Assembly (NCBI RefSeq): GCF_030362835.1
Contig: NZ_JAUCGQ010000001.1
Location: 1,839,461-1,903,460 of the forward strand
Direction of reading: 5' to 3'
DNA: 64,000 bases
Source of the DNA: Cellulomonas alba
Lineage (GTDB): Bacteria; Actinomycetota; Actinomycetes; Actinomycetales; Cellulomonadaceae
The notes under the pieces are model-generated. The model saw only the letters and a program-made list of their open reading frames with translations, made no database searches and had not been told where the DNA came from. Position numbers and translations under genes: made by a program. The number at the start of each line of letters is the position of its first letter. Within the stretch, counting starts at the first letter, position 1. Of this stretch, positions 1-64,000 are shown piece by piece.

Positions 1-475
1 CGGTGAGGAAGTTCTCCCGGCACGCGTGCTGGTACGCGACGTGCTGGCCGTAGCGCAGCGTGTTCGACTCCTTGGAGCACGCGCCGCCGATCGTGTCCTG
101 CCGGTCGACCTCGTTCGCGACGACGGTCGCCATCGGCCGGCCGAGGTTCGAGCGCAGCACCGTCCCCGTGCGGACGTAGACGTTGCCCTGCCACGCGACG
201 GTGTCCGGCACCGAGTACCGCTCGGCGGTGTCGTGCGCGTCGAAGAGCAGGCAGTCGGCCGACTGGTTGCCGCCCACGTCCACGATCGTCAGCACGTCGC
301 CTGCCCGGACGACCGCCGACCACGACGCGTTCGGCTCGACGCGCTCGTCGAGCACGATCCGGCCCGGCACGAGCGGCCCGGACCAGTCGAGCGCGGTGCC
401 GGGCGCGAAGGTCGCGCCGACCGGGACGGTCGTCCGCGGCGGCAGCGGCCGGGGGGTCGTCGTCAGCCTGCTCAC
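1..475 (-). CDS. DUF1989 protein, second subunit (urea carboxylase-associated / carboxyguanidine deiminase type), 3' end missing
   Basis: This gene starts at a GTG that overlaps the stop codon of the preceding DUF1989 gene (GTGA) and runs off the left edge, leaving about 158 residues. The visible protein contains VGGNQSADCLLFDA, a run with NVYVRTG, and a CSKESNTLRYG segment with a conserved cysteine, all typical of the DUF1989 family. Members next to biotin-dependent carboxylases were long called urea carboxylase-associated proteins; published work assigns such pairs to carboxyguanidine deiminase (CgdA/CgdB), which acts between guanidine carboxylase and allophanate hydrolase. The pair and the upstream permease support that role here, but the carboxylase itself is not in the window. 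Which of the two subunits this is cannot be decided from the sequence. Confidence 0.85.
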   Translation of the reverse strand, partial: MSRLTTTPRPLPPRTTVPVGATFAPGTALDWSGPLVPGRIVLDERVEPNASWSAVVRAGDVLTIVDVGGNQSADCLLFDAHDTAERYSVPDTVAWQGNVYVRTGTVLRSNLGRPMATVVANEVDRQDTIGGACSKESNTLRYGQHVAYQHACRENFLT

Positions 476-1329
476 AGTCCCGCCGCCTCCGCGTAGTCGA
501 TCGTGTTCAGGTAGGCGCGCCGGAGCTCGGGCGTCGCGCCGAACCGCTCGTCGCCGGGGCCCGTGGGCCGGGCGCGCCACGCGTGCACGCGCAGCGGCCC
601 CACGGTGTACGCCGGACGCCGGTCGAGCGGGTGCGGCACGTTCGCGACCAGCACGACGAGCGGCAGCTCGGCGAGCAGCTCGATCGACGCCCCCGGGCCG
701 GCCGAGCCCTGCCACGCCAGCCCGCCGTCCGGGTCGACGCGCACGCCCTGGAAGAAGCTCACGGACGGCGGCAGGTCCCGGCCGTCGAGCCCGTGCCTGG
801 CGGCGGCCTTGAGCAGCAGGGCCCGCCCCGAGGGGCTGGGCCCCTCGGGACGCGCGTCGCCGTACCGCTCGAGCACCCACGCGTCGGTCGACGTGCCGCA
901 GAACGCGTCGTGCCGCCCCGAGGTGTCCGCCACGATCGTGGCGAGCACGCGGCCGTCGCCCGACAGCAGCGGGTGGCCTGCGCCGAGGTACGCCTGCCAC
1001 GGGATCTTCCCGGTGTCGGCGACGTTGAGCCGTTCGCCCGGCTCGCGCGCGTTGAGCACCACGAGGTGCGCGCACGCCTCCCCCGTCGGGTCGTCGAACC
1101 GCAGCCGCGTGCCGCGGGCCACCAGCCGGTGCGTGTACCCGCCGGGCGCCACCGTCTCGGCCCACGTCAGCAGGGACGGGTCCACCCCCGGCGGTCCGTG
1201 CGGGCTCGTCGAGGCCGGCACGTACGGCATGTGCTCGCTCGTGCGGTCGCCCTGCGCCCGCGCGTCCGCGCGCGCGTTCGCGACGGAGTCGGTCAGGTGC
1301 TCGCCCGCGACGGACGTCGGGGTCCTCAC
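472..1329 (-). CDS. DUF1989 protein, first subunit (urea carboxylase-associated / carboxyguanidine deiminase type)
   Basis: A 285-residue DUF1989 protein, paralogous to the next gene in the operon. It shows the family pattern around VLNAREPGERLNVADTGK and a downstream cysteine in AFCGTSTDAW. The reading frame opens at a GTG that overlaps the permease stop codon (GTGA), so translation is probably coupled; the first 40 residues look like a loose extension, and a later internal start (for example the Met before PYVPAS) is possible. In characterised systems the two DUF1989 subunits act as one cytoplasmic enzyme that deaminates carboxyguanidine to allophanate. That function is inferred from the family and from the operon, not shown by the sequence alone. 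Confidence 0.85.
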   Translation of the reverse strand: MRTPTSVAGEHLTDSVANARADARAQGDRTSEHMPYVPASTSPHGPPGVDPSLLTWAETVAPGGYTHRLVARGTRLRFDDPTGEACAHLVVLNAREPGERLNVADTGKIPWQAYLGAGHPLLSGDGRVLATIVADTSGRHDAFCGTSTDAWVLERYGDARPEGPSPSGRALLLKAAARHGLDGRDLPPSVSFFQGVRVDPDGGLAWQGSAGPGASIELLAELPLVVLVANVPHPLDRRPAYTVGPLRVHAWRARPTGPGDERFGATPELRRAYLNTIDYAEAAGL

Positions 1330-2924
1330 GCCGGCTCCACCGCCGCGGAGCCGGCCGGGACGTGCGTGGTGGGCACGTCACGGAGCTGGATGTGCCCGTG
1401 CACGCGGTGCTTGTAGACGAAGTACGCCGCACCGACCACGAGCGAGAACCCGATGAAGAGCAGCGCGCTCCACTGCAGCCACCACGAGTCGCCCGTCAGG
1501 TCGTAGATCTCCGCCCGAGGCCACAGCAGGTTGACGACCATGACCAGCTGGAACGCGACCGCCGCGACGTTGACCGGCACGCCCCACCGGCCGAGCGAGA
1601 AGAGCTTGCGCCCGTCCTCGTCGAGGCCGCCGTCGATCTGCTTGCGGATGCGCCGCACGAGCAGCGGGCCCGTCACGCCGAGGTAGGCGAGGTACAGCAT
1701 GGCGATGCAGAGGCTCGACAGGGCGGTGAAGATCGCGGCCTGGTGGATGTTCACCGCGAGCGCGAGCGCGGCGCCCACGCCGACGACGATCGACGCCGCG
1801 ACGGGCGTCCCGGTGCGCGGCGACACGGCGCCGAGCGCGCGGTGGAAGGGGAGCGCCTTCTCGCGAGCCATCGAGTAGACCATCCGCGAGCCGGAGGCCT
1901 GGACCGCGAGCGTGCACGCGAACACCGCCACGGCGACGGTGCAGAGCACCAGCCGACCCGCCACGTCACCGAGCTGCGACGTGATGACCCACGCGAGGCC
2001 GCCCGTGGCGAGGTTGCCGTCGGTGAGGCTCGGCGCCGACATCAGTGCGCCGAGGATCAGCAGCGCCCCGCCGACGCCGGAGATCAGCAGCGCGCGCAGG
2101 ATCGTGCGCGGCGTGGTCCGCCGCGGGTTGCGGGTCTCCTCCGAGAGCTCGCCGGCCGAGTCGAACCCGACCATGACGTAGGCCGCCATCAGCGACGACG
2201 CGAGCCAGGCCCAGATGTACCGGCCGCCGCCGGTCCAGCCCGTCGTCGTCATGACGACCGACGGCCCGCGCTCCGGGAGGAAGAACAGGACCGCGACCAG
2301 CAGGGCGACCCCGACGAGCTCGACGATCACGCCGACGCTCGTCGCCGCGGCCATGTGCCGCACGCCGCTGACGTTGACGATCGTCGTGACCACGAGCATG
2401 CAGATGCCGAGCACGACGGCGTTCTGCGCGCCGGTGGTGGAGGTGAGCGACGGGTCCGCGCCCGAGCCGCCGACGATCTGGAAGCCGGACCAGATGCTCG
2501 GCAGCACGGCCTGCGCGGCGATGGCCGCGGCCGCGACCGTCAGCACCTGGCCGATGACCATGATCCAGCCGGTGAACCACCCCGCCGTCGTGCCGGCCAG
2601 CCGGCTCGACCACTGGAAGATCGCACCCGAGACGGGCCACCGCGCGGCGAGCTGCGCGAAGTTCAGCGCGACGAACAGCTGCCCGACGAACACCGCGGGC
2701 CACGTCCAGAAGAACGCTGCGCCGCCGAGGCCGAAGCCGAGGCCGAACAGCTGGAAGACCGTGGTGAGGATCGAGACGAACGAGAAGCCGGCGGCGAAGG
2801 ACGCGAACGTCCCGACCCCGCGGTGCAGCTCCTGCTCGTAGCCGACGTGCGCGGGCAGGTGGTCCTGCCCCGGTCGGGTCCACCGGCGGACTGCCGGTGC
2901 TTCTTGGGTCTGCGTCGTGCTCAC
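1326..2924 (-). CDS. APC-superfamily amino acid/amine permease of the guanidine/urea-type operon
   Basis: A 532-residue polytopic membrane protein with about twelve hydrophobic segments, beginning near FASFAAGFSFVSILTT, which is typical of amino acid-polyamine-organocation permeases. The GTG start at 2924 was chosen because GGTGGAGG lies 6 bases upstream and the residues before it look non-coding. It is the first gene of an operon with the two DUF1989 genes, a layout known from guanidine/urea carboxylase loci, so it probably imports guanidine or a related nitrogen compound; the substrate is an inference. Its promoter region holds a perfect 7-4-7 inverted repeat (2955-2972) that could be a regulator site. 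Confidence 0.85.
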   Translation of the reverse strand: MSTTQTQEAPAVRRWTRPGQDHLPAHVGYEQELHRGVGTFASFAAGFSFVSILTTVFQLFGLGFGLGGAAFFWTWPAVFVGQLFVALNFAQLAARWPVSGAIFQWSSRLAGTTAGWFTGWIMVIGQVLTVAAAAIAAQAVLPSIWSGFQIVGGSGADPSLTSTTGAQNAVVLGICMLVVTTIVNVSGVRHMAAATSVGVIVELVGVALLVAVLFFLPERGPSVVMTTTGWTGGGRYIWAWLASSLMAAYVMVGFDSAGELSEETRNPRRTTPRTILRALLISGVGGALLILGALMSAPSLTDGNLATGGLAWVITSQLGDVAGRLVLCTVAVAVFACTLAVQASGSRMVYSMAREKALPFHRALGAVSPRTGTPVAASIVVGVGAALALAVNIHQAAIFTALSSLCIAMLYLAYLGVTGPLLVRRIRKQIDGGLDEDGRKLFSLGRWGVPVNVAAVAFQLVMVVNLLWPRAEIYDLTGDSWWLQWSALLFIGFSLVVGAAYFVYKHRVHGHIQLRDVPTTHVPAGSAAVEPA

Positions 2925-2954
2925 GGGCCGCCTCCACCGGGACGCCTGGCCGTT

Positions 2955-2972
2955 ACCTGTCGGTTGACAGGT
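2955..2972. promoter_or_regulatory. Perfect inverted repeat ACCTGTC-N4-GACAGGT upstream of the permease operon
   Basis: The 18-base sequence is a perfect 7-4-7 palindrome 30 bases upstream of the permease start and well placed to be an operator. No regulator gene is adjacent in the window, so its partner is unknown; GntR and TetR families use sites of this size. Further upstream (3010-3027) the minus strand reads TTAAC-N7-GAAAC, close to a GlnR site but with one base too many in the spacer. No ykkC-type guanidine riboswitch core was recognised. Confidence 0.5.
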
Positions 2973-3094
2973 ACGTGCGGACGATCGTGGGGTCCGCGCA
3001 TGTCGCGGCGTTTCCACGGGTGTTAATTCCGTGTGTCGGCGCCGGGGCCGCGTGCGCTGTCCGGGTGGCTGACCCCCGTGTCGGTGGCGCGACC

Positions 3095-3106
3095 TACGCT
3101 CGCCAC
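3095..3106 (+). promoter_or_regulatory. -10 hexamer TACGCT placed for a leaderless ydeI-like transcript
   Basis: TACGCT ends exactly six bases before the GTG at 3107, and no Shine-Dalgarno sequence lies between them. The expected transcription start therefore coincides with the start codon. The same spacing recurs before the genes at 7310 (minus), 10928, 29276 and 40589. Confidence 0.5.
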
Positions 3107-3745
3107 GTGACCGGACCGGAACCGTTCGTGCTCCCCGACCTCGCCTCGTGGCGCGCGTGGCTCGACGAGCACGAGGACACGTCCGACGGCGTGTGGCTGC
3201 TCCTCGCGAAGCGGGGCACGACGGCGCCGACCACGATCGACTACCAAGAGGCGCTCCTCGAGGCGCTGGCCAGCGGCTGGATCGACGGCCAGCGCCGAGG
3301 TGTCGACGGGACGTGCTTCGTCCAGCGGTTCACGCCGCGGCGCGCGCGGTCGATCTGGTCGCAGCGCAACATCGGGCTCGTCGAACGGCTCGCCGCCGAG
3401 GGACGCCTGCGGCCGCGCGGCCTGGCCGAGGTCGACGCCGCCCAGGCCGACGGCCGGTGGGCGCGCGCCTACGCGGGCCCGGCGACGATCGAGGTCCCGC
3501 CCGACCTCGAGGCGGCCCTGGCCGTGTCGCCCGCGGCGGGCGCGACCTTCGCGGGCCTCAACAGCCAGAACCGCTTCGCGGTGCTGCACCGCATCGTCAC
3601 GGCGCCGAACGACGCGACGCGGGCGCGGCGGCTCGCGCGGCTCGTCGACATGCTGGCCCGGGGCGAGACGCCGTACCCGCAACCGGCACGCTCGGCCGCG
3701 GGGCCGGCAGCGGGCGCGGTGGGCGCCGACCGCGCGGATGGGTAG
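3107..3745 (+). CDS. YdeI/OmpD-associated family protein
   Basis: A 212-residue soluble protein with the hallmarks of the YdeI family: SWRAWLDEHEDTSDGVWLLLAKRG near the N terminus, the EALASGWIDGQRRGVD segment, QRFTPRRARSIWSQRN, and a C-terminal LNSQNRFAVLHRI stretch followed by a low-complexity Ala-rich tail. Family members have been linked to bacteriocin or peptide stress and often carry a C-terminal helical domain; the biochemical activity is unknown. The GTG start was chosen because homology begins right after it and a -10 hexamer sits six bases upstream, suggesting a leaderless message. It is transcribed divergently from the permease operon. Confidence 0.85.
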   Translation: MTGPEPFVLPDLASWRAWLDEHEDTSDGVWLLLAKRGTTAPTTIDYQEALLEALASGWIDGQRRGVDGTCFVQRFTPRRARSIWSQRNIGLVERLAAEGRLRPRGLAEVDAAQADGRWARAYAGPATIEVPPDLEAALAVSPAAGATFAGLNSQNRFAVLHRIVTAPNDATRARRLARLVDMLARGETPYPQPARSAAGPAAGAVGADRADG

Positions 3746-3834
3746 CGTCGGGACGGTCCCCTCGGGCGGGTCCCCCATTGCCCGCGCCCCGCTGGCGGAC
3801 GTACGGCCCCGCCGACTGCAAGGAGCGTGACGCG

Positions 3835-4482
3835 ATGCCTGAGACTGTCCGCCCCGACGACTTCCACGCGACCACCGGCGTCGAGGACTGGCGTTACGTC
3901 TTCGGCGGCATCGCCACCGTCTTCCGCACCGGCTCGTTCGCGGCGGGCGTCGCCCTCGTCGACGAGATCGGGCGGTTGGCGGACGCGGCGAACCACCACC
4001 CCGACGTCGAGCTGCGTTACCCCACCGTCGGCGTCCGGCTCGCCACGCACGAGGTCGGGGAGGTGACCGACCGGGACGTCGCGCTCGCGCGGCAGATCTC
4101 GACCGCCGCGCGATCTCTCGACATCGAGGCGGACCCGACCGCCACCCAGACGATGCAGCTCACCATCGACGCGCTCGACGTCGCCGCCCTCCGGCCGTTC
4201 TGGCAGGCCGTCCTGGCGTTCGATCCCGTGGACGACGACGAGCTCGCCGACCCGCTCGGACGGTGGCCCGCGATCTGGTTCCAGCGGACGGACGAGCCGC
4301 GGCAGCAGCGCAACCGCGTGCACGTCGACGTGTGCGTCGCGCCCGAGGTCGCGCAGGCGCGGATCGACGCGGCGCTCGCGGCGGGCGGGCGTCTGGTCAG
4401 CGACGAGTTCGCGCCGCACTGGTGGACGCTCGCCGACCCCGAGGGCAACGAGGTCGACGTCGCGACCACGGCGGGCCGCTGA
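3835..4482 (+). CDS. Pterin-4a-carbinolamine dehydratase-like / VOC-domain fusion protein
   Basis: A 215-residue two-domain protein with a clear ribosome binding site (AAGGAG, nine bases before ATG). Residues about 5-95 match pterin-4a-carbinolamine dehydratase, including the active-site pattern AANHHPDVELRYPTV followed by a second histidine in LATHEVG. Residues about 105-215 form a glyoxalase/VOC-like half (TIDALDVAALRPFWQAVL ... WTLADPEGNEVDV). The first domain would dehydrate 4a-hydroxytetrahydropterin, or act as a DCoH-like factor; no aromatic amino acid hydroxylase is nearby, so the true substrate is open. The stop codon overlaps the ATG of the following methyltransferase by one base, so the two are probably translated together. 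Confidence 0.85.
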   Translation: MPETVRPDDFHATTGVEDWRYVFGGIATVFRTGSFAAGVALVDEIGRLADAANHHPDVELRYPTVGVRLATHEVGEVTDRDVALARQISTAARSLDIEADPTATQTMQLTIDALDVAALRPFWQAVLAFDPVDDDELADPLGRWPAIWFQRTDEPRQQRNRVHVDVCVAPEVAQARIDAALAAGGRLVSDEFAPHWWTLADPEGNEVDVATTAGR

Positions 4483-5201
4483 TGGCCGGCCACCAGGACC
4501 CCGCGCACGGCCACGCCGGCGGCGGCCACACCCACGGCGGCGCGCACGGCGGATCGGCGGACGACCTCGCGCGCCTCCACACGCGCGAGTTCTGGGAGGA
4601 GCGCTACGGGTCGGCCGACCGCGTCTGGTCCGGTCACCCGAACCGCGCGGTGGTCGACGAGGTGGTCGGCCTGACGCCGGGCCGCGCGCTCGACGTCGCT
4701 GCCGGCGAGGGCGGCGACGCGATCTGGCTCGCGGAGCTCGGCTGGCGGGTCACCGCGCTCGACCACGCGCAGGCCGCCGTCGACCGCGGCGCGGCGCACG
4801 CGGCGGACCGCGGCGTGGGCGACCGCATCACGTGGGTCCGCGCCGATGCGCGCACCTGGCGGACGGACGAGCGGTTCGACCTCGTCACCTCGGCGTACCT
4901 GCACCTGCCGGCCGGCACGCGCGAGCCGTGGCTCGCCTCGGTCGCGGAGCTCGTCGCCCCGGGCGGGTGGCTGCTCGTGGTGGGGCACCACGTGTCGGAC
5001 ATCGCCGTGGTCCCGAGGCCCGACGCGCCGGAGCTCTTCGCGGAGGCGGCCGAGCTCGCGGCGCTGCTCGACCCAGCGGCGTTTGAGATCGTCACCGCGG
5101 CGACGAAGCCGCGCGACGCCGTCGACCCCGACGGCAACCCCGTCACGGTGCACGACGCGGTGCTGCGGGCGCGCCGGCGGGAGGTACCGACCGTCGGCTG
5201 A
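4482..5201 (+). CDS. Class I SAM-dependent methyltransferase with a His-rich N terminus
   Basis: A 239-residue methyltransferase. The SAM-binding motif I is ALDVAAGEGGDAIWLAELGW, followed by TALDHAQAAVDRG (motif post-I) and FDLVTSAYLHLP (motif II region), as in the TehB/thiopurine-type group. The first 24 residues are unusual, with seven histidines spaced by Gly and Ala (HQDPAHGHAGGGHTHGGAHG), suggesting metal binding or an intrinsically disordered tag. The ATG overlaps the stop of the dehydratase-VOC gene (TGATG). The substrate cannot be told; a detoxification or metalloid role is one possibility given the His-rich end. Confidence 0.85.
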   Translation: MAGHQDPAHGHAGGGHTHGGAHGGSADDLARLHTREFWEERYGSADRVWSGHPNRAVVDEVVGLTPGRALDVAAGEGGDAIWLAELGWRVTALDHAQAAVDRGAAHAADRGVGDRITWVRADARTWRTDERFDLVTSAYLHLPAGTREPWLASVAELVAPGGWLLVVGHHVSDIAVVPRPDAPELFAEAAELAALLDPAAFEIVTAATKPRDAVDPDGNPVTVHDAVLRARRREVPTVG

Positions 5202-5273
5202 CGTCCGCCGCTGACGACCGGCCGCCGCCGACGGCCGTCCGAGCTCGCGGAGCTGCCGCGGCCCGCGCTCCGC

Positions 5274-5690
5274 TCAGCCGTCGCGGCGCGTCAACCGCAG
5301 CACAGGGATCGTCCGCGTCGTCTTCTGCTCGTACGACCGGAACCCCTCCGACCGCTGCGTGAACCGCTCCCACGCGTCGTCGCGTGCCTGCCCGGTCAGC
5401 CGCTCCGCGCGAACGGGCACCGTGCCGTCGTCGGGCGTCTCGATCTCGACGTCCGGGTGCGCGAGCAGGTTGTGGAACCAGGCGGGGTTCTGCGGCGCGC
5501 CGCCCTTCGAGGCGGCGACGAACCACGCGCCGGACCCGTCGGGGATCGCGGCGACGGGGCTGACCCGGGCGGTGCCGGTGCGCGCGCCGCGGTGGTGCAG
5601 GAGCACCAGGCCCTTGCCGAAGCCGTTGGTCGCCACGAACCCGCCGTTCGCGCGGAACTCGTCGATGATCTGCTGGTTCCAGTCGCTCAT
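5274..5690 (-). CDS. Nitroreductase/deazaflavin (F420)-dependent oxidoreductase family protein
   Basis: A 138-residue protein of the split-barrel Ddn-like family. Diagnostic stretches are LVLLHHRGARTGTARVSPV, WFVAASKGGAPQNPAWFHNLLAHPDVEI and the C-terminal IPVLRLTRR. Proteins of this group bind the deazaflavin F420 and reduce or isomerise varied substrates; some bind other flavins or fatty acids, so the reaction here is unknown. It stands alone between a convergent methyltransferase and an MBL gene on the same strand. A related paralogue lies at 24045-24509. Confidence 0.9.
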   Translation of the reverse strand: MSDWNQQIIDEFRANGGFVATNGFGKGLVLLHHRGARTGTARVSPVAAIPDGSGAWFVAASKGGAPQNPAWFHNLLAHPDVEIETPDDGTVPVRAERLTGQARDDAWERFTQRSEGFRSYEQKTTRTIPVLRLTRRDG

Positions 5691-5769
5691 CGGGCCAGTC
5701 TCACCTGCGATCGGCCGCGCCGCGCGATGCCCGTGCCCGCCGCGCAGCCGCTCGCGCCGCCGAGTCAGG

Positions 5770-6585
5770 TCACGTCAGGTCGTCGTGGTCACCGCGCGCC
5801 CACGCCGCGTGCCGCTGCGCCGACCGGAGCACGATGCCGCGCGCGTCCTGCGGGATGACGCCCTGGAAGTTGTTGTAGAGCCGGTCGAACGGCCGCCGGG
5901 CGACGTGCTCCGCGATGCGGATCGCGACCGCGCCCGACAGGGGCAGGTGGTTCGGGTAGCTGCGCATGAAGCTGGCCGACGCGCGGTCGGCGTTGGCGAA
6001 GATGGTGTCGCCGCTCAGCAGCACCCCGCGGCCCTCGGCGCCCGCCGCCCAGTGGACGACCGCGCTGCCGGGGAAGTGCCCGCCCGGCTGCGAGAGCACC
6101 ACGTGCGGCAGCACCTCGCGCTCGCCGGACCACGTCTCGATCGCCGGGTCGGGTCGCTGCACCCAGCCGGCGTCGGCCTCCGAGACGAGCACGGGGATGC
6201 CGCCGAGCGCGCGGGCCCACTCGACCTGGACGCCGAACATGTGCGGGTGGCTCGCCGCGACCGCGACGACCGGCCCCACGTCGCGCACCGCCGCCGCCAC
6301 CTCGGCGTCGACGTAGCCGATCGGGTCCCAGAGCAGCAGCCCGGCCGGCGTCCGCACGAGCTTCGACTGCTGCGCGATGCCGACGCCTGGGGTCACCGTG
6401 AGGCCGAACAGGTCGGGCTCGAGCTCCCGGATCTCGAGGTGGTGCCCCTCGCGCTGCAGCTCGGCGAGGGTCGTCCACGCCTGCCCGTCGGCCGGCACCC
6501 ACTGCCGTTCGTCGGCGCAGATCGGGCAGACGTCCGCCTCGGTCGCCGACTCGACGCCGCACGTCGCGCAGATCCACCAGTCCAT
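5770..6585 (-). CDS. Rubredoxin-like zinc ribbon fused to an MBL-fold hydrolase
   Basis: A 271-residue protein with a short metal-binding head: WWICATCGVE and DVCPICADER give two CxxC pairs in residues 4-25, as in rubredoxin-like zinc ribbons. The rest is a metallo-beta-lactamase fold (LLLWDPIGYVD, SHPHMFG, QPGGHFPGSAVVH, LLSGDTIF). The usual HxHxDH motif is reduced to HPHMFG, so the second metal site is altered or missing. The ATG start has a GGGAGG sequence nine bases upstream. Homologues are common in actinobacteria and annotated only as MBL hydrolases; function is unknown. Confidence 0.85.
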   Translation of the reverse strand: MDWWICATCGVESATEADVCPICADERQWVPADGQAWTTLAELQREGHHLEIRELEPDLFGLTVTPGVGIAQQSKLVRTPAGLLLWDPIGYVDAEVAAAVRDVGPVVAVAASHPHMFGVQVEWARALGGIPVLVSEADAGWVQRPDPAIETWSGEREVLPHVVLSQPGGHFPGSAVVHWAAGAEGRGVLLSGDTIFANADRASASFMRSYPNHLPLSGAVAIRIAEHVARRPFDRLYNNFQGVIPQDARGIVLRSAQRHAAWARGDHDDLT

Positions 6586-6662
6586 GTCCGCCACCCTCCC
6601 GGCCGGCACCCCTCGCGCCGCGCCCGGACCATTCGACACCCGCGCGGGCCGCCGGCCCAGGC

Positions 6663-7310
6663 TCAGGGTGCGAGGAGCCGAGCAGCGAGCTCGTCCGTCG
6701 TGACGAGGTTGACGCCGATGAGCGTGAGGTCGGCGAGGCGCTCGGGCGTCGTCTGCGAGGTCGCGTCGACGACGAGCGCGGTGCGGTAGTCGCGCTCGGA
6801 CGCGTCGAAGAGCGTCGCGCGCGGGCAGTTGGGCAGGTTGCACCCGGCGACGACGACGGAGTCGACGTCCTGGGCCGCGAGCCACGCGTCGAGCCCGGTC
6901 CGGTGGAACGCGCTCCACCGCTGCTTGCCCACGACGACCTCGCGCGCGCCGAGCTCCTGCAGCCCGCCCGCGAGCAGCAGGCCCGCGTCGAGCTCGACCG
7001 CCGCGCCACCTGTGAGGACGGCGGGGATCTGCGCGCCCGGCGTGCCGGGTGCCACGATCTGTGCGCCGCCCTCGACCGCCGCGCGCCGCACCGTGTCGAC
7101 GTCCGCGCTGCCCGGCACGTACAGCCGCACGACGTGGGCGACGGGCCGACCCGCGGCGCGGAACGCGCGGATCAGCTGGGCGAGCCGCGGCAGGACCTCG
7201 GCGGTGCCGGGCACGGTCGCCGAGCCGTCGACGAAGTCGGTCTGCACGTCGATCACGACCAGCGCCGCGCGGTCGACGTGCAGCGACGTGTGGTCCACGG
7301 TCGTCGTCAT
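6663..7310 (-). CDS. Isochorismatase-family cysteine hydrolase
   Basis: A 215-residue member of the isochorismatase-like hydrolases. The catalytic triad is visible: Asp in VVIDVQTDFVDG, Lys in VVVGKQRWSAFHRTGLD, and Cys in VVAGCNLPNCPRATLFDASE. The family includes nicotinamidases, ureidoacrylate and biuret hydrolases and true isochorismatases; the residues seen do not fix the substrate. The ATG is preceded at exactly six bases by the hexamer TACGGT and has no ribosome binding site, so the message is probably leaderless. The gene is not clearly part of an operon. Confidence 0.88.
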   Translation of the reverse strand: MTTTVDHTSLHVDRAALVVIDVQTDFVDGSATVPGTAEVLPRLAQLIRAFRAAGRPVAHVVRLYVPGSADVDTVRRAAVEGGAQIVAPGTPGAQIPAVLTGGAAVELDAGLLLAGGLQELGAREVVVGKQRWSAFHRTGLDAWLAAQDVDSVVVAGCNLPNCPRATLFDASERDYRTALVVDATSQTTPERLADLTLIGVNLVTTDELAARLLAP

Positions 7311-7322
7311 GGCGTCACCGTA
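7311..7322 (-). promoter_or_regulatory. -10 hexamer TACGGT placed for a leaderless isochorismatase transcript
   Basis: On the minus strand TACGGT occupies 7322-7317 and is followed by GACGCC and then the ATG at 7310. No Shine-Dalgarno sequence is present, and the predicted transcription start falls on the start codon. Confidence 0.5.
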
Positions 7323-7458
7323 GCGACGCACGTCCACCGATCTACCCGCTCCGGGTGGTGGGCGGCGGGGCGCGCCCGCAAAGACTGCTGATCGGCGCCC
7401 CGCCACCGTCGGCGGTCAGGGTGGCGCTCGCGAACGCACCGCACAGCCGGAGGTCCTC

Positions 7459-8598
7459 GTGCAGCACACCCGACCCCGCGCGCGCACCGCGCTGCTCGTC
7501 GCCGTCGCCACCGCCGCGCTGCTGACGGGTGCGTGCTCGTCGGGCGACCCCGACTCGGCGGTCGCGCGCGCCGAGGCCCAGGTCTCCGCCAAGCAGAAGG
7601 CGCTCGACGACGCCGAGGCGAACGCGACGAAGACGACCGCGGCGTTCTGCTCCGCGGGCACCGACTACGTGCGGGCGATCGACCGCTACGGCGACCTCCT
7701 CACGACGGAGACGACGACCGTGGGTGACGTCCGGACTGCCGGTGGCGACCTGGCGGCGCCGCGCGGAGACGCGGTCTCGGCCGGTCAGTCCGCGGTCCAG
7801 GCGCGCGAGGAGGTGGCGACGGCGCACGAGGAGCTCGCCCGGGCGCAGGCCGACCTCGCGCAGGCCCAGGCGACCGCGTCCGGGACCACGGCGCCGCAGG
7901 CGTCGCTGCCCGACGTCACGGCGACGCCCGTCGCATCCGCCGACGCCGTGGCGCGGGTGCAGAAGGCCGACGAGGAGTTCACCGCCGCGATGCAGGGCGT
8001 CTCCGACTCGACGCCGCTGCGGCAGGCGGCGGTCGCGTTCAACTCCGCGGCGGTCGCGCTCGAGATGTCGTGGCTCCAGCTCGTCGTCGACGCCGGGTGC
8101 CTCACCGACGACCAGGCCGTCGAGGCGCAGAAGCAGGCCGCGGCGTACACGAAGGCGCTGCAGCAGCAGCTCGCCGACGCCGAGTACTACGACGACGACG
8201 TCGACGGGACCTACGGCCCGAAGACCGTGGCGGCCGTCGAGGCGCTGCAGAAGGCGCACGGCCTCCCGCTCACCGGCACGGTCGACAAGGCGACGGACGC
8301 CGCGCTCCGCGCCGACGTGACGGCGAAGGGCGGCGCGACGGCGCGCGCGGACCTGACCTCGACGGCGGCGCTGCAGCAGACGCTGCACCTCGCGGGCTAC
8401 TGGGACGGTCCGGTCGACGGCACGTGGACGCCGGAGCTCGAGGACGCGCTGAAGAAGGCGCAGGACGATCTGGGGGTCGAGCCGACCGGCGAGGTGGACG
8501 CGGCGACGGTCGCGGCCTTCGAGAAGGCGCTCGGGGCGCTCACGTCCGACGAGGGTCAGCCGCCCGCGACGCCCGCGCCGTCGGCGTCGGCCGGCTGA
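7459..8598 (+). CDS. Lipoprotein with two peptidoglycan-binding-like domains
   Basis: A 379-residue exported lipoprotein. The signal peptide ends in the lipobox LLTGAC, with Cys26 as the likely lipidated residue. An Ala/Glu-rich, probably coiled-coil region (residues about 35-150) follows. Two copies of the peptidoglycan-binding-1 repeat lie at about 240-285 (YYDDDVDGTYGPKTVAAVEALQKAHGL, broken here into the repeat core DGTYGPKTVAAVEALQ) and 310-360 (GYWDGPVDGTWTPELEDALK). The C terminus is Pro/Ala/Ser-rich. The GTG start has GGAGG five bases upstream. It probably anchors to the membrane and binds the cell wall; no enzymatic domain is visible. Confidence 0.85.
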   Translation: MQHTRPRARTALLVAVATAALLTGACSSGDPDSAVARAEAQVSAKQKALDDAEANATKTTAAFCSAGTDYVRAIDRYGDLLTTETTTVGDVRTAGGDLAAPRGDAVSAGQSAVQAREEVATAHEELARAQADLAQAQATASGTTAPQASLPDVTATPVASADAVARVQKADEEFTAAMQGVSDSTPLRQAAVAFNSAAVALEMSWLQLVVDAGCLTDDQAVEAQKQAAAYTKALQQQLADAEYYDDDVDGTYGPKTVAAVEALQKAHGLPLTGTVDKATDAALRADVTAKGGATARADLTSTAALQQTLHLAGYWDGPVDGTWTPELEDALKKAQDDLGVEPTGEVDAATVAAFEKALGALTSDEGQPPATPAPSASAG

Positions 8599-8670
8599 CG
8601 CGACGTCCGGCGCGGGTGCCGCGCGGCCCGGGGCGGTATGCCGCGGCCCTCCGCGAGCACCCGCGCGGAG

Positions 8671-9408
8671 TCACACGGTCGCGGCGGCGCGCCGTGCCGG
8701 GGGCGGTGCGTCGTCGCCGACCGGACCCGACGCGGGCGGCTCGACGTCGCGGAACCCCTTGACGAGCATCCACAGCCCGACCGAGAGCTCCCAGACGAAG
8801 ATCGGGAGCGTCAGGACCGCCGAGAGCGCGGACGACTGCTCGTTCGCGCCGAGCACCGTCGCGACGGCCGACGCAGCGAGCAGCGGAGCGCCGACCAGGC
8901 CCGTCATCGGGATCCAGCGCGGCACGAGGCGGGACTGCAGGAGCACCGAGCCGAAGAGCGCCGCGTTCACCGCCGGGACCAGGCCGGGCCCGAGCAGGAA
9001 CGTCCAGTCGCGGACCTCGACGAGCCCCGCCGCCACGCCCTGCACCGACGCCACACCGAGGTCCCCGGACGCGACCTGCTGCCGCAGCGTGACGACCGCG
9101 AGGATGCTGGCGACCCCGGTCAGGATGATCGCCGCCTCCATGACGCGCGACGCGACGAACCCGAGCGCGCGCGCCTCGCTCCAGCGACGCAGCACCGGGA
9201 ACAGCACGACCGCCGTGCCGATGCACGCGACCGCGTTGACCACGTCGAGCAGCCCGCCGAGGAGCACGCGCGTGTCCTGGCCGGCGCCGGCCACGTACGC
9301 GGGCCCGTCGAGCGCCGGTTGCAGCAGCGCGACCGCCGGGATCGACGCCACGAACGTCAGCAGGTAGAGCGCGCCGGCGGTCCTGGCGGCGCGGCGGGTG
9401 GCGTCCAT
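8671..9408 (-). CDS. DUF4386-family membrane protein
   Basis: A 245-residue membrane protein with about six hydrophobic segments. It begins RRAARTAGALYLLTFVASIP and includes the family-typical WTFLLGPGLVPAVNAALFGS and LVPRWIPMTGLVGAPLL stretches. The function of DUF4386 proteins is unknown. The ATG has GGGAG six bases upstream. It is divergent from a TetR regulator, and the intergenic region holds two near-identical palindromes, so it is very likely the regulator's target. Confidence 0.85.
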   Translation of the reverse strand: MDATRRAARTAGALYLLTFVASIPAVALLQPALDGPAYVAGAGQDTRVLLGGLLDVVNAVACIGTAVVLFPVLRRWSEARALGFVASRVMEAAIILTGVASILAVVTLRQQVASGDLGVASVQGVAAGLVEVRDWTFLLGPGLVPAVNAALFGSVLLQSRLVPRWIPMTGLVGAPLLAASAVATVLGANEQSSALSAVLTLPIFVWELSVGLWMLVKGFRDVEPPASGPVGDDAPPPARRAAATV

Positions 9409-9427
9409 CGTGACTCCCTCGGCACTG

Positions 9428-9479
9428 GGTGTACGGCGTACACCTCGTGGTCGGGAGCGTAGGGTGGACGGCGTACACC
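9428..9479. promoter_or_regulatory. Twin TetR-type operators in the DUF4386/TetR divergent promoter
   Basis: GGTGTACGGCGTACACC at 9428-9444 is a perfect 8-1-8 inverted repeat, and GGTGGACGGCGTACACC at 9463-9479 is the same site with one mismatch. Their centres are 35 bases apart. A candidate -10 (TAGGGT, 9460-9465) for the tetR gene overlaps the second site. The size and position are those of operators for an autoregulated TetR protein. Confidence 0.75.
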
Positions 9480-9504
9480 TGTCAACGGTCCGACGGAGCC
9501 GCCG

Positions 9505-10206
9505 ATGACGACGCAGGCCCAGCGCGAGCGCCTCAACCGGGAGCGCGTGCTGACGGCCGCGATCGAGCTCGCCGACGAGCAGGGCGTCGACGCGCTCAGC
9601 ATGCGCCGGCTCGCCGACCGGCTGGGCGTCGTGCCGATGGCGCTGTACAAGCACGTCGCCCACAAGGACGAGCTGCTCGACGGGCTGGTGGAGCACCTGA
9701 TCGCGCAGATCGACCCGCCCGCCGGCGACGTCGGCTGGCGCGAGGCCGTGCGCCGCCGGGTGCTCTCGGCGCGCCGCGTGCTGCTGCGCCATCCGTGGGC
9801 CCGCCGCGTGCTCGAGACCCGCACCCAGCGGACGTTCGCCGTGCTCGCGTACACCGACTCGACCATCGGGATGTTCCGCGCCGGCGGGTTCTCCGACGAG
9901 CTGACGCACCACGTGATGCACGCGCTCGGCAGCCGCATGTGGGGGTTCACGCAGGAGCTGTTCGACGACGCGGGCGCGACACCCGGCGCGGCCCCGGCCC
10001 CGGTGCCCGACGAGGCCACGCTGCGCGCGCTCGCCGCCGCCTTCCCGAACGTCGCGGCCGTCGCGCTGCCCGCGCGGCACGACGGCGAGACCGTGGTCGG
10101 ATCCGGCTGCGACGACCAGGCGGAGTTCGAGTTCGCGCTCGACCTCATGCTCGACGGCTTCGCGCGGCTGCACGAGCAGGGGTGGACGCGCGGCACGGCG
10201 GTCTGA
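9505..10206 (+). CDS. TetR-family transcriptional regulator
   Basis: A 233-residue regulator. The N-terminal helix-turn-helix spans about residues 12-60 (RERVLTAAIELADEQGVDALSMRRLADRLGVVPMALYKHVAHKDELLDGL, seen here as the core SMRRLADRLGVVPMALYKHV). The C-terminal ligand domain resembles the TetR_C group that includes tetracycline-type repressors. It is divergent from the DUF4386 gene and flanked by two palindromic operators, so it most likely represses both genes until a ligand binds; the ligand is unknown. GGAG lies eight bases before the ATG. Confidence 0.9.
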   Translation: MTTQAQRERLNRERVLTAAIELADEQGVDALSMRRLADRLGVVPMALYKHVAHKDELLDGLVEHLIAQIDPPAGDVGWREAVRRRVLSARRVLLRHPWARRVLETRTQRTFAVLAYTDSTIGMFRAGGFSDELTHHVMHALGSRMWGFTQELFDDAGATPGAAPAPVPDEATLRALAAAFPNVAAVALPARHDGETVVGSGCDDQAEFEFALDLMLDGFARLHEQGWTRGTAV

Positions 10207-10251
10207 GCGCCCGGGTTCGGTGCACGCCGCCGCGCGGGAGATGATCGGCGC

Positions 10252-10278
10252 GTGATCGTGGTGGTGCGAGGCGCATGA
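10252..10278 (+). CDS. Putative 8-residue leader peptide (M-I-V-V-V-R-G-A) coupled to the LysE exporter
   Basis: A GTG at 10252 is preceded at exactly six bases by GATGAT, the spacing seen at other apparently leaderless genes here. The frame GTG ATC GTG GTG GTG CGA GGC GCA TGA ends in a TGA that overlaps the exporter ATG (ATGA). A leaderless ribosome could read this peptide and then re-initiate on the exporter gene, which also has its own GAGG sequence. The Ile/Val-rich content before an amino acid exporter is suggestive, but the peptide is very short and could be coincidence. Confidence 0.35.
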   Translation: MIVVVRGA

Positions 10279-10895
10279 GCCTGTCGCTGTGGCTGGCGCT
10301 GCTCGGCGCGTGCCTCGTCATCTCCTGCACGCCCGGGGCGGGCGCCATCAACACGATGGCCAACTCGCTCGGAGCCGGGTGGGCGCGGTCGATCTGGGGC
10401 ATCCTCGGGCAGCAGCTCGCTCTCGTCGTGCACATCGCCATCGTCGCGGCGGGCGTCGGCGCCCTGGTCAGCCGCTCGCACGTCGCCTTCGAGGTGATCC
10501 GGTACATCGGCGCCGCGTACCTCGTCTACCTCGGCATCCGGCAGCTGCGCTCGCACGCGGCGGTCGGTGCGAGCCCCCCGCAGGAGCTCCGCGAGCCCGC
10601 GTGGTCGATGTTCCGGCGCGGGTTGCTCGTCAACCTGACGAACCCCAAGGCGATCGTGTTCTTCCTCGCGTTCCTGCCGCAGTTCGTCCGGCCCGCGCAG
10701 CCGCTGCTGCCGCAGTACGTGGTGCTCACGGCGACCGTCGTGACCGTCGACGTCCTCGTCATGTGGTGCTTCTTCGCGACCGCCGCGCGCGGGCTCGCGC
10801 GACTGACCGCGCGGGAGTCGGGTCGGCGCACCGTCAACCGCGTCTTCGGCGGGCTGTTCGTCGGCGTCGGCGTGCTGCTCGCCGCCGTCCACTGA
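10275..10895 (+). CDS. LysE/RhtB-family amino acid exporter
   Basis: A 206-residue membrane protein with six hydrophobic segments. The family signature near the N terminus (CTPGAGAINTMANSLGAGW) and NLTNPKAIVFFLAFLPQFV identify the LysE/RhtB group, which exports amino acids such as lysine, threonine, homoserine or leucine by proton exchange. The substrate is not evident. GAGG lies five bases before the ATG, and the start codon overlaps the end of a possible 8-residue leader peptide. It follows the tetR gene on the same strand. Confidence 0.9.
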   Translation: MSLSLWLALLGACLVISCTPGAGAINTMANSLGAGWARSIWGILGQQLALVVHIAIVAAGVGALVSRSHVAFEVIRYIGAAYLVYLGIRQLRSHAAVGASPPQELREPAWSMFRRGLLVNLTNPKAIVFFLAFLPQFVRPAQPLLPQYVVLTATVVTVDVLVMWCFFATAARGLARLTARESGRRTVNRVFGGLFVGVGVLLAAVH

Positions 10896-10915
10896 CGACC
10901 GCCGGCCCCGCCTGG

Positions 10916-10927
10916 CAGGCTGGCGGC
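10916..10927 (+). promoter_or_regulatory. -10-like hexamer CAGGCT six bases before the VOC-gene start
   Basis: CAGGCT is followed by GGCGGC and the ATG at 10928, with no ribosome binding site between. The spacing matches the other leaderless candidates in the window, although the first base of the hexamer is not T. Confidence 0.35.
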
Positions 10928-11281
10928 ATGGAACGCGTGCTCGGGATCGGCGGGTACTTCATCCGCGCGTCGGACCCCACGGCGCTCGGCGCCTGGTACC
11001 GCGACGTGCTGGGCATGGACCTCGACGCGCAGGGCCTCTGGCAGCAGGCGGACGGGCCGACCGTGTTCGCCGCGTTCGACCCCGACACCGACTACTTCGG
11101 CTCGCGCGGGCAGCGCACGATGCTGAACTTCCGGGTGCGCGACCTCGAGGCGATGCTCGCGCAGCTCCGTGCCGCAGGTGCCGACGTGGCGGCCGAGGTG
11201 CAGGAGATGGACGGGGTGGGCCGCTTCGGCTGGGTGACGGACCCCGAGGGGAACCGGATCGAGCTCTGGCAGCCGGCCTGA
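10928..11281 (+). CDS. VOC (glyoxalase/bleomycin resistance) family protein
   Basis: A 117-residue single-domain VOC protein. It starts with the typical GIGGYFIRASDPTALGAWYRDVLGMDL and ends with the paired motif GWVTDPEGNRIELWQP, where the final glutamate is a usual metal ligand. Two such beta-alpha-beta-beta-beta units form the fold, and proteins of this size normally dimerise. The substrate is unknown. The likely message is leaderless. Confidence 0.88.
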   Translation: MERVLGIGGYFIRASDPTALGAWYRDVLGMDLDAQGLWQQADGPTVFAAFDPDTDYFGSRGQRTMLNFRVRDLEAMLAQLRAAGADVAAEVQEMDGVGRFGWVTDPEGNRIELWQPA

Positions 11282-11321
11282 CGCACCTCACAGCCCGACG
11301 TCAGCCGATCGGGACCAAACG

Positions 11322-11379
11322 CTTACAGATCGGTAAGTAATTGCGCTACCGTGGACGGTGCGAGGGTCGAATCGATTCG
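11322..11379 (+). promoter_or_regulatory. Promoter and LacI-like operator upstream of the GH3 gene
   Basis: TTACAG (11323-11328) and TACCGT (11347-11352) form a -35/-10 pair with an 18-base spacer. CTTAC-N6-GTAAG (11322-11337) overlaps the -35 box. The perfect 12-base palindrome CGAATCGATTCG (11368-11379) lies just downstream of the expected transcription start and resembles the central-CG operators used by LacI-family sugar repressors. No lacI gene is adjacent, so the repressor would act from elsewhere. Confidence 0.5.
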
Positions 11380-11426
11380 TGGCATCGCCGCCACGGCGCC
11401 CGCGCGTTGACCTTCCTGAGCCCCGC

Positions 11427-11459
11427 CAGCCCGTACCCCAGCCCGTACCCCAGCCCGTG
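11427..11459 (+). repeat. Tandem 12-base repeat CAGCCCGTACCC (2.7 copies) in the GH3 leader
   Basis: Two perfect copies (11427-11438, 11439-11450) and a partial third (11451-11459) sit directly before the GH3 ribosome binding site. The repeat keeps one reading frame open through the leader, which can make the gene look longer at its N terminus. Confidence 0.7.
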
Positions 11460-11474
11460 CGAGAGGACCGCCCC

Positions 11475-13763
11475 GTGAGCGCCCTGCTGCCCTACCTCGA
11501 CCCCAGCATCCCGGTCGACCAGCGCGTCAAGGACCTCGTCGCGCGGATGACGCTGTCCGAGAAGGTCGGGCAGATGCTGCAGCTCGACGCGCGCGAGGGC
11601 GTGCCGCACCTGGTGAACGACCTGCACGTCGGCTCGATCCTGCACACGTCGCCCGAGCGCGTCATCGAGGCGCACGAGCTGACCGAGGCCACGCGCCTGC
11701 GCATCCCGCTGCTCGTCGCCGAGGACTGCATCCACGGCCACTCGTTCTGGGTCGGCGCCACGATCTTCCCGACGCAGCTCGGCATGGCCGCGAGCTGGGA
11801 CCCCGCGCTGGTCGAGCGTGTCGCCCGCGCGACGGCCGTCGAGGTCGCCGCGACCGGCATCCACTGGACGTTCTCGCCCGTCCTCTGCATCACGCGCGAC
11901 CTGCGCTGGGGCCGCGTCTCCGAGACGTTCGGCGAGGACCCGTTCCTGATCGGCGAGCTCGCGTCCGCCATGGTCCGCGGCTACCAGGGCGACGGGCTGT
12001 CCGACCCGACCGCGATCCTCGCGACCGCCAAGCACTTCGCCGGCTACTCCGAGACGCAGGGCGGCCGCGACGCGTCCGAGGCCGACATCTCGCGCCGCAA
12101 GCTGCGCTCCTGGTTCCTGCCGCCGTTCGAGCGCGTGGCCCGCGAGGGCTGCCGCACGTTCATGCTCGGGTACCAGACCACCGACGGCGTGCCGATCACG
12201 ATCAACGACTGGCTGCTCACCGAGGTGCTGCGCGGCGAGTGGGGCTACACGGGCACGCTCATCACCGACTGGGACAACGTCGGCCGCATGGTCTGGGAGC
12301 AGAAGGTCCAGCCCGACTACGCGCACGCCGCGGCGGCCGCCGTGAAGGCCGGCAACGACATGGTCATGACGACGCCCGGCTTCTTCGAGGGCGCGCTCGA
12401 GGCGGTCGAGGCCGGGATGCTCGGCGAGACGGACCTCGACGCGGCCGTGTCGCGCATCCTGACGCTCAAGTTCGAGCTCGGGCTGTTCGACGACCCGCGC
12501 CGGCCGGACCCCGCGCGCATCGCGTCGACCATCGGCACGGCCGAGCACCGGGCGCTCAACCTCGACATCGCGCGGCGCTCGCTCGTGCTGCTGCGCAACG
12601 ACGGCGTGCTGCCGCTGGCGGGCGGGTTCACGGCCGACGCCAAGACCGGCCGCGCGGCCGGCACGGGCGCCCCGAAGCGCGTCGCCGTGGTCGGCCCGCT
12701 CGCGGACGACGCGCAGACGCAGCTCGGCGACTGGGCGGGCTCGTCGGGCCAGGCCGACTGGCTGCCGGACGGCCAGCCGCGCGACATGATCACCACCGTC
12801 CTCGACGGCCTGCGGCGCTCCGCGCCCGAGGGCTGGACCGTCACGACGGCGCGCGGCGCCGACATCCTCACGCTCGAGACCGACCCCGCCGGCGCCTTCT
12901 TCCCCGACGGCCAGCCGCGGCCGCAGGTCGTCGTGCCGTGCGCTCCGGACGACGCGCTGATCGCCGAGGCCGTCGCCGCGGCGCAGGAGGCGGACTACGT
13001 CGTCGCCGTCGTCGGTGACCGCATCGAGCTGATCGGCGAGGGCCGCTCGACCGCGACGCTCGAGCTCGTCGGCGGACAGGTCGCGCTGCTCGACGCGCTC
13101 GCCGCGACCGGGACGCCGATGGTCGTGGTGCTGCTGGCCTCGAAGCCGCTCGTGCTGCCCCCGTCGGCGATGGCGGCGGCGGCGCTCGTGTGGGCCGCGA
13201 ACCCCGGCATGGAGGGCGGCCGCGCGCTGGCCGAGGTGCTCCTGGGCCTCGTCGAGCCGAGCGGGCGCCTGCCGATCTCGTTCGCGCGCCACGTGGGCCA
13301 GCAGCCGACGTACTACAACCAGATCCGCGGCCAGCACGGCGACCGGTACGCCGACCTGACGCAGGAGCCGGCGTTCGTGCTCGGCGAGGGCCTCACGTAC
13401 ACGACGGTCGAGTACCGCGACCTCGAGGTGCTCACGCCCGAGGTCGACCGTGACGAGGTGGTGCGCGCCCAGGTCGTCGTCACCAACACCGGTGCGCGCC
13501 GGGCGCGCGAGGTCGTGCAGGTTTACGTGAGCGACGTCGTGACGTCGGCGAGCTGGGCCGACAAGGAGCTCAAGTCGTACCGCGTCGTCGAGCTCGCGCC
13601 CGGTGAGGTGGCGACCGTGCCGATCGACCTCGCGGCCGCCGACTGCACGATCGTCGACGCCCGCGGGGTGCGCGTGGTCGAGCCTGGGGCGTTCGAGCTG
13701 CTCGTGGGCGCGTCGTCGCGCGACGCCGACCTGCTGCGCGCGGGGTTCACTGTCCGCGGCTGA
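11475..13763 (+). CDS. Glycoside hydrolase family 3 protein (beta-glucosidase/beta-xylosidase type), cytoplasmic
   Basis: A 762-residue GH3 enzyme. The N-terminal (alpha/beta)8 domain (about 20-310) has RMTLSEKVGQML, KHFAGYSETQGGRDASEADI and the nucleophile motif TLITDWDNVGR, where the Asp of TDW is the expected catalytic nucleophile. The C-terminal alpha/beta sandwich (about 370-620) and a fibronectin-III-like domain (about 660-760) complete the usual three-domain form. No signal peptide is visible with the GTG start at 11475, chosen because GAGAGG lies eight bases upstream; the upstream frame is repeat sequence. It probably cleaves imported beta-linked oligosaccharides. A LacI-like operator suggests sugar-dependent repression. 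Confidence 0.9.
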   Translation: MSALLPYLDPSIPVDQRVKDLVARMTLSEKVGQMLQLDAREGVPHLVNDLHVGSILHTSPERVIEAHELTEATRLRIPLLVAEDCIHGHSFWVGATIFPTQLGMAASWDPALVERVARATAVEVAATGIHWTFSPVLCITRDLRWGRVSETFGEDPFLIGELASAMVRGYQGDGLSDPTAILATAKHFAGYSETQGGRDASEADISRRKLRSWFLPPFERVAREGCRTFMLGYQTTDGVPITINDWLLTEVLRGEWGYTGTLITDWDNVGRMVWEQKVQPDYAHAAAAAVKAGNDMVMTTPGFFEGALEAVEAGMLGETDLDAAVSRILTLKFELGLFDDPRRPDPARIASTIGTAEHRALNLDIARRSLVLLRNDGVLPLAGGFTADAKTGRAAGTGAPKRVAVVGPLADDAQTQLGDWAGSSGQADWLPDGQPRDMITTVLDGLRRSAPEGWTVTTARGADILTLETDPAGAFFPDGQPRPQVVVPCAPDDALIAEAVAAAQEADYVVAVVGDRIELIGEGRSTATLELVGGQVALLDALAATGTPMVVVLLASKPLVLPPSAMAAAALVWAANPGMEGGRALAEVLLGLVEPSGRLPISFARHVGQQPTYYNQIRGQHGDRYADLTQEPAFVLGEGLTYTTVEYRDLEVLTPEVDRDEVVRAQVVVTNTGARRAREVVQVYVSDVVTSASWADKELKSYRVVELAPGEVATVPIDLAAADCTIVDARGVRVVEPGAFELLVGASSRDADLLRAGFTVRG

Positions 13764-13779
13764 CCCGACGGGGCACGGG

Positions 13780-15441
13780 TCAGGCCTGCCGGCGCGGCAC
13801 GAGCTCGAGCAGAGCGAGCGCCGCGAACACCACGGTGTTGAACGCGACCACCGCACTGAGCGTGGCGATCCAGCCGGTCGACCCCGCGGCCGCCCAGCTG
13901 ACGACGGGCTCTCCGAGCACCGCGAGCGCGCCCACCGGCGCGGCGACCGCGGCGGTCCCGGAGAGGCTCGCCCGGTCGACGTGCCCCCACACGGCCTGCC
14001 GGCGCAGCACGGCGTCGACGAGGCCGCGGACGAAGACGACGAGGATCAGCTCCGAGTACGCGAGCTCGACGGCGAGCGGCAGCGCGAGCAGCCGGCCGCG
14101 CCACCCGGCGCGCCACACCGTGACGAGCCGCTCGACGACGAAGATCACGGTGATGGCGGTCCACCAGCGCAGGCCGAGCACGAGCGTGCCGGTCGCCAGC
14201 CAGGTCAGCAGCACGAGCAGCACGTAGAGGTTGACCGCGACGGTCGCGTACGCCAGCCCGATCTGCTGCCACCAGTACCGTGCCGAGCTGAGCGTGAGGC
14301 CGTACGCACCGAGGTTCTCGAGCGCGCCGCGGTCCCACCGCACGCGCTGGCGCCACAGGTGCCGCCAGGTCGGCATCACCTCGGTGACGGCGCGGCACTC
14401 CCGGGGGGACACGAGGCGCGCGCCGAGGGTGCGCAGCGCGAGCGTGAGCTCGTTGTCCTCGGTGAGCGCAGACGCGTCGTAGACGTCCCCGGGCGTCCCG
14501 GGCACCGACGACCCGCGGCTCGCGGCGACCGCCCGGAGCGCGGGGGCGCGGAAGAGCGAGCCCGTGCCGGTCAGCACGGTGACGCGCCGGCCCTTGCGCC
14601 GAGCGATCGTCCGGGCGTAGCGCACGTACTCGTTGCGCTGCAGCTGGCCGACGAGGCCGGCGCCCGGGTCGCCCATGAAGACGCCGCCGACCGCCTGGAG
14701 GTCCGGGTCGGCCTCGAGGCGTGACTCCGCGACCGCCAGGAAGTCCGGGGCGAGCACGGTGTCCGCGTCCATGACGAGGATCGCGTCCTCCTCACGGGCG
14801 CTCGGGAGCAGCTCCGCGAGCGCCTGGTTGAGCGCGCCGGCCTTGCGGCCGGTGTTGCCGCGGGTGATCAGCACGCGCGCGCCGCGGTCCGCCGCGATGT
14901 CCTCCGTGGCGTCGGTGCACCGGTCGGTGACGACGACGATCGCGTCGGGCGGGCGGCGCTGTGCGCGCAGGCTGTCGATCGTGGCGCCGATCGTCGTCGC
15001 CTCGTCGTGGGCGGGGATGAGCGCGGTGATGTGCGCCGCCGCGGTCGGGCCGCGGGTACCGCGGCCCGCCACCGGCGCGCCCGGTCGCTCGCCTGCCCGT
15101 ACGGGTGCGCCCGGCGGGCCGGGCCGGTTCGCCTTGGCGGCGAGCGCCTGCTGCGCGCGGCCGAGCTCGGCAGCAGCCACCGCCACCGCGAGGGACGCGG
15201 ACAGCAGCACCGCGGCCAGCAGCACCGCGCCGCTCGGCAGGTCGATCGTCACCAGGCCACCGAGCGTCAGCCGGATCGTCTCGTGCGTGACGATGCCGTC
15301 GAACCAGTCCGTCGTCACGAGGGCGGCTCCCGCACCGAGCAGCACGACCGCCGTCGCGGCAAGGCCGCCCCAGGCCCAGCCGAGCCGCCTGGTGCGCCGG
15401 TACGGCGCCGGTGCCGCGACTGCCTCGCCGTGCGGGCCCAT
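13780..15441 (-). CDS. Membrane glycosyltransferase family 2, processive (cellulose synthase/NAG-transferase-like)
   Basis: A 553-residue protein with two N-terminal transmembrane segments (about 20-45 and 65-90), a cytoplasmic GT2 domain (about 135-390) and a C-terminal membrane domain with about five or six segments. The GT2 domain shows ALIPAHDEATTIGATIDSL, the metal-binding DAD in VMDADTVLAPDFL, the acceptor motif TEDNELTLALR and the QRVRWDRG signature of processive polysaccharide synthases. It probably makes an extracellular polysaccharide, such as a beta-linked glucan or N-acetylglucosamine polymer; the sugar is unknown. GGGAGG lies four bases before the ATG. It converges with the GH3 gene, separated by 16 bases. 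Confidence 0.88.
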   Translation of the reverse strand: MGPHGEAVAAPAPYRRTRRLGWAWGGLAATAVVLLGAGAALVTTDWFDGIVTHETIRLTLGGLVTIDLPSGAVLLAAVLLSASLAVAVAAAELGRAQQALAAKANRPGPPGAPVRAGERPGAPVAGRGTRGPTAAAHITALIPAHDEATTIGATIDSLRAQRRPPDAIVVVTDRCTDATEDIAADRGARVLITRGNTGRKAGALNQALAELLPSAREEDAILVMDADTVLAPDFLAVAESRLEADPDLQAVGGVFMGDPGAGLVGQLQRNEYVRYARTIARRKGRRVTVLTGTGSLFRAPALRAVAASRGSSVPGTPGDVYDASALTEDNELTLALRTLGARLVSPRECRAVTEVMPTWRHLWRQRVRWDRGALENLGAYGLTLSSARYWWQQIGLAYATVAVNLYVLLVLLTWLATGTLVLGLRWWTAITVIFVVERLVTVWRAGWRGRLLALPLAVELAYSELILVVFVRGLVDAVLRRQAVWGHVDRASLSGTAAVAAPVGALAVLGEPVVSWAAAGSTGWIATLSAVVAFNTVVFAALALLELVPRRQA

Positions 15442-15516
15442 GCCACCTCCCAGGCGGGTCCACGCTAGCGGCGCCGGGGTCGTGGCGGTATGCCACGAGG
15501 TCGACGGGTCGAGGGG

Positions 15517-15584
15517 GTCAGCCGGTCGCGGGCGTCAGCCGGTCGAGGAGGTCAGCCGGTCGAGGAGGTCAGCCGTTCGACGCG
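15517..15584. repeat. Four tandem copies of a 17-base unit (GTCAGCCGGTCGAGGAG)
   Basis: Copies begin at 15517, 15534, 15551 and 15568; the middle two differ in four bases or fewer from each other and from the consensus, and the outer two are more diverged. The array lies between the CD225-like gene and the glycosyltransferase and includes the stop codon of the former. Because 17 is not a multiple of three, changes in copy number near the gene end could change its C terminus. Confidence 0.75.
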
Positions 15585-16252
15585 GTCGGCGCCGGGCTGG
15601 GCGTCGCCGGGCCGCCGCCCTGGCCGGGCGACGGCGGCGCGAAGCCGCGGCCTCCGCCGTCGCCGTACCCCTTGCCGAACCCGTTCCCCGACCCCGGCAT
15701 GCCGGGCATCATCTGCCCGGGACCCGGCCGGTGCGGCACGACGCCCGGGCCGCCGTACGGCTCGATCCGCGACGAGCCGTCGCGGTCGTCCCAGCCGAAG
15801 CCGTCGCGGTGGTCGTGGACGGCGACGGCGATGACGAGCGCCCACACGAACGTGGCGATCAGCGAGAGCAGGATGATCGCGCCGCCGACGCAGACGCTGA
15901 CGATCCCCCAGCGCCGCGCCGACGCGGCCTCGCGGTCGGCCGTCACCACGTCGCCCGCACCCGCGGCACGCGCGGACCGGTGCGACGCGAGCAGCGCCGG
16001 GATCGCGGTCGGCCAGAACACGATGACGGCCGCGATCACCCAGCCGATCGGTGCGGGGTACTGCCGCGGCAGCGGCGGCTGGGTGCCGTAGGCCCCGGGC
16101 GGCCCGTAGCCACCGGGCGGGTAGGCGCCCCGCGGCGGTGCCGGGGGAACGCTGCCCGGCGCGGGCGGGACGCTGCCCGGCGCAGGCGGGACGGGGGTGG
16201 TCGGCGGAACGGCGGCGTTCGCGTTCGCGTCCGGCGTCGGGTCGGGATCCAT
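15569..16252 (-). CDS. CD225/dispanin-like membrane protein with Pro-rich ends
   Basis: A 227-residue protein. A Pro/Gly/Tyr-rich N-terminal region with PPAPGSVPPAPGSVPPAP repeats precedes two transmembrane segments (about 80-100, IGWVIAAVIVFWPTAIPALL, and 125-150, WGIVSVCVGGAIILLSLIA). The loop ASHRSARAAGAGDVVTADREAASARRW matches the conserved loop of the CD225/dispanin family. The C-terminal third is Gly/Pro/Met-rich and probably disordered. Bacterial members are uncharacterised. GGAGA lies five bases before the ATG; TACCGT on the minus strand at 16288-16283 is a candidate -10. Confidence 0.75.
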   Translation of the reverse strand: MDPDPTPDANANAAVPPTTPVPPAPGSVPPAPGSVPPAPPRGAYPPGGYGPPGAYGTQPPLPRQYPAPIGWVIAAVIVFWPTAIPALLASHRSARAAGAGDVVTADREAASARRWGIVSVCVGGAIILLSLIATFVWALVIAVAVHDHRDGFGWDDRDGSSRIEPYGGPGVVPHRPGPGQMMPGMPGSGNGFGKGYGDGGGRGFAPPSPGQGGGPATPSPAPTASNG

Positions 16253-16378
16253 GGCGTCTCCAGCGCTCGTAGCGACCACTCGACGGTAGGCCCGGCACCT
16301 GGGACGGCGCTATGAACCAAGGTCCCGGGGCGCCGCGTCACCCGCGCGGAGCACGCATCCCGCGCGGGCGGGGCGACG

Positions 16379-18529
16379 TCAGGGGGTCAGGACGACGAGC
16401 CGCTCGGTGGCGCGGGTCATCGCGACGTACCGGTCGACCGCGCCCTCGACGCCGTCGCCGAACGCTGCGGGGTCCACGAGCACCACCAGGTCGAACTCCA
16501 GCCCCTTGACGAGCTCGGGCGTCAGCGAGCGCACCCGGTCCCGCTCCACGGTCGCGAGCCCGAACCCCGGCGCACCGACCACGCACGCCACGCCGTCGTG
16601 CGCCTCGAGCCACGCGCCGACGACCGCGTCGAGCTCCGCCACGCGCGCGTGCCGCACGGGGACGCCGGACGTCCGCACCGACGTCGGCACGTTCGCGTCG
16701 GGCAGCGCGGCCCGGATCACCGGCTCCGCCTCGGCCATCACCTCGGCCGGCGTGCGGTAGTTGATGGTGAGCGACGCCTGCGCGACCTCGCCGAGCCCGA
16801 CGCGCTCGAGCCGATCGTGCCACGACTCGGTGAACCCGTGCCGCGCCTGCGCGCGGTCGCCGACCACGGTCAGGCTCCGCGAGGGGCAGCGCGCGATCAG
16901 CATCTGCCACTCGGCGTCGGTCAGCTCCTGCGCCTCGTCCACCACGACGTGCGCGAACGGGCCGGCGAGCCGGTCGGGCTCGGGGGTCGGCACGGACGCG
17001 TCGTCGTCGAGCGCGGACTGCAGGTCCTCACCGCGGAGCATCGTCATGACGAGCATCTCGCTGTCGTCGGACGCGATCAGGTCGTCGACGACGCGCGAGC
17101 GATACTCGCGCTCCGCGGCGCGCGTCGCCTCCTGCCGCCGGCGCCGTCCGCCGGCCTCCGGGTCGCCGAGCCGCAGGCGAGCAGCGTCGAGCAGCGGCAG
17201 GTCGGACGTCGTCCACCGCGCGGGCTCGTCGCGCTGCAGCAGCCGCACCTCGTCGGTCGTCAGCCACGGCGCGCAGAGGCGCAGGTACGCGGGCACGGAC
17301 CACAGGTCTCCGACGAGCTCGGTGGGCTCGAGCACGGGCCACGCACCGTTGAACGCGCGCGTCAGCTCGCGGTTGCGGGTCAGCGAGCGGCGAACCAGGT
17401 CGGCCGGGGCCTCGTCGCCGTGCTTGTCGACGAGGATCTCCACCAGCGCGTCCCAGATCTGCTCGCGCGCCTCGTTGTGCGGGGTGCCCGGGTCGGGCGC
17501 CGCGAACGCCTCCGCCCAGTCGGCGGTGGAGAGCCAGACGTCGGCCCACTCGGTCTCGACGCTCACGCCCTCCGTCGGGGGTCGTTCGGAGAACCGCACC
17601 GCGGGCTCGATCGCCTCGACCATCGCGGCGGACGCCTTGAGTCGCGCCACCTCGGGGTCGGGCTCGGGCAGCGCCGACGGGCCCTCGGGCACGAGGTCGC
17701 GCAGCGTGCACGTCAGCACGCCCTCCTCGCCGAGGCTCGGCAGCACGTCCGAGACGTACGCGAGGTAGGGGTCGGACGGCCCGACGACGAGCACGCCACC
17801 GCGGCGGGCCGACAGCCGCGGCTCGGAGTAGAGCAGGTACGCCGCGCGGTGCAGCGCGACCACCGTCTTGCCCGTGCCAGGGCCGCCGTCGACCACGAGG
17901 GCGCCGCGCGACCCGGCCCGGATGATCGCGTCCTGGTCGGACTGGATCGTGCCGAGCACGTCGCGCATGCGCGCGGTCCGGGTGCCGCCGAGGCTCGCCA
18001 GGAACGCCGACTCGTCGTCGAGGGACGCCAGGTGCACGGCTCCGTCGACCGTGAACGCCTCGTCCCAGTAGTCGACGACGCGGCCCGCGGTCCACCGGTA
18101 GCGGCGGCGGCTGACGAGGCGCATCGGGTCCGCGCGCGTCGCGCCGAAGAACGGCTCGGCAGCGGGCGAGCGCCAGTCGACGAGCAGGCGCCGCCCTGCG
18201 CGGTCCGTCAGCCCGAGCCGCCCGACGTAGACCGCGAGGCCCGTCTCGTCGACCATCCGGCCGAGGCACAGGTCCAGCCCGTACCGCCGCAGCGTGCGCA
18301 GCCGCGCCGACAGCCGGTGCACCTCCTGGTCGCGGTCGAGCGCCGCCTGGCCGCTTCGGGCCGGAGCTCGGCGGGCGGCCGCGAGCCGCTCCTCGAGCTC
18401 CGCCACCTGCTCGGCGAGGCTCGCGCCGATCGTCGCGAAATGGTGCTCGTCGGCGGCGATCAGCTCGGGGTCCGCCTTCGCGGCGAGGCGCTCCGGCAGG
18501 TCGAAGGCGGACGTGGTCGCACGGTTCAC
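16379..18529 (-). CDS. helD: HelD-family RNA polymerase-associated ATPase (HelR type)
   Basis: A 716-residue superfamily 1 ATPase. An N-terminal coiled-coil arm (about 30-95; AEQVAELEERLAAARR and DQEVHRLSARLRTLRR) precedes the Walker A motif GGPGTGKTVVALHR and the helicase motif VVVDEAQELTD; the C-terminal part has INYRTPAEVM and VAMTRATERLVVL. This is the HelD architecture, in which the arms reach into RNA polymerase channels and recycle stalled polymerase. Some actinobacterial HelD proteins (HelR) displace rifamycins and give resistance. The rifamycin-associated element upstream makes that role likely here. The GTG start was chosen for its GGAG seven bases upstream; the residues before it are leader. 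Confidence 0.9.
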   Translation of the reverse strand: MNRATTSAFDLPERLAAKADPELIAADEHHFATIGASLAEQVAELEERLAAARRAPARSGQAALDRDQEVHRLSARLRTLRRYGLDLCLGRMVDETGLAVYVGRLGLTDRAGRRLLVDWRSPAAEPFFGATRADPMRLVSRRRYRWTAGRVVDYWDEAFTVDGAVHLASLDDESAFLASLGGTRTARMRDVLGTIQSDQDAIIRAGSRGALVVDGGPGTGKTVVALHRAAYLLYSEPRLSARRGGVLVVGPSDPYLAYVSDVLPSLGEEGVLTCTLRDLVPEGPSALPEPDPEVARLKASAAMVEAIEPAVRFSERPPTEGVSVETEWADVWLSTADWAEAFAAPDPGTPHNEAREQIWDALVEILVDKHGDEAPADLVRRSLTRNRELTRAFNGAWPVLEPTELVGDLWSVPAYLRLCAPWLTTDEVRLLQRDEPARWTTSDLPLLDAARLRLGDPEAGGRRRRQEATRAAEREYRSRVVDDLIASDDSEMLVMTMLRGEDLQSALDDDASVPTPEPDRLAGPFAHVVVDEAQELTDAEWQMLIARCPSRSLTVVGDRAQARHGFTESWHDRLERVGLGEVAQASLTINYRTPAEVMAEAEPVIRAALPDANVPTSVRTSGVPVRHARVAELDAVVGAWLEAHDGVACVVGAPGFGLATVERDRVRSLTPELVKGLEFDLVVLVDPAAFGDGVEGAVDRYVAMTRATERLVVLTP

Positions 18530-18607
18530 GGGCAGGCTCCGGGGCGTCGGGGGCGGCGCGTGCGCGGACGGTGGCGCACGGCCGAGCGGCGATTCTTCGC
18601 CTCGACC

Positions 18608-18627
18608 GGGGCCTTGCCACAAGCCCC
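18608..18627 (-). promoter_or_regulatory. Rifamycin-associated element (RAE) upstream of helD
   Basis: On the minus strand the sequence reads GGGGCTTG-TGG-CAAGGCCCC, an imperfect inverted repeat matching the published rifamycin-associated element found before rifamycin resistance genes, as recalled here. It lies 79 bases before the helD start. A -10-like TATAGC (18640-18635, minus) ends eight bases before it, so the element would lie in the first transcribed bases. It implies that helD is induced when rifamycins inhibit RNA polymerase. Confidence 0.8.
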
Positions 18628-18642
18628 CGGGCTCGCTATACG
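18614..18642 (+). promoter_or_regulatory. Sigma70-type promoter TTGCCA-17-TATACG for the kinase-like gene
   Basis: TTGCCA (18614-18619) and TATACG (18637-18642) with a 17-base spacer form one of the best promoters in the window. The -35 box lies inside the RAE of the divergent helD promoter, so the two promoters overlap face to face. Confidence 0.6.
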
Positions 18643-18656
18643 TTGAGAAGGAGGAG

Positions 18657-18680
18657 GACGGCCGGGGCAACCCGGCCGTC
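18657..18680 (+). terminator. Stem-loop with GCAA tetraloop in the kinase leader, possible attenuator
   Basis: GACGGCCGGG-GCAA-CCCGGCCGTC forms a perfect 10-base-pair stem closed by a GNRA tetraloop, followed by TTCGCG. It lies just downstream of the predicted transcription start and 55 bases before the coding region. The AAGGAGGAGG sequence directly before it has no start codon after it. It could be an intrinsic terminator or attenuator; the T tract is very short. Confidence 0.45.
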
Positions 18681-18735
18681 TTCGCGTCACGGACCGAAGA
18701 CACGGACCACGGCTGCCGCCTGGCAAGGTGAGCCG

Positions 18736-19620
18736 GTGACCGAGACGACCACCGAGCTGTTGACGCGCCTGCACGGGGCCGGACTGACCGACGTCACCGC
18801 CGTGGAGCCGGCGACCGGTGGGCTCGCCGCCACCGCCGGGATCGCGACCCGTCCGGACGGCTCGCGCGTGTTCGTCAAGGCGTTCCTCGACCACGAGCTC
18901 CCCGACGCGTTCGCGACCGAGGCGGAGGGCCTGGTCGCGCTGCGCGAGCTCGGCGGCGTCGCCACGCCCGAGGTGCTCGTCGCGAGCCCCGACCTGCTCG
19001 TCCTGTCCGTGCTCGAGCCGCGGCCCGCGACCGCGGCGCTCTGGGAGCGGCTCGCGCACGAGCTCGCCCGGCTCCACACGAGCACCGTCCACGCCCGGTT
19101 CGGCTGGCACCGCGACAACTGGCTCGGCCGGCGCCGCCAGGTCAACACGTGGGAGGACGACGGCTTCACGTTCTTCGCGCGGCACCGGCTGCTGCGTTGG
19201 CTCGGTGAGCCGCGCGTCGACGCGGCGCTCGCGCCCGACGACCGCGCCGCGCTGGAGCGCCTCTGCGGCCGGCTGCCCGAGCTGCTCCCCGAGCGGCCCG
19301 CGTGCCTGGCGCACGGCGACCTCTGGATGGCGAACGTCATGGCGACGCCCGACGAGCGGCCCGCGCTCATCGACCCGGCCGTCTCGTACACCTGGGCCGA
19401 GGTCGACCTCGCGCACCTGTGGACGACCGTGCCGCCGCCCGAGGCCGCGTCGTTCTTCGACCTCTACGCGGAGCTGACGGGGCTCGACGCCGGCTGGCGC
19501 GAGCGGATGCCGATCCTCCAGCTGCGCCAGCACCTCGCGGTGATCGCGCAGTTCGACGACGACTGGGGTGCGGCCGGCATCGTGCGCGAGACGCTCGCGC
19601 CGTTCCGCACCCGTCGCTGA
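18736..19620 (+). CDS. Fructosamine kinase-family protein (protein kinase-like phosphotransferase fold)
   Basis: A 294-residue protein of the fructosamine-3-kinase/aminoglycoside phosphotransferase group. Visible motifs are VFVKAF (ATP-binding Lys), the catalytic loop CLAHGDLWMANVM with the expected Asp and Asn, and the metal-binding LIDPAVSYTWAEVDLAHL. FGWHRDNWLG is typical of fructosamine kinases. These enzymes phosphorylate sugar adducts on proteins or amines, starting deglycation. The GTG start has AAGGTGAG just upstream. Its promoter overlaps the helD RAE, so a link to rifamycin stress is possible but unproven. Confidence 0.85.
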   Translation: MTETTTELLTRLHGAGLTDVTAVEPATGGLAATAGIATRPDGSRVFVKAFLDHELPDAFATEAEGLVALRELGGVATPEVLVASPDLLVLSVLEPRPATAALWERLAHELARLHTSTVHARFGWHRDNWLGRRRQVNTWEDDGFTFFARHRLLRWLGEPRVDAALAPDDRAALERLCGRLPELLPERPACLAHGDLWMANVMATPDERPALIDPAVSYTWAEVDLAHLWTTVPPPEAASFFDLYAELTGLDAGWRERMPILQLRQHLAVIAQFDDDWGAAGIVRETLAPFRTRR

Positions 19621-19656
19621 GAGACGGCCCGCGTCGCGGGCGGGCGGGTGTGCGCG

Positions 19657-20286
19657 TCAGCCGTTCGGCGTGAACAGCCCGCGGTGGAACGCCTCCGCCA
19701 CCGCGGCGGCCCGGTCGCCGACGCCGAGCTTCGCGTAGATGTTCAGCAGGTGCGTCTTGACCGTCGCCTCGCTGATGAACAGGTCCGCCGCCGCCTCGTG
19801 GTTGCTGCGGCCCGCGGCGACGAGCTCGAGCACCTGGAGCTCCCGCGGGCTCAGCGGACCCGCCCCCGGCGTGCGGACCCGGTGCATCAGCCGCCCCGCG
19901 ACCGACGGCGCGAGCACGGACTCGCCGCGGGCCGCGGCGCGCACCGCACGCAGCAGCTCGTCGCGGGGCGCGTCCTTGAGCAGGTAGCCGGTGGCGCCCG
20001 CCTCGATCGCCGGGACCACGTACGCGTCGGCGTCGTACGTGGTCAGGACGAGCACGCGGCTGGGCACACCGAGGCGCGTGAGCTCGGCGATCGCGGCGAC
20101 GCCGTCGGTGCCCGGCATGCGCAGGTCCATCAGCACGACATCGGGCCGCAGCGTCCGCGCGAGCCGCACCGCCTCGGCGCCGTCGGCCGCCTGGCCCACG
20201 ACGTCGAAGTCGGGGTCGCTCGCGAGCATCCCCGTCAGACCGTCGCGCACCACGGGGTGGTCGTCGACCACGAGGAGCGTGATCAT
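19657..20286 (-). CDS. NarL/LuxR-family response regulator
   Basis: A 209-residue response regulator. The receiver domain (about 1-120) has the acidic pocket VVDDHP, the phospho-acceptor Asp in VVLMDLRMPG and the Lys in YLLKDAP. The C-terminal LuxR helix-turn-helix (about 145-205) has LSPRELQVLELVAAGRSN and EATVKTHLLNIYAKL. The start codon overlaps the stop of the kinase gene (ATGA). It is the last gene of an ABC exporter operon and probably controls that operon. Confidence 0.93.
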   Translation of the reverse strand: MITLLVVDDHPVVRDGLTGMLASDPDFDVVGQAADGAEAVRLARTLRPDVVLMDLRMPGTDGVAAIAELTRLGVPSRVLVLTTYDADAYVVPAIEAGATGYLLKDAPRDELLRAVRAAARGESVLAPSVAGRLMHRVRTPGAGPLSPRELQVLELVAAGRSNHEAAADLFISEATVKTHLLNIYAKLGVGDRAAAVAEAFHRGLFTPNG

Positions 20287-21521
20287 GCCGGCACCGCCGC
20301 CGAGATCGCCGTGCCGGCCGCGGGCTCGGACTCGACCTGCAGCGTGCCCGAGAGGCCCTCGATGCGCTGCCGCATCGCGACCAGCCCGAACCCGCCGGCC
20401 GACACCGGCGGCCTGGCTGGGTCGAAGCCGCGGCCGTCGTCGCGGACGTCGAGCGCGACCTGGCCGTCGAGGTAGGAGAGCGTGAGGCCGACGCGGGTCG
20501 CGCCGGCGTGCGCCGCGACGTTGGCGAGCGCCTCCTGCGCCGTGCGGAGCAGCGCGAGCTCGGCGTCGGGCGGCAGCGGCCGCTCCTGGCCCGTGCGCGT
20601 CAGCTCGACCGGGATGCCGTGCAGTGCGGACCACTCGCGCGCGACGCTCGCCAGCGCCCCCGCGAGCCGCCCGTCACGCAGCTGCTCCGGCCGCAGCGCC
20701 TCGACGGACCGCCGGGCCTCGCGGAGGCTCTCGCGCGCGAGCCCGATCGCCGCCGTCACATGCCGCTCCCACCGCGCGCGGTCGTCGACCGCCTGCTCGG
20801 CAGCCTGCAGCTGGGTCACGATGCCGGTGAGGCCCTGCGCGAGGGTGTCGTGGATCTCGCCGGCCATCCGCTGCCGCTCGTCGCGCACCCCGGCCTCGCG
20901 GGCCTGGGCCACGAGCCGGTCGTGCAGCGCGGCGTTCTCGGCGAGCGACGCCGCCAGCCGGCGGTTCGACGCCTCGAGCTGGTCCATCGTGCGGGCGCGC
21001 TCCTCTCGTTCCTGGTCGCCGCGCCAGTCGAGCCACGCCCACGCGCACAGCGGGACGACGTTGACCAGGATGATCGCGGCGTGCAGCGCGATGCCCCCCG
21101 CGTCCGTCAGCGGGATGCCCGACGCCTGCGCGATGCCGGCCACGACCGCGACCGCGCCGACGCCGAGCACCCGCCACGGCCAGGCGAGCAGGCCGAACGC
21201 GAAGAAGTACGCGGCCGGCGTCACGAAACCGAAGGCCGGCTGCCGCAGGACGAGGACCGCGAGCAGGCCGAGGAACCCGACGAAGAAGACGGCCATCGGC
21301 ACCCGGCGCACCCGCCACGCCGGCCGGAGCGTGTACATGACGAGCACCCACGCCATCGCGACGACGCACAGCCCGAGGTTGACGGCGTCGTCAGGGCCGG
21401 GGTCGAGCAACGCGGTCGCGGCGCCCACGATCGTCAGCAGCGCGTAGGGCGCGACGTCGACGACCGGCAGCAGGCGTGCCGTCCGGTCGTCGACGACCTC
21501 GAGTGGCATCGGGTGCCGCAT
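20283..21521 (-). CDS. Sensor histidine kinase (HisKA_3 type)
   Basis: A 412-residue kinase. The N-terminal half has about five or six transmembrane segments with short loops and no large sensing domain. The phospho-acceptor motif is ERQRMAGEIHDTLAQGLTGI, and the ATPase domain shows EALANVAAHAGAT and VRDDGRGFDP. This is the DesK/NarX-like group that senses membrane or intramembrane signals, often from peptide or lipid stress. The ATG at 21521 was preferred because GGGAG lies five bases upstream; an in-frame ATG at 21533 is the alternative. It starts two bases after the permease stop. Confidence 0.9.
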   Translation of the reverse strand: MRHPMPLEVVDDRTARLLPVVDVAPYALLTIVGAATALLDPGPDDAVNLGLCVVAMAWVLVMYTLRPAWRVRRVPMAVFFVGFLGLLAVLVLRQPAFGFVTPAAYFFAFGLLAWPWRVLGVGAVAVVAGIAQASGIPLTDAGGIALHAAIILVNVVPLCAWAWLDWRGDQEREERARTMDQLEASNRRLAASLAENAALHDRLVAQAREAGVRDERQRMAGEIHDTLAQGLTGIVTQLQAAEQAVDDRARWERHVTAAIGLARESLREARRSVEALRPEQLRDGRLAGALASVAREWSALHGIPVELTRTGQERPLPPDAELALLRTAQEALANVAAHAGATRVGLTLSYLDGQVALDVRDDGRGFDPARPPVSAGGFGLVAMRQRIEGLSGTLQVESEPAAGTAISAAVPA

Positions 21522-21523
21522 CC

Positions 21524-22270
21524 CTACTCCCATCGGAACAGGCGGACCCCGAGCACGAGGCCGACCACCGCGTAGCCTGCCAGCAGCGCGAGCCGGCCCG
21601 GCGAGGGCCAGTCGCCCTGCGTGGCCTGCGTCAGCGCCTGGACCGCCGCGCCCAGCGGCGTCGCCTCGCTCACGTGACGAAGCGTGGTCGGCATCGCCGC
21701 CAGCGGCAACCACAGGCCGGCGCAGAACGTCAGCACGTAGAACAGCACCGACCCGACGGCGTTGGCGGCCTTCCCCGTCGGCGCCGCCGCGGCGACGAGC
21801 AGGCCGAGCCCGACGAGCGCGAGCACGGCGAACAGCGCGGTCACGACGAACGCGACGAGCGCGGCCGGCAGCGGCACGTCGAAGAACACGCGGGCGACGC
21901 CGAGCAGCAGCGCAACGGCCACGACCGCGGTTCCCGTGCAGATGGCGAGCTGCGCCACCAGCACGCGCGCGGGCCCGACGGGCGTCGTCCGCAGCCGGCG
22001 CAGCACGCCCTGCTCGCGGTACCCGGCGAGCGTCGGCGGGATCGTGTTGAGCGACAGCATCGCGATGACGAAGCACACGAGGATCGGCACGTAGACCCGC
22101 AGGAGCGGGACGCCGTCGATGCCGTGCGCCGGGTCCGTGAAGAAGTCGAGGTTCCCGAACACCGAGAGGAGCACGACGGGGAACGCCAGGCCGAACACCG
22201 GCCCGACCTTGTCGCGCAGGAACAGCGTGAGCTCGGTGGCGGTCAGCCGCCGCAAGGCCTCAGTCGACAT
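21524..22270 (-). CDS. ABC-2 type exporter permease
   Basis: A 248-residue permease with six transmembrane segments, including the typical ABC-2 start LTLFLRDKVGPVFGLAFPVVLL, the coupling region YREQGVLRRLRTTPV and a C-terminal LATGYAV-type helix (here LLAGYAVVGLVLGVRLFRW). Such half-permeases pair with one ATPase to export drugs, lipids or peptides. Its start overlaps the end of the ATPase gene by 11 bases. Confidence 0.9.
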   Translation of the reverse strand: MSTEALRRLTATELTLFLRDKVGPVFGLAFPVVLLSVFGNLDFFTDPAHGIDGVPLLRVYVPILVCFVIAMLSLNTIPPTLAGYREQGVLRRLRTTPVGPARVLVAQLAICTGTAVVAVALLLGVARVFFDVPLPAALVAFVVTALFAVLALVGLGLLVAAAAPTGKAANAVGSVLFYVLTFCAGLWLPLAAMPTTLRHVSEATPLGAAVQALTQATQGDWPSPGRLALLAGYAVVGLVLGVRLFRWE

Positions 22271-23009
22271 GGTCGTCCTCCCCGGATCCCGTCAGTGCCA
22301 CGAACGCGTCCTCCAGGCTCGCGCGCTCGACCCCCAGCTCGGCCGCTGCCCGGGCCGCGAGCGCGGCCGGGCTGTCGACGATGACGACGCGCCCGGCGTC
22401 GATGACGGCGACGCGGTCGCACAGCCGCTCGGCCTCCTCCATGAAGTGCGTGACCAGCACGATCGTCACGCCACGTGCGCGGACGTCGGCGATGAGCCGC
22501 CAGGCCTCGCGCCGCGCCCGCGGGTCCAGGCCGGTGGTCAGCTCGTCGAGCACCGCGACCCGCGGGTTGCCGACCAGCGCGAGCGCGATCGACAGCCGCT
22601 GCCGCTGGCCGCCCGAGAGCTTGCCGAACTGCGTCCGCCGGGCACCGTCGAGCCCGAGCGCCTCGAGGAGCGCGTCCGGGTCCGCGGGGGCCCGGTAGAA
22701 CGACCGGTAGAGGTCGAGCGCCTCGTCGACCCGCAGCCGCTCGGGGAGCCGCGCGTCCTGGAGCTGCACACCCAGCTGCTGGGTCAGCTCCGCGCGGTCG
22801 CGCGCCGGGTCCAGGCCCAGCACCCTGACCATTCCGCCGTCGCGCTCGCGCAGGCCCTCGACGCACTCGACCGTCGTGGTCTTGCCCGCGCCGTTGGGGC
22901 CGAGGATCCCGAAGATCTCGCCCTCGTCGACGGTGAACGACACGTCGTCGACCGCGACGGTGTCCCCGTACCGCTTGTGCAGCCCCTGCACCTCGATCAC
23001 CGCTGTCAT
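22260..23009 (-). CDS. ABC exporter ATP-binding protein
   Basis: A 249-residue ATPase with Walker A GPNGAGKTT, signature LSGGQRQRLSIALALV, and Walker B VAVLDELTTGLDP, followed by the switch His in VTHFMEEAE. The ELTTGLDPRAR pattern is typical of drug and peptide exporters paired with ABC-2 permeases. It heads the operon ATPase-permease-kinase-regulator. The ATG at 23009 was chosen because homology starts with MTAVIEVQGLHKRYG; no strong ribosome binding site is seen. Confidence 0.92.
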   Translation of the reverse strand: MTAVIEVQGLHKRYGDTVAVDDVSFTVDEGEIFGILGPNGAGKTTTVECVEGLRERDGGMVRVLGLDPARDRAELTQQLGVQLQDARLPERLRVDEALDLYRSFYRAPADPDALLEALGLDGARRTQFGKLSGGQRQRLSIALALVGNPRVAVLDELTTGLDPRARREAWRLIADVRARGVTIVLVTHFMEEAERLCDRVAVIDAGRVVIVDSPAALAARAAAELGVERASLEDAFVALTGSGEDDHVD

Positions 23010-23171
23010 GGCGTCCACGCTCGCAGCGCGCCCGGCTGCGGCGGATCCGCCGGCCGGCCAGCGTTCGGCGCGCCCGGGTGGAGCCACGGGATCCACCGAT
23101 CGGTGGAGGGCGCCACGCCCAGGTGACGCACGGCGACGCGGTGTTCCGGGGCGGTCGAGGTCGCGACCCGC

Positions 23172-23199
23172 TGACCTGGGAGGTCCGGGCTCCTATGGT
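23172..23199 (+). promoter_or_regulatory. Promoter TGACCT-16-TATGGT for the NAD(P)-binding protein gene
   Basis: TGACCT (23172-23177) and TATGGT (23194-23199) are separated by 16 bases, and a CGGAGG ribosome binding site and ATG follow at 23242. Confidence 0.45.
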
Positions 23200-23241
23200 G
23201 AGGGTCGTGACGAGAGCCGCCACCACCCACCGGAGGTCACC

Positions 23242-23994
23242 ATGAGGCTCGTCGTCATCGGCGGGACCGGGCGCATCGGCGCCGCGGCCGTGGAGCAGCT
23301 CCGCTCCCTCGGCCACGAGGCGGTCGCGGCGTCACCGAGCGCCGGGGTCGACGCGTACACGGGTGCCGGGCTCGCGGACGCGCTCGCCGGTGCGGACGTC
23401 GTGGTCGACGTGTCGAACGCCCCGGCGTCGGGGCTCGACCCGCTGACGTTCTTCACCACGTCGACCCGGAACCTGCTGGCCGGCGAGCGCGCGGCGGGTG
23501 TCCGGCACCACGTGGTGCTCTCGATCGTCGGCGTCGACCGGGCCGCGGACAGCCCGTACCTGGGCGCCAAGCTGGCGCAGGAGCGCGTGGTCGAGGCGGC
23601 GGACGTGCCGTTCACCATCCTGCGCGCGACGCAGTTCTTCGAGTTCCTCGCGGCGATCGCCGACCGGCAGACGCACGACGGCGTGGTGCGCTCGTCGACG
23701 GGCGCGGTCCAGCCGGTCGCCGCGAGCGAGGTCGTCGAGGCGGTCGTCGACCTGGCGCTCGGCCCGCCGCTCGGCGGCGTCGTCGACGTGGCCGGGCCGG
23801 AGCGCTTCGCGCTGGACCAGCTGCTCCGCGCGGAGCTCGCCGCGGCCGGTGACCCCCGGCCCGTCGTCGGCGACCCGCAGGCGCGGTACGCGGGCGCCCT
23901 GCTCGGCGCGACGACGATCGTGCCGACCGGCGCGGCGCGTCTGGGCACGGTGACGCTCACGGAGTGGCGGGCCGCTCGGACCGTCACGCGCTGA
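23242..23994 (+). CDS. NmrA-like/atypical SDR NAD(P)-binding protein
   Basis: A 250-residue Rossmann protein starting MRLVVIGGTGRIGAAAVEQL with the atypical SDR dinucleotide motif GGTGRIG. VVVDVSNAP, VLSIVGVDRA and ILRATQFFEF are typical of NmrA/YtfG-like proteins, which use or sense NAD(P)H and sometimes act as quinone reductases. It lacks a clear YxxxK catalytic pair (YLGAKLAQE holds Tyr and Lys at the right spacing, so weak activity is possible). A strong CGGAGG lies four bases before the ATG. It stands alone. Confidence 0.85.
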   Translation: MRLVVIGGTGRIGAAAVEQLRSLGHEAVAASPSAGVDAYTGAGLADALAGADVVVDVSNAPASGLDPLTFFTTSTRNLLAGERAAGVRHHVVLSIVGVDRAADSPYLGAKLAQERVVEAADVPFTILRATQFFEFLAAIADRQTHDGVVRSSTGAVQPVAASEVVEAVVDLALGPPLGGVVDVAGPERFALDQLLRAELAAAGDPRPVVGDPQARYAGALLGATTIVPTGAARLGTVTLTEWRAARTVTR

Positions 23995-24044
23995 GCCGGG
24001 TGGCTCGGGCGCGCCGCCGGCCGAAGGGCGCACCGGTACCCGGG

Positions 24045-24509
24045 CTACCCCGCCTTGCGCCGCAGGTGGATGACGGGGATCTCGCGGTCCGTCTTCGTGG
24101 TGTACCCGTTGAACCGCGGCGCGGCCGCCACGATCTGCGCCCACGCGCGCTCGCGCTCCTCGCCGTGCAGCTGCTCGGCCACCACGTCGTAGGACTCGCC
24201 GTCGACGTCGATGCGCACGCGGTCGGGGTGCGCCGCGAGGTTGTGGTACCAGGCGGGATGGCGGGCGGCGCCCCCCGCGGACGCCGAGATCAGCCAGCCG
24301 CCGTCGGGCGCGGGGAACCACGCGACGGGCGCCTGGCGCTCCTGGCCGGTCCGCGCGCCGACGGTCGTCAGCGCGAGCGCGTTCAGGCCGACGACGCCGC
24401 GGCCGCCCTTCTTGCGGATGCGGTGCACCTGGCGGTCGTTGACCCACCGCATGATCGCGCCGGACGGCTGGCGCGCGCCGCGGGTGCCGTTGGGGGTGTC
24501 GAAGCTCAT
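24045..24509 (-). CDS. Nitroreductase/deazaflavin (F420)-dependent oxidoreductase family protein, second copy
   Basis: A 154-residue paralogue of the protein at 5274-5690, with LALTTVGARTGQERQAPVAWF, WLISASAGGAARHPAWYHNLAAHP and IPVIHLRRK. The N terminus carries an extra 20 residues. Two such proteins in one window fit an organism that makes the cofactor F420, but no F420 biosynthesis gene is present here. The substrate is unknown. Confidence 0.9.
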   Translation of the reverse strand: MSFDTPNGTRGARQPSGAIMRWVNDRQVHRIRKKGGRGVVGLNALALTTVGARTGQERQAPVAWFPAPDGGWLISASAGGAARHPAWYHNLAAHPDRVRIDVDGESYDVVAEQLHGEERERAWAQIVAAAPRFNGYTTKTDREIPVIHLRRKAG

Positions 24510-24597
24510 CGTCGTTCAGCTCTCCTCGCTCCACGGACGCGCCGCCACACGCCAGGGCGGCGGCTGCCGCACCGCCCGCGCGGTCGCGCCGACGACG

Positions 24598-26811
24598 CTA
24601 CCGGCCGCCCCCGACACGGCCCAGCGCACTCGGCCACCACGTCCGCCGGCCGATGTCGTGCACCAGCGCGGGCACGAGCAGGCTCCGCACCACGAGCGTG
24701 TCGAGCAGCACCCCGAACGCCACGACGAACGCGATCTGCGCGAGGAACAGCAGCGGGATCACGCCGAGTGCCGCGAACGTCGTCGCGAGCACCACGCCGG
24801 CCGACGTGATCACGCCGCCCGTCACGGCCAGCCCGCGCACCACGCCGTCCCGCGTCCCGACGCGCACCGACTCCTCCCGCACGCGCGTCATCAGGAAGAT
24901 CGAGTAGTCCACGCCGAGGGCGACCAGGAACACGAACGCGAACAGCGGCACCGCGGGGTCGGCGTCGGGCAGGTGCAGCACGTGGTTGAACACGAGCGCG
25001 CTGACGCCGAGCGCCGCACCGAACGAGAGCACGTTGGCCGCGAGCAGCAGCGCGGCGGCGACCACCGACCGGAGCAGCAGCATCAGGATCACGCCGATCA
25101 CGGCGAGGACGACCGGCACGATCACCCCGAGGTCGCGCTCGCTCGCCCGCTGCGTGTCGAGGTTCTCCGCGGCGGCACCGCCGACGAGGGCGTCGGGTGC
25201 GGCCCCGTGGGCGGCGTCCCGCACCTCCCGGACGACCGCGACGGCCTCCTGCGAGTCGGAGGGTGCGCGCGTCGTCGCGTCGAGCCGCACGCGGCCGTCG
25301 ACGACGACCGGCTCGCCGCCGCCCGCCGGGGCCCCCGCCGCGGCGCCCGTGTACGGCGCGACGGCCTCGACGCCGGCGACGTCGCGGACCGCCTGGGTCA
25401 CCGCGTCGGCCTCGTCCTGCGGCACGACGATCGTCACCGGCTGCACCGCTCCGGCGGGGAAGTGCCGCGCGAGCACCTTCTCGCCGTCGACCGCGTCCAC
25501 GCGGGTCAGGAACACGTCGGCCTGGCTGGTCCCGCCGGCGCGCAGCGTGGGCAGGAACGCTGCCGCGCCGACCAGCACGAGCGCCGTGACCACCCACACC
25601 ACCCGGTCCCTCCGGCCGACGAACCGCGCGAGGCGCCCCCAGACACCGTGGACGGCGACGGGGTCGGCGTCGGCCGCACCGGCGTCGAACCGCGGCACCC
25701 GGGGCCAGAACAGCGCGCGCGACCGGCGACCCGCCACGATCAGCAGCGCCGGGAGCAGCGTCATCGTGGCGACGAACGCCGACGCGATGCCGATCGCGGC
25801 CACGGGACCGAGGCTGCGGTTCGATCGCAGGTCGGACAGCAGCAGGCAGAGCACGCCCGCGATGACGGTGCCGGCGCTCGCCGCGATCGGTGCGAGGCAC
25901 GCCCGCAGCGCGGTGCGCAGCGCGTCCCACGGGTGCTCGTGCGTGCGCAGCTCCTCGCGGTAGCGGGCGACCAGCAGCAGCGCGTAGTCCACCGACGCGC
26001 CGACCACGAGGATCGAGAGGATGCCCTGCGACTGCCCGTTGAGCACGAGCGTGCCCGCGTCGGCCAGGTGGTAGACGACGAGCCCGGCGAGGCTGAGCGC
26101 GAACACCGGCGTGAGGATCACGACGAGCGGCAGCAGCGGCGACCGGTAGACCAGCACGAGGATCAGCAGCACCGCCCCGAGCGCGACGAGCAGCAGCACG
26201 CCGTCGATCCCGCCGAACGCCGTGACGAGGTCGGCGACGAAGCCCGCGGGTCCGGTGACCCAGGCGTGCAGCCCGGCCTGCCCGGCGGTGTCGGCGGTCG
26301 CGCCGAGCTCGCGCTCGAGCGAGTCCCGCACCGCCGCGACGAATGCTGTGGTTACGCGCTCGCCGTCCGGCAGCACGCGGTCGGCCGTCGCCGCGTCGAG
26401 CGGCAGGACGACGAGCAGCGCGCTCCCGTCCTGCGCCGGCACGACGGTCGGCTCGCCGGCGAGGTCGTCGGCCCACGCGCCCCCACCGGGCGCCGACGCC
26501 TGCCCGATCGTCGGCGCCCAGGCCCGGACGGCGGCGGTCTGCGCGTCGCTCACCGCCGCCCCGTCCGCCGGCTCCAGCACGACGAGCGTCGGCAGCGTGG
26601 CCTCGTCGACGAACGCGCCGGCGGCCTCCGCGGCGCGCGTGGACTCGGCGGAGGCCGGCAGGAACGCCGCGGCGTCGTTCTTCTGCACCTGCGACAGCGA
26701 CCCCTGCGCCTGGCCGCCCACGGCACCGACGGCGAGCCACACCAGGAGCACGACGGCGACGACGAGGGCCCGGAGCAGGTGGGTGCGGCGCATACTCAGC
26801 ATGCTGAGCAT
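24598..26811 (-). CDS. MMPL-family RND-type membrane transporter
   Basis: A 737-residue transporter with one N-terminal transmembrane helix, a large extracytoplasmic loop (about 40-190), a block of five or six helices, a second extracytoplasmic loop (about 380-530) and a second helix block, the MMPL layout. Typical segments are QGILSILVVGASVDYALLL and LFAFVFLVALGVDYSIFLM with the buried Asp-Tyr pairs used for proton coupling. It probably exports lipids or drugs. Three in-frame ATGs lie at 26811, 26802 and 26793, giving 737, 734 or 731 residues; the first is used here, with low certainty. A palindrome covers these starts. Confidence 0.85.
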   Translation of the reverse strand: MLSMLSMRRTHLLRALVVAVVLLVWLAVGAVGGQAQGSLSQVQKNDAAAFLPASAESTRAAEAAGAFVDEATLPTLVVLEPADGAAVSDAQTAAVRAWAPTIGQASAPGGGAWADDLAGEPTVVPAQDGSALLVVLPLDAATADRVLPDGERVTTAFVAAVRDSLERELGATADTAGQAGLHAWVTGPAGFVADLVTAFGGIDGVLLLVALGAVLLILVLVYRSPLLPLVVILTPVFALSLAGLVVYHLADAGTLVLNGQSQGILSILVVGASVDYALLLVARYREELRTHEHPWDALRTALRACLAPIAASAGTVIAGVLCLLLSDLRSNRSLGPVAAIGIASAFVATMTLLPALLIVAGRRSRALFWPRVPRFDAGAADADPVAVHGVWGRLARFVGRRDRVVWVVTALVLVGAAAFLPTLRAGGTSQADVFLTRVDAVDGEKVLARHFPAGAVQPVTIVVPQDEADAVTQAVRDVAGVEAVAPYTGAAAGAPAGGGEPVVVDGRVRLDATTRAPSDSQEAVAVVREVRDAAHGAAPDALVGGAAAENLDTQRASERDLGVIVPVVLAVIGVILMLLLRSVVAAALLLAANVLSFGAALGVSALVFNHVLHLPDADPAVPLFAFVFLVALGVDYSIFLMTRVREESVRVGTRDGVVRGLAVTGGVITSAGVVLATTFAALGVIPLLFLAQIAFVVAFGVLLDTLVVRSLLVPALVHDIGRRTWWPSALGRVGGGR
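26795..26808. promoter_or_regulatory. Palindrome CTCAGCATGCTGAG over the MMPL start codons, candidate MarR operator
   Basis: The 14-base perfect palindrome lies between two of the possible MMPL start codons and 43 bases before the divergent marR gene. The whole divergent gap is only 39 bases, so a regulator bound here would cover the starts of both genes. AGACAAGCAAGC (26825-26836) may be a second site. Confidence 0.5.
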
Positions 26812-26850
26812 TCTGCGTTTCGCTAGACAAGCAAGCAAATGGGAGGACGG

Positions 26851-27312
26851 ATGAGCCCGGCGGCCCGCGACGACGACCCCGCGCGGTGGCCCGTCGGTCG
26901 TCTCCTGTCGGCCGCCGCGCGGCGCGTCGAGCGCGAGTGGAACGCCCACCTCGCCGCGTGGGACCTGAACCACGCGAGCCTGCCGGTCCTCTTCCTGCTG
27001 CTCGAGGGCGCACGCACCCAGCGCGAGCTCGCGGTCGCGGTCGACGTCTCGGAGCAGACCATGAGCCGCACGGTCGCGACGCTGGCGCGCGCCGGCTACG
27101 TCACACGGACGCCCGACGCCGCCGACCGTCGCCGGCTCGAGGTCGCCGTGACGGCGTCGGGACGTTCCGCGGTCCTCGCGGCCGGCGCGCCCGGACCCGC
27201 CGAGGAGATCGTCGTCCGCGGGCTCAGCCCGGCCGAGGCCGACGAGCTGCGCCGGCTGCTGGCCGTCGTCGCGCGTGCCGGGACGCGGCCGGACGGCGCT
27301 GACGGCACCTGA
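26851..27312 (+). CDS. MarR-family transcriptional regulator
   Basis: A 153-residue winged-helix regulator with the family pattern ELAVAVDVSEQTMSRTVATLARAGYVTRTPDAADRRRLEV, seen here as the recognition helix SEQTMSRTVATLARAGYV and the wing PDAADRRRLEV. It is divergent from the MMPL gene, a common pairing in which the MarR protein represses the transporter. The start at 26851 was chosen over the in-frame ATG at 26839 because GGGAGGACGG lies directly before it. Confidence 0.9.
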   Translation: MSPAARDDDPARWPVGRLLSAAARRVEREWNAHLAAWDLNHASLPVLFLLLEGARTQRELAVAVDVSEQTMSRTVATLARAGYVTRTPDAADRRRLEVAVTASGRSAVLAAGAPGPAEEIVVRGLSPAEADELRRLLAVVARAGTRPDGADGT

Positions 27313-27318
27313 CCGCGT

Positions 27319-27340
27319 GGGGGTTCCACCCAGGACCCCC
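27319..27340 (+). terminator. Stem-loop after marR
   Basis: GGGGGT pairs with ACCCCC with an inner CC/GG pair and one bulged T around a short loop, followed by TTGCGC. It probably ends the marR transcript. TTGCGC (27341-27346) may also be the -35 box of the next operon. Confidence 0.4.
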
Positions 27341-27394
27341 TTGCGCCCGTGCGGGCACCGGGTGGATACCTGGACGGTCGAGCGGAGGACCGCC

Positions 27395-27976
27395 ATGGCC
27401 GAACCCGCGGCCGCACCCCGATCACCCGCACGCACCCCGCCGCGCGGCTGGGCGCTCGCCGGGCTCGGCGTCGTCGTCCTGGCCGTCGCGGCCCTCCTCG
27501 CCGCCTACGCGCGGGTGCACCCCGGCGACGGCGCCGCGCTCACCACGCTGTGGTTCAGCGGCATGCTCCAGATGAAGGCGTGGCTCGCGACCGCCGCGCT
27601 CCTGCTCGCCGTCGTCCAGGTCCTGTCGGCGCTCGCGATGTACGGCCGGCTGCCCCGCGTCACGTCTCCGCCGCCGTGGGTGGCCGGGCTGCACCGCTGG
27701 AGCGGGACCGCGGCGTTCCTGCTGACGCTGCCCGTGATGTTCCACTGCGTGTGGTCGCTCGGCTTCTCCGACACCTCGGCGCGCACGCTCGTCCACTCGG
27801 TCGCCGGCTGCCTGCTGTACGGCGTGTTCGCGGCGAAGATGCTCGCGCTGCGCGTGCGCGGGCTGCCGTCGGCTGTCGTGCCGGTGCTCGGCGCGGTGCT
27901 CGTGACGCTGCTGGTCGTCGCGTGGTTCACGTCCGCGCTGTGGTTCTTCGGCCAGCCCGACGTGGTGAAGCTCTGA
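27395..27976 (+). CDS. DUF6529-like polytopic membrane protein, putative heme-binding partner of the Rieske protein
   Basis: A 193-residue membrane protein with five predicted transmembrane segments. Histidines lie within or at the ends of helices: LHRWSGTAAFLLTLPVMFHC has two, 17 residues apart, and LVHSVAGCLLYGVFAAKML has a third. This spacing resembles b-type heme proteins of the cytochrome b561/ferric reductase type, but no named heme motif is proven. GCGGAGG lies seven bases before the ATG. The stop overlaps the start of the Rieske gene by one base. The best guess is a membrane electron carrier working with the Rieske protein. Confidence 0.75.
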   Translation: MAEPAAAPRSPARTPPRGWALAGLGVVVLAVAALLAAYARVHPGDGAALTTLWFSGMLQMKAWLATAALLLAVVQVLSALAMYGRLPRVTSPPPWVAGLHRWSGTAAFLLTLPVMFHCVWSLGFSDTSARTLVHSVAGCLLYGVFAAKMLALRVRGLPSAVVPVLGAVLVTLLVVAWFTSALWFFGQPDVVKL

Positions 27977-28455
27977 TGGCCGGCGTCGGGGCCGAGGACG
28001 GCCGCGAGGGCGTCGAGCGCCGGGCCGTGGTCGAGGTCGCGGCGGTGGCGGTCGTCGCCGGGGTCGCGGGGTACGTCGGCTTCCGGGTCGCGGCGCCCAC
28101 CCCCGGTGGTGGCACGTACGGGATCACCGGCGGCGAGCCGAAGCCTCCGGCGGCGACCACAGGGGCGGGCGGCGCGGCGCTCGCACCGCTCGCGGACGTG
28201 CCCGACGGTGGCGGCGTCGTGCTTGCCGACCAGCGGGTGGTGCTGACCCGCACCGGCTCGCAGGTGCACGGCTTCTCGGCGGTGTGCACGCACCTCGGCT
28301 GCCTCGTCCGCGACGTGCACGACGGCGAGATCCGGTGCCCGTGCCACGGCAGCCGGTTCGACGCCACGACGGGCGCCGTGCTGCAGGGCCCGGCGACGCG
28401 CCCGCTCGCGTCCGTCCCGGTCGCGGTCGAGGACGGCGAGGTGGTGCGCACGTGA
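27976..28455 (+). CDS. Membrane-anchored Rieske [2Fe-2S] protein
   Basis: A 159-residue protein with one N-terminal transmembrane or signal-anchor segment (about 17-37, VVEVAAVAVVAGVAGYVGF), a Gly/Pro-rich linker and a Rieske domain (about 70-158). Both cluster motifs are present: CTHLGC and CPCHGS, giving two Cys and two His ligands. No Tat motif is obvious. It overlaps both neighbours (TGATG in front, GTGA behind), so the three genes are probably translated as a unit. It resembles actinobacterial Rieske proteins outside the bc complex; electron donor and acceptor are unknown. Confidence 0.9.
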   Translation: MAGVGAEDGREGVERRAVVEVAAVAVVAGVAGYVGFRVAAPTPGGGTYGITGGEPKPPAATTGAGGAALAPLADVPDGGGVVLADQRVVLTRTGSQVHGFSAVCTHLGCLVRDVHDGEIRCPCHGSRFDATTGAVLQGPATRPLASVPVAVEDGEVVRT

Positions 28456-28535
28456 GCCGCCGCTGGCCGACCCTGCTGTGGATCGCGGGAGCTGCGCTCA
28501 CCATCGGCGCGCTGATCGCCGGCCTGCACCCCTGA
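28452..28535 (+). CDS. 27-residue single-span membrane microprotein downstream of the Rieske gene
   Basis: A GTG overlaps the Rieske stop codon (GTGA) and opens a frame of 27 codons: a basic start (VSRRWP), one transmembrane segment (TLLWIAGAALTIGALIAGL) and HP at the end. It is too short for most gene finders. The coupling and the clean hydrophobic segment suggest a small subunit of the DUF6529/Rieske complex, as known for CydX-like peptides; this is an inference. Confidence 0.6.
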   Translation: MSRRWPTLLWIAGAALTIGALIAGLHP

Positions 28536-28642
28536 CGCCGCGCGGGCGGCGTCGCGCCCCGCGAGTGCGGGTGCGCATCCGCGGACCTACCGTGACCGGG
28601 CGTCGGGTCGTCGGCGCGCAGCGCGCGCGGACGGAGGCAGTC

Positions 28643-29143
28643 ATGGGGCACGACGAGCACGGCACGGTCGAGAGTCAGATCGAGAAGGTCACCGAGCTGG
28701 TCAAGAAGGCGAACGTGGCGATGCTCACGACGATCGCGCCCGACGGTCGACTGGTGAGCCGCCCGATGGGCGTCCAGGAGGCCGACTTCCGCGGGGACCT
28801 GTGGTTCTTCGCCGACGCGGACAGCCACAAGGCGCACGAGGTCGAGGGCGGCGCCCCCGCGAACGCCGCCTTCGCCGACTCCACGTCGTGGGTGTCCGTC
28901 TCGGGGACCGCCGAGGTCGTGCGGGACGTCGCCAAGGCCCGCGAGCTGTGGAACCCCGTCGCGGAGGCGTGGTTCCCGGACGGCCCCGAGACGCCGGGCC
29001 TGGTGCTCCTCGTGCTGCACGGCGAGACGGCGGAGTACTGGGAGTCGCCCGGCAACCGGCTGACGACGGCCATCAGCCTCGTGAAGGCGAAGGTCACGGG
29101 CGAGCGCTACGACGGCGGAGAGAACGAGACGGTCCGCCTCTGA
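28643..29143 (+). CDS. Pyridoxamine 5'-phosphate oxidase-family protein (general stress protein 26 type)
   Basis: A 166-residue split-barrel flavin-binding protein. VAMLTTIAPDGRLVSRPMGVQEADFRGDLWFFAD contains the family pattern (TTIAPDGRLVSRPM; DLWFFAD), and the C terminus has EYWESPGNRLTT, typical of the Bacillus general stress protein 26 group, which binds FMN or FAD. Reaction unknown. GGAGG lies six bases before the ATG, and TACCGT at 28583-28594 is a likely -10. Confidence 0.88.
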   Translation: MGHDEHGTVESQIEKVTELVKKANVAMLTTIAPDGRLVSRPMGVQEADFRGDLWFFADADSHKAHEVEGGAPANAAFADSTSWVSVSGTAEVVRDVAKARELWNPVAEAWFPDGPETPGLVLLVLHGETAEYWESPGNRLTTAISLVKAKVTGERYDGGENETVRL

Positions 29144-29263
29144 CCGAGCGCGGGCCGCGGCGCCGGCCGCCGGCCGCATCGGTGCGAGCCGCGCCGTGCC
29201 GCCGTGACGGGTGGTCCGCGGTCGCCATGCGCCGTTCGGCGCGCGGCGCGTGGGCCCTCCCCG

Positions 29264-29275
29264 CAGACTGTCCGC
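29264..29275 (+). promoter_or_regulatory. -10 hexamer CAGACT placed for a leaderless glutamate-cysteine ligase-like transcript
   Basis: CAGACT (29264-29269) is followed by GTCCGC and the GTG at 29276. The gap of six bases and the lack of a ribosome binding site match the other leaderless candidates. Confidence 0.4.
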
Positions 29276-30388
29276 GTGCGAACACTGGGAGTCGAGGAGG
29301 AGTTCCTGCTGGTCACCCCCGAGGGCGAGCCGCAGGCGGTGGCGCATGCGGTGCTCCGCGCGGCGGCGCGAGACGCCGCGGCCGTCGAGCCCGACGAGCC
29401 GGACGAGCCCGGCGGCGCTCTCGAGAAGGAGTTCAAGCAGGAGCAGGTCGAGGTCTCGACCCACCCGCGCGAGAGCCTCGCGGACCTGCTCGACGAGGTC
29501 CGCGCCGGGCGCGCGCTGGCCGACGAGTACGCCCAGCGCGCTGGCGCCCGGGTCGCGGCGCTGGGCACCGCTCCCCAGGCCGTCGAGTCGACGGTGCTCG
29601 CCGACCGGCGCGCGCACCGGATCCGCGCCGAGTTCGGCCAGACGGCCCGCGAGCAGCTGACGTGCGGGTGCCACGTGCACGTGTCCGTCGAGGACGACGA
29701 GGAGGGCGTGCGCGTGCTCGACCACCTCCGGTCGTGGACGCCCGTGCTCCTCGCCCTCAGCGCGAACAGCCCCTGGTGGCAGGGCTCTCGCACGGGGTAC
29801 GCGAGCTACCGGTCGCAGGTCTGGGGCCGGTGGCCCTCGGCCGGCCCGACGTCCCCGTTCGGCGACGCCGCGGGCTACCGCGCGCTGGTCGACGACCTGC
29901 TCAGCACGGGCGCGGTGCTCGACCGCGGCATGCTCTACTTCGACGCGCGCCTCTCGGACCGGTACCCGACCGTCGAGGTGCGCGTCGCCGACGTGTGCCT
30001 CGACGCCACCGACGCGGTGCTGCAGGCGGCGCTCGTGCGCGGGCTCGCCGAGACCGCCACGCGTGCCGACGCGGTCCCCGCGCAGCCGCCGCGCGTCGAG
30101 CTGGTCCGGGCCGCGAACTGGCGCGCCGCGCGTTCGGGGCTCGCCGGCGACCTCGTCAGCCCGGTCGCGTGGCAGCCGCGGCCCGCGGCCGACGTGATCG
30201 GCGAGCTCGTCGACCACGTGCGCGACGCGCTCGCCGACGCAGGCGACCTCGACTGGGTCGAGCGCCAGGTCGAGCAGGTGCTGAGCCGCGGCAACGGCGC
30301 GCTCGAGCAGCTCACGTGGCGCGACGAAGGTGCCGACGACGCCGAGGTCGTGCGGCGCGCGGTCGACCGGACGCACGCCGCGGGCTGA
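29276..30388 (+). CDS. Glutamate-cysteine ligase family 2 (YbdK-like carboxylate-amine ligase)
   Basis: A 370-residue protein, the usual size for the YbdK family. It begins with the motif LGVEEEFLLV, has EFKQEQVEVSTHP, the metal/ATP region CGCHVHVSVEDD and YPTVEVRVADVCLD. These enzymes have weak glutamate-cysteine ligase activity in vitro; in actinobacteria, which use mycothiol, the true substrate is unclear. The GTG start fits the motif position. A phosphoesterase gene follows after four bases. Confidence 0.9.
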   Translation: MRTLGVEEEFLLVTPEGEPQAVAHAVLRAAARDAAAVEPDEPDEPGGALEKEFKQEQVEVSTHPRESLADLLDEVRAGRALADEYAQRAGARVAALGTAPQAVESTVLADRRAHRIRAEFGQTAREQLTCGCHVHVSVEDDEEGVRVLDHLRSWTPVLLALSANSPWWQGSRTGYASYRSQVWGRWPSAGPTSPFGDAAGYRALVDDLLSTGAVLDRGMLYFDARLSDRYPTVEVRVADVCLDATDAVLQAALVRGLAETATRADAVPAQPPRVELVRAANWRAARSGLAGDLVSPVAWQPRPAADVIGELVDHVRDALADAGDLDWVERQVEQVLSRGNGALEQLTWRDEGADDAEVVRRAVDRTHAAG

Positions 30389-30392
30389 GCGC

Positions 30393-30914
30393 ATGCCGAC
30401 CCGCCTGCTGCTGCTCGCGGACACGCACGTGCCGGCGCGCGCGCGGGACCTGCCTGCCGCCGTGTGGGCGGCCGTCGACGAGGCGGACGTGGTGGTGCAC
30501 GCCGGCGACTGGGTCGACGTGGCGCTGCTCGACGCACTCGACTCACGTGCCCGTCGCCTCGTCGGCTGCTACGGCAACAACGACGGTCCGGCGCTCCGCG
30601 CGCGGCTGCCGCTCGTCGCGCACGTCGGGCTCGAGGGCCTCCGCGTCGGCGTGGTCCACGAGACGGGGACGGCCGCGGGGCGGGAGGCGCGCTGCGACGC
30701 GGCGTACCCGGACCTCGACCTGCTCGTCTTCGGGCACAGCCACATCCCGTGGGACACCGTGACGCCGCGCGGCATGCGGCTGCTCAACCCGGGCTCGCCG
30801 ACCGACCGCCGCCGGCAGCCGACCGCGACGTACCTGACGGCGACCGCGCGCGACGGGCGGCTCGAGGACGTGGTCCTGCACCGGCTCCCGCCGCGCGGAG
30901 GTGCCGTGCGCTGA
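30393..30914 (+). CDS. YfcE/MJ0936-type metallophosphoesterase
   Basis: A 173-residue calcineurin-like phosphoesterase. Metal ligands are visible in LLLADTHVP (DxH), VVHAGDW (GDxx), GCYGNND (GNxD) and LLVFGHSHIPW (GHSH). LLNPGSPTDRR is the typical closing motif. Members cleave phosphodiesters in vitro; the physiological substrate is unknown. It starts four bases after the ligase stop and probably shares its transcript. Confidence 0.9.
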   Translation: MPTRLLLLADTHVPARARDLPAAVWAAVDEADVVVHAGDWVDVALLDALDSRARRLVGCYGNNDGPALRARLPLVAHVGLEGLRVGVVHETGTAAGREARCDAAYPDLDLLVFGHSHIPWDTVTPRGMRLLNPGSPTDRRRQPTATYLTATARDGRLEDVVLHRLPPRGGAVR

Positions 30915-30947
30915 GGACGCGCCCGCGGCCAGCGGGTTCGCGCGTGC

Positions 30948-30969
30948 CTTCGGGCCCGCGCGGGCGAAG
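30948..30969. terminator. Stem-loop between convergent genes
   Basis: CTTCGGGCCCG and CGGGCGAAG pair with one bulged G. It sits between the phosphoesterase gene and a convergent small gene and could serve both strands. Confidence 0.4.
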
Positions 30970-30992
30970 CGTCAGCCCGCGCGGGACCGCCG

Positions 30993-31196
30993 TCAGCCCT
31001 GCGGGGGCACCGACACCGTGCGCCCGGCGTCGGCCGCCGGCCGGTTGCGGCCGGCCTCCACGACCGCCTTGCCCACGTCGACCACCGCGAAGCCGAGCCG
31101 GCGCACGCTCGCGCGCACGTGCTCGTCGGTCACCACATCCGTCCCGTACGCCACGGCGCGCGAGAACGCGTCACTGAGCGGCTTGGTGCTCGCCAC
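30993..31196 (-). CDS. Small hypothetical protein (67 residues)
   Basis: The frame opens at a GTG with GACGAGG eight bases upstream and encodes a 67-residue, mostly helical, soluble protein (STKPLSDAFSRAVAYGTDVV, VRASVRRLGFAVVDVGKAVV). It has no recognisable domain. It lies 100 bases after the end of the ABC permease gene on the same strand and may be its last, separately expressed, neighbour. The in-frame GTG at 31229 is an alternative start. Confidence 0.5.
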   Translation of the reverse strand: MASTKPLSDAFSRAVAYGTDVVTDEHVRASVRRLGFAVVDVGKAVVEAGRNRPAADAGRTVSVPPQG

Positions 31197-31296
31197 AGTC
31201 ACCACCTCGTCCCTGTCGGAGCCAGTCACCGCAGCGTCGCACCGAAAGGCGCGGCCGACGACCGGGGAGAGCTCGCTCGCCGCGGAGCGCGACCGG

Positions 31297-34032
31297 TCAG
31301 CGGACCCGCAGCACCTGCCCGAGCCGCTCGCGCCGACGCGCGGACGACTCGACCGCGACGACCGCGACGACCGTCGCCGTGAGCAGCGCGACCGGCACGA
31401 CCGCCCACCACGGCAGCACGACCCCCGGGTCGCCGGCCTGGCCGGTGACGAGCCGCAGCGCGAGCGGCGCGACGATCGCGCCCACGAGCAGCACGCCGAG
31501 CAGCACGCCGCCCACCGCGGCGACGAGCGTCGGCGGCAGCAGCTCGCCCGTGGCCACGCGCGCCGCGTCCCGCCCGCGGAGTCCGAGCACCCGGGCCGTC
31601 GCGAGGGAGCGCGCCCGGTCCGGTGCCGTGGCCGCGGCGTCGAGCACCACCACGACCGCGGCCAGCCCGGCGCACACCAGGGCGACCAGCGCGACGAGCG
31701 CGAGCAGGCCGCCCGCGAGCGGGTCCGCGCGACGGTCCGCGAGCCACTGCGCGCGGCCGACCACGTCCGCACCGGTCGGCGCGACCGCACGCGCGGCCGC
31801 GGCGGCGCCCGGACCGACGGCCCAGATCGTGTCGGGGTCGGCCACGGGCGACTCGGGCCCGACGAGCGTCACCCCGGTCTGCGCGGCGCGCGCCGCCGCG
31901 ACTGCCCGGGCCACCGCCGCGAGCGCCGTCCGGTCCACCACGACCGTGGGCGCAGCCGACGAGCCGTCCGGCTGCTGCGCCGGCAGCGCGGGCGCCGGGC
32001 CGACGGGCGCGAGGTCGACGGTGACACCCGCCCATCGCAGCGACGGGTGGGCGCCCACGAGCGAGGTGGGCACGAGCGCCGGCAGCGGGCCGGGCTCGGT
32101 GCGCGTGGCGGCCTCGCGCGAGGCCCCGGCGAGCGTCGCGAGCTGCGGAGCGGCACCGAACCGCGTGCGGGCGAGGAGCTCGCCGTACGCACGGGGGTCC
32201 ACCGCGAGCACCCGCACGGTGTCGACTCCTGGCGCGTCGAACAGGTTGGCCCGCGCCTGCACCCGGCCGACGGCCACCGCGTCCACGCCGCGGGCTGCCG
32301 CGAGCCGGGCGGCGACGTCCGGCAGCGTCGAGCTCGGCGTCGGGGTCCGCACCAGCGCGTCGGCGCCGACGCTGTCCCACGAGCCGTCGGTCTGCCCGGC
32401 GCGCGCCGTGCCCGCGAGCGCGCCGCACAGCGCGACGAGCGTCGTGACGACCACGAGCGCGACGAACGGCAGGACCGCCCCGGTCGACCGGGCGCGCGCC
32501 AGCGCGAGCAGCCCACCGGCCCGCCGCGACCGGCGCGCGACGCGGAGCGCACCACCGAGGAGCGGGGGCACCGCACGCCAGAGCAGCAGCGCGCCCGCCG
32601 CGGCGACCAGCACGGGTGCGGCCGCGAGCGCGAGGTCCGCGGGTCCGGACAACGACACGACGCCGCGGTGCCGCAGCGCGGCGAGCGCGGCGAGCGCGAG
32701 GACCACGAGCGCCGCCTCGACCGAGAGCCGCCGCACGGTGCGGACGCGCTGCGCCATGCGGCGCCGGTGCCGGTCCGTCGGGACGCGTCGGGCCTCGCTG
32801 CGCGCCGCCGTCACGGTTGCGAACGCGGGCGGCGCGAGCACGCCGGCGACCACCACGACCACGACCCACGGCCACGTGACCGGGCCGCGAGCCGCGGCGG
32901 CGCCGAGCGCCAGCCCCACCGCGGCGCCCGCGCCGACGACGACGGCGGACTCGGCGGCCGAGCGCGCCGCGATGTCCGTGAGCGACCGCCCCCGGGCGCG
33001 CAGCGTGCGCAGAGCGGTCGAACGCCGGCGCGCGAGCAGGTCGGCCGACACGAGGAGAACGAGCACGGCGGCGCCCGCGAGCCCCGCGAGCACCACCATG
33101 GCCTGCGACCACGTCGCGGAGACGCGCTGCCGGGCCTGCGTCAGCACGTCGCCGAGCCGGGTCGTGAGCCGCGGCTCGGGCCCCGGTGCGTTCAGCCTGT
33201 CCGGCGACGACTCGAGGGCGGCGAGCTTCTGGACGATCGCGCGCGACCCGGCGTAGTCGAGAGCGCGCGCGTCGACCGGGAACCGGAAGGTCCGCGTCAC
33301 GCCGTCCGGCTCGAGTGCGGCACGGGCCGGCGGCAGGGACGCCGCCGAGAGCAGGCCCGCGACCACCGTGGTCGGCGCCCCGTCGGGCCCCACGATGCGC
33401 GGCTCGAGCACCTCGGGCCGCGCGGCCCACACCCGGTCGTGCGGGTCCTGCGGCTCGAACACGCCGGTCACGAGCACGGGGACCACCGTGTGGTCGGGCT
33501 TCTTCGCCTCGAACCGGTCTCCGGCGCCCACACCGAGGACGCGCGCGACGGCGCCCGAGAGCCCGAGCCGCACGGTCCCGTCGGCCCCCGGACCGGGCGC
33601 CGCGCCCGAGGTCCAGCGCACCGCGGGCTCGCCGCCCGCCCACAGGTACGTCATCCACAGCACGCCGCCGCTCGGCACCTTCGGCGTGCTGAGCGTGAGG
33701 TCGATGCTCGTCGCGTCGGCGGCGGGCGGCCCGAGCAGCGGCCGGAGCGACCGCGGCATCGCCTGCTGGATCCGGACCGCCGCGTCGTCGACGCCCGCGC
33801 GCGTCTCGGCCTCGCCGGACTCGGGGTTGGACATCCCGGCGCCGTACGTACTCGTCACGACGAGGTCCGCGGGCGGGTCGGCGCGCTCCACCGCGTCCCG
33901 CACCGCGGCGTCGGACCGGCTCGTCAGCAGCCGCGGCACCGCGTCGGTGAGCCCGACCGTGAGCGCGACGACGAGCACGGTGACGAGCAACGGCCACAGG
34001 TCGGCGCGGGCCCGGCGCCAGGCGACCCTCAC
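31297..34032 (-). CDS. Large FtsX-like ABC permease (911 residues)
   Basis: A 911-residue membrane protein with an N-terminal transmembrane helix, a large extracytoplasmic domain (about 40-300), a block of helices in the middle (about 300-560), a second extracytoplasmic region (about 560-760) and a final block of three helices. This is the duplicated FtsX/MacB-type form with two FtsX cores. The GTG overlaps the stop of the first permease (GTGA). With that permease and two ATPases it probably forms an exporter or lipoprotein/lipid-handling complex; the substrate is unknown. Confidence 0.85.
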   Translation of the reverse strand: MRVAWRRARADLWPLLVTVLVVALTVGLTDAVPRLLTSRSDAAVRDAVERADPPADLVVTSTYGAGMSNPESGEAETRAGVDDAAVRIQQAMPRSLRPLLGPPAADATSIDLTLSTPKVPSGGVLWMTYLWAGGEPAVRWTSGAAPGPGADGTVRLGLSGAVARVLGVGAGDRFEAKKPDHTVVPVLVTGVFEPQDPHDRVWAARPEVLEPRIVGPDGAPTTVVAGLLSAASLPPARAALEPDGVTRTFRFPVDARALDYAGSRAIVQKLAALESSPDRLNAPGPEPRLTTRLGDVLTQARQRVSATWSQAMVVLAGLAGAAVLVLLVSADLLARRRSTALRTLRARGRSLTDIAARSAAESAVVVGAGAAVGLALGAAAARGPVTWPWVVVVVVAGVLAPPAFATVTAARSEARRVPTDRHRRRMAQRVRTVRRLSVEAALVVLALAALAALRHRGVVSLSGPADLALAAAPVLVAAAGALLLWRAVPPLLGGALRVARRSRRAGGLLALARARSTGAVLPFVALVVVTTLVALCGALAGTARAGQTDGSWDSVGADALVRTPTPSSTLPDVAARLAAARGVDAVAVGRVQARANLFDAPGVDTVRVLAVDPRAYGELLARTRFGAAPQLATLAGASREAATRTEPGPLPALVPTSLVGAHPSLRWAGVTVDLAPVGPAPALPAQQPDGSSAAPTVVVDRTALAAVARAVAAARAAQTGVTLVGPESPVADPDTIWAVGPGAAAAARAVAPTGADVVGRAQWLADRRADPLAGGLLALVALVALVCAGLAAVVVVLDAAATAPDRARSLATARVLGLRGRDAARVATGELLPPTLVAAVGGVLLGVLLVGAIVAPLALRLVTGQAGDPGVVLPWWAVVPVALLTATVVAVVAVESSARRRERLGQVLRVR

Positions 34033-37000
34033 GAGGCCGCGTCCATCCGCAGCTGCGCGATCGTCGCGCGGCGCACCGCGCGGGCGGCGAGCGGCACGAC
34101 GAGCGCGGCGCACCCGAGCAGCAGCGCGACCACGATCCCCGCCTGCAGCGTCATCGGCCAGCGCACGACCGCCGGCGGAACGGGCGCGAGGCCCTGCGCG
34201 GAGACCGCGAGCAGCGGTCCGATCGCCCAGCAGGCCAGCGCGCCGAGCAGACCGCCCGCGAGCAGCGGCACCCCGGTGAACACGGCCTGCTCGGTCAGGA
34301 CCGACGCGAGCACCGAGCGCCGCGGCGCGCCCAGCCCGTGCAACCGCGCGACGTCGAGCTCGCGCGCCTCGAGGGCGGTCGTCGAGTGCAGCGCGGTCCC
34401 GACGAGTGCCAGCGCGATCGCCGCGACGACGAGGAGCGCCGCCGCCGCACGCAGCCCCGCCCGCAGCGGGCCGTCGGCGCTCTCCTGCGCGACGGCGCTC
34501 CGCTCCGTCGCCGGACCGAGCCCCTGGGCCTCGAGCGTCTCGGCCGCTCCCGCGGGGATCGTCCCGCCGACCCACCACGCGTCCGTCAGCGTCGTCAGGC
34601 TGCCCTGGGTGAGGGCCGCGCGGGAGAGGGTGTCGACGTCGGCGAGCAGCGCGGCGGCGCGCGGCTGCGACGGGACGTAGTCGGTGATCGCGCGGACCCT
34701 GGCGATCACGGGCGTCAGGTCGAGCTTGAGCTGGACTCCCTGGCCGACCTTGAGGCCGAGGTCGTCGGCCAGCCGCCTGGAGACGACGACCGGCACCTGC
34801 TCGACGGGCGTGAACGCGAGCGCGGTGAGCACGCCGTCCGACCAGTAGATCCCCGGGAGCGAGGCTGACCCGTCGAGCGTCAGGCGCACGCCGCCCGGCA
34901 CCTCGGCGGCAGTGATCCGGTCGAGCGACGCGACCACGTAGTCGTCGCTCGGGGTGAGTGCGACGGACCACGTGCCGCCGGCGGGGAGCGTCGCGCCGTG
35001 CACCATCACGTCGATCGTGACGTCGGTCGAGCTCTGCTGGTCGGGGTCGCCGGCGTCGCCGACGGCGGTGAGCCGGGCGTTCACGCCGACGAGCCGGACG
35101 CCCGCGGGCACCGCGACCGCGAGCGGGTGCGGTGCGCCGTCCAGGGGGACCGTGCCCGCGGGCAGCCCGGCGCGCGCGCCGTCCGCGTCCTGCACCACCA
35201 GGCTCAGGTCCGCGTTCATCGGCACGCGGTCCTCGACGCGGCCCGTGACGACGAGGTCGGCGCTCGTGCCCGTGAGCTGCACGCCCCCGACCGGCCCGGT
35301 CGGCGCGAGCCCCGCGGTGGTGTCGGACCACGTGCCCGACGACGGGCGTCCGCGCAGCAGCGCGTCGGCGTCACGCGTGTCGACCGCGACCAGCCGCACG
35401 CCGTCGCCGCGCTGCACGCGCGAGCCGAGCGTCACGACGCGGCTCGTCACCGGGCTGACCCGGCCCCCGGTCGCCGTGCGGATCGCGGCCCCCGCGCCGA
35501 GGGCGTCGAGCCGCGCGGGCACGGAGAGATCGGTGCCGACCGTCGCCGCCGCCTGGTCGCGCTGCGACTGCGACCAGGTCGCGGCGAACCCCACGCCGAA
35601 CGTCGCGCAGGCCGTCGCGAGCACCATGAGGAACGCGGCGGCGGCGCCCTGCCGTCGACGCGCGACGCCCCACGCGGCGAGCGGCAGCGCGAGCGAGCGT
35701 GACGACGCCGCCCGGGCGTCGGCCCGCCGGGCGAGCAGCGGCAGCGGCCGCAGCGTGAGGGCCGCCCCCGCGAGGAGGCACAGCACGGGCGCGACGACGA
35801 GCACGGGGTCGGCGGTCGCGCCGGCCGAGATCCCGTGGTCGCGCAGCTGGAAGTACGCGAGCACCGCGAGCGCGATGAGCAGCAGGTCGGCGCCCGAGCG
35901 GGCCACGACGCCGACGCGGTCCTCGCGCGTGCCGCGCGGCGACCCGCTGCGCAGCCACGGCAGCACCAGCAGGCAGCCGAGCACGAGCGAGACGAGCGCG
36001 ACCACGGCGACGAGCGGCACGATCCCGTCCTCGGGCACGCCGGTCGGCCCGAGGCCCACCGCGTCGGCGAGCAGGCGGTACAGCAGCAGCGCGAGCAGCG
36101 TCGCGGGCACCACGCAGAGCAGCACGAGCGCGCCCGCCTCGACCGCCGCCTGCGCGACCAGGCGCGAGCGTGACGTGCCGCGCGCGGTGAGGAGCGCGGC
36201 CTCGGGCGCGCGCCGGGCGGCCACCAGCCGGGCGGCGAGCACCACCGTGGTGGCCGCGAGCGCGCCGCCCATCAGCGCCACCGCGAGCACGCCCGAGCCC
36301 GTCACGCCGCGCTGCAGGCGGGCGTCGTCGAGCGTGCGCTGGTACGGGCGGTCGACCACGAGGTTCTGCGTCAGGCCGCCGAGCGCGCTGCTCAGGTCGC
36401 CGCTGAGGGCGTTGACGGCCGCGCCGGCCCGCGTCAGCTCGGCCGCGCTCGCGTGCGTGAGGTCCGGCTGCGCGCGCAGCGTGACGCGGCGCAGCGGCAC
36501 GCCGCTCACGGCGAGCTGCCCCGGCGCGACGACGAACGGTCCGTACGCCGAGATGTAGCCACGGTAGTTCGGGCCGATTCCCGTGCCGTCGAGCGGGTCC
36601 TCGTCCCACGCGGCCGCAGGCCGCGGCACGAACGTCCCGACCACGTGGAGCTCGGCGCCCTGCCCGCCACCCGTGGCGGCGAGCGACGTCGTGCTGCCCA
36701 CCGGCAGTCGTAGCGCCTGCGCCGACGACGCAGGCAGCGCCACCTCGCCCGGCGCGGTCGGCCACCGGCCGGCCGTGAGCGTCCCCCGGGCGTCGCGGTC
36801 GTCGAGCTCCGCGAGGTAGCCGAGGCGCAAAGCGTCGCCCGTGTCGGGCAGGTACTCCATGACGGTCGACGTCCAGGTGGTGAGGGTCGTCGGCAGCGCC
36901 CCGAACGGCTTGGTCAGCATCGACGACGCCTGGGCGACGGCGGCGGAGGCGTCGCGCGCGGTCGCGGCGATGCGCGCGTCGATGCTGGAGTCGTTCGGGT

Positions 37001-37202
37001 CCTCGGGGAAGCCGAGCGCGACCGACACCTGCACGTCGGGGTCGGGCGCGTGCACCATCGCCAGCTGCAGCGCGCGCTGCGGCGAGGCCGTCGTCAGCAG
37101 CACGCACGCGCCCACGAGCGCCGAGCCGGCGATCATCACGGCGAGGACCGCGGCGAGCACGCCGAGCTGCGCGCGCCCGCGCTCCCACACGAGCTCCCGC
37201 AC
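34029..37202 (-). CDS. Large FtsX-like ABC permease (1057 residues)
   Basis: A 1057-residue membrane protein with the same layout as the following gene: an N-terminal helix (LGVLAAVLAVMIAGSALVGACVLL), a large extracytoplasmic domain (about 45-290), a helix block (about 300-570), a second extracytoplasmic domain (about 570-920) and a C-terminal block of three helices. It is one of two paralogous permeases in the operon, which suggests a heterodimer. The GTG start follows the ATPase stop after one base. Confidence 0.85.
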   Translation of the reverse strand: MRELVWERGRAQLGVLAAVLAVMIAGSALVGACVLLTTASPQRALQLAMVHAPDPDVQVSVALGFPEDPNDSSIDARIAATARDASAAVAQASSMLTKPFGALPTTLTTWTSTVMEYLPDTGDALRLGYLAELDDRDARGTLTAGRWPTAPGEVALPASSAQALRLPVGSTTSLAATGGGQGAELHVVGTFVPRPAAAWDEDPLDGTGIGPNYRGYISAYGPFVVAPGQLAVSGVPLRRVTLRAQPDLTHASAAELTRAGAAVNALSGDLSSALGGLTQNLVVDRPYQRTLDDARLQRGVTGSGVLAVALMGGALAATTVVLAARLVAARRAPEAALLTARGTSRSRLVAQAAVEAGALVLLCVVPATLLALLLYRLLADAVGLGPTGVPEDGIVPLVAVVALVSLVLGCLLVLPWLRSGSPRGTREDRVGVVARSGADLLLIALAVLAYFQLRDHGISAGATADPVLVVAPVLCLLAGAALTLRPLPLLARRADARAASSRSLALPLAAWGVARRRQGAAAAFLMVLATACATFGVGFAATWSQSQRDQAAATVGTDLSVPARLDALGAGAAIRTATGGRVSPVTSRVVTLGSRVQRGDGVRLVAVDTRDADALLRGRPSSGTWSDTTAGLAPTGPVGGVQLTGTSADLVVTGRVEDRVPMNADLSLVVQDADGARAGLPAGTVPLDGAPHPLAVAVPAGVRLVGVNARLTAVGDAGDPDQQSSTDVTIDVMVHGATLPAGGTWSVALTPSDDYVVASLDRITAAEVPGGVRLTLDGSASLPGIYWSDGVLTALAFTPVEQVPVVVSRRLADDLGLKVGQGVQLKLDLTPVIARVRAITDYVPSQPRAAALLADVDTLSRAALTQGSLTTLTDAWWVGGTIPAGAAETLEAQGLGPATERSAVAQESADGPLRAGLRAAAALLVVAAIALALVGTALHSTTALEARELDVARLHGLGAPRRSVLASVLTEQAVFTGVPLLAGGLLGALACWAIGPLLAVSAQGLAPVPPAVVRWPMTLQAGIVVALLLGCAALVVPLAARAVRRATIAQLRMDAAS

Positions 37203-37203
37203 G

Positions 37204-37947
37204 TCAGGCGTCCCCGACGAGCCGGCCGTCCACGAGCCGCACCGCCCGGTCCGCGAGCGCGATCATCAGCGGGTCGTGCGTCGCGACGAGCGCCGTCATG
37301 CCCTCGGCCTCGACCACGCCGCGGATCAGCGCCATGACGGACAGGCCCGTCTCGGTGTCGAGCTGACCGGTCGGCTCGTCGGCCACGAGGAGCCGCGGCG
37401 ACCCGGCGAGCGCCCGCGCGATCGCGACGCGCTGCTGCTGACCGCCGGAGAGCTCGTCGGGGCGCTGCAGCGCGTGCGGCGCGAGCCCGACGAGGTCGAG
37501 CAGCAGCTCGACGCGGCGTTCGCGCTCGGCCACGGGCGCGACGCGCAGACGCAGCGGGATCCCGACGTTCTCCGCCGCCGTCAGCACCGGCATCAGCCCG
37601 AACGTCTGGAACACGAACGCGACGCGGTCGCGCCGCAGCTCGGCCTGCTCGTCGTCGCCGAGCGCCGCGACGTCGACGCCGTCGACCAGCACGGTGCCCT
37701 GGTCGGGCCGGTCGAGGCCGCCGACGAGGTTGAGCAGCGTCGTCTTGCCCGAGCCGGACCGCCCGACGAGCGCGACGAGCTCGCCCGGCGACACGTCGAG
37801 GTCGACGCCGCGCAGCGCGTGCACCGCGGACCTGCCGCGGCCGAACGTCCGGTGCACGCCCCTGACCTGGACCGCGGCACCGGGCTCGCGGGCCGCCGAT
37901 CCCGGTCGCGCGCCGGCGGCAGCCGCGTCGACGGGCTCCGCGCTCAT
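37204..37947 (-). CDS. LolD/MacB-type ABC ATPase
   Basis: A 247-residue ATPase with Walker A GRSGSGKTTLLN, the Q-loop FVFQTFGLMPVLTAAENV, signature LSGGQQQRVAIARALAG and Walker B LLVADEPTGQLD. The ADEPTG(Q/N)LD form is typical of MacB/LolD ATPases that drive FtsX-like permeases. The start overlaps the preceding ATPase stop (ATGA). Confidence 0.92.
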   Translation of the reverse strand: MSAEPVDAAAAGARPGSAAREPGAAVQVRGVHRTFGRGRSAVHALRGVDLDVSPGELVALVGRSGSGKTTLLNLVGGLDRPDQGTVLVDGVDVAALGDDEQAELRRDRVAFVFQTFGLMPVLTAAENVGIPLRLRVAPVAERERRVELLLDLVGLAPHALQRPDELSGGQQQRVAIARALAGSPRLLVADEPTGQLDTETGLSVMALIRGVVEAEGMTALVATHDPLMIALADRAVRLVDGRLVGDA

Positions 37948-38882
37948 CGGACGACCTCCCGGCGGCTGCCGGACCGCGCGCCGCCGTCGGGCCGGACGCT
38001 CACGTGGTCGCCCTCGAGCGCGAGCCGCACGCGGCGAGTCAGCTCGAGCGCCTCGCGGTACTCCCGCGGCACCTGCACGCGACCCGCCCGGTCCATCACC
38101 GCGTACTCCTCGTGCGTCACGTCGCCGTCGGCGTCCCGGCGCAGCACCTCGCTGCTCGTCCGACCGTCGCGGATCGCGACCGTGCGCTCCACCTGCGCGC
38201 TGACGGCCGGGTCGTGCGTCACGACGACCACCGTGGTGCCGGCCTCGAGGTTCGCGGTGCGCAGCGCGTCGAACACGTCCTGCGCCGTCGCGGTGTCGAG
38301 CTCGCCGGTCGGCTCGTCGGCCAGCAGCAGCTGGGGCTCGTTCGCGAGCGCCGTGGCGATCGCCACCCGCTGCTGCTCGCCGCCCGACATCTCCTGCGGC
38401 CGCCGGTCGGCCACGTGCCCGACCCCGACGAGGTCGAGCAGCTCGTCGGCCCGGGCGGCGCGCGCGCGGCGGGCGCCCGCCGTCATCGGCACCCGGACGT
38501 TCTGCCGGGCGCTCAGGTAGGGCAGCAGGTTGCGCGACGTCTGCTGCCACACGAAGCCGACCATCTCGCGCCGGTAGGCGACCCGCTCCCGGGTGCCGAC
38601 GGCCATCAGGTCCCAGCGGCCGACCCGCACACGCCCCGCGGTCGGGGCGTCCATGCCGGACAGCACGCCGAGCAGCGTCGACTTGCCCGACCCGCTCGCG
38701 CCGACCACCGCGATCATCTCGCCGTCGTCGACCATCAGGTCGAGCCCCTGCAGCGCCTGCACCTCGACGCTGCCGGACTGGAAGATCCGCACCAGGCTGT
38801 CGCAGACGACCAGCGCGTCGTGCCCGAACTCGGCGGGACGCGCGGCACCGCCACCCAAGGCCTCGAGAGTGCTCTCGGACAC
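37944..38882 (-). CDS. LolD/MacB-type ABC ATPase with a C-terminal AbrB-like extension
   Basis: A 312-residue ATPase that opens the operon. Residues 24-245 are a complete ATPase: Walker A GASGSGKST, signature MSGGEQQRVAIATAL, Walker B LLLADEPTGELD. The last about 50 residues are unusual for the family: from 263, MDRAGRVQVPREYREAL then a ...VRLALEGDHVSVRPD strand, the pattern of SpoVT/AbrB swapped-hairpin domains. It might sense or bind something, or simply help dimerise. The GTG start has AAGGGG eight bases upstream; a -10-like TACCCT lies at 38923-38918 on the minus strand. Confidence 0.88.
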   Translation of the reverse strand: MSESTLEALGGGAARPAEFGHDALVVCDSLVRIFQSGSVEVQALQGLDLMVDDGEMIAVVGASGSGKSTLLGVLSGMDAPTAGRVRVGRWDLMAVGTRERVAYRREMVGFVWQQTSRNLLPYLSARQNVRVPMTAGARRARAARADELLDLVGVGHVADRRPQEMSGGEQQRVAIATALANEPQLLLADEPTGELDTATAQDVFDALRTANLEAGTTVVVVTHDPAVSAQVERTVAIRDGRTSSEVLRRDADGDVTHEEYAVMDRAGRVQVPREYREALELTRRVRLALEGDHVSVRPDGGARSGSRREVVR

Positions 38883-38963
38883 GAGCGGTCCCCTTCGTCG
38901 GACGAACCTGCACCCGCAGGGTAGGGCCCGCCACCGACGGCCGTCCCGTCCGACGCTCGCGCG

Positions 38964-39659
38964 TCACGCCGAGCCGGGTCCGGGCGTCCCGCTCCCGAGC
39001 AGCAGCGCCGCTACCGCGGCCGGCGCCTCGCGCATCGCGTCGTGCGCCGTCGGCAGGTCGTGGACCCGCCATCCGGGGTCGGCCTCGAGCCGGCGGCGCT
39101 GCTCCGCGAACGGCGTCCCCTCCCACCCCGAGCAGAAGACGAACTCCCGACGCGGCACCCGGTCGAAGCCGCCGTCGAGCCGGAGCTGCTGCACGAGCGA
39201 CGCGAGCGGGTGCGGGCGGCGCCGGGGGTCGCGCCCGGGCCGTTCGGGCGGGCGGACGGCGAAGCCCTCACCCGCGGCGCCCGCGACGAACGCCTGGCGG
39301 TACGCCTCGGTCGTCGCCGACCAGCACGAGTCGCCGTCGCGCGGCACGTACGCGTCGAGGTGGACGAGCCGCTCGACCCGACCGTCGGCGCGGTCGGCGG
39401 CGCCGGCCACGACGAGGCCGCCGTAGCTGTGGCCGACGAGCGTGACGCCGCGCGCGTCCACCCGGTCGAGGCACGCGAGCACGTCGGCGACGTGCGTGTC
39501 GAGGTTCGCGGTGGCGACGGTCACCGCGTCGTCGTCGGTGCGCAGACCGGTCAGCGTCAGCGCGACGACCGCGTGGCCCGCGCGCTCCAGCAACGGCACC
39601 ACCGCCTCGTACGCCCACCCGCCGTGCCAGGCGCCGGGTACCAGGACGAACGTCGTCAT
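38964..39659 (-). CDS. Alpha/beta hydrolase (salicylate esterase/EstA-like)
   Basis: A 231-residue hydrolase of the small plant-esterase-like group. It starts TTFVLVPGAWHGGWAYEAVV with the oxyanion region, has the nucleophile elbow LVGHSYGGLV (Ser in GHSYGG), and ends with a candidate catalytic His in LPTAHDAMREAP. The acid is probably an Asp in the middle region. The substrate is unknown. GGGGAG lies seven bases before the ATG. It is divergent from an AraC-type regulator, which may control it. Confidence 0.88.
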   Translation of the reverse strand: MTTFVLVPGAWHGGWAYEAVVPLLERAGHAVVALTLTGLRTDDDAVTVATANLDTHVADVLACLDRVDARGVTLVGHSYGGLVVAGAADRADGRVERLVHLDAYVPRDGDSCWSATTEAYRQAFVAGAAGEGFAVRPPERPGRDPRRRPHPLASLVQQLRLDGGFDRVPRREFVFCSGWEGTPFAEQRRRLEADPGWRVHDLPTAHDAMREAPAAVAALLLGSGTPGPGSA

Positions 39660-39780
39660 CCGGTGCTCCCCTCTCTTCGCGGAGCGCGCCGACCACGGCC
39701 CCGGTGACTGCGGCACGCGCTCACGAGGCTCAAGACCACCAGCCGCCGGGCGTGGCCGACCACCGGTAACCTGCCGGGCT

Positions 39781-40581
39781 GTGCCCGAAAGTCGCCAGCC
39801 GGTCGCCGCGCCGCTGCAGTCCCAGATCTGGCCCGCGGGCGGCCGCCACCTCTGGCCCTCGGGCGGGGTCAGCGAGTCGCACTCGCACCAGCACGGCCAC
39901 CTCGTCTACGCCGCGACCGGCGTCCTCGCGGTCGTCACGGCCGGCGGGACCTCGGTGGTCCCGGCCGACCGCATCGGCTGGACCCCGGCCGGCATCGCCC
40001 ACCGCCACCGCGCGCACGGCGACACGGACATGCGCATCCTCTTCGTCACGCCCGAGCTCGCGCGGCACCTGCCGGACCGGCCCGCCGTCTTCCTGGCCTC
40101 GGGCGTCGCGCGGGCGGTCACGCTCGCGCTGACGGGCGGCGACGACGACCCCGCCACGGCCCGCACCGACACCGCGCGCGCCCGCCTGCTGCGCGTCCTC
40201 GTCGACGAGCTGCGCGACACCAGCGAGCAGCGGCTCCACCTGCCCGAACCGCGCGACGACCGCCTGCGCGCGCTCGCCGCGATGCTGGCCGACGACCCGG
40301 GGGAGAACGCCTCGCTGGCGGAGCTCGGGCGCGCCGTCGGTGCGAGCTCCCGCACGCTGAGCCGGCTGCTCCACGACGAGCTCGGCATGACGTTCCGCGA
40401 GTGGCGCACCCACCTGCGCGTCTACCACGCGCTCGTGCTGCTCGCGGAGGGTCTCGACACGACGCAGACCTCGTTCCGGTGCGGCTGGGCGAACCCGAGC
40501 GGCTTCATCACGGCGTTCGCCGGCATCGTCGGGACGACCCCCGGCCGGTACCGCGCCGGGGGTCCCCACCCACCGGGATAA
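39781..40581 (+). CDS. AraC-family regulator with N-terminal cupin domain
   Basis: A 266-residue regulator. The N-terminal cupin (about 15-100) has a His-rich ESHSHQHGHLVYAATG strand, and the C-terminal AraC helix-turn-helix pair (about 165-260) has LAELGRAVGASSRTLSRLLHDELGMTFREW and CGWANPSGFITAFAGIVGTTPGRYR, here identified by the cores SSRTLSRLLHDELGMTFREW and FITAFAGIVGTTPGRYR. The GTG is preceded by TAACCT eight bases upstream and no ribosome binding site, so it may be leaderless. It is divergent from an alpha/beta hydrolase. Confidence 0.88.
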   Translation: MPESRQPVAAPLQSQIWPAGGRHLWPSGGVSESHSHQHGHLVYAATGVLAVVTAGGTSVVPADRIGWTPAGIAHRHRAHGDTDMRILFVTPELARHLPDRPAVFLASGVARAVTLALTGGDDDPATARTDTARARLLRVLVDELRDTSEQRLHLPEPRDDRLRALAAMLADDPGENASLAELGRAVGASSRTLSRLLHDELGMTFREWRTHLRVYHALVLLAEGLDTTQTSFRCGWANPSGFITAFAGIVGTTPGRYRAGGPHPPG

Positions 40582-40588
40582 TGCGACC
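40577..40588 (+). promoter_or_regulatory. -10 hexamer GATAAT six bases before a TetR start, overlapping the AraC stop
   Basis: GATAAT (40577-40582) includes the TAA stop of the AraC gene and is followed by GCGACC and the GTG at 40589. It is the best -10 match among the leaderless candidates. Confidence 0.55.
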
Positions 40589-41170
40589 GTGCCCAAGATC
40601 TCCGCCGCCACGGTCGTCGAGCACCGGGCCGCGCAACGCGCAGCACTCCTGCGGGCGACCGAGGAGCTCCTGCCCGAGTCGGGCGTCGCGGGCGTCACGC
40701 CCCGGGCCGTCGCCGAGCGCGCGGGTCTCGCGCGCTCGACGTTCTACGAGTACTTCCCGTCGCGCGACGACGTGCTCGCGGCCGTCGCTGTCGCGGCCTT
40801 CGACCGCTGGGCCGCGGAGATCGACGCGGCGCTCGCCGGCGTCGACGACGCCGACCGCCTGCGGGTCTACGTCGAGGCGACCATGCGCATGACCGCCGAC
40901 GGCCGGCACGGGATCGCCTCGACCCTCCGCGAGACGGACCTCGCGCCGAGCGACCGCGAGGCCGTGATGGCGCTGCACACCACGCTGCTCGAACCTCTCC
41001 GCGCGATCCTGCGCGACTCGGGCGTGCCCGACGTCGACATCCAGGCGGCGCTGGCCCAGGGCGCGCTCGGCGCCGGCATGCAGCTCGCGGGCCACGGCGT
41101 CGACCCGGACGTCGTCGCCGCGCACGTGACGGCGCTCCTCACGAACGGGCTGTCGACGCGCGCGGTTTGA
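40589..41170 (+). CDS. TetR-family regulator of the downstream ABC exporter
   Basis: A 193-residue regulator with an N-terminal helix-turn-helix (about 12-60; PRAVAERAGLARSTFYEYFPSRDDVLA, here the core AERAGLARSTFYEYF) and a helical C-terminal domain. The GTG follows a -10 hexamer by six bases and has no ribosome binding site. Two tandem palindromes, each GACAC-N-GTGTC, lie just after its stop, before an FtsX-type ABC pair, and are its likely operators. Confidence 0.88.
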   Translation: MPKISAATVVEHRAAQRAALLRATEELLPESGVAGVTPRAVAERAGLARSTFYEYFPSRDDVLAAVAVAAFDRWAAEIDAALAGVDDADRLRVYVEATMRMTADGRHGIASTLRETDLAPSDREAVMALHTTLLEPLRAILRDSGVPDVDIQAALAQGALGAGMQLAGHGVDPDVVAAHVTALLTNGLSTRAV

Positions 41171-41188
41171 CCCTCGCCTGCTTTTCGT

Positions 41189-41221
41189 GACACCGTGTCG
41201 GTAAGTTGCCGACACGGTGTC
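41189..41221 (+). promoter_or_regulatory. Double operator GACAC-N-GTGTC before the FtsX-type ABC operon
   Basis: GACACCGTGTC (41189-41199) and GACACGGTGTC (41211-41221) are each palindromic. Together with flanking GG/CC they form a perfect 13-7-13 inverted repeat. A -10-like TAAGTT lies in the central spacer, so binding would block the ABC promoter. The adjacent TetR gene is the obvious candidate for the protein. Confidence 0.7.
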
Positions 41222-41256
41222 GGCACGTCGCCACGGCCGTGTCCGTAGGGGGTTGC

Positions 41257-42399
41257 ATGTTCCTCGGTCTGCGCGAGCTGCGCTTTGCTCGCGGCCGCTT
41301 CACGCTCATGGGCGTCGTCATCGCCCTCGTCGCCGTCCTCGTCGTCCTGCTCTCGGGCCTGTCGGCGGGCCTCGTCAACGACGGGGTCTCGGGCCTCAAG
41401 GCCATGCGCGTCATGTCGTTCGCCTTCGACAAGGGCACGATCACCGACAACGCGTTCACCCGGTCCGTGGTCGACGACGAGCAGCTCGCCACGTGGAGCG
41501 CGGCACCCGGCGTGCGCGCCGCCGAGCCGCTGGGTGTCAGCATCGTCAACGGCACGACCGACGCGGGTCGGCAGGTCGACCTCACGCTCTTCGGTGTCGA
41601 GCCCGACGGCTTCCTGTCGCCGGCCGTGTCGAGCGGCGCTCGGTCGGCCGGACCGGGCGAGATCGTCGTGTCCCAGACCGCCGCGAGCGCCGGTCTCGCG
41701 CTCGGCACGAAGGTGACGCTGGACCGCTCGGGCGTCGAGCTCACGGTCGTCGGCTTCACCGCGGCTCAGGCGACGTTCGGGCACGTCGACGTCGCGTACC
41801 TCCCGATCGACACGTGGCGCCTGATCGCCTCGGGGAGCGCTCAGGCCGGCGCGCCCACGCCGCAGCAGATCGGCGCGCTGCACTATCCGTACTCGAGCGT
41901 CATCGCGGTCCAGGCGGGGGACGACGCGACGCTCGACACCGCCCGCACCGACACCGCGGCGGGCACCATGTCGATGACGCGCACGGAGGCGTTCAACGCC
42001 TCGCCCGGGTACCAGGCCGAGACGATGACGCTGACCATGATCCGGGCGTTCCTCTACGCCATCTGCGCCCTCGTCGTCGGCGCCTTCTTCACGGTCTGGA
42101 CGATCCAGCGGACGCACGAGATCGCTGTGCTGCGCGCCGTCGGGGCGTCGACCTCCTACCTGCTGCGCGACGGCCTCGCGCAGAGCCTGGTCCTGCTGCT
42201 CGGCTTCACCGTCCTCGGCGTCGCGGCCGGCGTCGGCATGGGCGCCCTCATGCCCGACGGCATGCCGTTCTCGCTCGAGCCGGTACCCGTCGCGCTCGCC
42301 TCGATCGTCACCGTCGTGCTCGGCCTCGGCGGTGCGGGCGTGGCCATCCTGCGCGTCACTCGCGTCGAACCCGTCACCGCCCTCGGAGGACACCGATGA
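41257..42399 (+). CDS. FtsX-like ABC permease (DevC/MacB type)
   Basis: A 380-residue permease with one N-terminal transmembrane helix (about 16-38), a periplasm-side domain (about 45-255) and three C-terminal helices. The C-terminal QRTHEIAVLRAVGAS is the classic FtsX-family coupling signature. AGGGGG lies five bases before the ATG. Its stop overlaps the ATPase start (ATGA). It is probably an exporter controlled by the upstream TetR. Confidence 0.9.
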   Translation: MFLGLRELRFARGRFTLMGVVIALVAVLVVLLSGLSAGLVNDGVSGLKAMRVMSFAFDKGTITDNAFTRSVVDDEQLATWSAAPGVRAAEPLGVSIVNGTTDAGRQVDLTLFGVEPDGFLSPAVSSGARSAGPGEIVVSQTAASAGLALGTKVTLDRSGVELTVVGFTAAQATFGHVDVAYLPIDTWRLIASGSAQAGAPTPQQIGALHYPYSSVIAVQAGDDATLDTARTDTAAGTMSMTRTEAFNASPGYQAETMTLTMIRAFLYAICALVVGAFFTVWTIQRTHEIAVLRAVGASTSYLLRDGLAQSLVLLLGFTVLGVAAGVGMGALMPDGMPFSLEPVPVALASIVTVVLGLGGAGVAILRVTRVEPVTALGGHR

Positions 42400-43088
42400 G
42401 CACCCCGTCCACCACCCCCGCGCTCGAGATCGTCGGCGCCCGGCTCGAGCTCGGCGACGGCGACGCCCGCGTCCACGCGCTCGACGACGTGTCGCTGCGC
42501 GTCGACCCCGGCGAGATCGTCGCGGTCGTCGGCCCGTCGGGCTCCGGCAAGTCGTCGTTGCTCGCGGTGGCAGGCGCGCTGGCCAAGCCCGACAGCGGCA
42601 TCGTCCGCGTCCACGGCACCGATGTGACGGCGCTGGCGAAGAGCGCCGCGACGCGCTTCCGCCTGACGACGATCGGCTTCGTGTTCCAGAGCGGCAACCT
42701 GATCGCCGCGCTCACGGCGACGGACCAGCTGCGCCTCGCGGCCCGTCTCGCCGGCAACAGGACGGCCGACCCCGCCGCGCTCCTCGGCTCCGTGGGCATG
42801 GCGCACCGCGCCGACCACCGGCCGGACCAGCTCTCGGGCGGCGAGCGTCAGCGGGTGGGTATCGCGCGGGCGCTCGTCAACGACCCGAGTCTTCTGCTGG
42901 TCGACGAGCCGACGGCAGCACTCGACCGCGCGAGCAGCCACGACGTCGTCCGGCTGCTCGCCGCACGCGCCCACGAGGCGGGGGTCGCGGTCGTCATGGT
43001 CACGCACGACCATGACGTCCTCGAGCACTGCGACCGTGTGCTGGAGATGACCGACGGGCGGCTCGGCGAGCGGGTGCTGGCGGCCTGA
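42396..43088 (+). CDS. ABC ATPase of the FtsX-type exporter
   Basis: A 230-residue LolD/DevA-type ATPase with Walker A GPSGSGKSSLL, Q-loop FVFQSGNLIAALTATD, signature LSGGERQRVGIARALVN and Walker B LLLVDEPTAALDRA. It forms an exporter with the preceding permease; the start overlaps the permease stop. Confidence 0.92.
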   Translation: MSTPSTTPALEIVGARLELGDGDARVHALDDVSLRVDPGEIVAVVGPSGSGKSSLLAVAGALAKPDSGIVRVHGTDVTALAKSAATRFRLTTIGFVFQSGNLIAALTATDQLRLAARLAGNRTADPAALLGSVGMAHRADHRPDQLSGGERQRVGIARALVNDPSLLLVDEPTAALDRASSHDVVRLLAARAHEAGVAVVMVTHDHDVLEHCDRVLEMTDGRLGERVLAA

Positions 43089-43186
43089 CCGAACGCGCGC
43101 CGGCGGACCGCGGCGCGAGCCGTGGGCCGTGGCTGACGTGGGCATGACGCCGTCGCCCGCCTCCCGTGGTCGGACGACCGTCCGGA

Positions 43187-43558
43187 TCAGCCCGCGGCCC
43201 GCCGGGCGGCGTCGAACGGCAGCCGGTCGAAGATGATCCGCATCTGCGCGATCCGCCCGTCCACGACGGTCACGTGCTCCGCGCCCGGTGCGTCGGCGAC
43301 GAGCGTCGTCTCCGTGTCGTAGACGAGCACCGCGGTGTCGCCCTCACCGAAGCCGGCGACCACCTCCGCCCGCACGACGCTGCGCGCGAACGGCTCCATG
43401 AAGGCGCGGAACGCAGCCGCGCCGGTCACCGGGCCGCCGGGCGTGCGGCAGACGATGTCGTCGGCGATGTACTGCATGGCGACGTCGAAGTCCTCGGTGG
43501 TCCACGCCTGGAAGTACGCGAGCTCGGTGGCGAGCCCGGGCGAGACGTTGTCGGTCAT
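43187..43558 (-). CDS. SnoaL-like/NTF2-fold protein
   Basis: A 123-residue protein of the NTF2-like superfamily: TELAYFQAWTTEDFDVAMQYIADDIVCRTPGG is the typical first helix and strand (core AYFQAWTTEDFDVAMQYIAD), and VTVVDGRIAQMRIIFDRLP is the last strand region. Members include isomerases and ligand-binding proteins; the function is unknown. AAGGAGG lies six bases before the ATG. It is divergent from the arabinanase gene. Confidence 0.85.
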   Translation of the reverse strand: MTDNVSPGLATELAYFQAWTTEDFDVAMQYIADDIVCRTPGGPVTGAAAFRAFMEPFARSVVRAEVVAGFGEGDTAVLVYDTETTLVADAPGAEHVTVVDGRIAQMRIIFDRLPFDAARRAAG

Positions 43559-43690
43559 GGCGTCCTCCTTCGTCCCCGCCAGTGAACCGCGCCCCACCGA
43601 CACGCGGGCCGTTCGGCTACGGCCTGCTGAGCACGCAGCCGTTCGGCGCGAGGTTCAGAGACCGCCGCAAGGCGGCCGACGCGGCTGCAC

Positions 43691-43712
43691 GGTCGTCGTT
43701 GACCCGACGACC
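43691..43712. repeat. Inverted repeat GGTCGTCG-N6-CGACGACC in a 380-base gap
   Basis: A perfect 8-base-pair stem with a six-base loop. It could be a transcriptional terminator, a regulator site or neither. The gap 43559-43938 otherwise holds only the promoter of the arabinanase gene. Confidence 0.35.
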
Positions 43713-43833
43713 CGCTTCTCGCGAGCGCGGCACCAGCGTCGTTGCCCGTCGTCGGCGCGGCCGCGCTGCTGGCGACCTGAGGCGTCACGGCTCCGGCCGG
43801 ATCCGGTTCGCGGGCTTCCGACCGAATTACGGC

Positions 43834-43862
43834 TTGCCGCGAAACTAATCCCCTTCTAGGGT
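43834..43862 (+). promoter_or_regulatory. Promoter TTGCCG-17-TAGGGT for the secreted arabinanase-like gene
   Basis: TTGCCG (43834-43839) and TAGGGT (43857-43862) are spaced by 17 bases, about 75 bases before the ribosome binding site GGGGAGG at 43927-43933. Confidence 0.55.
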
Positions 43863-43938
43863 CGCGAAGTCGCCCTTGCGCGCGGTGCGGACACCGAGGT
43901 CCACGACCGCGGACGACTGCTTCGACGGGGAGGTACTC

Positions 43939-45195
43939 GTGCACGACAGCCCTGAATCGGCCAGCCACTCGTCCGCGTTCTCGCGGCGCACCTTCATCCG
44001 CGCCGGGGCAGTCGCGGCAGGGCTGTCCGGCGTCGGCCTCTCGGTGTTCAGCGCCTCCGGACCGGCGGTTGCCGTGCCCCCCGCCCTCGGCACGGGTGGC
44101 CGTGGGAAGCCGCGCGACGAGGTGCCGTTCGGTCCCGTGACCGTGACGGACGGCGGTGCCGCGGGCGCGTCCTACGCGCGCGCGGTGCGGCTCAGCACCG
44201 CGCGGCCGGGCCGCTCGCGCACGCTCCTCGCGACCTACCAGAGCTTCGGCGGCACTGCCTTCCCGCTCTTCCGCAGCGACGACGACGGCCGGACCTGGAC
44301 GCAGCAGGGCACCATCCTCGGGGCGACGGCCGCCCCTGGGCTCTACGTCCAGCCGCACCTGTACGAGCTCCCGCGAGCCTTCGCCGGCCTGCCGAAGGGT
44401 GCGCTCCTCTTCGCGTGCAACTACTGGCCCTTCGATCCCACGAACAACTCGATCAGCAGCACGAACATCCAGCTGTACGCCAGCACCGATGCCGGGCTCA
44501 CCTGGACGTTCGTGAGCATGGTGGCGCAGGGCGGGCCGCCCGACACGACGAACGGCGCGACCCCCGTCTGGGAGCCGTTCCTCCTCCTGCACAAGAACCG
44601 CCTGATCTGCTACTACTCCGACCAGCGCGACCCCAGCTACGGCCAGAAGCTCGCACACCAGACGAGCACGGACCTGCGCACGTGGGGTCCTGTCGTCGAC
44701 GACGCGACCGGCACGGAGTACGTGCAGCGGCCCGGGATGACGACCGTCGCGCAGCTGAACGAGAACCTCTGGATCATGACCTACGAGCTCGGCCTGCCCG
44801 ACGGCACGTACCCCGTCCACTACCGGATCGCGAAGGACCCGGAGGACTTCCGCCACTCCAAGGCCGTCGCGCTCGTCGACCAGACCGGCCACGCCCCGAA
44901 CGCCGCTCCCACCGTGACGTGGTCGAACTCGGGCAGTCCCCGCGGAACGCTCGTGGTCTCGGACGCCGACGCCCAGGACTTCTTCATCAACAGGGACCTC
45001 GGAGCACCGGACAAGTGGACGAGGCTCTCCTCGCCGATGCCCGCGGGTTACAGCCGGTTCACCGTGCCGCTCGACAGCCCCGGGTCGTGGCAGCGCCCCG
45101 GGCTCGCCTTCGTGATCACGGGGCCGACGTTCAACGACTCGTTCGACCCCACCAAGCCGCACCTGATCCAGGCGGGCGTCATCGCGCTCGACTGA
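43939..45195 (+). CDS. Tat-exported beta-propeller glycosidase, GH93-like (exo-arabinanase type)
   Basis: A 418-residue exported protein. The signal peptide has the twin-arginine motif SRRTFIR and an AxA cleavage site near residue 45 (GPAVA). The mature part is a sialidase-like beta-propeller with Asp-box motifs SDDDGRTW and STDAGLTW. WEPFLLLHKNRLICYYSDQRD, GQKLAHQTSTDLRTWGPVVDD and RPGMTTVAQL strongly resemble GH93 exo-1,5-alpha-arabinanases; this comparison is from memory. It probably releases arabinobiose from arabinan outside the cell. The GTG start has GGGGAGG five bases upstream. No transporter or other arabinan gene is adjacent. Confidence 0.75.
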   Translation: MHDSPESASHSSAFSRRTFIRAGAVAAGLSGVGLSVFSASGPAVAVPPALGTGGRGKPRDEVPFGPVTVTDGGAAGASYARAVRLSTARPGRSRTLLATYQSFGGTAFPLFRSDDDGRTWTQQGTILGATAAPGLYVQPHLYELPRAFAGLPKGALLFACNYWPFDPTNNSISSTNIQLYASTDAGLTWTFVSMVAQGGPPDTTNGATPVWEPFLLLHKNRLICYYSDQRDPSYGQKLAHQTSTDLRTWGPVVDDATGTEYVQRPGMTTVAQLNENLWIMTYELGLPDGTYPVHYRIAKDPEDFRHSKAVALVDQTGHAPNAAPTVTWSNSGSPRGTLVVSDADAQDFFINRDLGAPDKWTRLSSPMPAGYSRFTVPLDSPGSWQRPGLAFVITGPTFNDSFDPTKPHLIQAGVIALD

Positions 45196-45412
45196 CCCGC
45201 ACCTGCCTCGACAACGCCTGCGTCTCGACAGGACTCACGTCTGCTGTGAGCCGCGGCGCTCGGGGCGGCGGCACGCCCGGCGGGTTCCGGCCGCCGCGGC
45301 CCAGCTCTCGTGGGCCGTCTCGCGGCGAGCCTCACCCGCGCGTCCGAGCCCCATGAGGCCGAGCGACGACCGACGACCTGAGGCGCCATGAGGAGCCGCC
45401 GGATGTGTCCAC

Positions 45413-46192
45413 TCAGGCACCGCCGGCGCGCTTGCCGCCGTCGACCGCGAGCACGGTGCCCGTGATGTACGAGGCCGCGGGCGACGCCAGCCAGACGACG
45501 GCCTGCGCGACCTCGTTCGCGCTCCCCATCCGTCTCAGCGGCACGTGCTGCCCCACGTGGTCGCGCTCCTCGGCACCGAGCCGCATGATCGGCCCGGACT
45601 CGATCGGGCCCGGCGCGACGGCGTTGACGCGTACGCCTCGCGCCGCATGGTCGACGGCACTGGTCCTCGTCAGCCCGACGACACCGTGCTTCGCCGCGAC
45701 GTACGCGGACATGCCCGGCGCGGCCGCGAGCCCCGCGGACGACGCCACGTTGACGATCGACCCGCCGTCCGCCATCGCCCCGAGCTCGGCCCGCAAGCAC
45801 ACCAGGACACCCCGCAGCGAGACCGCGAGCACGTCGTCGATCACCGCGAGGTCGAGCTGCTCGAGCGGCGCCGGCCGGTGCGACAGCCCGACGTTGTTGA
45901 CGGCGACGTCGAGCCCGTCGGGCCCGGACGCGTCGAGGACGAGGTCCGCGACCGCAGCGTCGTCGCGCACGTCGACCGCGTGGACGGTGACCTCCGCGCC
46001 GGGCCGTCCCCCCAGGAGCGCAGTGCGCAGCGCGTCGAGCGCGTCGGCGTCGCGGGCCGCGATCGTCGTGCGGGCGCCCGCTTCGACGAGCAGGCGCGCC
46101 ACGGCGTTGCCGATGAGGCCGTTGGCCCCGACGAGCAGCGCGTGCGCACCCGCGAGCGGTCGAGCTGCAGGTGTGGACTCGTTTGTCGTCAT
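45413..46192 (-). CDS. Short-chain dehydrogenase/reductase
   Basis: A 259-residue classical SDR. The cofactor motif is an altered VGANGLIGNAVARLL (usual TGxxxGIG), followed by VNNVGLS (NNAG region), the catalytic Ser in SIVNVASSAG and the YVAAK tetrad (Tyr and Lys). The C terminus NEVAQAVVWLASPAASYITGTVLAVDGG is typical. It reduces or oxidises an alcohol or ketone with NAD(P)H; the substrate is unknown. The Shine-Dalgarno is weak (GAGGGTGG). Confidence 0.88.
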   Translation of the reverse strand: MTTNESTPAARPLAGAHALLVGANGLIGNAVARLLVEAGARTTIAARDADALDALRTALLGGRPGAEVTVHAVDVRDDAAVADLVLDASGPDGLDVAVNNVGLSHRPAPLEQLDLAVIDDVLAVSLRGVLVCLRAELGAMADGGSIVNVASSAGLAAAPGMSAYVAAKHGVVGLTRTSAVDHAARGVRVNAVAPGPIESGPIMRLGAEERDHVGQHVPLRRMGSANEVAQAVVWLASPAASYITGTVLAVDGGKRAGGA

Positions 46193-46373
46193 CGCGGCAC
46201 CACCCTCGGCTCGGCGTCCGTCCACCGTAGGACGCGCCCGTGCAGACGTCAGCGACCGCGGCCGCTGCTCGCAGCAGACGGGCGGCGGAACTCGCTCAGG
46301 GCGCCCCGCCGATGCCGTCGGCCGCGTCGCCGCCGGAGAGACGGCTGCGTCGCGGTGATCCTCGCGCGTCGGC

Positions 46374-46949
46374 TCACGTCGCGTCGAACGTCCGCCGCAT
46401 GACCGGTCGCTCGGGCGAGCGACGGGCCACCTCCACGAAGCCGGCGGCCGCGAAGGTCGAGGCGTATCCCGTGCTCGTCGCGCTCGGCGAGCGCGTGCCG
46501 TCGAGTGGGTAGCCCTCGACGGCAGGGGCGCCGGAGGCGCGAGCGTGCTGGACGGCGGCGTCGAGCAGCGCGCGGGCGATTCCCTCCCGGCGGTATCCCT
46601 TGCGGACGTAGAAGCAGGTCACCGCCCACACCGGGACGTCATCGACGGCGCGCAGGCGCCAGGGCCGGTCGATCGCGGCGAGCGAGCTCCGTGGTGTGAC
46701 CTGGCACCAGCCGACCGGGACGCCGTCCCGCAGAGCCAGCAGCCCCGGCGGTGGCCCGGACGCGACCTCCTCCTCGAGCACGCGGCGGTTCTGCTCCGCG
46801 GGTCGGTGACGGTAGTCCGCGCCGACCCGCCACAGTGCGCACCAGCAGCGCGCCGCCGGGCCGCCCTGGTCCAGCAGGTCGACGAGCAGCGGCCAGGTGG
46901 CGGCCGTGACCGGCTCGACGACGAGGCGAGGGGCCGGGGGGACGGGCAC
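46374..46949 (-). CDS. GNAT-family N-acetyltransferase
   Basis: A 191-residue acetyltransferase. The acetyl-CoA site is seen in VTCFYVRKGYRREGIARALLDAAVQHA (core FYVRKGYRREGIARALLDAA, the R/Q-x-x-G-x-A motif), after GVPVGWCQVTPR. Actinobacterial homologues are of unknown substrate. The start is uncertain: GTG 46949 was used; TTG 46961 is in frame, and neither has a good ribosome binding site. Confidence 0.78.
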   Translation of the reverse strand: MPVPPAPRLVVEPVTAATWPLLVDLLDQGGPAARCWCALWRVGADYRHRPAEQNRRVLEEEVASGPPPGLLALRDGVPVGWCQVTPRSSLAAIDRPWRLRAVDDVPVWAVTCFYVRKGYRREGIARALLDAAVQHARASGAPAVEGYPLDGTRSPSATSTGYASTFAAAGFVEVARRSPERPVMRRTFDAT

Positions 46950-47281
46950 GCGTCCAGGCAACCTCGATCCGCGCCGATTGTCGACCGACTGCTTGGTCGT
47001 TCACCGTGGACCGGAAGTGGGACGACGAGCACATCTCCCGTGAGGACGGGGCTGGCGCCGTTCGCCGCCTTCGCCTCAAGCGAGAAGTCGCTGCACGCCA
47101 ACTCCGGTCGACACAAGGAGCTGCCCCGCTTCGAGGCGGACAGCGCGGTCCGACTCTTCACCCCGCATCTAGGCGAGTCGGCCACCGCGGCGAGCCGACC
47201 GATAGCGTGACTGACCCTCTTGGCACCGAGCGGTCCTCCGAGGAAAGACGTGGACGGATGGCGTGGCGGCGCGGTCGGTCG
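46950..47281. other. Intergenic stretch without a convincing gene
   Basis: This gap contains only short overlapping frames on both strands with no recognisable domain, no tRNA and no clear hairpin with a T tract. It should hold the promoter of the GNAT gene and the end of the YjbR-like transcript. Confidence 0.4.
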
Positions 47282-47641
47282 TCAGAGTGGGCCATCGGGA
47301 TGGGCGAGGTCGTAGGCGCGGGAGAGCTTCTGCGGTACGACCCTGCGCCATGCATCCACGACGAGCTCGCGGGCCTCCGTGGGGTCCAGCGCCGCGAGAT
47401 CGGCGTGGACCCAGTTGAAGCGCAGGTCCGACTGCGCGGGGAGCCGGAACCTGCGTCGATCTCCTCCGACCAGTGCTGCCCGTTCTTCCTTCGGGAAGGC
47501 GAAACCCATCACCGCCTCGTCGAGGGAGAAAGCCACGTAGACCATCTGACCGACGCGGAACTTCAGCTGCCCGCGTACGTAGACGGGGTAGGAACGCTCC
47601 AGCTGTGTACCCAGCGCTCGAACGTCGTCGATGACCGCCAT
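47282..47641 (-). CDS. MmcQ/YjbR-family DNA-binding-like protein
   Basis: A 119-residue protein with the MmcQ/YjbR fold pattern: YVRGQLKFRVGQMVYVAFSLDEAVMGFAFPKEERAAL (core GQLKFRVGQMVYVAFSLDEA), FNWVHADLAALDPTEARELVVDAW and VPQKLSRAYD. The family is small, related to DNA-binding folds, and uncharacterised in most bacteria. It begins three bases after a small upstream gene on the same strand. Confidence 0.85.
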   Translation of the reverse strand: MAVIDDVRALGTQLERSYPVYVRGQLKFRVGQMVYVAFSLDEAVMGFAFPKEERAALVGGDRRRFRLPAQSDLRFNWVHADLAALDPTEARELVVDAWRRVVPQKLSRAYDLAHPDGPL

Positions 47642-47644
47642 CGT

Positions 47645-47884
47645 TCAGTCCACCGCCAGCGCATCGAAGACCCGGGGGCGCTGGATCTCGTACAGCTCCC
47701 GGTGCCGACGCGGAGCATCGGACGGTCGAACGACGATCCTCCCGCCCACCGCCTTGTCCGGCCGGAACTGGTGTGCCGTGAAGTCCGCCTCGGGAGACCA
47801 CTCCCCGGCGCTGTCGGGACGGCAGGCATCGGGTCTCCGGGCCGTGAGGAAGTGCCGGCGTGGCTGATCAACGGTGAGTGCCAT
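47645..47884 (-). CDS. Small hypothetical protein (79 residues) upstream of the YjbR-like gene
   Basis: The ATG at 47884 has AAGG eight bases upstream. The protein is basic and hydrophilic (PRRHFLTARRPDACRPD, SDAPRRHRELYEIQRPRVFD) and matches no family recognised here. The three-base gap to the next gene supports a real, co-transcribed gene. Confidence 0.45.
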   Translation of the reverse strand: MALTVDQPRRHFLTARRPDACRPDSAGEWSPEADFTAHQFRPDKAVGGRIVVRPSDAPRRHRELYEIQRPRVFDALAVD

Positions 47885-48002
47885 GGCCGGACCTTGCCAC
47901 TCGTGACTGACATCCCCTGTGGTCAGGTCGCCTTGCATCTCGACGCCCGTGCCGGCGCAAGCGGGCGTTCACATGTGGTGCTTGTCGACAGCGACGCAGC
48001 AA

Positions 48003-50585
48003 CTACGCCTGCATGTCGACGAACCGCGAGTAGTGCCCCTGGAACGCCACGGTGATCGTGTCCGTCGGCCCATTCCTGTGCTTGGCGACAATGAGGTCCG
48101 CCTCGCCGGCCCGAGGCGACTCCTTCTCATAGGCATCTTCGCGGTGAAGAAGAATCACCATGTCGGCGTCCTGCTCGATTGAACCCGACTCGCGCAGGTC
48201 GCTCATCTGCGGCTTCTTGTCGGTGCGCTGCTCGGGACCACGGTTCAGCTGCGAGATCGCGATCACCGGCACCTCGAGCTCCTTCGCGAGCAGCTTGAGG
48301 GCACGCGAGAACTCGGAGACCTCCTGCTGCCGTGACTCGACGCGCTTCCCGCTCGTCATGAGCTGGAGGTAGTCGATGACGACGAGCTTGAGGTCGTGGC
48401 GCTGCTTGAGGCGGCGGCACTTGGCCCGGATCTCCATCAGGGACATGTTCGGGGAGTCGTCGATGAACAGCGGCGCGTTCGAGATCTTGCCCATCGTCGC
48501 CGCGACCTTGGCCCAGTCGTCCTCGCCCATCTGACCGGTGCGCATCTTCTGCAGGTGCACGCGCGCCTCGGCCGAGAGCAGTCGCATCGTGATCTCGTTC
48601 CGGCTCATCTCGAGCGAGAACACGACGGACGTCATGTTGTGCTTGATCGACGCCGACCGGACGACGTCGATTCCCAGGGTCGAGTTGTGCGTGGGGACCA
48701 TCGACCGACTCGCCAAGTACAGGTGCGACTCGTGGTCGATCTGCACGCACCGCACGGGCACGCTCTCGATCGGCTCGACATCCACGATGAATCGCTGCGT
48801 GAGGCGCGCGGTCGACGGGCGCCGACGGTCCTTGTGGACGAGCTTCTTGCGCTCGAGCGCGAACACGTCGTCGTCGGTCGTGAACGTGAGCGTGAAGCAG
48901 GTCGAGCGGCCCTCGTTGCGGCCACGCACCCGCTTGGTGGACAGGCCGGTGCGGTATCCGAGCGAGTGGATCAGCTCCCGCACGTCGAGGATCAGCCGCT
49001 CGTCCGTGAGCGCGATCTGCACGCTGCCCGTCGGGTTGACGGTGCCGTCGGTGTCGAGCAGACCCGCGAGCAGATCGCGGCGCTGCTGCTCGCTCGCGCG
49101 GAGGTACTGCGCGGGGATGTGCTTGTCACCGAGGACGCCCAGCGTCCGGAGGCGGCCCTGCACCGTGCCGAACCGGTCGTGGCAGTCCTGGCAGCGCCGC
49201 AGGCCACTGGTGACGCGGCCGCAGTCAGGACAGGTGGGCGCAGCCACCGGCGCCGACGGCGTCTTGGCCTTGCCGCCGCACGAGCGGCCGCACGTGCGGA
49301 CCTGCGACCGCTGCGGCACGAACTCCACGCCGCAGACCTCGCACGAGCGAGCGGCGACCGGCTCCTCGTCGAGCCGCACGGTGTACAGCCGCGCAGCCCC
49401 GACACCGGCGCGCCCCTGCACCAGGTAGCCGCGACCCTCGATCCGCATCGCGATATCGGGGTCAGCCGACGTGAACCGGGCCGACGCCGCGTGCCCGTCG
49501 CCGAGCCAGACGCCGAGCAGGTACGGGTCGACCAGCAGGTCCGCCTCAGGCAACGAGAAGGGAGCGGTGACCTCGACCGAGTGGTTGGCCCGCCGGTCCG
49601 CCGTCGAGCACCGGACCGTGTCGTGGATCTCCTCGGTGGTCCAGATGCCCGCCGAGCCGCCGCCGGGAAGCCTGCGGTCGGCCCGCGTCCGCGTCTCCCA
49701 CTCGTGCTGCGCGTCGGCGACGATCGTCGTCCCGTCGTCGAACGTGACGCGGTAGCAGGGGCGGCCCGACATGACGCCGGTTGCTGCCACGACGCGGGTG
49801 GGCGTGCCGTCGGCCGCGACGAGCTCGTCACCGACCTGGACGTCGCCCATCGTGGTCCACCCGCTCGGCGTGGCCAGCGGCGTGTCGAGCGCGAGCGCCT
49901 TGCCGATGGCCGGCCGCGCGGCAACGACGATCATCTGGCCCGGGTGCAGACCGTTCGTCAGCCGGTCGAGGTCCGAGAACCCCGTCGGCACGCCGATCAT
50001 CCCCTGCCCGCGGTGCCCCGCGGCCTCGATCTCGTCGACCGTCCCGCCGATGATCTCGCCCAGCGGCAGGTAGTCCTCCGACGCGCGCCGCTCGGTGACC
50101 GCGTACACCTCGGCCTGCGCGTTGTTGACGAGCTCGTCGACGTCGCCGCCCTCGGTCGCGTAGCCGAGCTGCACGATGCGCGTCCCGGCCTCGACGAGCT
50201 TCCGCAGGATCGACCGCTCGCGCACGATGCGCGCGTAGTACCCCGCGTTGGCCGCGGTCGGGACGGTCGAGATCAGCGTGTGCAGGTAGGGCGCGCCGCC
50301 GATGCGGCCGATCTCGCCGCGCTTGTTGAGCTCGTCCGCGACGGTGATCGCGTCCGCCGGCTCGCCGCGCCCGTAGAGGTCGAGGATCGCGTCGTAGATG
50401 ACCTCGTGCGCCGGCCGGTAGAAGTCGGTGCCGCGGAGCTGCTCGATGACGTCGGCGATCGCGTCCTTGCTGATCATCATGCCGCCGAGCACGCTGCGCT
50501 CGGCCTCGAGGTCCTGCGGGGGCGTGCGGTCGTAGCCGCGCCCAGCCTCGGGCGGCGCCCCGTACTCGAGCTCCTCGATCGACAC
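48003..50585 (-). CDS. dnaB: Replicative DNA helicase DnaB, interrupted by an intein
   Basis: An 860-residue precursor. The N-terminal DnaB domain (about 20-125; PPQDLEAERSVLGGMMISKDA, core LEAERSVLGGMMISKDA) and the RecA-like domain are typical, with LVVIDYLQLM as Walker B and ESGSIEQDADMVILLHR near the end. The Walker A motif ARPAIGK-S is split after the Lys by a 405-residue intein (residues 230-634), so the helicase can be active only after splicing. Mature DnaB would be about 455 residues, the normal length. The GTG start has GAGGGG ten bases upstream. DnaB unwinds DNA at the replication fork as a hexamer. It lies divergent from a MATE gene. Confidence 0.95.
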   Translation of the reverse strand: MSIEELEYGAPPEAGRGYDRTPPQDLEAERSVLGGMMISKDAIADVIEQLRGTDFYRPAHEVIYDAILDLYGRGEPADAITVADELNKRGEIGRIGGAPYLHTLISTVPTAANAGYYARIVRERSILRKLVEAGTRIVQLGYATEGGDVDELVNNAQAEVYAVTERRASEDYLPLGEIIGGTVDEIEAAGHRGQGMIGVPTGFSDLDRLTNGLHPGQMIVVAARPAIGKALALDTPLATPSGWTTMGDVQVGDELVAADGTPTRVVAATGVMSGRPCYRVTFDDGTTIVADAQHEWETRTRADRRLPGGGSAGIWTTEEIHDTVRCSTADRRANHSVEVTAPFSLPEADLLVDPYLLGVWLGDGHAASARFTSADPDIAMRIEGRGYLVQGRAGVGAARLYTVRLDEEPVAARSCEVCGVEFVPQRSQVRTCGRSCGGKAKTPSAPVAAPTCPDCGRVTSGLRRCQDCHDRFGTVQGRLRTLGVLGDKHIPAQYLRASEQQRRDLLAGLLDTDGTVNPTGSVQIALTDERLILDVRELIHSLGYRTGLSTKRVRGRNEGRSTCFTLTFTTDDDVFALERKKLVHKDRRRPSTARLTQRFIVDVEPIESVPVRCVQIDHESHLYLASRSMVPTHNSTLGIDVVRSASIKHNMTSVVFSLEMSRNEITMRLLSAEARVHLQKMRTGQMGEDDWAKVAATMGKISNAPLFIDDSPNMSLMEIRAKCRRLKQRHDLKLVVIDYLQLMTSGKRVESRQQEVSEFSRALKLLAKELEVPVIAISQLNRGPEQRTDKKPQMSDLRESGSIEQDADMVILLHREDAYEKESPRAGEADLIVAKHRNGPTDTITVAFQGHYSRFVDMQA
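48684..49898 (-). other. Class 3 intein with LAGLIDADG endonuclease in the DnaB P-loop
   Basis: The intein covers residues 230-634 of the precursor and starts with Ala (ALALDTPLATPSG) instead of Cys or Ser. The class 3 WCT set is present: Trp296 in block B (DAQHEW), Cys613 in block F (VRCVQIDH) and Thr632 in block G (VPTHN), followed by Asn634 and the extein Ser635. LAGLIDADG motifs are YLLGVWLGDG (355-364) and LLAGLLDTDG (505-514), so the homing endonuclease looks intact. Between them sit four cysteine pairs (415/418, 432/436, 452/455, 465/468) that look like zinc ribbons. Confidence 0.85.
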
Positions 50586-50607
50586 CCTGATGACCCCTCG
50601 TCGTTGT

Positions 50608-50623
50608 TCGAACTGATGTTCAC
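50608..50623. promoter_or_regulatory. SOS (LexA) box-like site upstream of dnaB
   Basis: TCGAAC-TGAT-GTTCAC matches the actinobacterial LexA consensus TCGAAC-N4-GTTCGA at 10 of 12 defined positions, with a perfect GAAC-N4-GTTC core. It lies 23 bases before the dnaB start and 340 bases before the DinF-like MATE gene. Confidence 0.55.
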
Positions 50624-50766
50624 AGAAGGGTGTGACATCGCCGCCCCGACACGAGGCCGTGCGACTCGGTGCCCACGAACGAAGGCCGACCGTAGGCGCC
50701 CGCGGGCCTCGCGTCCAGGAGCGCCCCCAGCCCTGGGGACGAGGTGGGGACAACCCCCGCAAGGCC

Positions 50767-50917
50767 TGTGGAGCGGTCGTCTGCGGGGTGTTGACCGCGT
50801 GTGGAAAGAATCGCCCACCGTCCACAGGTGGTGGACAGGGGTGTGGATACTTGAGCAGGTCGCCGCCACGGATGTGCCCGTTCACCCGCCATTTCGCGAT
50901 CCACCGGGTGTGGATCC
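50767..50917. promoter_or_regulatory. Cluster of DnaA-box-like TGTGGA motifs between dnaB and the MATE gene
   Basis: Five copies of TGTGGA or its complement occur in 151 bases: 50767, 50800, 50821-50826 (TCCACA), 50842 and 50909. TGTGGATAC (50842-50850) differs from a DnaA box (TGTGGATAA) by one base; the others match less well. They may bind DnaA or may simply reflect local composition. The rest of the 376-base divergent gap holds the two promoters. Confidence 0.35.
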
Positions 50918-50961
50918 CCGGGAGGTTTGCCGACATTTCACTTGGTGGACACCCCCGGTCC

Positions 50962-52272
50962 GTGGACCGGCAGATCCTGTCGCTCGCGGTGCCCGCGCTC
51001 GGTGCGCTCGTCGCCGAGCCGCTCTTCGTCCTGGTCGACTCCGCGGTCGTCGGGCGCCTGGGCACCGACCCGCTCGCGGGCCTCTCGCTCGCCTCGACCG
51101 TGCTGCTCACGATCGTCGGGCTGTGCGTCTTCCTCGCCTACGCGACGACCGCCGCGGTCGCGCGCCGACTCGGTGCCGGCGACGCCGCAGGCGCCCTGCG
51201 GACCGGCGTCGACGGCATGTGGCTGGCACTCGGCCTGGGCGCCGTGCTCGGCGTCCTGACGTGGGCGTCGGCCGAGCGGCTCGTCACCGCGCTGGGCGCG
51301 ACGGGCGAGGTCGCACAGCACGCGACGACGTACTTGCAGTGGTCGGCACCCGGCCTGCCCGGCATGCTGCTCGTCCTCGCGGCGACCGGCGCGCTGCGAG
51401 GCCTGCAGGACGTGCGCACCCCGCTCGGTGTCGCGGTGGCCGGAGCGGTCGTCAACGCGATCCTCAACGTCGTGCTCGTGCTCGGCCTGCACCGCGGCAT
51501 CGCCGGCTCGGGAGCGGGCACGGCCGCGACGCAGCTCGGCATGGCCGCCGTGCTCGCGGCCGTCGTCGCACGCGGGGCCCGGTCGGCCGGCGCAGACCTG
51601 CGCCCGGGCCGCGCGGGGTTGTGGGCCAACGCCCGCGCCGGCGCGCCGCTCTTCGTCCGCACGCTCTCGCTCCGCGCGGCGCTGCTCCTGACCACCTGGG
51701 TCGCGACAGGCCTCGGCGCGACCGCGCTGGCCGGCCACCAGGTCGTCAACGCGGTGTGGAACCTCTCGGCGTACGCGCTCGACGCGCTCGCGATCGCCGC
51801 ACAGGCGCTCGTCGGGCACGCGCTCGGCGCGAGCGACGTCCCGCTGGTCCGATCGCTGCTCCGCCGCACGCTCGAGTGGGGCGTCGGTGCCGGCGCCGTC
51901 GCCGGCGTGCTCGTCGGCGGGCTCGCGTGGGCGTACGTCCCGCTGTTCACCGACGACCCCGCGGTGCGCCAGGCCGCGGTCGCCGCGCTCGTCGTCGCGG
52001 CGATCGCCCTGCCGCTCGGCGGCTTCGCGTGGGTGCTCGACGGGGTGCTGATCGGCGCGGGCGACGGCCGGTTCCTCGCGCGCGTCGGGGTCGTCACGCT
52101 CGCGGTCTACGTCCCGGCGGCCCTCGCCGTCCGCGCCTGGGCGCCCGCCGGGGGTGCGGGGCTCGCGTGGCTGTGGGCCGCGTTCGTCGGCGTCTACCTC
52201 GTCGCGCGGTGCGTCGCGAACGGCGTGCGCGCCCGTGGAAACGCCTGGACGGTGGTCGGCGCGTCGTCCTGA
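50962..52272 (+). CDS. MATE-family efflux protein, DinF subgroup
   Basis: A 436-residue protein with twelve predicted transmembrane helices. The N-terminal RQILSLAVPALGALVAEPLFVLVDSAVVGRLGT (core ALGALVAEPLFVLVDSAVVG) is characteristic of the DinF-like MATE group; GALRGLQDVRTPLGVAVAGAVVNAILN and WVLDGVLIGAGDGRF are also typical. It probably exports cationic compounds with proton or sodium coupling. The GTG at 50962 was chosen from homology; no clear ribosome binding site is visible. Confidence 0.9.
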   Translation: MDRQILSLAVPALGALVAEPLFVLVDSAVVGRLGTDPLAGLSLASTVLLTIVGLCVFLAYATTAAVARRLGAGDAAGALRTGVDGMWLALGLGAVLGVLTWASAERLVTALGATGEVAQHATTYLQWSAPGLPGMLLVLAATGALRGLQDVRTPLGVAVAGAVVNAILNVVLVLGLHRGIAGSGAGTAATQLGMAAVLAAVVARGARSAGADLRPGRAGLWANARAGAPLFVRTLSLRAALLLTTWVATGLGATALAGHQVVNAVWNLSAYALDALAIAAQALVGHALGASDVPLVRSLLRRTLEWGVGAGAVAGVLVGGLAWAYVPLFTDDPAVRQAAVAALVVAAIALPLGGFAWVLDGVLIGAGDGRFLARVGVVTLAVYVPAALAVRAWAPAGGAGLAWLWAAFVGVYLVARCVANGVRARGNAWTVVGASS

Positions 52273-52391
52273 GGCCGCCCCGGCGACGTGCGGAAACCGC
52301 CGCAGAAGCCCGTCACAGGTACGAATTCCCGTGTCTCGTGACCGCTTCGTTGCGCGGCGCCTCTGTGCGAACGGCGCATGCGTGTGCTGTG

Positions 52392-52423
52392 GTTACTCCA
52401 CCGAAACGTCGGGCCTCTACGGT
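52392..52423 (+). promoter_or_regulatory. GlnR-like site and promoter of the liv operon
   Basis: GTTAC-TCCACC-GAAAC (52392-52407) is an exact match to the GlnR half-operator pattern GTnAC-N6-GAAAC of actinobacteria. It overlaps the -35 region of a -10 hexamer TACGGT (52418-52423). This arrangement suggests nitrogen-dependent control of the transporter operon. A second, flanking GlnR site was not found. Confidence 0.6.
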
Positions 52424-52482
52424 CCGACCAGCCCGCCGACGCAACGTCGCGGGCCAGCGGCACCAGTCACGGAGGTAGAGGG

Positions 52483-53706
52483 ATGCGGAGAACGTCATCG
52501 CGGATGGCGGGCGTTGCGCTGGTTGTGGTCGCGGGCCTCGCGGTCGCCGGCTGCAGCTCGAAGTCGAACAGCGGATCGACCGACACGGGCACGGCGGGTG
52601 GCGGTTCGCTGTCGATCCAGCCGCTCGTCCAGATCGACCAGTCGGGTGCGGAGGTCAAGAGCAGCGGCTCGACGGACGCCGCGAACCCGGCGGGTGACGG
52701 CAAGGCCACCTGCTCGGGCGTGTCGCTCGCCATGGCCGGCGCCCTCACGGGCCCGAACGCGGCGCTCGGCATCAACATCCTCAACGGCGCCAAGCTCGCC
52801 CTGAAGCAGCACAACGACGCCAACCCGAACTGCCAGGTCGACATCAAGCAGTTCGACACCGAGGGTGACCCGCAGAAGGCGACCCAGGTCGCGCCGAGCA
52901 TCGTCAGCGACAAGAGCATCATCGGGCTCCTCGGCCCGGCGTTCTCGGGCGAGACCAAGGCCACCGGCCAGGTCTTCAACCAGAACGGGCTGCTCTCGCT
53001 CACGGCGTCGGCCACGAACCCCGACCTGACGAAGAACGGCTGGAACAACTTCTTCCGCGGTCTGGCCAACGACGCGGTCCAGGGCCCGTCGGTCGCGAAG
53101 TACATGGTCAACACGCTGAAGTACAGCAAGGTCTGCGTCGTCCAGGACGACTCGGACTACGGCGTCGGCCTGGCCGAGCAGATCACGCAGGGTCTCGGCA
53201 GCGCCGCGGACTCGTCGTGCGCGGCGAAGGTCAAGACCGGTGACAAGGACTTCTCGGCGACCGTCCAGATCGTCAAGAGCGCGAACGCCGACGCGGTGTT
53301 CTACGCCGGCTACTACGCCGAGGCGGCTCCGTTCGTCTCGCAGCTGCGCTCGGGCGGCGTGAAGTCGGCGTTCGTCTCGGCCGACGGCACCAACGACCCG
53401 CAGTTCGTCAAGCAGGCCGGCGCCGCGTCGAAGGACGCCTACCTGTCCTGCCCCTGCGGCCCCGCTCCGGACAAGTTCGCGGCCGACTACAAGGCGCAGT
53501 TCAACGTCGACTCGGGCGTGTACTCCGTCGAGGCGTACGACCTGGCGACGATCATGCTCAAGGGCATCGACTCGGGCATCAAGGACCGTGCCGGCCTGAT
53601 CGACTACGTCAAGAACTACGACGGCCAGGGCCTCGCGCGCCACTACAAGTGGAACGCGGACGGTGAGCTCGCCTCGGCGCTGATCTGGATCTACCAGGTC
53701 AAGTGA
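52483..53706 (+). CDS. livK: Branched-chain amino acid ABC transporter, substrate-binding lipoprotein
   Basis: A 407-residue lipoprotein. The signal peptide ends in LAVAGC, with Cys24 as the lipid anchor, followed by a Ser/Gly/Thr-rich linker. The periplasmic-type binding domain is LivK-like: AGALTGPNAALGINILNGAKLA, IGLLGPAFSGETKA, YSKVCVVQDDSDYGVGLAEQ. It captures branched-chain or similar amino acids for the LivHMGF transporter encoded next. GGAGGTAGAGGG precedes the ATG. A strong hairpin after the stop should raise its expression over the membrane genes. Confidence 0.92.
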   Translation: MRRTSSRMAGVALVVVAGLAVAGCSSKSNSGSTDTGTAGGGSLSIQPLVQIDQSGAEVKSSGSTDAANPAGDGKATCSGVSLAMAGALTGPNAALGINILNGAKLALKQHNDANPNCQVDIKQFDTEGDPQKATQVAPSIVSDKSIIGLLGPAFSGETKATGQVFNQNGLLSLTASATNPDLTKNGWNNFFRGLANDAVQGPSVAKYMVNTLKYSKVCVVQDDSDYGVGLAEQITQGLGSAADSSCAAKVKTGDKDFSATVQIVKSANADAVFYAGYYAEAAPFVSQLRSGGVKSAFVSADGTNDPQFVKQAGAASKDAYLSCPCGPAPDKFAADYKAQFNVDSGVYSVEAYDLATIMLKGIDSGIKDRAGLIDYVKNYDGQGLARHYKWNADGELASALIWIYQVK

Positions 53707-53712
53707 CCTCGG

Positions 53713-53748
53713 GACGGCGGCCGGGCTCGTACGGGCCCGGCCGCCGTC
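53713..53748 (+). terminator. Intercistronic 14-base-pair stem-loop between livK and livH
   Basis: GACGGCGGCCGGGC pairs perfectly with GCCCGGCCGCCGTC around an eight-base loop. It has no T tract. It probably stabilises the livK message or lets only part of the transcription continue, giving more binding protein than membrane protein. Confidence 0.65.
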
Positions 53749-53781
53749 GCTCGTCCGCCTGACCCGGCTCGAAGGAGCTCC

Positions 53782-54819
53782 ATGAGCGCACTGCTGCTCG
53801 CCACCCCCGTCCTCGCGGACGGCGTCATCGGCTTCAACGTGGATGCCCTGGCGCACAACTTCTGGGCCCTGACCGTCGACGGCCTGACGTACGGCGCGAT
53901 CTACGCGCTCGTCGCCACCGGCTACACCCTCGTCTACGGCGTGCTGCGACTGATCAACTTCGCGCACTCCGAGGTCTTCATGTTCGGCATGTTCGGCCAG
54001 TACGCGACGCTCATGCTGCTCGGCTTCGCGCCGAGCGGGAACGCGTACTCCGAGGGCACGCTCCTGACGATCGTCTACCTCGGGATCGCGATGCTCGGCG
54101 GCATGATCGTGTCGGGCGGCACGGCCGTCGGCCTCGAACGAGTCGCGTACCGGCCGCTGCGCAAGCGCGGCGCCCCGTCGCTCGCCTTCCTGATCACCGC
54201 CATCGGCGCCTCGTTCGTGCTCCAGGAGTTCGTGCACTTCATCCTGCCGAAGCTGACGAACAACGAGCTCGGCGGCGCGAACGCGCAGCAGCCGATCGTG
54301 CTCGTCGTGCCGAGCGTGCAGTTCACGTTCCTCGGCGCGTCCGTGACGAACATCGAGCTGATCATCGTCGCCGCCGCGCTGATCCTGACGTTCGCGACGA
54401 ACCAGTTCATCGTCGCCACCAAGTTCGGCCGCGGCATCCGCGCGGTCGCCCAGGACCCCGTGACGGCGACGCTCATGGGCGTCTCGCGCGAGCGCATCAT
54501 CATGCTGACGTTCCTCATCGGCGGCGTGCTCGCCGGCGCGGCGGCCCTGCTCTACACGCTCCGGGTGCCCAACGGCATCATCTACTCGGGCGGCTTCATC
54601 CTCGGCATCAAGGCGTTCACCGCCGCCGTGCTCGGTGGCATCGGCAACCTCCGCGGCGCGCTGCTCGGCGGCCTGCTGCTGGGTGTCATGGAGCTCTACG
54701 GCCAGGCCCTGTTCGGCACCGAGTGGCGCGACGTCGTGGCGTTCGTGCTCCTGATCCTCGTGCTGATGTTCCGGCCGACGGGCATCCTGGGTGAGTCGCT
54801 CGGAAGGGCACGCGCATGA
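53782..54819 (+). CDS. livH: Branched-chain amino acid ABC transporter permease LivH
   Basis: A 345-residue permease with about eight transmembrane helices. GLTYGAIYALVATGYTLVYGVLRLINFAHSE is the typical LivH start (core YALVATGYTLVYGVLRLINF), and GIKAFTAAVLGGIGNLRGALLGGLLLG is the conserved C-terminal loop. The length exceeds E. coli LivH by about 35 residues, mostly in an N-terminal extension. AAGGAG lies six bases before the ATG, and the stop overlaps livM. Confidence 0.93.
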   Translation: MSALLLATPVLADGVIGFNVDALAHNFWALTVDGLTYGAIYALVATGYTLVYGVLRLINFAHSEVFMFGMFGQYATLMLLGFAPSGNAYSEGTLLTIVYLGIAMLGGMIVSGGTAVGLERVAYRPLRKRGAPSLAFLITAIGASFVLQEFVHFILPKLTNNELGGANAQQPIVLVVPSVQFTFLGASVTNIELIIVAAALILTFATNQFIVATKFGRGIRAVAQDPVTATLMGVSRERIIMLTFLIGGVLAGAAALLYTLRVPNGIIYSGGFILGIKAFTAAVLGGIGNLRGALLGGLLLGVMELYGQALFGTEWRDVVAFVLLILVLMFRPTGILGESLGRARA

Positions 54820-56060
54820 CCGGCACCGCCATCGGCAAGCCCCGCACCGCTGACCGCCCGCACGGCGGCACGGGCGACCGCGTCCGGCTGTGGTGGGACG
54901 CCCTGCCCCGCCAGACGCAGTGGCTCTTCGGCATCCCCGCGTTCGCGCTCGTCGCGGCGCTGCCCGTGCTGCGCCCGCCGGTCCTGACGACCGTCGGCAC
55001 CGACTTCGGCGGCGTGCTCGCCCAGTTCGGCATGTACGCGCTCCTCGCGGTCGGCCTCAACGTCGTGGTAGGCCAGGCCGGTCTGCTCGACCTCGGCTAC
55101 GTCGGCTTCTACGCGATCGGTGCCTACACGGTCGCCCTGCTGACGAGCCCGAACAGCCCGTGGAACCTCACGGACGACTGGTTGTCCCGCAGCTGGGGCT
55201 GGTTGTTCGCGCTACCGATCGCGATCGCCATCACGGCGGTGTCCGGGCTGATCCTCGGATCACCGACGCTGCGCCTGCGGGGCGACTACCTCGCCATCGT
55301 GACGCTCGGGTTCGGCGAGATCGTCCGCCTGCTCGCCGACAACCTGTCGGACATCACCGGCGGTGGCCGCGGCCTCTCGTCGATCGCGTACCCGGTGGTC
55401 GGCACCAGCGAGAAACGGCCGTTCGGCGTGTTCTCCGCAGGCAACACGCAGCACGCCCCGACCTACGGCGTCTGGTGGTTCTGGCTCAGCCTGATCCTGC
55501 TGGCGATCACGCTGATCCTCATCGGCAACCTCGAGCGGTCGCGGGTCGGCCGCGCGTGGGTCTCGATCCGCGAGGACGAGGACGCCGCCGAGATCATGGG
55601 CGTTCCGACGTTCCGTTTCAAGCTGTGGGCGTTCGTGATCGGTGCGTCGATCGGTGGCCTGTCCGGCGCGCTCTACGCGGGCCAGGTGCAGTTCGTCGTG
55701 CCGTCGTCGTTCAACGTCATCAACTCGATGCTGTTCCTGTGCGCGGTCGTGCTCGGCGGCCAGGGCAACAAGCTCGGTGTCATCGCCGGCGCCTTCATCG
55801 TCGTCTACCTGCCGAACTTCTTCCTCGGCCGGACGAGCCTGCTCGGCATCCCGATCGACGGCAACACGATCGCCAACTACAAGTACCTGTTCTTCGGGCT
55901 CGCGCTCATCGTGCTGATGATCTTCCGGCCGCAAGGCTTGTTCCCCGCGCGCCAGAAGCTGCTGACGTACGGCCGCGAGCTCTACGTCGCCGCGCGGCGG
56001 GCCGCCGGCTACGGCAAGCCCGCTCCCGAACCGACCACCGAGCAGGGAGGTGCGTCATGA
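54816..56060 (+). CDS. livM: Branched-chain amino acid ABC transporter permease LivM
   Basis: A 414-residue permease with about ten transmembrane helices. YALLAVGLNVVVGQAGLLDLGYVGFYAIGAY (core GLNVVVGQAGLLDLGYVGFY) and LRLRGDYLAIVTLGFGEIVRL are LivM signatures. The C terminus carries a hydrophilic tail of about 40 residues. It starts within the livH stop (ATGA). Confidence 0.93.
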   Translation: MTGTAIGKPRTADRPHGGTGDRVRLWWDALPRQTQWLFGIPAFALVAALPVLRPPVLTTVGTDFGGVLAQFGMYALLAVGLNVVVGQAGLLDLGYVGFYAIGAYTVALLTSPNSPWNLTDDWLSRSWGWLFALPIAIAITAVSGLILGSPTLRLRGDYLAIVTLGFGEIVRLLADNLSDITGGGRGLSSIAYPVVGTSEKRPFGVFSAGNTQHAPTYGVWWFWLSLILLAITLILIGNLERSRVGRAWVSIREDEDAAEIMGVPTFRFKLWAFVIGASIGGLSGALYAGQVQFVVPSSFNVINSMLFLCAVVLGGQGNKLGVIAGAFIVVYLPNFFLGRTSLLGIPIDGNTIANYKYLFFGLALIVLMIFRPQGLFPARQKLLTYGRELYVAARRAAGYGKPAPEPTTEQGGAS

Positions 56061-57052
56061 CCGAGCCCGGCGGCATCGGTGCCGGCTCGGAGCACGGCGA
56101 GCAGTTCCGCGGCACGGACGACTACCTCGAGACGTCGACGCCCGAGCAGTACCTGCCGGACGGCGGCGAGATCCCCGAGCTCCAGGTCGACGTCGCGTCG
56201 ATCCACCCCGAGCTCGCCGACGAGGGCAAGGTCGCGGAGCTCGTCGCGGCCGACCGGCACGTCCGCGCGGCGGAGGGCGAGCCGCTCCTGCAGATGCAGG
56301 GCGTGACGGTCCGGTTCGGCGGCCTCGTCGCCCTCGACGACGTCACGTTCGACATCAAGCGTGGCGAGATCCTCGGCCTGATCGGCCCGAACGGTGCCGG
56401 CAAGACGACGTGCTTCAACACGATGACGGGCATCTACCGCCCGTCGGCGGGCTCGGTCGTGTTCGACGGCCGGCCGATCGGCGCGATCAAGCGCCACGCG
56501 ATCACGCAGCTCGGCATCGCGCGCACGTTCCAGAACATCCGGCTGTTCTCCGACATGACGGCGCTCGAGAACGTCATCGTCGGCACTGACGCGCGACACC
56601 GGACGTCCGTCCCCGGCGCGGTGTTCCGCTCGAAGCGGCACCGCGTCGAGGAGCGCGACGCGATCGACCGCGGCATGGCGCTGCTCGAGTTCGTCGGGAT
56701 CGGCAACCGCGCCACGCAGCAGGCACGCAACCTGCCGTACGGGGACCAGCGCCGCCTCGAGATCGCCCGCGCGCTCGCCACCGAGCCGAAGCTGCTCTGC
56801 CTGGACGAGCCTGCGGCCGGCTTCAACCCGGCCGAGAAGCAGGACCTGTCCGAGCTGATCCAGAAGATCCGCGACGACGGCTTCACCGTGCTGCTGATCG
56901 AGCACGACATGCGGCTCGTCCTCGGCGTCACCGACCGTGTCGTCGTGCTGGAGTTCGGCCGGAAGATCGCCGACGGCCTTCCGACCGAGGTGTCGCAGGA
57001 CCCGGCCGTCATCGCCGCTTACCTGGGGGTCCCCGACGATGCCACTGCTTGA
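56057..57052 (+). CDS. livG: Branched-chain amino acid ABC transporter ATPase LivG with an acidic N-terminal extension
   Basis: A 331-residue ATPase, about 75 residues longer than usual LivG. The ATPase begins near residue 77 (LLQMQGVTVRFGGLVALDDV) with Walker A GPNGAGKTTCFN, the LivG-specific IARTFQNIRLFSDMTALENV, signature LPYGDQRRLEIARALA and Walker B LLCLDEPAAGFNP. The extension is acidic and probably disordered (STPEQYLPDGGEIPELQVDV). No internal start with a better ribosome binding site was seen; GGGAGG precedes the chosen ATG, which overlaps the livM stop. Confidence 0.92.
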   Translation: MTEPGGIGAGSEHGEQFRGTDDYLETSTPEQYLPDGGEIPELQVDVASIHPELADEGKVAELVAADRHVRAAEGEPLLQMQGVTVRFGGLVALDDVTFDIKRGEILGLIGPNGAGKTTCFNTMTGIYRPSAGSVVFDGRPIGAIKRHAITQLGIARTFQNIRLFSDMTALENVIVGTDARHRTSVPGAVFRSKRHRVEERDAIDRGMALLEFVGIGNRATQQARNLPYGDQRRLEIARALATEPKLLCLDEPAAGFNPAEKQDLSELIQKIRDDGFTVLLIEHDMRLVLGVTDRVVVLEFGRKIADGLPTEVSQDPAVIAAYLGVPDDATA

Positions 57053-57758
57053 GCTCCGCGACGTCACCGTCGCCTACGGCCGCATCGAGGCCGTGCGCGG
57101 CATCTCGCTGACCGTCGACCCGGGCGAGCTCGTCACGCTCATCGGGGCCAACGGCGCCGGCAAGACCACGACGATGCGCGCCATCTCCGGCATCCGTCCA
57201 CTGGCGCGCGGCTCGATCTGGTTCGACGGCCGCGACATCACGCGCATGAAGGCGCACGACCGCGTGCTCGCCGGCATCGTGCAGGCGCCCGAGGGCCGCG
57301 GCGTGTTCCCCGGCATGACGGTGCTCGAGAACCTCGACATGGGTGCCTACGGTCGCAAGTTCGACTCGAAGGCGGAGCACGACGACGCGCTCGGGCGCGT
57401 GTTCGCGCTCTTCCCGCGGCTCGACGAGCGCAAGAAGCAGGCCGGCGGCACGCTCTCCGGCGGCGAGCAGCAGATGCTCGCGATCGGCCGGGCGCTCATG
57501 GCCCGCCCGCGGCTGCTGCTGCTCGACGAGCCGTCGATGGGCCTCGCGCCGCAGATGATCCAGCAGATCTTCCGCACCATCTCGGAGATCAACGCGGCCG
57601 GCACCACCGTGCTGCTCGTCGAGCAGAACGCGCAGCAGGCCCTGTCTCGCTCGGACCGCGCGTACATCCTCGAGACCGGCGAGGTCTCGACGAGCGGCCC
57701 CGGCAAGGAGCTGCTCGCCGACCCGGCGGTCAAGCGCGCGTACCTCGGCGTCGCCTGA
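57039..57758 (+). CDS. livF: Branched-chain amino acid ABC transporter ATPase LivF
   Basis: A 239-residue ATPase with Walker A GANGAGKTTTMRA, VQAPEGRGVFPGMTVLENLDMGA (the LivF-specific stretch), signature LSGGEQQMLAIGRALMA and Walker B LLLLDEPSMGLAP. It overlaps the end of livG by 14 bases. It pairs with LivG to drive transport through LivH and LivM. Confidence 0.95.
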   Translation: MPLLELRDVTVAYGRIEAVRGISLTVDPGELVTLIGANGAGKTTTMRAISGIRPLARGSIWFDGRDITRMKAHDRVLAGIVQAPEGRGVFPGMTVLENLDMGAYGRKFDSKAEHDDALGRVFALFPRLDERKKQAGGTLSGGEQQMLAIGRALMARPRLLLLDEPSMGLAPQMIQQIFRTISEINAAGTTVLLVEQNAQQALSRSDRAYILETGEVSTSGPGKELLADPAVKRAYLGVA

Positions 57759-57830
57759 CGCCCGGCATCGCTGGACCGGACCCGCGGCGCGGCCTGACGG
57801 CTGACGACGCGCGGGTCTCCCTGAACGCAG

Positions 57831-57867
57831 AAGCGCCCCGTCCCGGTCGAACCGGGGCGGGGCGCTT
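57831..57867. terminator. Bidirectional terminator between livF and rplI
   Basis: AAGCGCCCCG pairs with CGGGGCGCTT around an inner CCCGG/CCGGG stem. With A on the left flank and TT on the right, it can end both the liv transcript and the convergent ribosomal protein operon. Confidence 0.75.
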
Positions 57868-57888
57868 CGCGTCAGGCGGGAGCCGGGG

Positions 57889-58338
57889 TCAGGCCGCGAC
57901 GACCTTGACGGTCACCTTGGCGGCGACGTCCGCGTGCAGACGGACCGACACCGTGTACTCGCCGAGCGACTTGATCGCCTGGGCGACCTCGATCTTGCGC
58001 TTGTCGATCGCCGGGGCGCCCGAAGCCTTGACGGCCTCCGCGATCTCGGCGGTCGTGACGGCACCGAAGAGGCGACCGGCCTGGCCGGCCTTCGCCGACA
58101 CGACGACCGTCTTCGACTCGAGCGAGTCGCGAACGGCCTTGGCGTCCTCGAGCGTCGCGATCTCGCGGGCCTTGCGGGCCTTGCGGATCGCGGTGACGTC
58201 CTTCTCCGCGCCCTTGGTCCACGGCGTGGCCAGGTTGCGCGGGACGAGGTAGTTGCGGGCGTACCCGTCCTTCACCTCGACGACGTCGCCAGGGGTGCCG
58301 AGGCCGGTGACCTCGTGGGTCAGGATGATCTTCGCCAT
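57889..58338 (-). CDS. rplI: 50S ribosomal protein L9
   Basis: A 149-residue L9, normal length. It begins [20 protein letters not shown] and has [23 protein letters not shown], the bL9 signature, and ends with the C-terminal domain [18 protein letters not shown]. It binds 23S rRNA. It is the last gene of the rpsF-ssb-rpsR-rplI operon. Confidence 0.97.
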
Positions 58339-58355
58339 CAGTAGGTCTCCTTTCC

Positions 58356-58592
58356 TCAGCGAGCCGACGACGAGTACGGCAGGAGAGCCATCTCGCGGGC
58401 GTTCTTGACGGCGCGCGCGATCGCACGCTGCTCCTGGACGGACACCCCGGTCACCCGGCGAGCGCGGATCTTCCCGCGGTCGGAGATGAACTTGCGCAGC
58501 AGCGCGGTGTCCTTGTAGTCGACAACCTCGATCTTGGCTGCCTTGAGGGGGTTCTGCTTCTTCTTGGGCTTGCGGACCACGGCCTTGGCCAT
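58356..58592 (-). CDS. rpsR: 30S ribosomal protein S18
   Basis: A 78-residue S18 with [30 protein letters not shown] (core [20 protein letters not shown]) and [10 protein letters not shown] at the C terminus. It forms a pair with S6 in the small subunit. No four-cysteine zinc site is visible, so it is a zinc-free type. Confidence 0.97.
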
Positions 58593-58668
58593 CGTGGTGC
58601 TCCTGTCTCTGGAGCCCCGGGCGTTGCCATACCCGGGGATGGGATGTGTCTGGGGTGCGGGCTACCGA

Positions 58669-59193
58669 TCAGAACGGGGGCTCGTCGGAGTAGCCGCCGG
58701 CGCCACCCGCGGGCGTGGCCCACGGGTCGTCCTGCTGGCCACCACCGGCGTTGCCGCCGTAGCTGCCACCGCCACCGCCGCTGAAGCCGCCGCCGCCCCC
58801 GCCGAAGCCACCGCCGCCGCCACCCGAACGCTGGGTCCGGGTGACCTTGGCCGTGGCGTAGCGCAGGGACGGGCCGACCTCGTCGACCTGCAGCTCGACA
58901 ACGGTTCGCTTCTCACCCTCGCGGGTGTCGTACGAACGCTGCACGAGCCGACCGGTCACGATGACGCGGGTGCCCTTGGTGAGCGACTCGGCGACCGACT
59001 CGGCCGCCTCCCGCCAGATCGAGCAGCGGAGGAACAGCGTCTCGCCGTCCTTCCACTCGTTGCTCTGGCGGTCGAACGTGCGCGGGGTCGACGCGACCGT
59101 GAAGTTGGCGACCGCGGCACCCGAGGGGGTGAACCGCAGCTCCGGGTCCCCGGTCAGGTTCCCGATCACGGTGATGACGGTCTCGCCGGCCAT
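58669..59193 (-). CDS. ssb: Single-stranded DNA-binding protein
   Basis: A 174-residue SSB. The OB fold spans residues 1-115 ([28 protein letters not shown] in outline; core [43 protein letters not shown]). A Gly-rich linker (about 120-155) follows, and the C-terminal tip DEPPF is the binding site for replication and repair partners. It protects single-stranded DNA and lies in the rpsF operon, as usual. Confidence 0.96.
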
Positions 59194-59270
59194 GCGCGTC
59201 TCCTAGTCGTCCGAATCTGCTCGTCTGTCGTCGCGGGCACGCTACGCGCACCCGCCGACATTGACATGCG

Positions 59271-59564
59271 TCACGCGTCGGCGCGCAGCACCTTCGTCCG
59301 CAGGACGACCTCGTTGAGGCCGAGCTGACGGTCGAGCTCCTTGGCGGTGGCCGGCTCCGACGAGAAGTTGACGACGGCGTAGATGCCCTCGGACTTCTTC
59401 TTGATGTCGTAGGCGAGGCGACGACGGCCCCAGATGTCCACCTTGTCGACCGTGCCACCGTCGGTCTTGACGACCGACAGGTACTTGTCGAGCGAAGGGG
59501 CGACGGTGCGCTCCTCGATCTCGGGGTCGAGGATGATCATGATCTCGTACTGACGCAGGCTCAT
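59271..59564 (-). CDS. rpsF: 30S ribosomal protein S6
   Basis: A 97-residue S6 with [21 protein letters not shown], the typical N terminus, and [22 protein letters not shown]. The ATG at 59564 was chosen because AGGAGG lies seven bases upstream; an in-frame GTG at 59570 would sit too close to it. It is the first gene of the operon. Confidence 0.96.
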
Positions 59565-59587
59565 ACCCACCTCCTCTGGTCTTCGCG

Positions 59588-59651
59588 GTCACGGTCTGTC
59601 CGTGACAGGAGGGTTCTCGTGCGTCGCTGGTCCGGCCCGAGGGCCGGGTCC
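59588..59651 (-). ncRNA. Structured leader of the rpsF operon, candidate S6:S18 autoregulation element
   Basis: Two hairpins lie between the promoter and the rpsF start: GTCACGG/CCGTGAC with a five-base loop (59588-59606) and CCGGCC/GGCCGG with a CGAG loop (59632-59647). S6:S18 leaders are known in many bacteria, but the diagnostic internal loop was not confirmed here. A -10-like TACTCT on the minus strand (59737-59732) would start the transcript. Confidence 0.4.
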
Positions 59652-59835
59652 CGCGTCGCCTGACGCAGACTCACGTCTCCGTCGGGCGCACCCACCGATC
59701 TGCGGCGGGCGTGCGGGCACAGCAGCGGTCCAGAGTACCGGTCCGCGTGCCGCGCCCGAAATCGCGCGTCCACGGCCAGGACCTCGACCACGGGAGCCCG
59801 GCGCGGACGTGCTCCGCACCGAGCCCCCGACGACG

Positions 59836-62391
59836 TCAGCCCGGGTTGGGCTGGCCGCCGGGTCCGGCGCCGCCGGCGGTGTCGCCGCCCCCGCCGGTGC
59901 CGTTCCCGTTGCCGCCCGCCGCGCCGGACGTCGGCTTCGGGGTCGGCGTCGAGGTCGGCTGCTGGGTGGGCGGCTGCGTCGCGGGGGTCTTGGGCCCGGT
60001 CGAGATGACGAGCGTCACCGCGGCGCCGGACTTCACCTTGGATCCCTCACCAGGCGACACGGAGATGACGCGACCCACGCCGACGGTGTCCGACGGCGCC
60101 GACGAGATGCTCGGCGACAGCCCCGCGGCGTACACCAGCGCGGACGCGTCACCCTCGAGCCGACCCACCAGGCCGGTCGGCACCGTCACGGTCGTGGGCG
60201 CCTGCGTCGGCTGCTCGCTCGGTGCGGTGGTCGCCGTGGGGCGCGAGGTGAACGTCGGCTGCGCGCCGATCTCGGACCGGTCCGGGAACTCGGTCTTGGC
60301 GGCGAACTGCGGCAGCTTGAACACCTGGGACATGTACTCGTTCCAGATGTGCGCGGGCGTCGTGCCACCCGTCACCTCGCCGCCGAGCAGGCTCGGCTCG
60401 AACGGCGTGATCGAGACCTGCGACTTGCCGTCCTTGCCGTCCTGGCTGAGCGCGACGGCGGTCGCGATGTGCGGCGTGTAGGCGACGAACCACGCCGCCT
60501 TCGTCTCGTTGGTGGTGCCGGACTTGCCGGCGATCGGGCGGTCCATCGACCCGATCCACGTCTCGCCGGTGCCGTGCTTGACGACCTGCGTCATCGCGTA
60601 GGTCGCGTCGGCCATCACGTCCTTGTCGAACACCTGCTTGGTGTCGGGCTTGACGCCGTAGGCGGTGGTGCCGTTGTGGTTCAGCACCTTCCGGACGATG
60701 AACGCCGACGAGTGCTTGCCCTGCGCGGCGAAGGTCGCGTACGCGTCCGCGATCTCGATCGGGTGCACGACGGCGGTGCCGAGCACGTTGGACGGCACGA
60801 GCGGCACCGAGGAGTCGACGCCCGCGGTGCGCGCGGCCGCGGCGGTCGCGTCGTAGCCGATCTTGTTGTTGAGCTGCGCGTACACCGTGTTCACCGAGTG
60901 CTCGGTGGCCGTGACGAGGTCGATCGTGCCGTACGACTCGTGGCTGTAGTTCGTGACCGGGCTCGAGCCCCAGCCCGGCACCGTCTGCGGCGAGCGGCCG
61001 TTGAACCGCGTGCCGAGCCCGATGCCGTCCTGCAGCGCGGCGACGAGCGTGAACGGCTTGAACGTCGAGCCGGGCTGGACGTTGTCGTACGTCGCGGAGT
61101 TCCGCTGGTCCGTCAGGAAGTCCTTGCCCCCGTACAGCGCCACGATGCCGCCGTCCTTGGGGTCGATCGAGACGATCGACATGCGCAGGTTCTTGTTCGG
61201 CTTGTTGCCCTGCCCGAGCGTGCCGTCCCAGACGTCCTTCGCGGTGGCGACCGCGGCCTTCTGCGCCGGCTTCTGGATCGTCGTGACGATCGTGTAGCCG
61301 CCGCGCTCGAGCTGGTCCTCGGTGAAGCCGTGCTTGAGCAGCTCGTTGGTCACCATCTTGAGCAGGTAGCCGTTGGTGCCCTTGAACGTCTCGTTGTTCT
61401 TGACCGCGATCGTCTCGGGGAACTCCTGCTTCGCGCGGTCGGCGGCCGAGATCCAGCCCATCGACTCCATCGAGTCGAGGATCGTGCCCCAGCGCGCCTG
61501 CGCGCGGTCCGGGCTGACGGCGGGGTCCCAGTAGCTGGGCGACGGAATGATGCCCGCGAGCAGTGCGGCCTGCGAGACGCTCAGGTCCTTGGCGTCGATG
61601 CCGAAGTAGGCCTGCGACGCCGCCTGGATGCCGTAGGCGCCGCGACCGAAGTAGATGGTGTTGAGGTAGCGGTCGAGGATCTCGTCCTTGCTCTGCGTGC
61701 GCCCGATCTTGAGCGCGAGCAGGGTCTCCTTGACCTTGCCCGTGTAGCTCGTCGTCGTCTTGCCCACGTAGTACCGCTCGACGTACTCCTGCGTGAGCGA
61801 CGAGCCGCCCTGACGCGTGCCGGTCGTCACGTTCTTGAACATGGCACGCGCCATGCCCTTGAAGTCGACGCCGCGGTTCGTGAAGAACGTCTTGTCCTCG
61901 CCCGCCGCGACGGCCTGACCGATGTACTCGGGGAGCGTCGAGTAGTCGACGATCTCGCGGTTGACGCCGGGCAGCTTGCCCATGAGCGGACCCGGCTTGT
62001 CCGCGGTCGAGCCCGCGAAGTAGACCTTCGTCGTCTGCGCGTTGATGTCCTCGCCGACCTTGGGGACCTTGACGGTCGCGTAGGCGGCGACGACGCCACC
62101 GGCCAGCAGGAAGCAGCCCGCCAGGAAGGCACCGATCACGAAGCGCCACGACGGCAGCCAGCGGTGCAGGCCCGTGTAGCCGGAGCGCGGGTAGTCGAAG
62201 AAACGACGCTTGCGCGCGGCAGCGCCTCCCGCAGCCGCACCGGCCGCGGCACGCCGAGACGTGCCGGCCGAGCCGCGCGACGACGCGGGCGCTGACGACG
62301 AGCCGCCCGACGACGCGCGCCCCGACGCGGGGCGGCTCGATCGGGCGGGCGCGCGGCGCGGCCGCGAGGAGCGTCCGTTGGTGTCCGCCAA
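59836..62391 (-). CDS. ponA: Class A penicillin-binding protein with a PASTA domain (PonA/PBP1A type)
   Basis: An 851-residue bifunctional enzyme. A basic, Ser/Ala/Arg-rich cytoplasmic tail precedes one transmembrane helix (about 80-105). The glycosyltransferase domain (about 120-300) has AAGEDKTFFTNRGVD and RQGGSSLTQEYVERYYVG; the transpeptidase domain (about 390-680) has SxxK in GSTFKPF, SVN in HSVNTVYA and KSGTT. One PASTA domain (about 755-810) and a Pro/Thr/Gly-rich tail close the protein. The start is a TTG with GGAAGG nine bases upstream. It makes and cross-links peptidoglycan. Confidence 0.93.
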   Translation of the reverse strand: MADTNGRSSRPRRAPARSSRPASGRASSGGSSSAPASSRGSAGTSRRAAAGAAAGGAAARKRRFFDYPRSGYTGLHRWLPSWRFVIGAFLAGCFLLAGGVVAAYATVKVPKVGEDINAQTTKVYFAGSTADKPGPLMGKLPGVNREIVDYSTLPEYIGQAVAAGEDKTFFTNRGVDFKGMARAMFKNVTTGTRQGGSSLTQEYVERYYVGKTTTSYTGKVKETLLALKIGRTQSKDEILDRYLNTIYFGRGAYGIQAASQAYFGIDAKDLSVSQAALLAGIIPSPSYWDPAVSPDRAQARWGTILDSMESMGWISAADRAKQEFPETIAVKNNETFKGTNGYLLKMVTNELLKHGFTEDQLERGGYTIVTTIQKPAQKAAVATAKDVWDGTLGQGNKPNKNLRMSIVSIDPKDGGIVALYGGKDFLTDQRNSATYDNVQPGSTFKPFTLVAALQDGIGLGTRFNGRSPQTVPGWGSSPVTNYSHESYGTIDLVTATEHSVNTVYAQLNNKIGYDATAAAARTAGVDSSVPLVPSNVLGTAVVHPIEIADAYATFAAQGKHSSAFIVRKVLNHNGTTAYGVKPDTKQVFDKDVMADATYAMTQVVKHGTGETWIGSMDRPIAGKSGTTNETKAAWFVAYTPHIATAVALSQDGKDGKSQVSITPFEPSLLGGEVTGGTTPAHIWNEYMSQVFKLPQFAAKTEFPDRSEIGAQPTFTSRPTATTAPSEQPTQAPTTVTVPTGLVGRLEGDASALVYAAGLSPSISSAPSDTVGVGRVISVSPGEGSKVKSGAAVTLVISTGPKTPATQPPTQQPTSTPTPKPTSGAAGGNGNGTGGGGDTAGGAGPGGQPNPG

Positions 62392-62649
62392 CGTGATGCC
62401 TTCCTGGACGACGACAGAGGTGGCCGGTCCGCCCGCGCGCCGGCGACGTGCGCCGGCGACGACCAGGCATGCGTCAGCCGCTCGTCAGTATGGCCGGGCC
62501 ACCCGTGCGTCTCGCCCGCAGGAGCCGCTCCGCCACCAGCCTTCACACGATCGGCACGGCACGTGGCCACCGGCGCCGCCGTCGGGCGGGTCCGTGTGGC
62601 GGCGGCCACAGCAGGAGCCCAGGTCACACGCGGCCGACGGCCGAGGCGC

Positions 62650-62703
62650 TTGCCTCGAAGCCTCGGCTCGACATACTCTCCAGATGTATCGACTTGATAC
62701 ATC
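62650..62703 (+). promoter_or_regulatory. Promoter and PadR-type operator of the padR-ino1 operon
   Basis: TTGCCT (62650-62655) and TACTCT (62674-62679) form a -35/-10 pair with 18 bases between. GATGTATC-GACTT-GATACATC (62683-62703) is a perfect 8-5-8 inverted repeat at the expected transcription start and has the ATGT...ACAT ends of PadR operators. PadR probably represses its own operon. Confidence 0.65.
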
Positions 62704-62779
62704 GATCAGAACATGGTCGAGACCTGGCTGCTGGACCCTCCGTCCCGCGGCCGTCCGTCCAGTCTTCCGGGGAGGTGCC

Positions 62780-63436
62780 GTGCGCGGTCGCAGCGACGTG
62801 CTCGAGCCGGCCATCCTCGGCCTGCTGCACGAGTCGCCGATGCACGGCTACGAGCTGCGCAAGCGCCTCAACCTCGTCCTCGGTTCGTTCCGCGCTCTCT
62901 CCTACGGCTCGCTCTACCCCGCCCTCAAGTCGCTGGCCGACCGAGGGTGGATCGTGGGCTCCGAGTCTCCGGAGGGTGCGCCGCACGCCGTGACGAGCAA
63001 GCGTGCACGCATCGTGTACCAGCTGACCGCTGACGGCAAGGAGCACCTGCAGGAGGTGCTCGCGTCGTCCGGTCCCTCCACCTGGGAGGACGAGAACTTC
63101 GACGTCCGGTTCGCCTTCTTCGGGCAGACCGACGCCGAGACCCGACTGCGGATCCTCGAGGGTCGGCGCACGCGCCTGACCGAGCGACTCGAGCAGATCC
63201 GCCAGTCCGTGGCCCGCACCCGCGAGCGCATGGACGAGTACACCCTCGAGCTGCAGCGTCACGGCCTCGAACAGGTCGAGCGCGAGGTCCGCTGGCTCGA
63301 CGGGCTCATCGACAACGAGCGTGGCGTGCGCCGCGCGCGTCCCACAGGCACCGGTCGTCCGGCCGCTGCCGACTCACCTGCTGCCGCACCGGCCTCGGCC
63401 GACGCGGCGCGCAACACCGAGAAGGAGCGAGGATGA
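62780..63436 (+). CDS. PadR-family transcriptional regulator
   Basis: A 218-residue regulator. The winged helix (about 5-85) has [23 protein letters not shown] and [18 protein letters not shown], and the C-terminal helical part (about 110-180; [20 protein letters not shown]) should dimerise. The last 35 residues are Ala/Pro-rich. The GTG has GGGGAGG four bases upstream. The stop overlaps the ino1 start (ATGA), so regulator and enzyme are translated together, as in mycobacteria, where a PadR gene adjoins ino1. Confidence 0.92.
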
Positions 63437-64000
63437 CCTCCATCCGCGTCGCCATCGTCGGCGTCGGCAACTGCGCCGCGTCGCTGGTCCAGGGCGTCCA
63501 CTACTACGCCGACGCCGACCCGAACGGGACCGTCCCCGGTCTCATGCACGTGCAGTTCGGCGACTACCACGTGCGCGACATCGAGTTCGTGGCGGCGTTC
63601 GACGTCGACGCGAAGAAGGTCGGCTTCGACCTCTCGGAGGCGATCTTCGCCTCGGAGAACAACACCATCAAGATCTCGGACGTCCCGCCGCTCGGCGTGA
63701 CCGTCCAGCGCGGTGTGACGAACGACGGTCTGGGCAAGTACTACCAGCAGACGATCGAGGAGTCGGACGCCGAGCCGGTCGACGTCGTCCAGGCGCTCAA
63801 GGACGCCAAGGTCGACGTCCTGGTCTCCTACCTGCCGGTGGGCTCCGAGGTGGCCGACAAGTTCTACGCGCAGTGCGCGATCGACGCCGGTGTCGCCTTC
63901 GTGAACGCGCTGCCCGTCTTCATCGCGTCCGACCCGGAGTGGGCCGCGAAGTTCGAGGCCGCCGGTGTCCCGATCGTCGGCGACGACATCAAGTCGCAGG
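63433..64000 (+). CDS. ino1: Inositol-3-phosphate synthase, 5' part
   Basis: The first 189 residues of a 1L-myo-inositol-1-phosphate synthase, cut by the window edge. The NAD-binding motif is [20 protein letters not shown], followed by [21 protein letters not shown] and [38 protein letters not shown] in outline. It converts glucose 6-phosphate to inositol 1-phosphate, the precursor of mycothiol and phosphatidylinositol in actinobacteria. AAGGAG lies six bases before the ATG. Confidence 0.96.

What the first reader, a model, noticed from the sequence alone, without database searches (positions are those of the whole stretch)
18608..18642. Rifamycin-associated element drives helD, face to face with a fructosamine kinase-like gene
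The minus strand carries GGGGCTTG-TGG-CAAGGCCCC directly after a -10-like box and before a HelD-family gene, the setting described for rifamycin-inducible HelR. The -35 box of the divergent kinase-like gene (TTGCCA-17-TATACG) lies inside the element, so both promoters share it. That would place a deglycation-type kinase under rifamycin control, which I do not know to be described.
Basis: partly seen in the sequence, partly recalled or inferred. Interest (0 to 1): 0.75.

Follow-up and report, generated by a model that had tools for sequence, protein, structure and literature searches.

The report
Two-way promoter at rifamycin-resistance gene helR
A known drug-response DNA element really does sit in front of a rifamycin-protection gene here, but the sugar-repair kinase next door is probably an accidental neighbour; comparing about 160 copies shows that the element nearly always carries a second, backward-facing promoter-like signal, which gives a testable idea of how bacteria might sense rifamycins.

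Summary
A full-match rifamycin-associated element (RAE) lies at 18608-18627 (minus), the only one in this Cellulomonas genome, in front of a true HelR gene. The divergent gene is a fructosamine-kinase family member.

RAE plus helR is textbook. Rifamycin control of the kinase is not supported: the kinase is absent from the other 47 Cellulomonas helR-RAE loci, its orthologues lie elsewhere, and a 13-14 bp hairpin separates promoter from gene.

The 'kinase promoter' is a generic part of RAE modules. In 126 non-redundant RAE loci (helR, rox, rph, rgt, arr), a TANNNT box pointing away from the resistance gene starts exactly 21 bp from the palindrome centre in 118; a NANNNT box pointing towards the gene starts exactly 21 bp away on the other side in 120. 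A further 36 loci, mostly mycobacterial, gave 36 and 35. So the palindrome supplies the -35 (TTGNNN) for two divergent promoters with 19-bp spacers. The backward one has a conserved G at predicted +1 and, in about a third of loci, a terminator-like hairpin starting there.

No RNA data were available, and the primary RAE papers could not be read, so novelty of this geometry is unconfirmed.

The parts
18608..18627 (-). Rifamycin-associated element (RAE), palindrome GGGGCTTG-TGG-CAAGGCCCC, centre 18618
   Evidence: aligned with 126 non-redundant RAE loci
18617..18622 (-). -35-like TTGTGG of the helR promoter, inside the RAE
18592..18597 (-). -10 AAGAAT of the helR promoter, 19-bp spacer; NANNNT at this exact offset in 120/126 RAE loci and 35/36 in a further set
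18614..18619 (+). -35-like TTGCCA of the backward (kinase-facing) promoter, inside the RAE
18639..18644 (+). -10 TACGTT of the backward promoter, 19-bp spacer; TANNNT at this exact offset in 118/126 RAE loci and 36/36 in a further set
18651..18651 (+). Predicted start (+1) of the backward transcript; the matching base is G in 123/126 loci
   Evidence: prediction, no RNA data
18653..18686 (+). Terminator-like hairpin, 13-14 bp stem with GCAA loop, no clear T run, between predicted +1 and the kinase
   Evidence: -30.7 kcal/mol, z -4.69
16379..18529 (-). helR, 716 aa, RNA polymerase recycling ATPase HelR
18736..19620 (+). Fructosamine-kinase family gene (FN3K-like), 294 aa, divergent neighbour; probably not part of the module

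Best explanation
The locus is an ordinary RAE-helR rifamycin-resistance module of Cellulomonas, and the kinase is a chance neighbour. The palindrome acts as a shared -35 region for two divergent, mutually exclusive sigma-70-type promoters placed symmetrically, with -10 boxes 21-26 bp from the centre on each side (shown as sequence conservation; promoter activity is inferred). One drives helR. The other faces backwards and often runs into a start-proximal hairpin, so there it would give at most a short RNA (inferred). The kinase happens to lie behind such a hairpin here, so rifamycin control of it is unlikely (inferred). My favoured mechanism for induction, at about 0.3, is competition: without drug the backward promoter, which has the better -10 (TANNTT against CAGAAT), holds RNA polymerase; sub-inhibitory rifamycin shifts the balance to the helR promoter.
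For: RAE match and uniqueness. HelR family. RAE in front of HelR throughout the genus. Kinase orthologue next to an RAE only in this genome among all RAE loci held; where helR and kinase share a contig in other genomes they lie more than 100 kb apart. Symmetric -10 boxes at exactly 21 bp on either side in 118 and 120 of 126 loci, median 0-1 at other offsets, repeated in a further, mostly mycobacterial set of 36, across five unrelated gene families. Chance palindromes from other phyla lack the pair. No conserved -35 for a same-direction promoter at the upstream box (TTG at background at every spacing), while the backward reading has T at -1 in 89 and G at +1 in 123 of 126. Hairpins start at the predicted +1, 44/126 strong stems against 2% in shuffles, followed by T-rich tails, 0.50 against 0.22, p 1.6e-8.
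Against: No transcript data. In M. smegmatis two helD promoters pointing the same way as the gene were mapped (PMC10719064), so the upstream box may be used in the helR direction at least there. In B. subtilis, moving two convergent promoters close enough to clash abolished rifampicin induction (PMC12802891), which argues against plain competition as the sensor. The RAE arms (GGGG/CCCC) are more conserved than a -35 box needs, which suggests a bound protein. The window's hairpin lacks a T run.
Confidence: 0.72

Rival explanations
1. One reading: the shared element puts the fructosamine-kinase-like gene under rifamycin control together with helR.
For: TTGCCA-17-TATACG faces the kinase, and no other strong promoter was recognised in the 85 bp leader.
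Against: Pairing found in no other genome; the same backward promoter is present in front of unrelated neighbours in nearly all RAE loci; strong hairpin in the leader.
Confidence: 0.1
2. An unknown dimeric, rifamycin-responsive protein binds the RAE palindrome, covers both -35 boxes, and represses or activates both promoters. (Compatible with the two-promoter geometry; a rival only to the competition mechanism.)
For: Perfect dyad with arms beyond the -35 boxes; literature suggests an unknown factor (PMC10719064; PMC12802891).
Against: No such factor is named in the papers I could read; centring on the -35 boxes of two promoters explains part of the dyad without one.
Confidence: 0.4
3. The upstream TATA block is a second promoter in the helR direction (P1), as annotated in M. 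smegmatis, and the backward reading is an artefact of the -10 hexamer looking alike on both strands.
For: Experimental P1 start in M. smegmatis about 20 bp upstream of the RAE (PMC10719064); CANNNT is present in the helR direction in 113/126 loci.
Against: No -35 at any spacing in that direction; first base T in the backward reading (118) against C in the helR direction; +1 G and terminator tails fit the backward strand.
Confidence: 0.25

Closest known systems
Rifamycin-associated element (RAE) in front of rox, rgt, arr and helR in Actinobacteria
   Same: Same 19-bp palindrome, same downstream gene families, overlap with the -35 of the gene's promoter (PMC10719064, PMC8655204)
   Different: The window copy is typical. 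Not found in the papers I could read: the symmetric backward -10 at a fixed 21 bp and its start-proximal hairpin
B. subtilis helD / pps dual-promoter rifampicin alarm (PMC12802891)
   Same: A gene promoter paired with an opposing promoter at a rifampicin-protection gene
   Different: There the promoters are convergent, 39 bp apart, with no RAE; here they are divergent and share one -35 region
HelR (Class II HelD; NCBIfam NF041254)
   Same: Full-length family match; 347 bits to the HelD structure 6yxu
   Different: Nothing notable

Membership tests
RAE | 19-bp palindrome GGGGCTTGNNNCAAGSCCC | tested here: met
   0 mismatches
RAE | Lies in the upstream region of a rifamycin-resistance gene | tested here: met
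   helR start 89 bp from the palindrome centre
RAE | Required for induction by rifamycins | not testable with these tools
   needs RNA or reporter data
HelR | Match to the curated HelR model above its cut-off | tested here: met
   1224.5 bits against 750
HelR | Primary-channel loop that displaces rifamycin | tested here: inconclusive
   alignment to 6yxu spans residues 26-714, but the loop was not located residue by residue
Fructosamine/ketosamine kinase family (PF03881) | Pfam model above gathering score | tested here: met
   138.6 bits against 22.4
Fructosamine/ketosamine kinase family (PF03881) | Deglycating kinase activity | not testable with these tools
   needs an enzyme assay
B. subtilis-type convergent dual-promoter alarm | Two convergent promoters with non-overlapping RNA polymerase sites | tested here: not met
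   the pair here is divergent and overlaps at the -35 boxes

The most novel reading that the evidence does not exclude
The RAE is not mainly a regulator's operator but the shared -35 of a symmetric pair of divergent promoters, the backward one idling (in many loci against its own terminator), and RNA polymerase itself is the rifamycin sensor through competition between the two. This would hold for helR, rox, rph, rgt and arr alike.
Probability: 0.28. Interest if true: 0.85.

Novelty: new member of a known kind. Interest (0 to 1): 0.5.

Why it matters
How the RAE senses rifamycins is stated as unsolved (PMC12802891, PMC10719064). A fixed, symmetric, backward-facing promoter-like signal conserved across five resistance-gene families turns this into a simple experiment: map starts on both strands with and without rifampicin, and mutate the backward -10. 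The kinase link, by contrast, probably leads nowhere.

Tried and rejected
Searched for the kinase beside other RAEs: none, apart from a distant 29% identity kinase-like match downstream of helR in L154. Looked for upstream sequence shared with kinase orthologues: none seen; many orthologues have a TACNNT-like box close to the start codon and the window has CAAGGT, so an own leaderless promoter is possible but unproven. Tested a same-direction P1 -35: none. Considered a MerR-type promoter because of the 19-bp spacers: rejected, the palindrome is centred on the -35 boxes and not in the spacer. Tested whether the antisense terminator is universal: it is not, strong stems in 44/126 and none in the 6 arr loci of that set. 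The primary RAE and HelR papers I tried are not held.

Full report
What is there. The minus strand at 18608-18627 reads GGGGCTTGTGGCAAGGCCCC, a full match to the RAE pattern and the only site within two mismatches in the 3.8 Mb genome. The pattern itself was taken from the finding and my own knowledge of the RAE; the literature I could read gives it only as a 19-bp palindrome. The gene it precedes, 16379-18529 minus, is HelR by NCBIfam (1224.5 bits, cut-off 750) and matches a HelD of known structure over residues 26-714. The divergent gene 18736-19620 is a PF03881 fructosamine-kinase family protein. The genome is a Cellulomonas: genus member G033 has a contig of the same length, and a near-identical helR-RAE region, as a Cellulomonas rhizosphaerae record.

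Is the kinase part of it? In the genus, 57 of 82 genomes carry an RAE-like site within two mismatches. I aligned 48 Cellulomonas helR-RAE loci (L001 and L002 are the same locus). The kinase orthologue lies beside the RAE only in the window's own genome; flanks held were about 0.8 to 4.5 kb. Orthologues at 61-80% identity occur in about 22 other genomes, elsewhere: for example G027 has the RAE at 571 kb and the kinase at 324 kb on one contig, G017 490 and 304 kb. Other window neighbours are rarely shared either. So the pairing is a local arrangement.

What the 'kinase promoter' is. Genes next to them cluster into rifampin monooxygenase (rox), Rgt, Rph and Arr families; representatives match the corresponding NCBIfam models, some below the strict cut-off. 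With the genus loci this gives 161 oriented sites; 126 remain after removing near-identical ones and those with short flanks. Counting from the palindrome centre c, a TANNNT box on the strand pointing away from the gene starts at exactly 21 bp in 118 of 126, and NANNNT pointing towards the gene starts at exactly 21 bp on the other side in 120; medians at other offsets are 0 and 1. A further set of 36 loci, mainly mycobacterial arr and rox, gave 36 and 35; a few of its loci come from genomes already sampled. Palindromes not near a resistance gene, mostly from other phyla or with two mismatches, lack the pair. Both -10 boxes are 19 bp from a TTGNNN contained in the palindrome. In the window these are TTGCCA (18614-18619) / TACGTT (18639-18644) rightwards and TTGTGG (18617-18622) / AAGAAT (18592-18597) leftwards.

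Direction of the upstream box. A TANNNT hexamer always looks like NANNNT on the other strand, so A and T positions alone do not tell direction. Three things favour the backward reading: its first base is T (118/126) whereas the helR-direction reading begins with C (113/126); the helR direction has no -35, TTG being at background for spacers 13-23; and the backward strand has T at -1 in 89 and G at +1 in 123 of 126. Against it stands the mapped same-direction P1 of M. smegmatis (PMC10719064), which I could not compare at sequence level. The forward -10 also begins with C in most loci, so the first-base argument is only moderate.

The hairpin. From the predicted backward +1, the first 33 nt fold better than shuffles (mean z -1.59, against about 0 in two control stretches). 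Strong stems occur in 44/126 loci against 2% of shuffles, most begin at the predicted +1, and the 9 nt after the stem are 50% T against 22% over the region (p 1.6e-8). This looks like an intrinsic terminator placed directly at the start of the backward transcript. It is not universal. In the window the stem is among the strongest (-30.7 kcal/mol, z -4.69) but has no T run.

How it may work. Two overlapping promoters that share a -35 region should exclude each other. The backward -10 is closer to consensus than the forward one (CAGAAT consensus, C at position 1), so without drug it may hold RNA polymerase and make only a short RNA. I suggest that rifamycin shifts this balance, by analogy with the opposing promoters of B. 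subtilis helD (PMC12802891). The analogy is imperfect: there the promoters are convergent and a version with clashing sites lost induction. A dimeric regulator on the palindrome remains at least as likely. Geometry is shown; direction is well supported; mechanism is inference.

Verdict. The locus itself is a new member of a known kind. The kinase claim is unlikely. The by-product, a symmetric backward promoter-like arm in nearly every RAE examined, is the part worth following; whether it has been noted before could not be checked because the primary papers I tried are not in the library.

Noticed in passing
L056, L067, L092, L053, L137, L122: RAE-like palindromes precede rph or rox-like genes outside the usual actinobacterial genera: Chloroflexota MAGs, Rubrobacteraceae, Conexibacter and the myxobacteria Nannocystis and Minicystis.
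   Followed up: partly
L070, L078, L088, L120: Rhizobiales (Bradyrhizobium, Mesorhizobium, Devosia) have a variant core GGGGCTTGAAGCAAGCCCC before rox-like monooxygenases, with slightly shifted -10 boxes.
   Followed up: partly
L057, L099, L133, L147, L149: In several Streptomyces and relatives one RAE precedes rgt and helR follows as the second gene.
   Followed up: no
L066:1486-2025: Two RAEs about 520 bp apart, back to back, one in front of rgt and one in front of helR.
   Followed up: no
several helR loci, e.g. L043, L083, L145: A GTG that fits the helR start lies about 35 bp from the palindrome centre, close to the predicted +1, suggesting leaderless helR mRNA.
   Followed up: no
window 15569-16279: A CD225/dispanin-family protein gene follows helR; relatives also lie near helR in four other Cellulomonas loci (L018, L030, L172, L177).
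   Followed up: no
window 15500-15580: Short tandem repeat of ggtcagccggtcgagg-like units.
   Followed up: no
L154:6955-7827: A distant kinase-like match (29% identity, E 2e-4) lies directly downstream of helR in another Cellulomonas.
   Followed up: no
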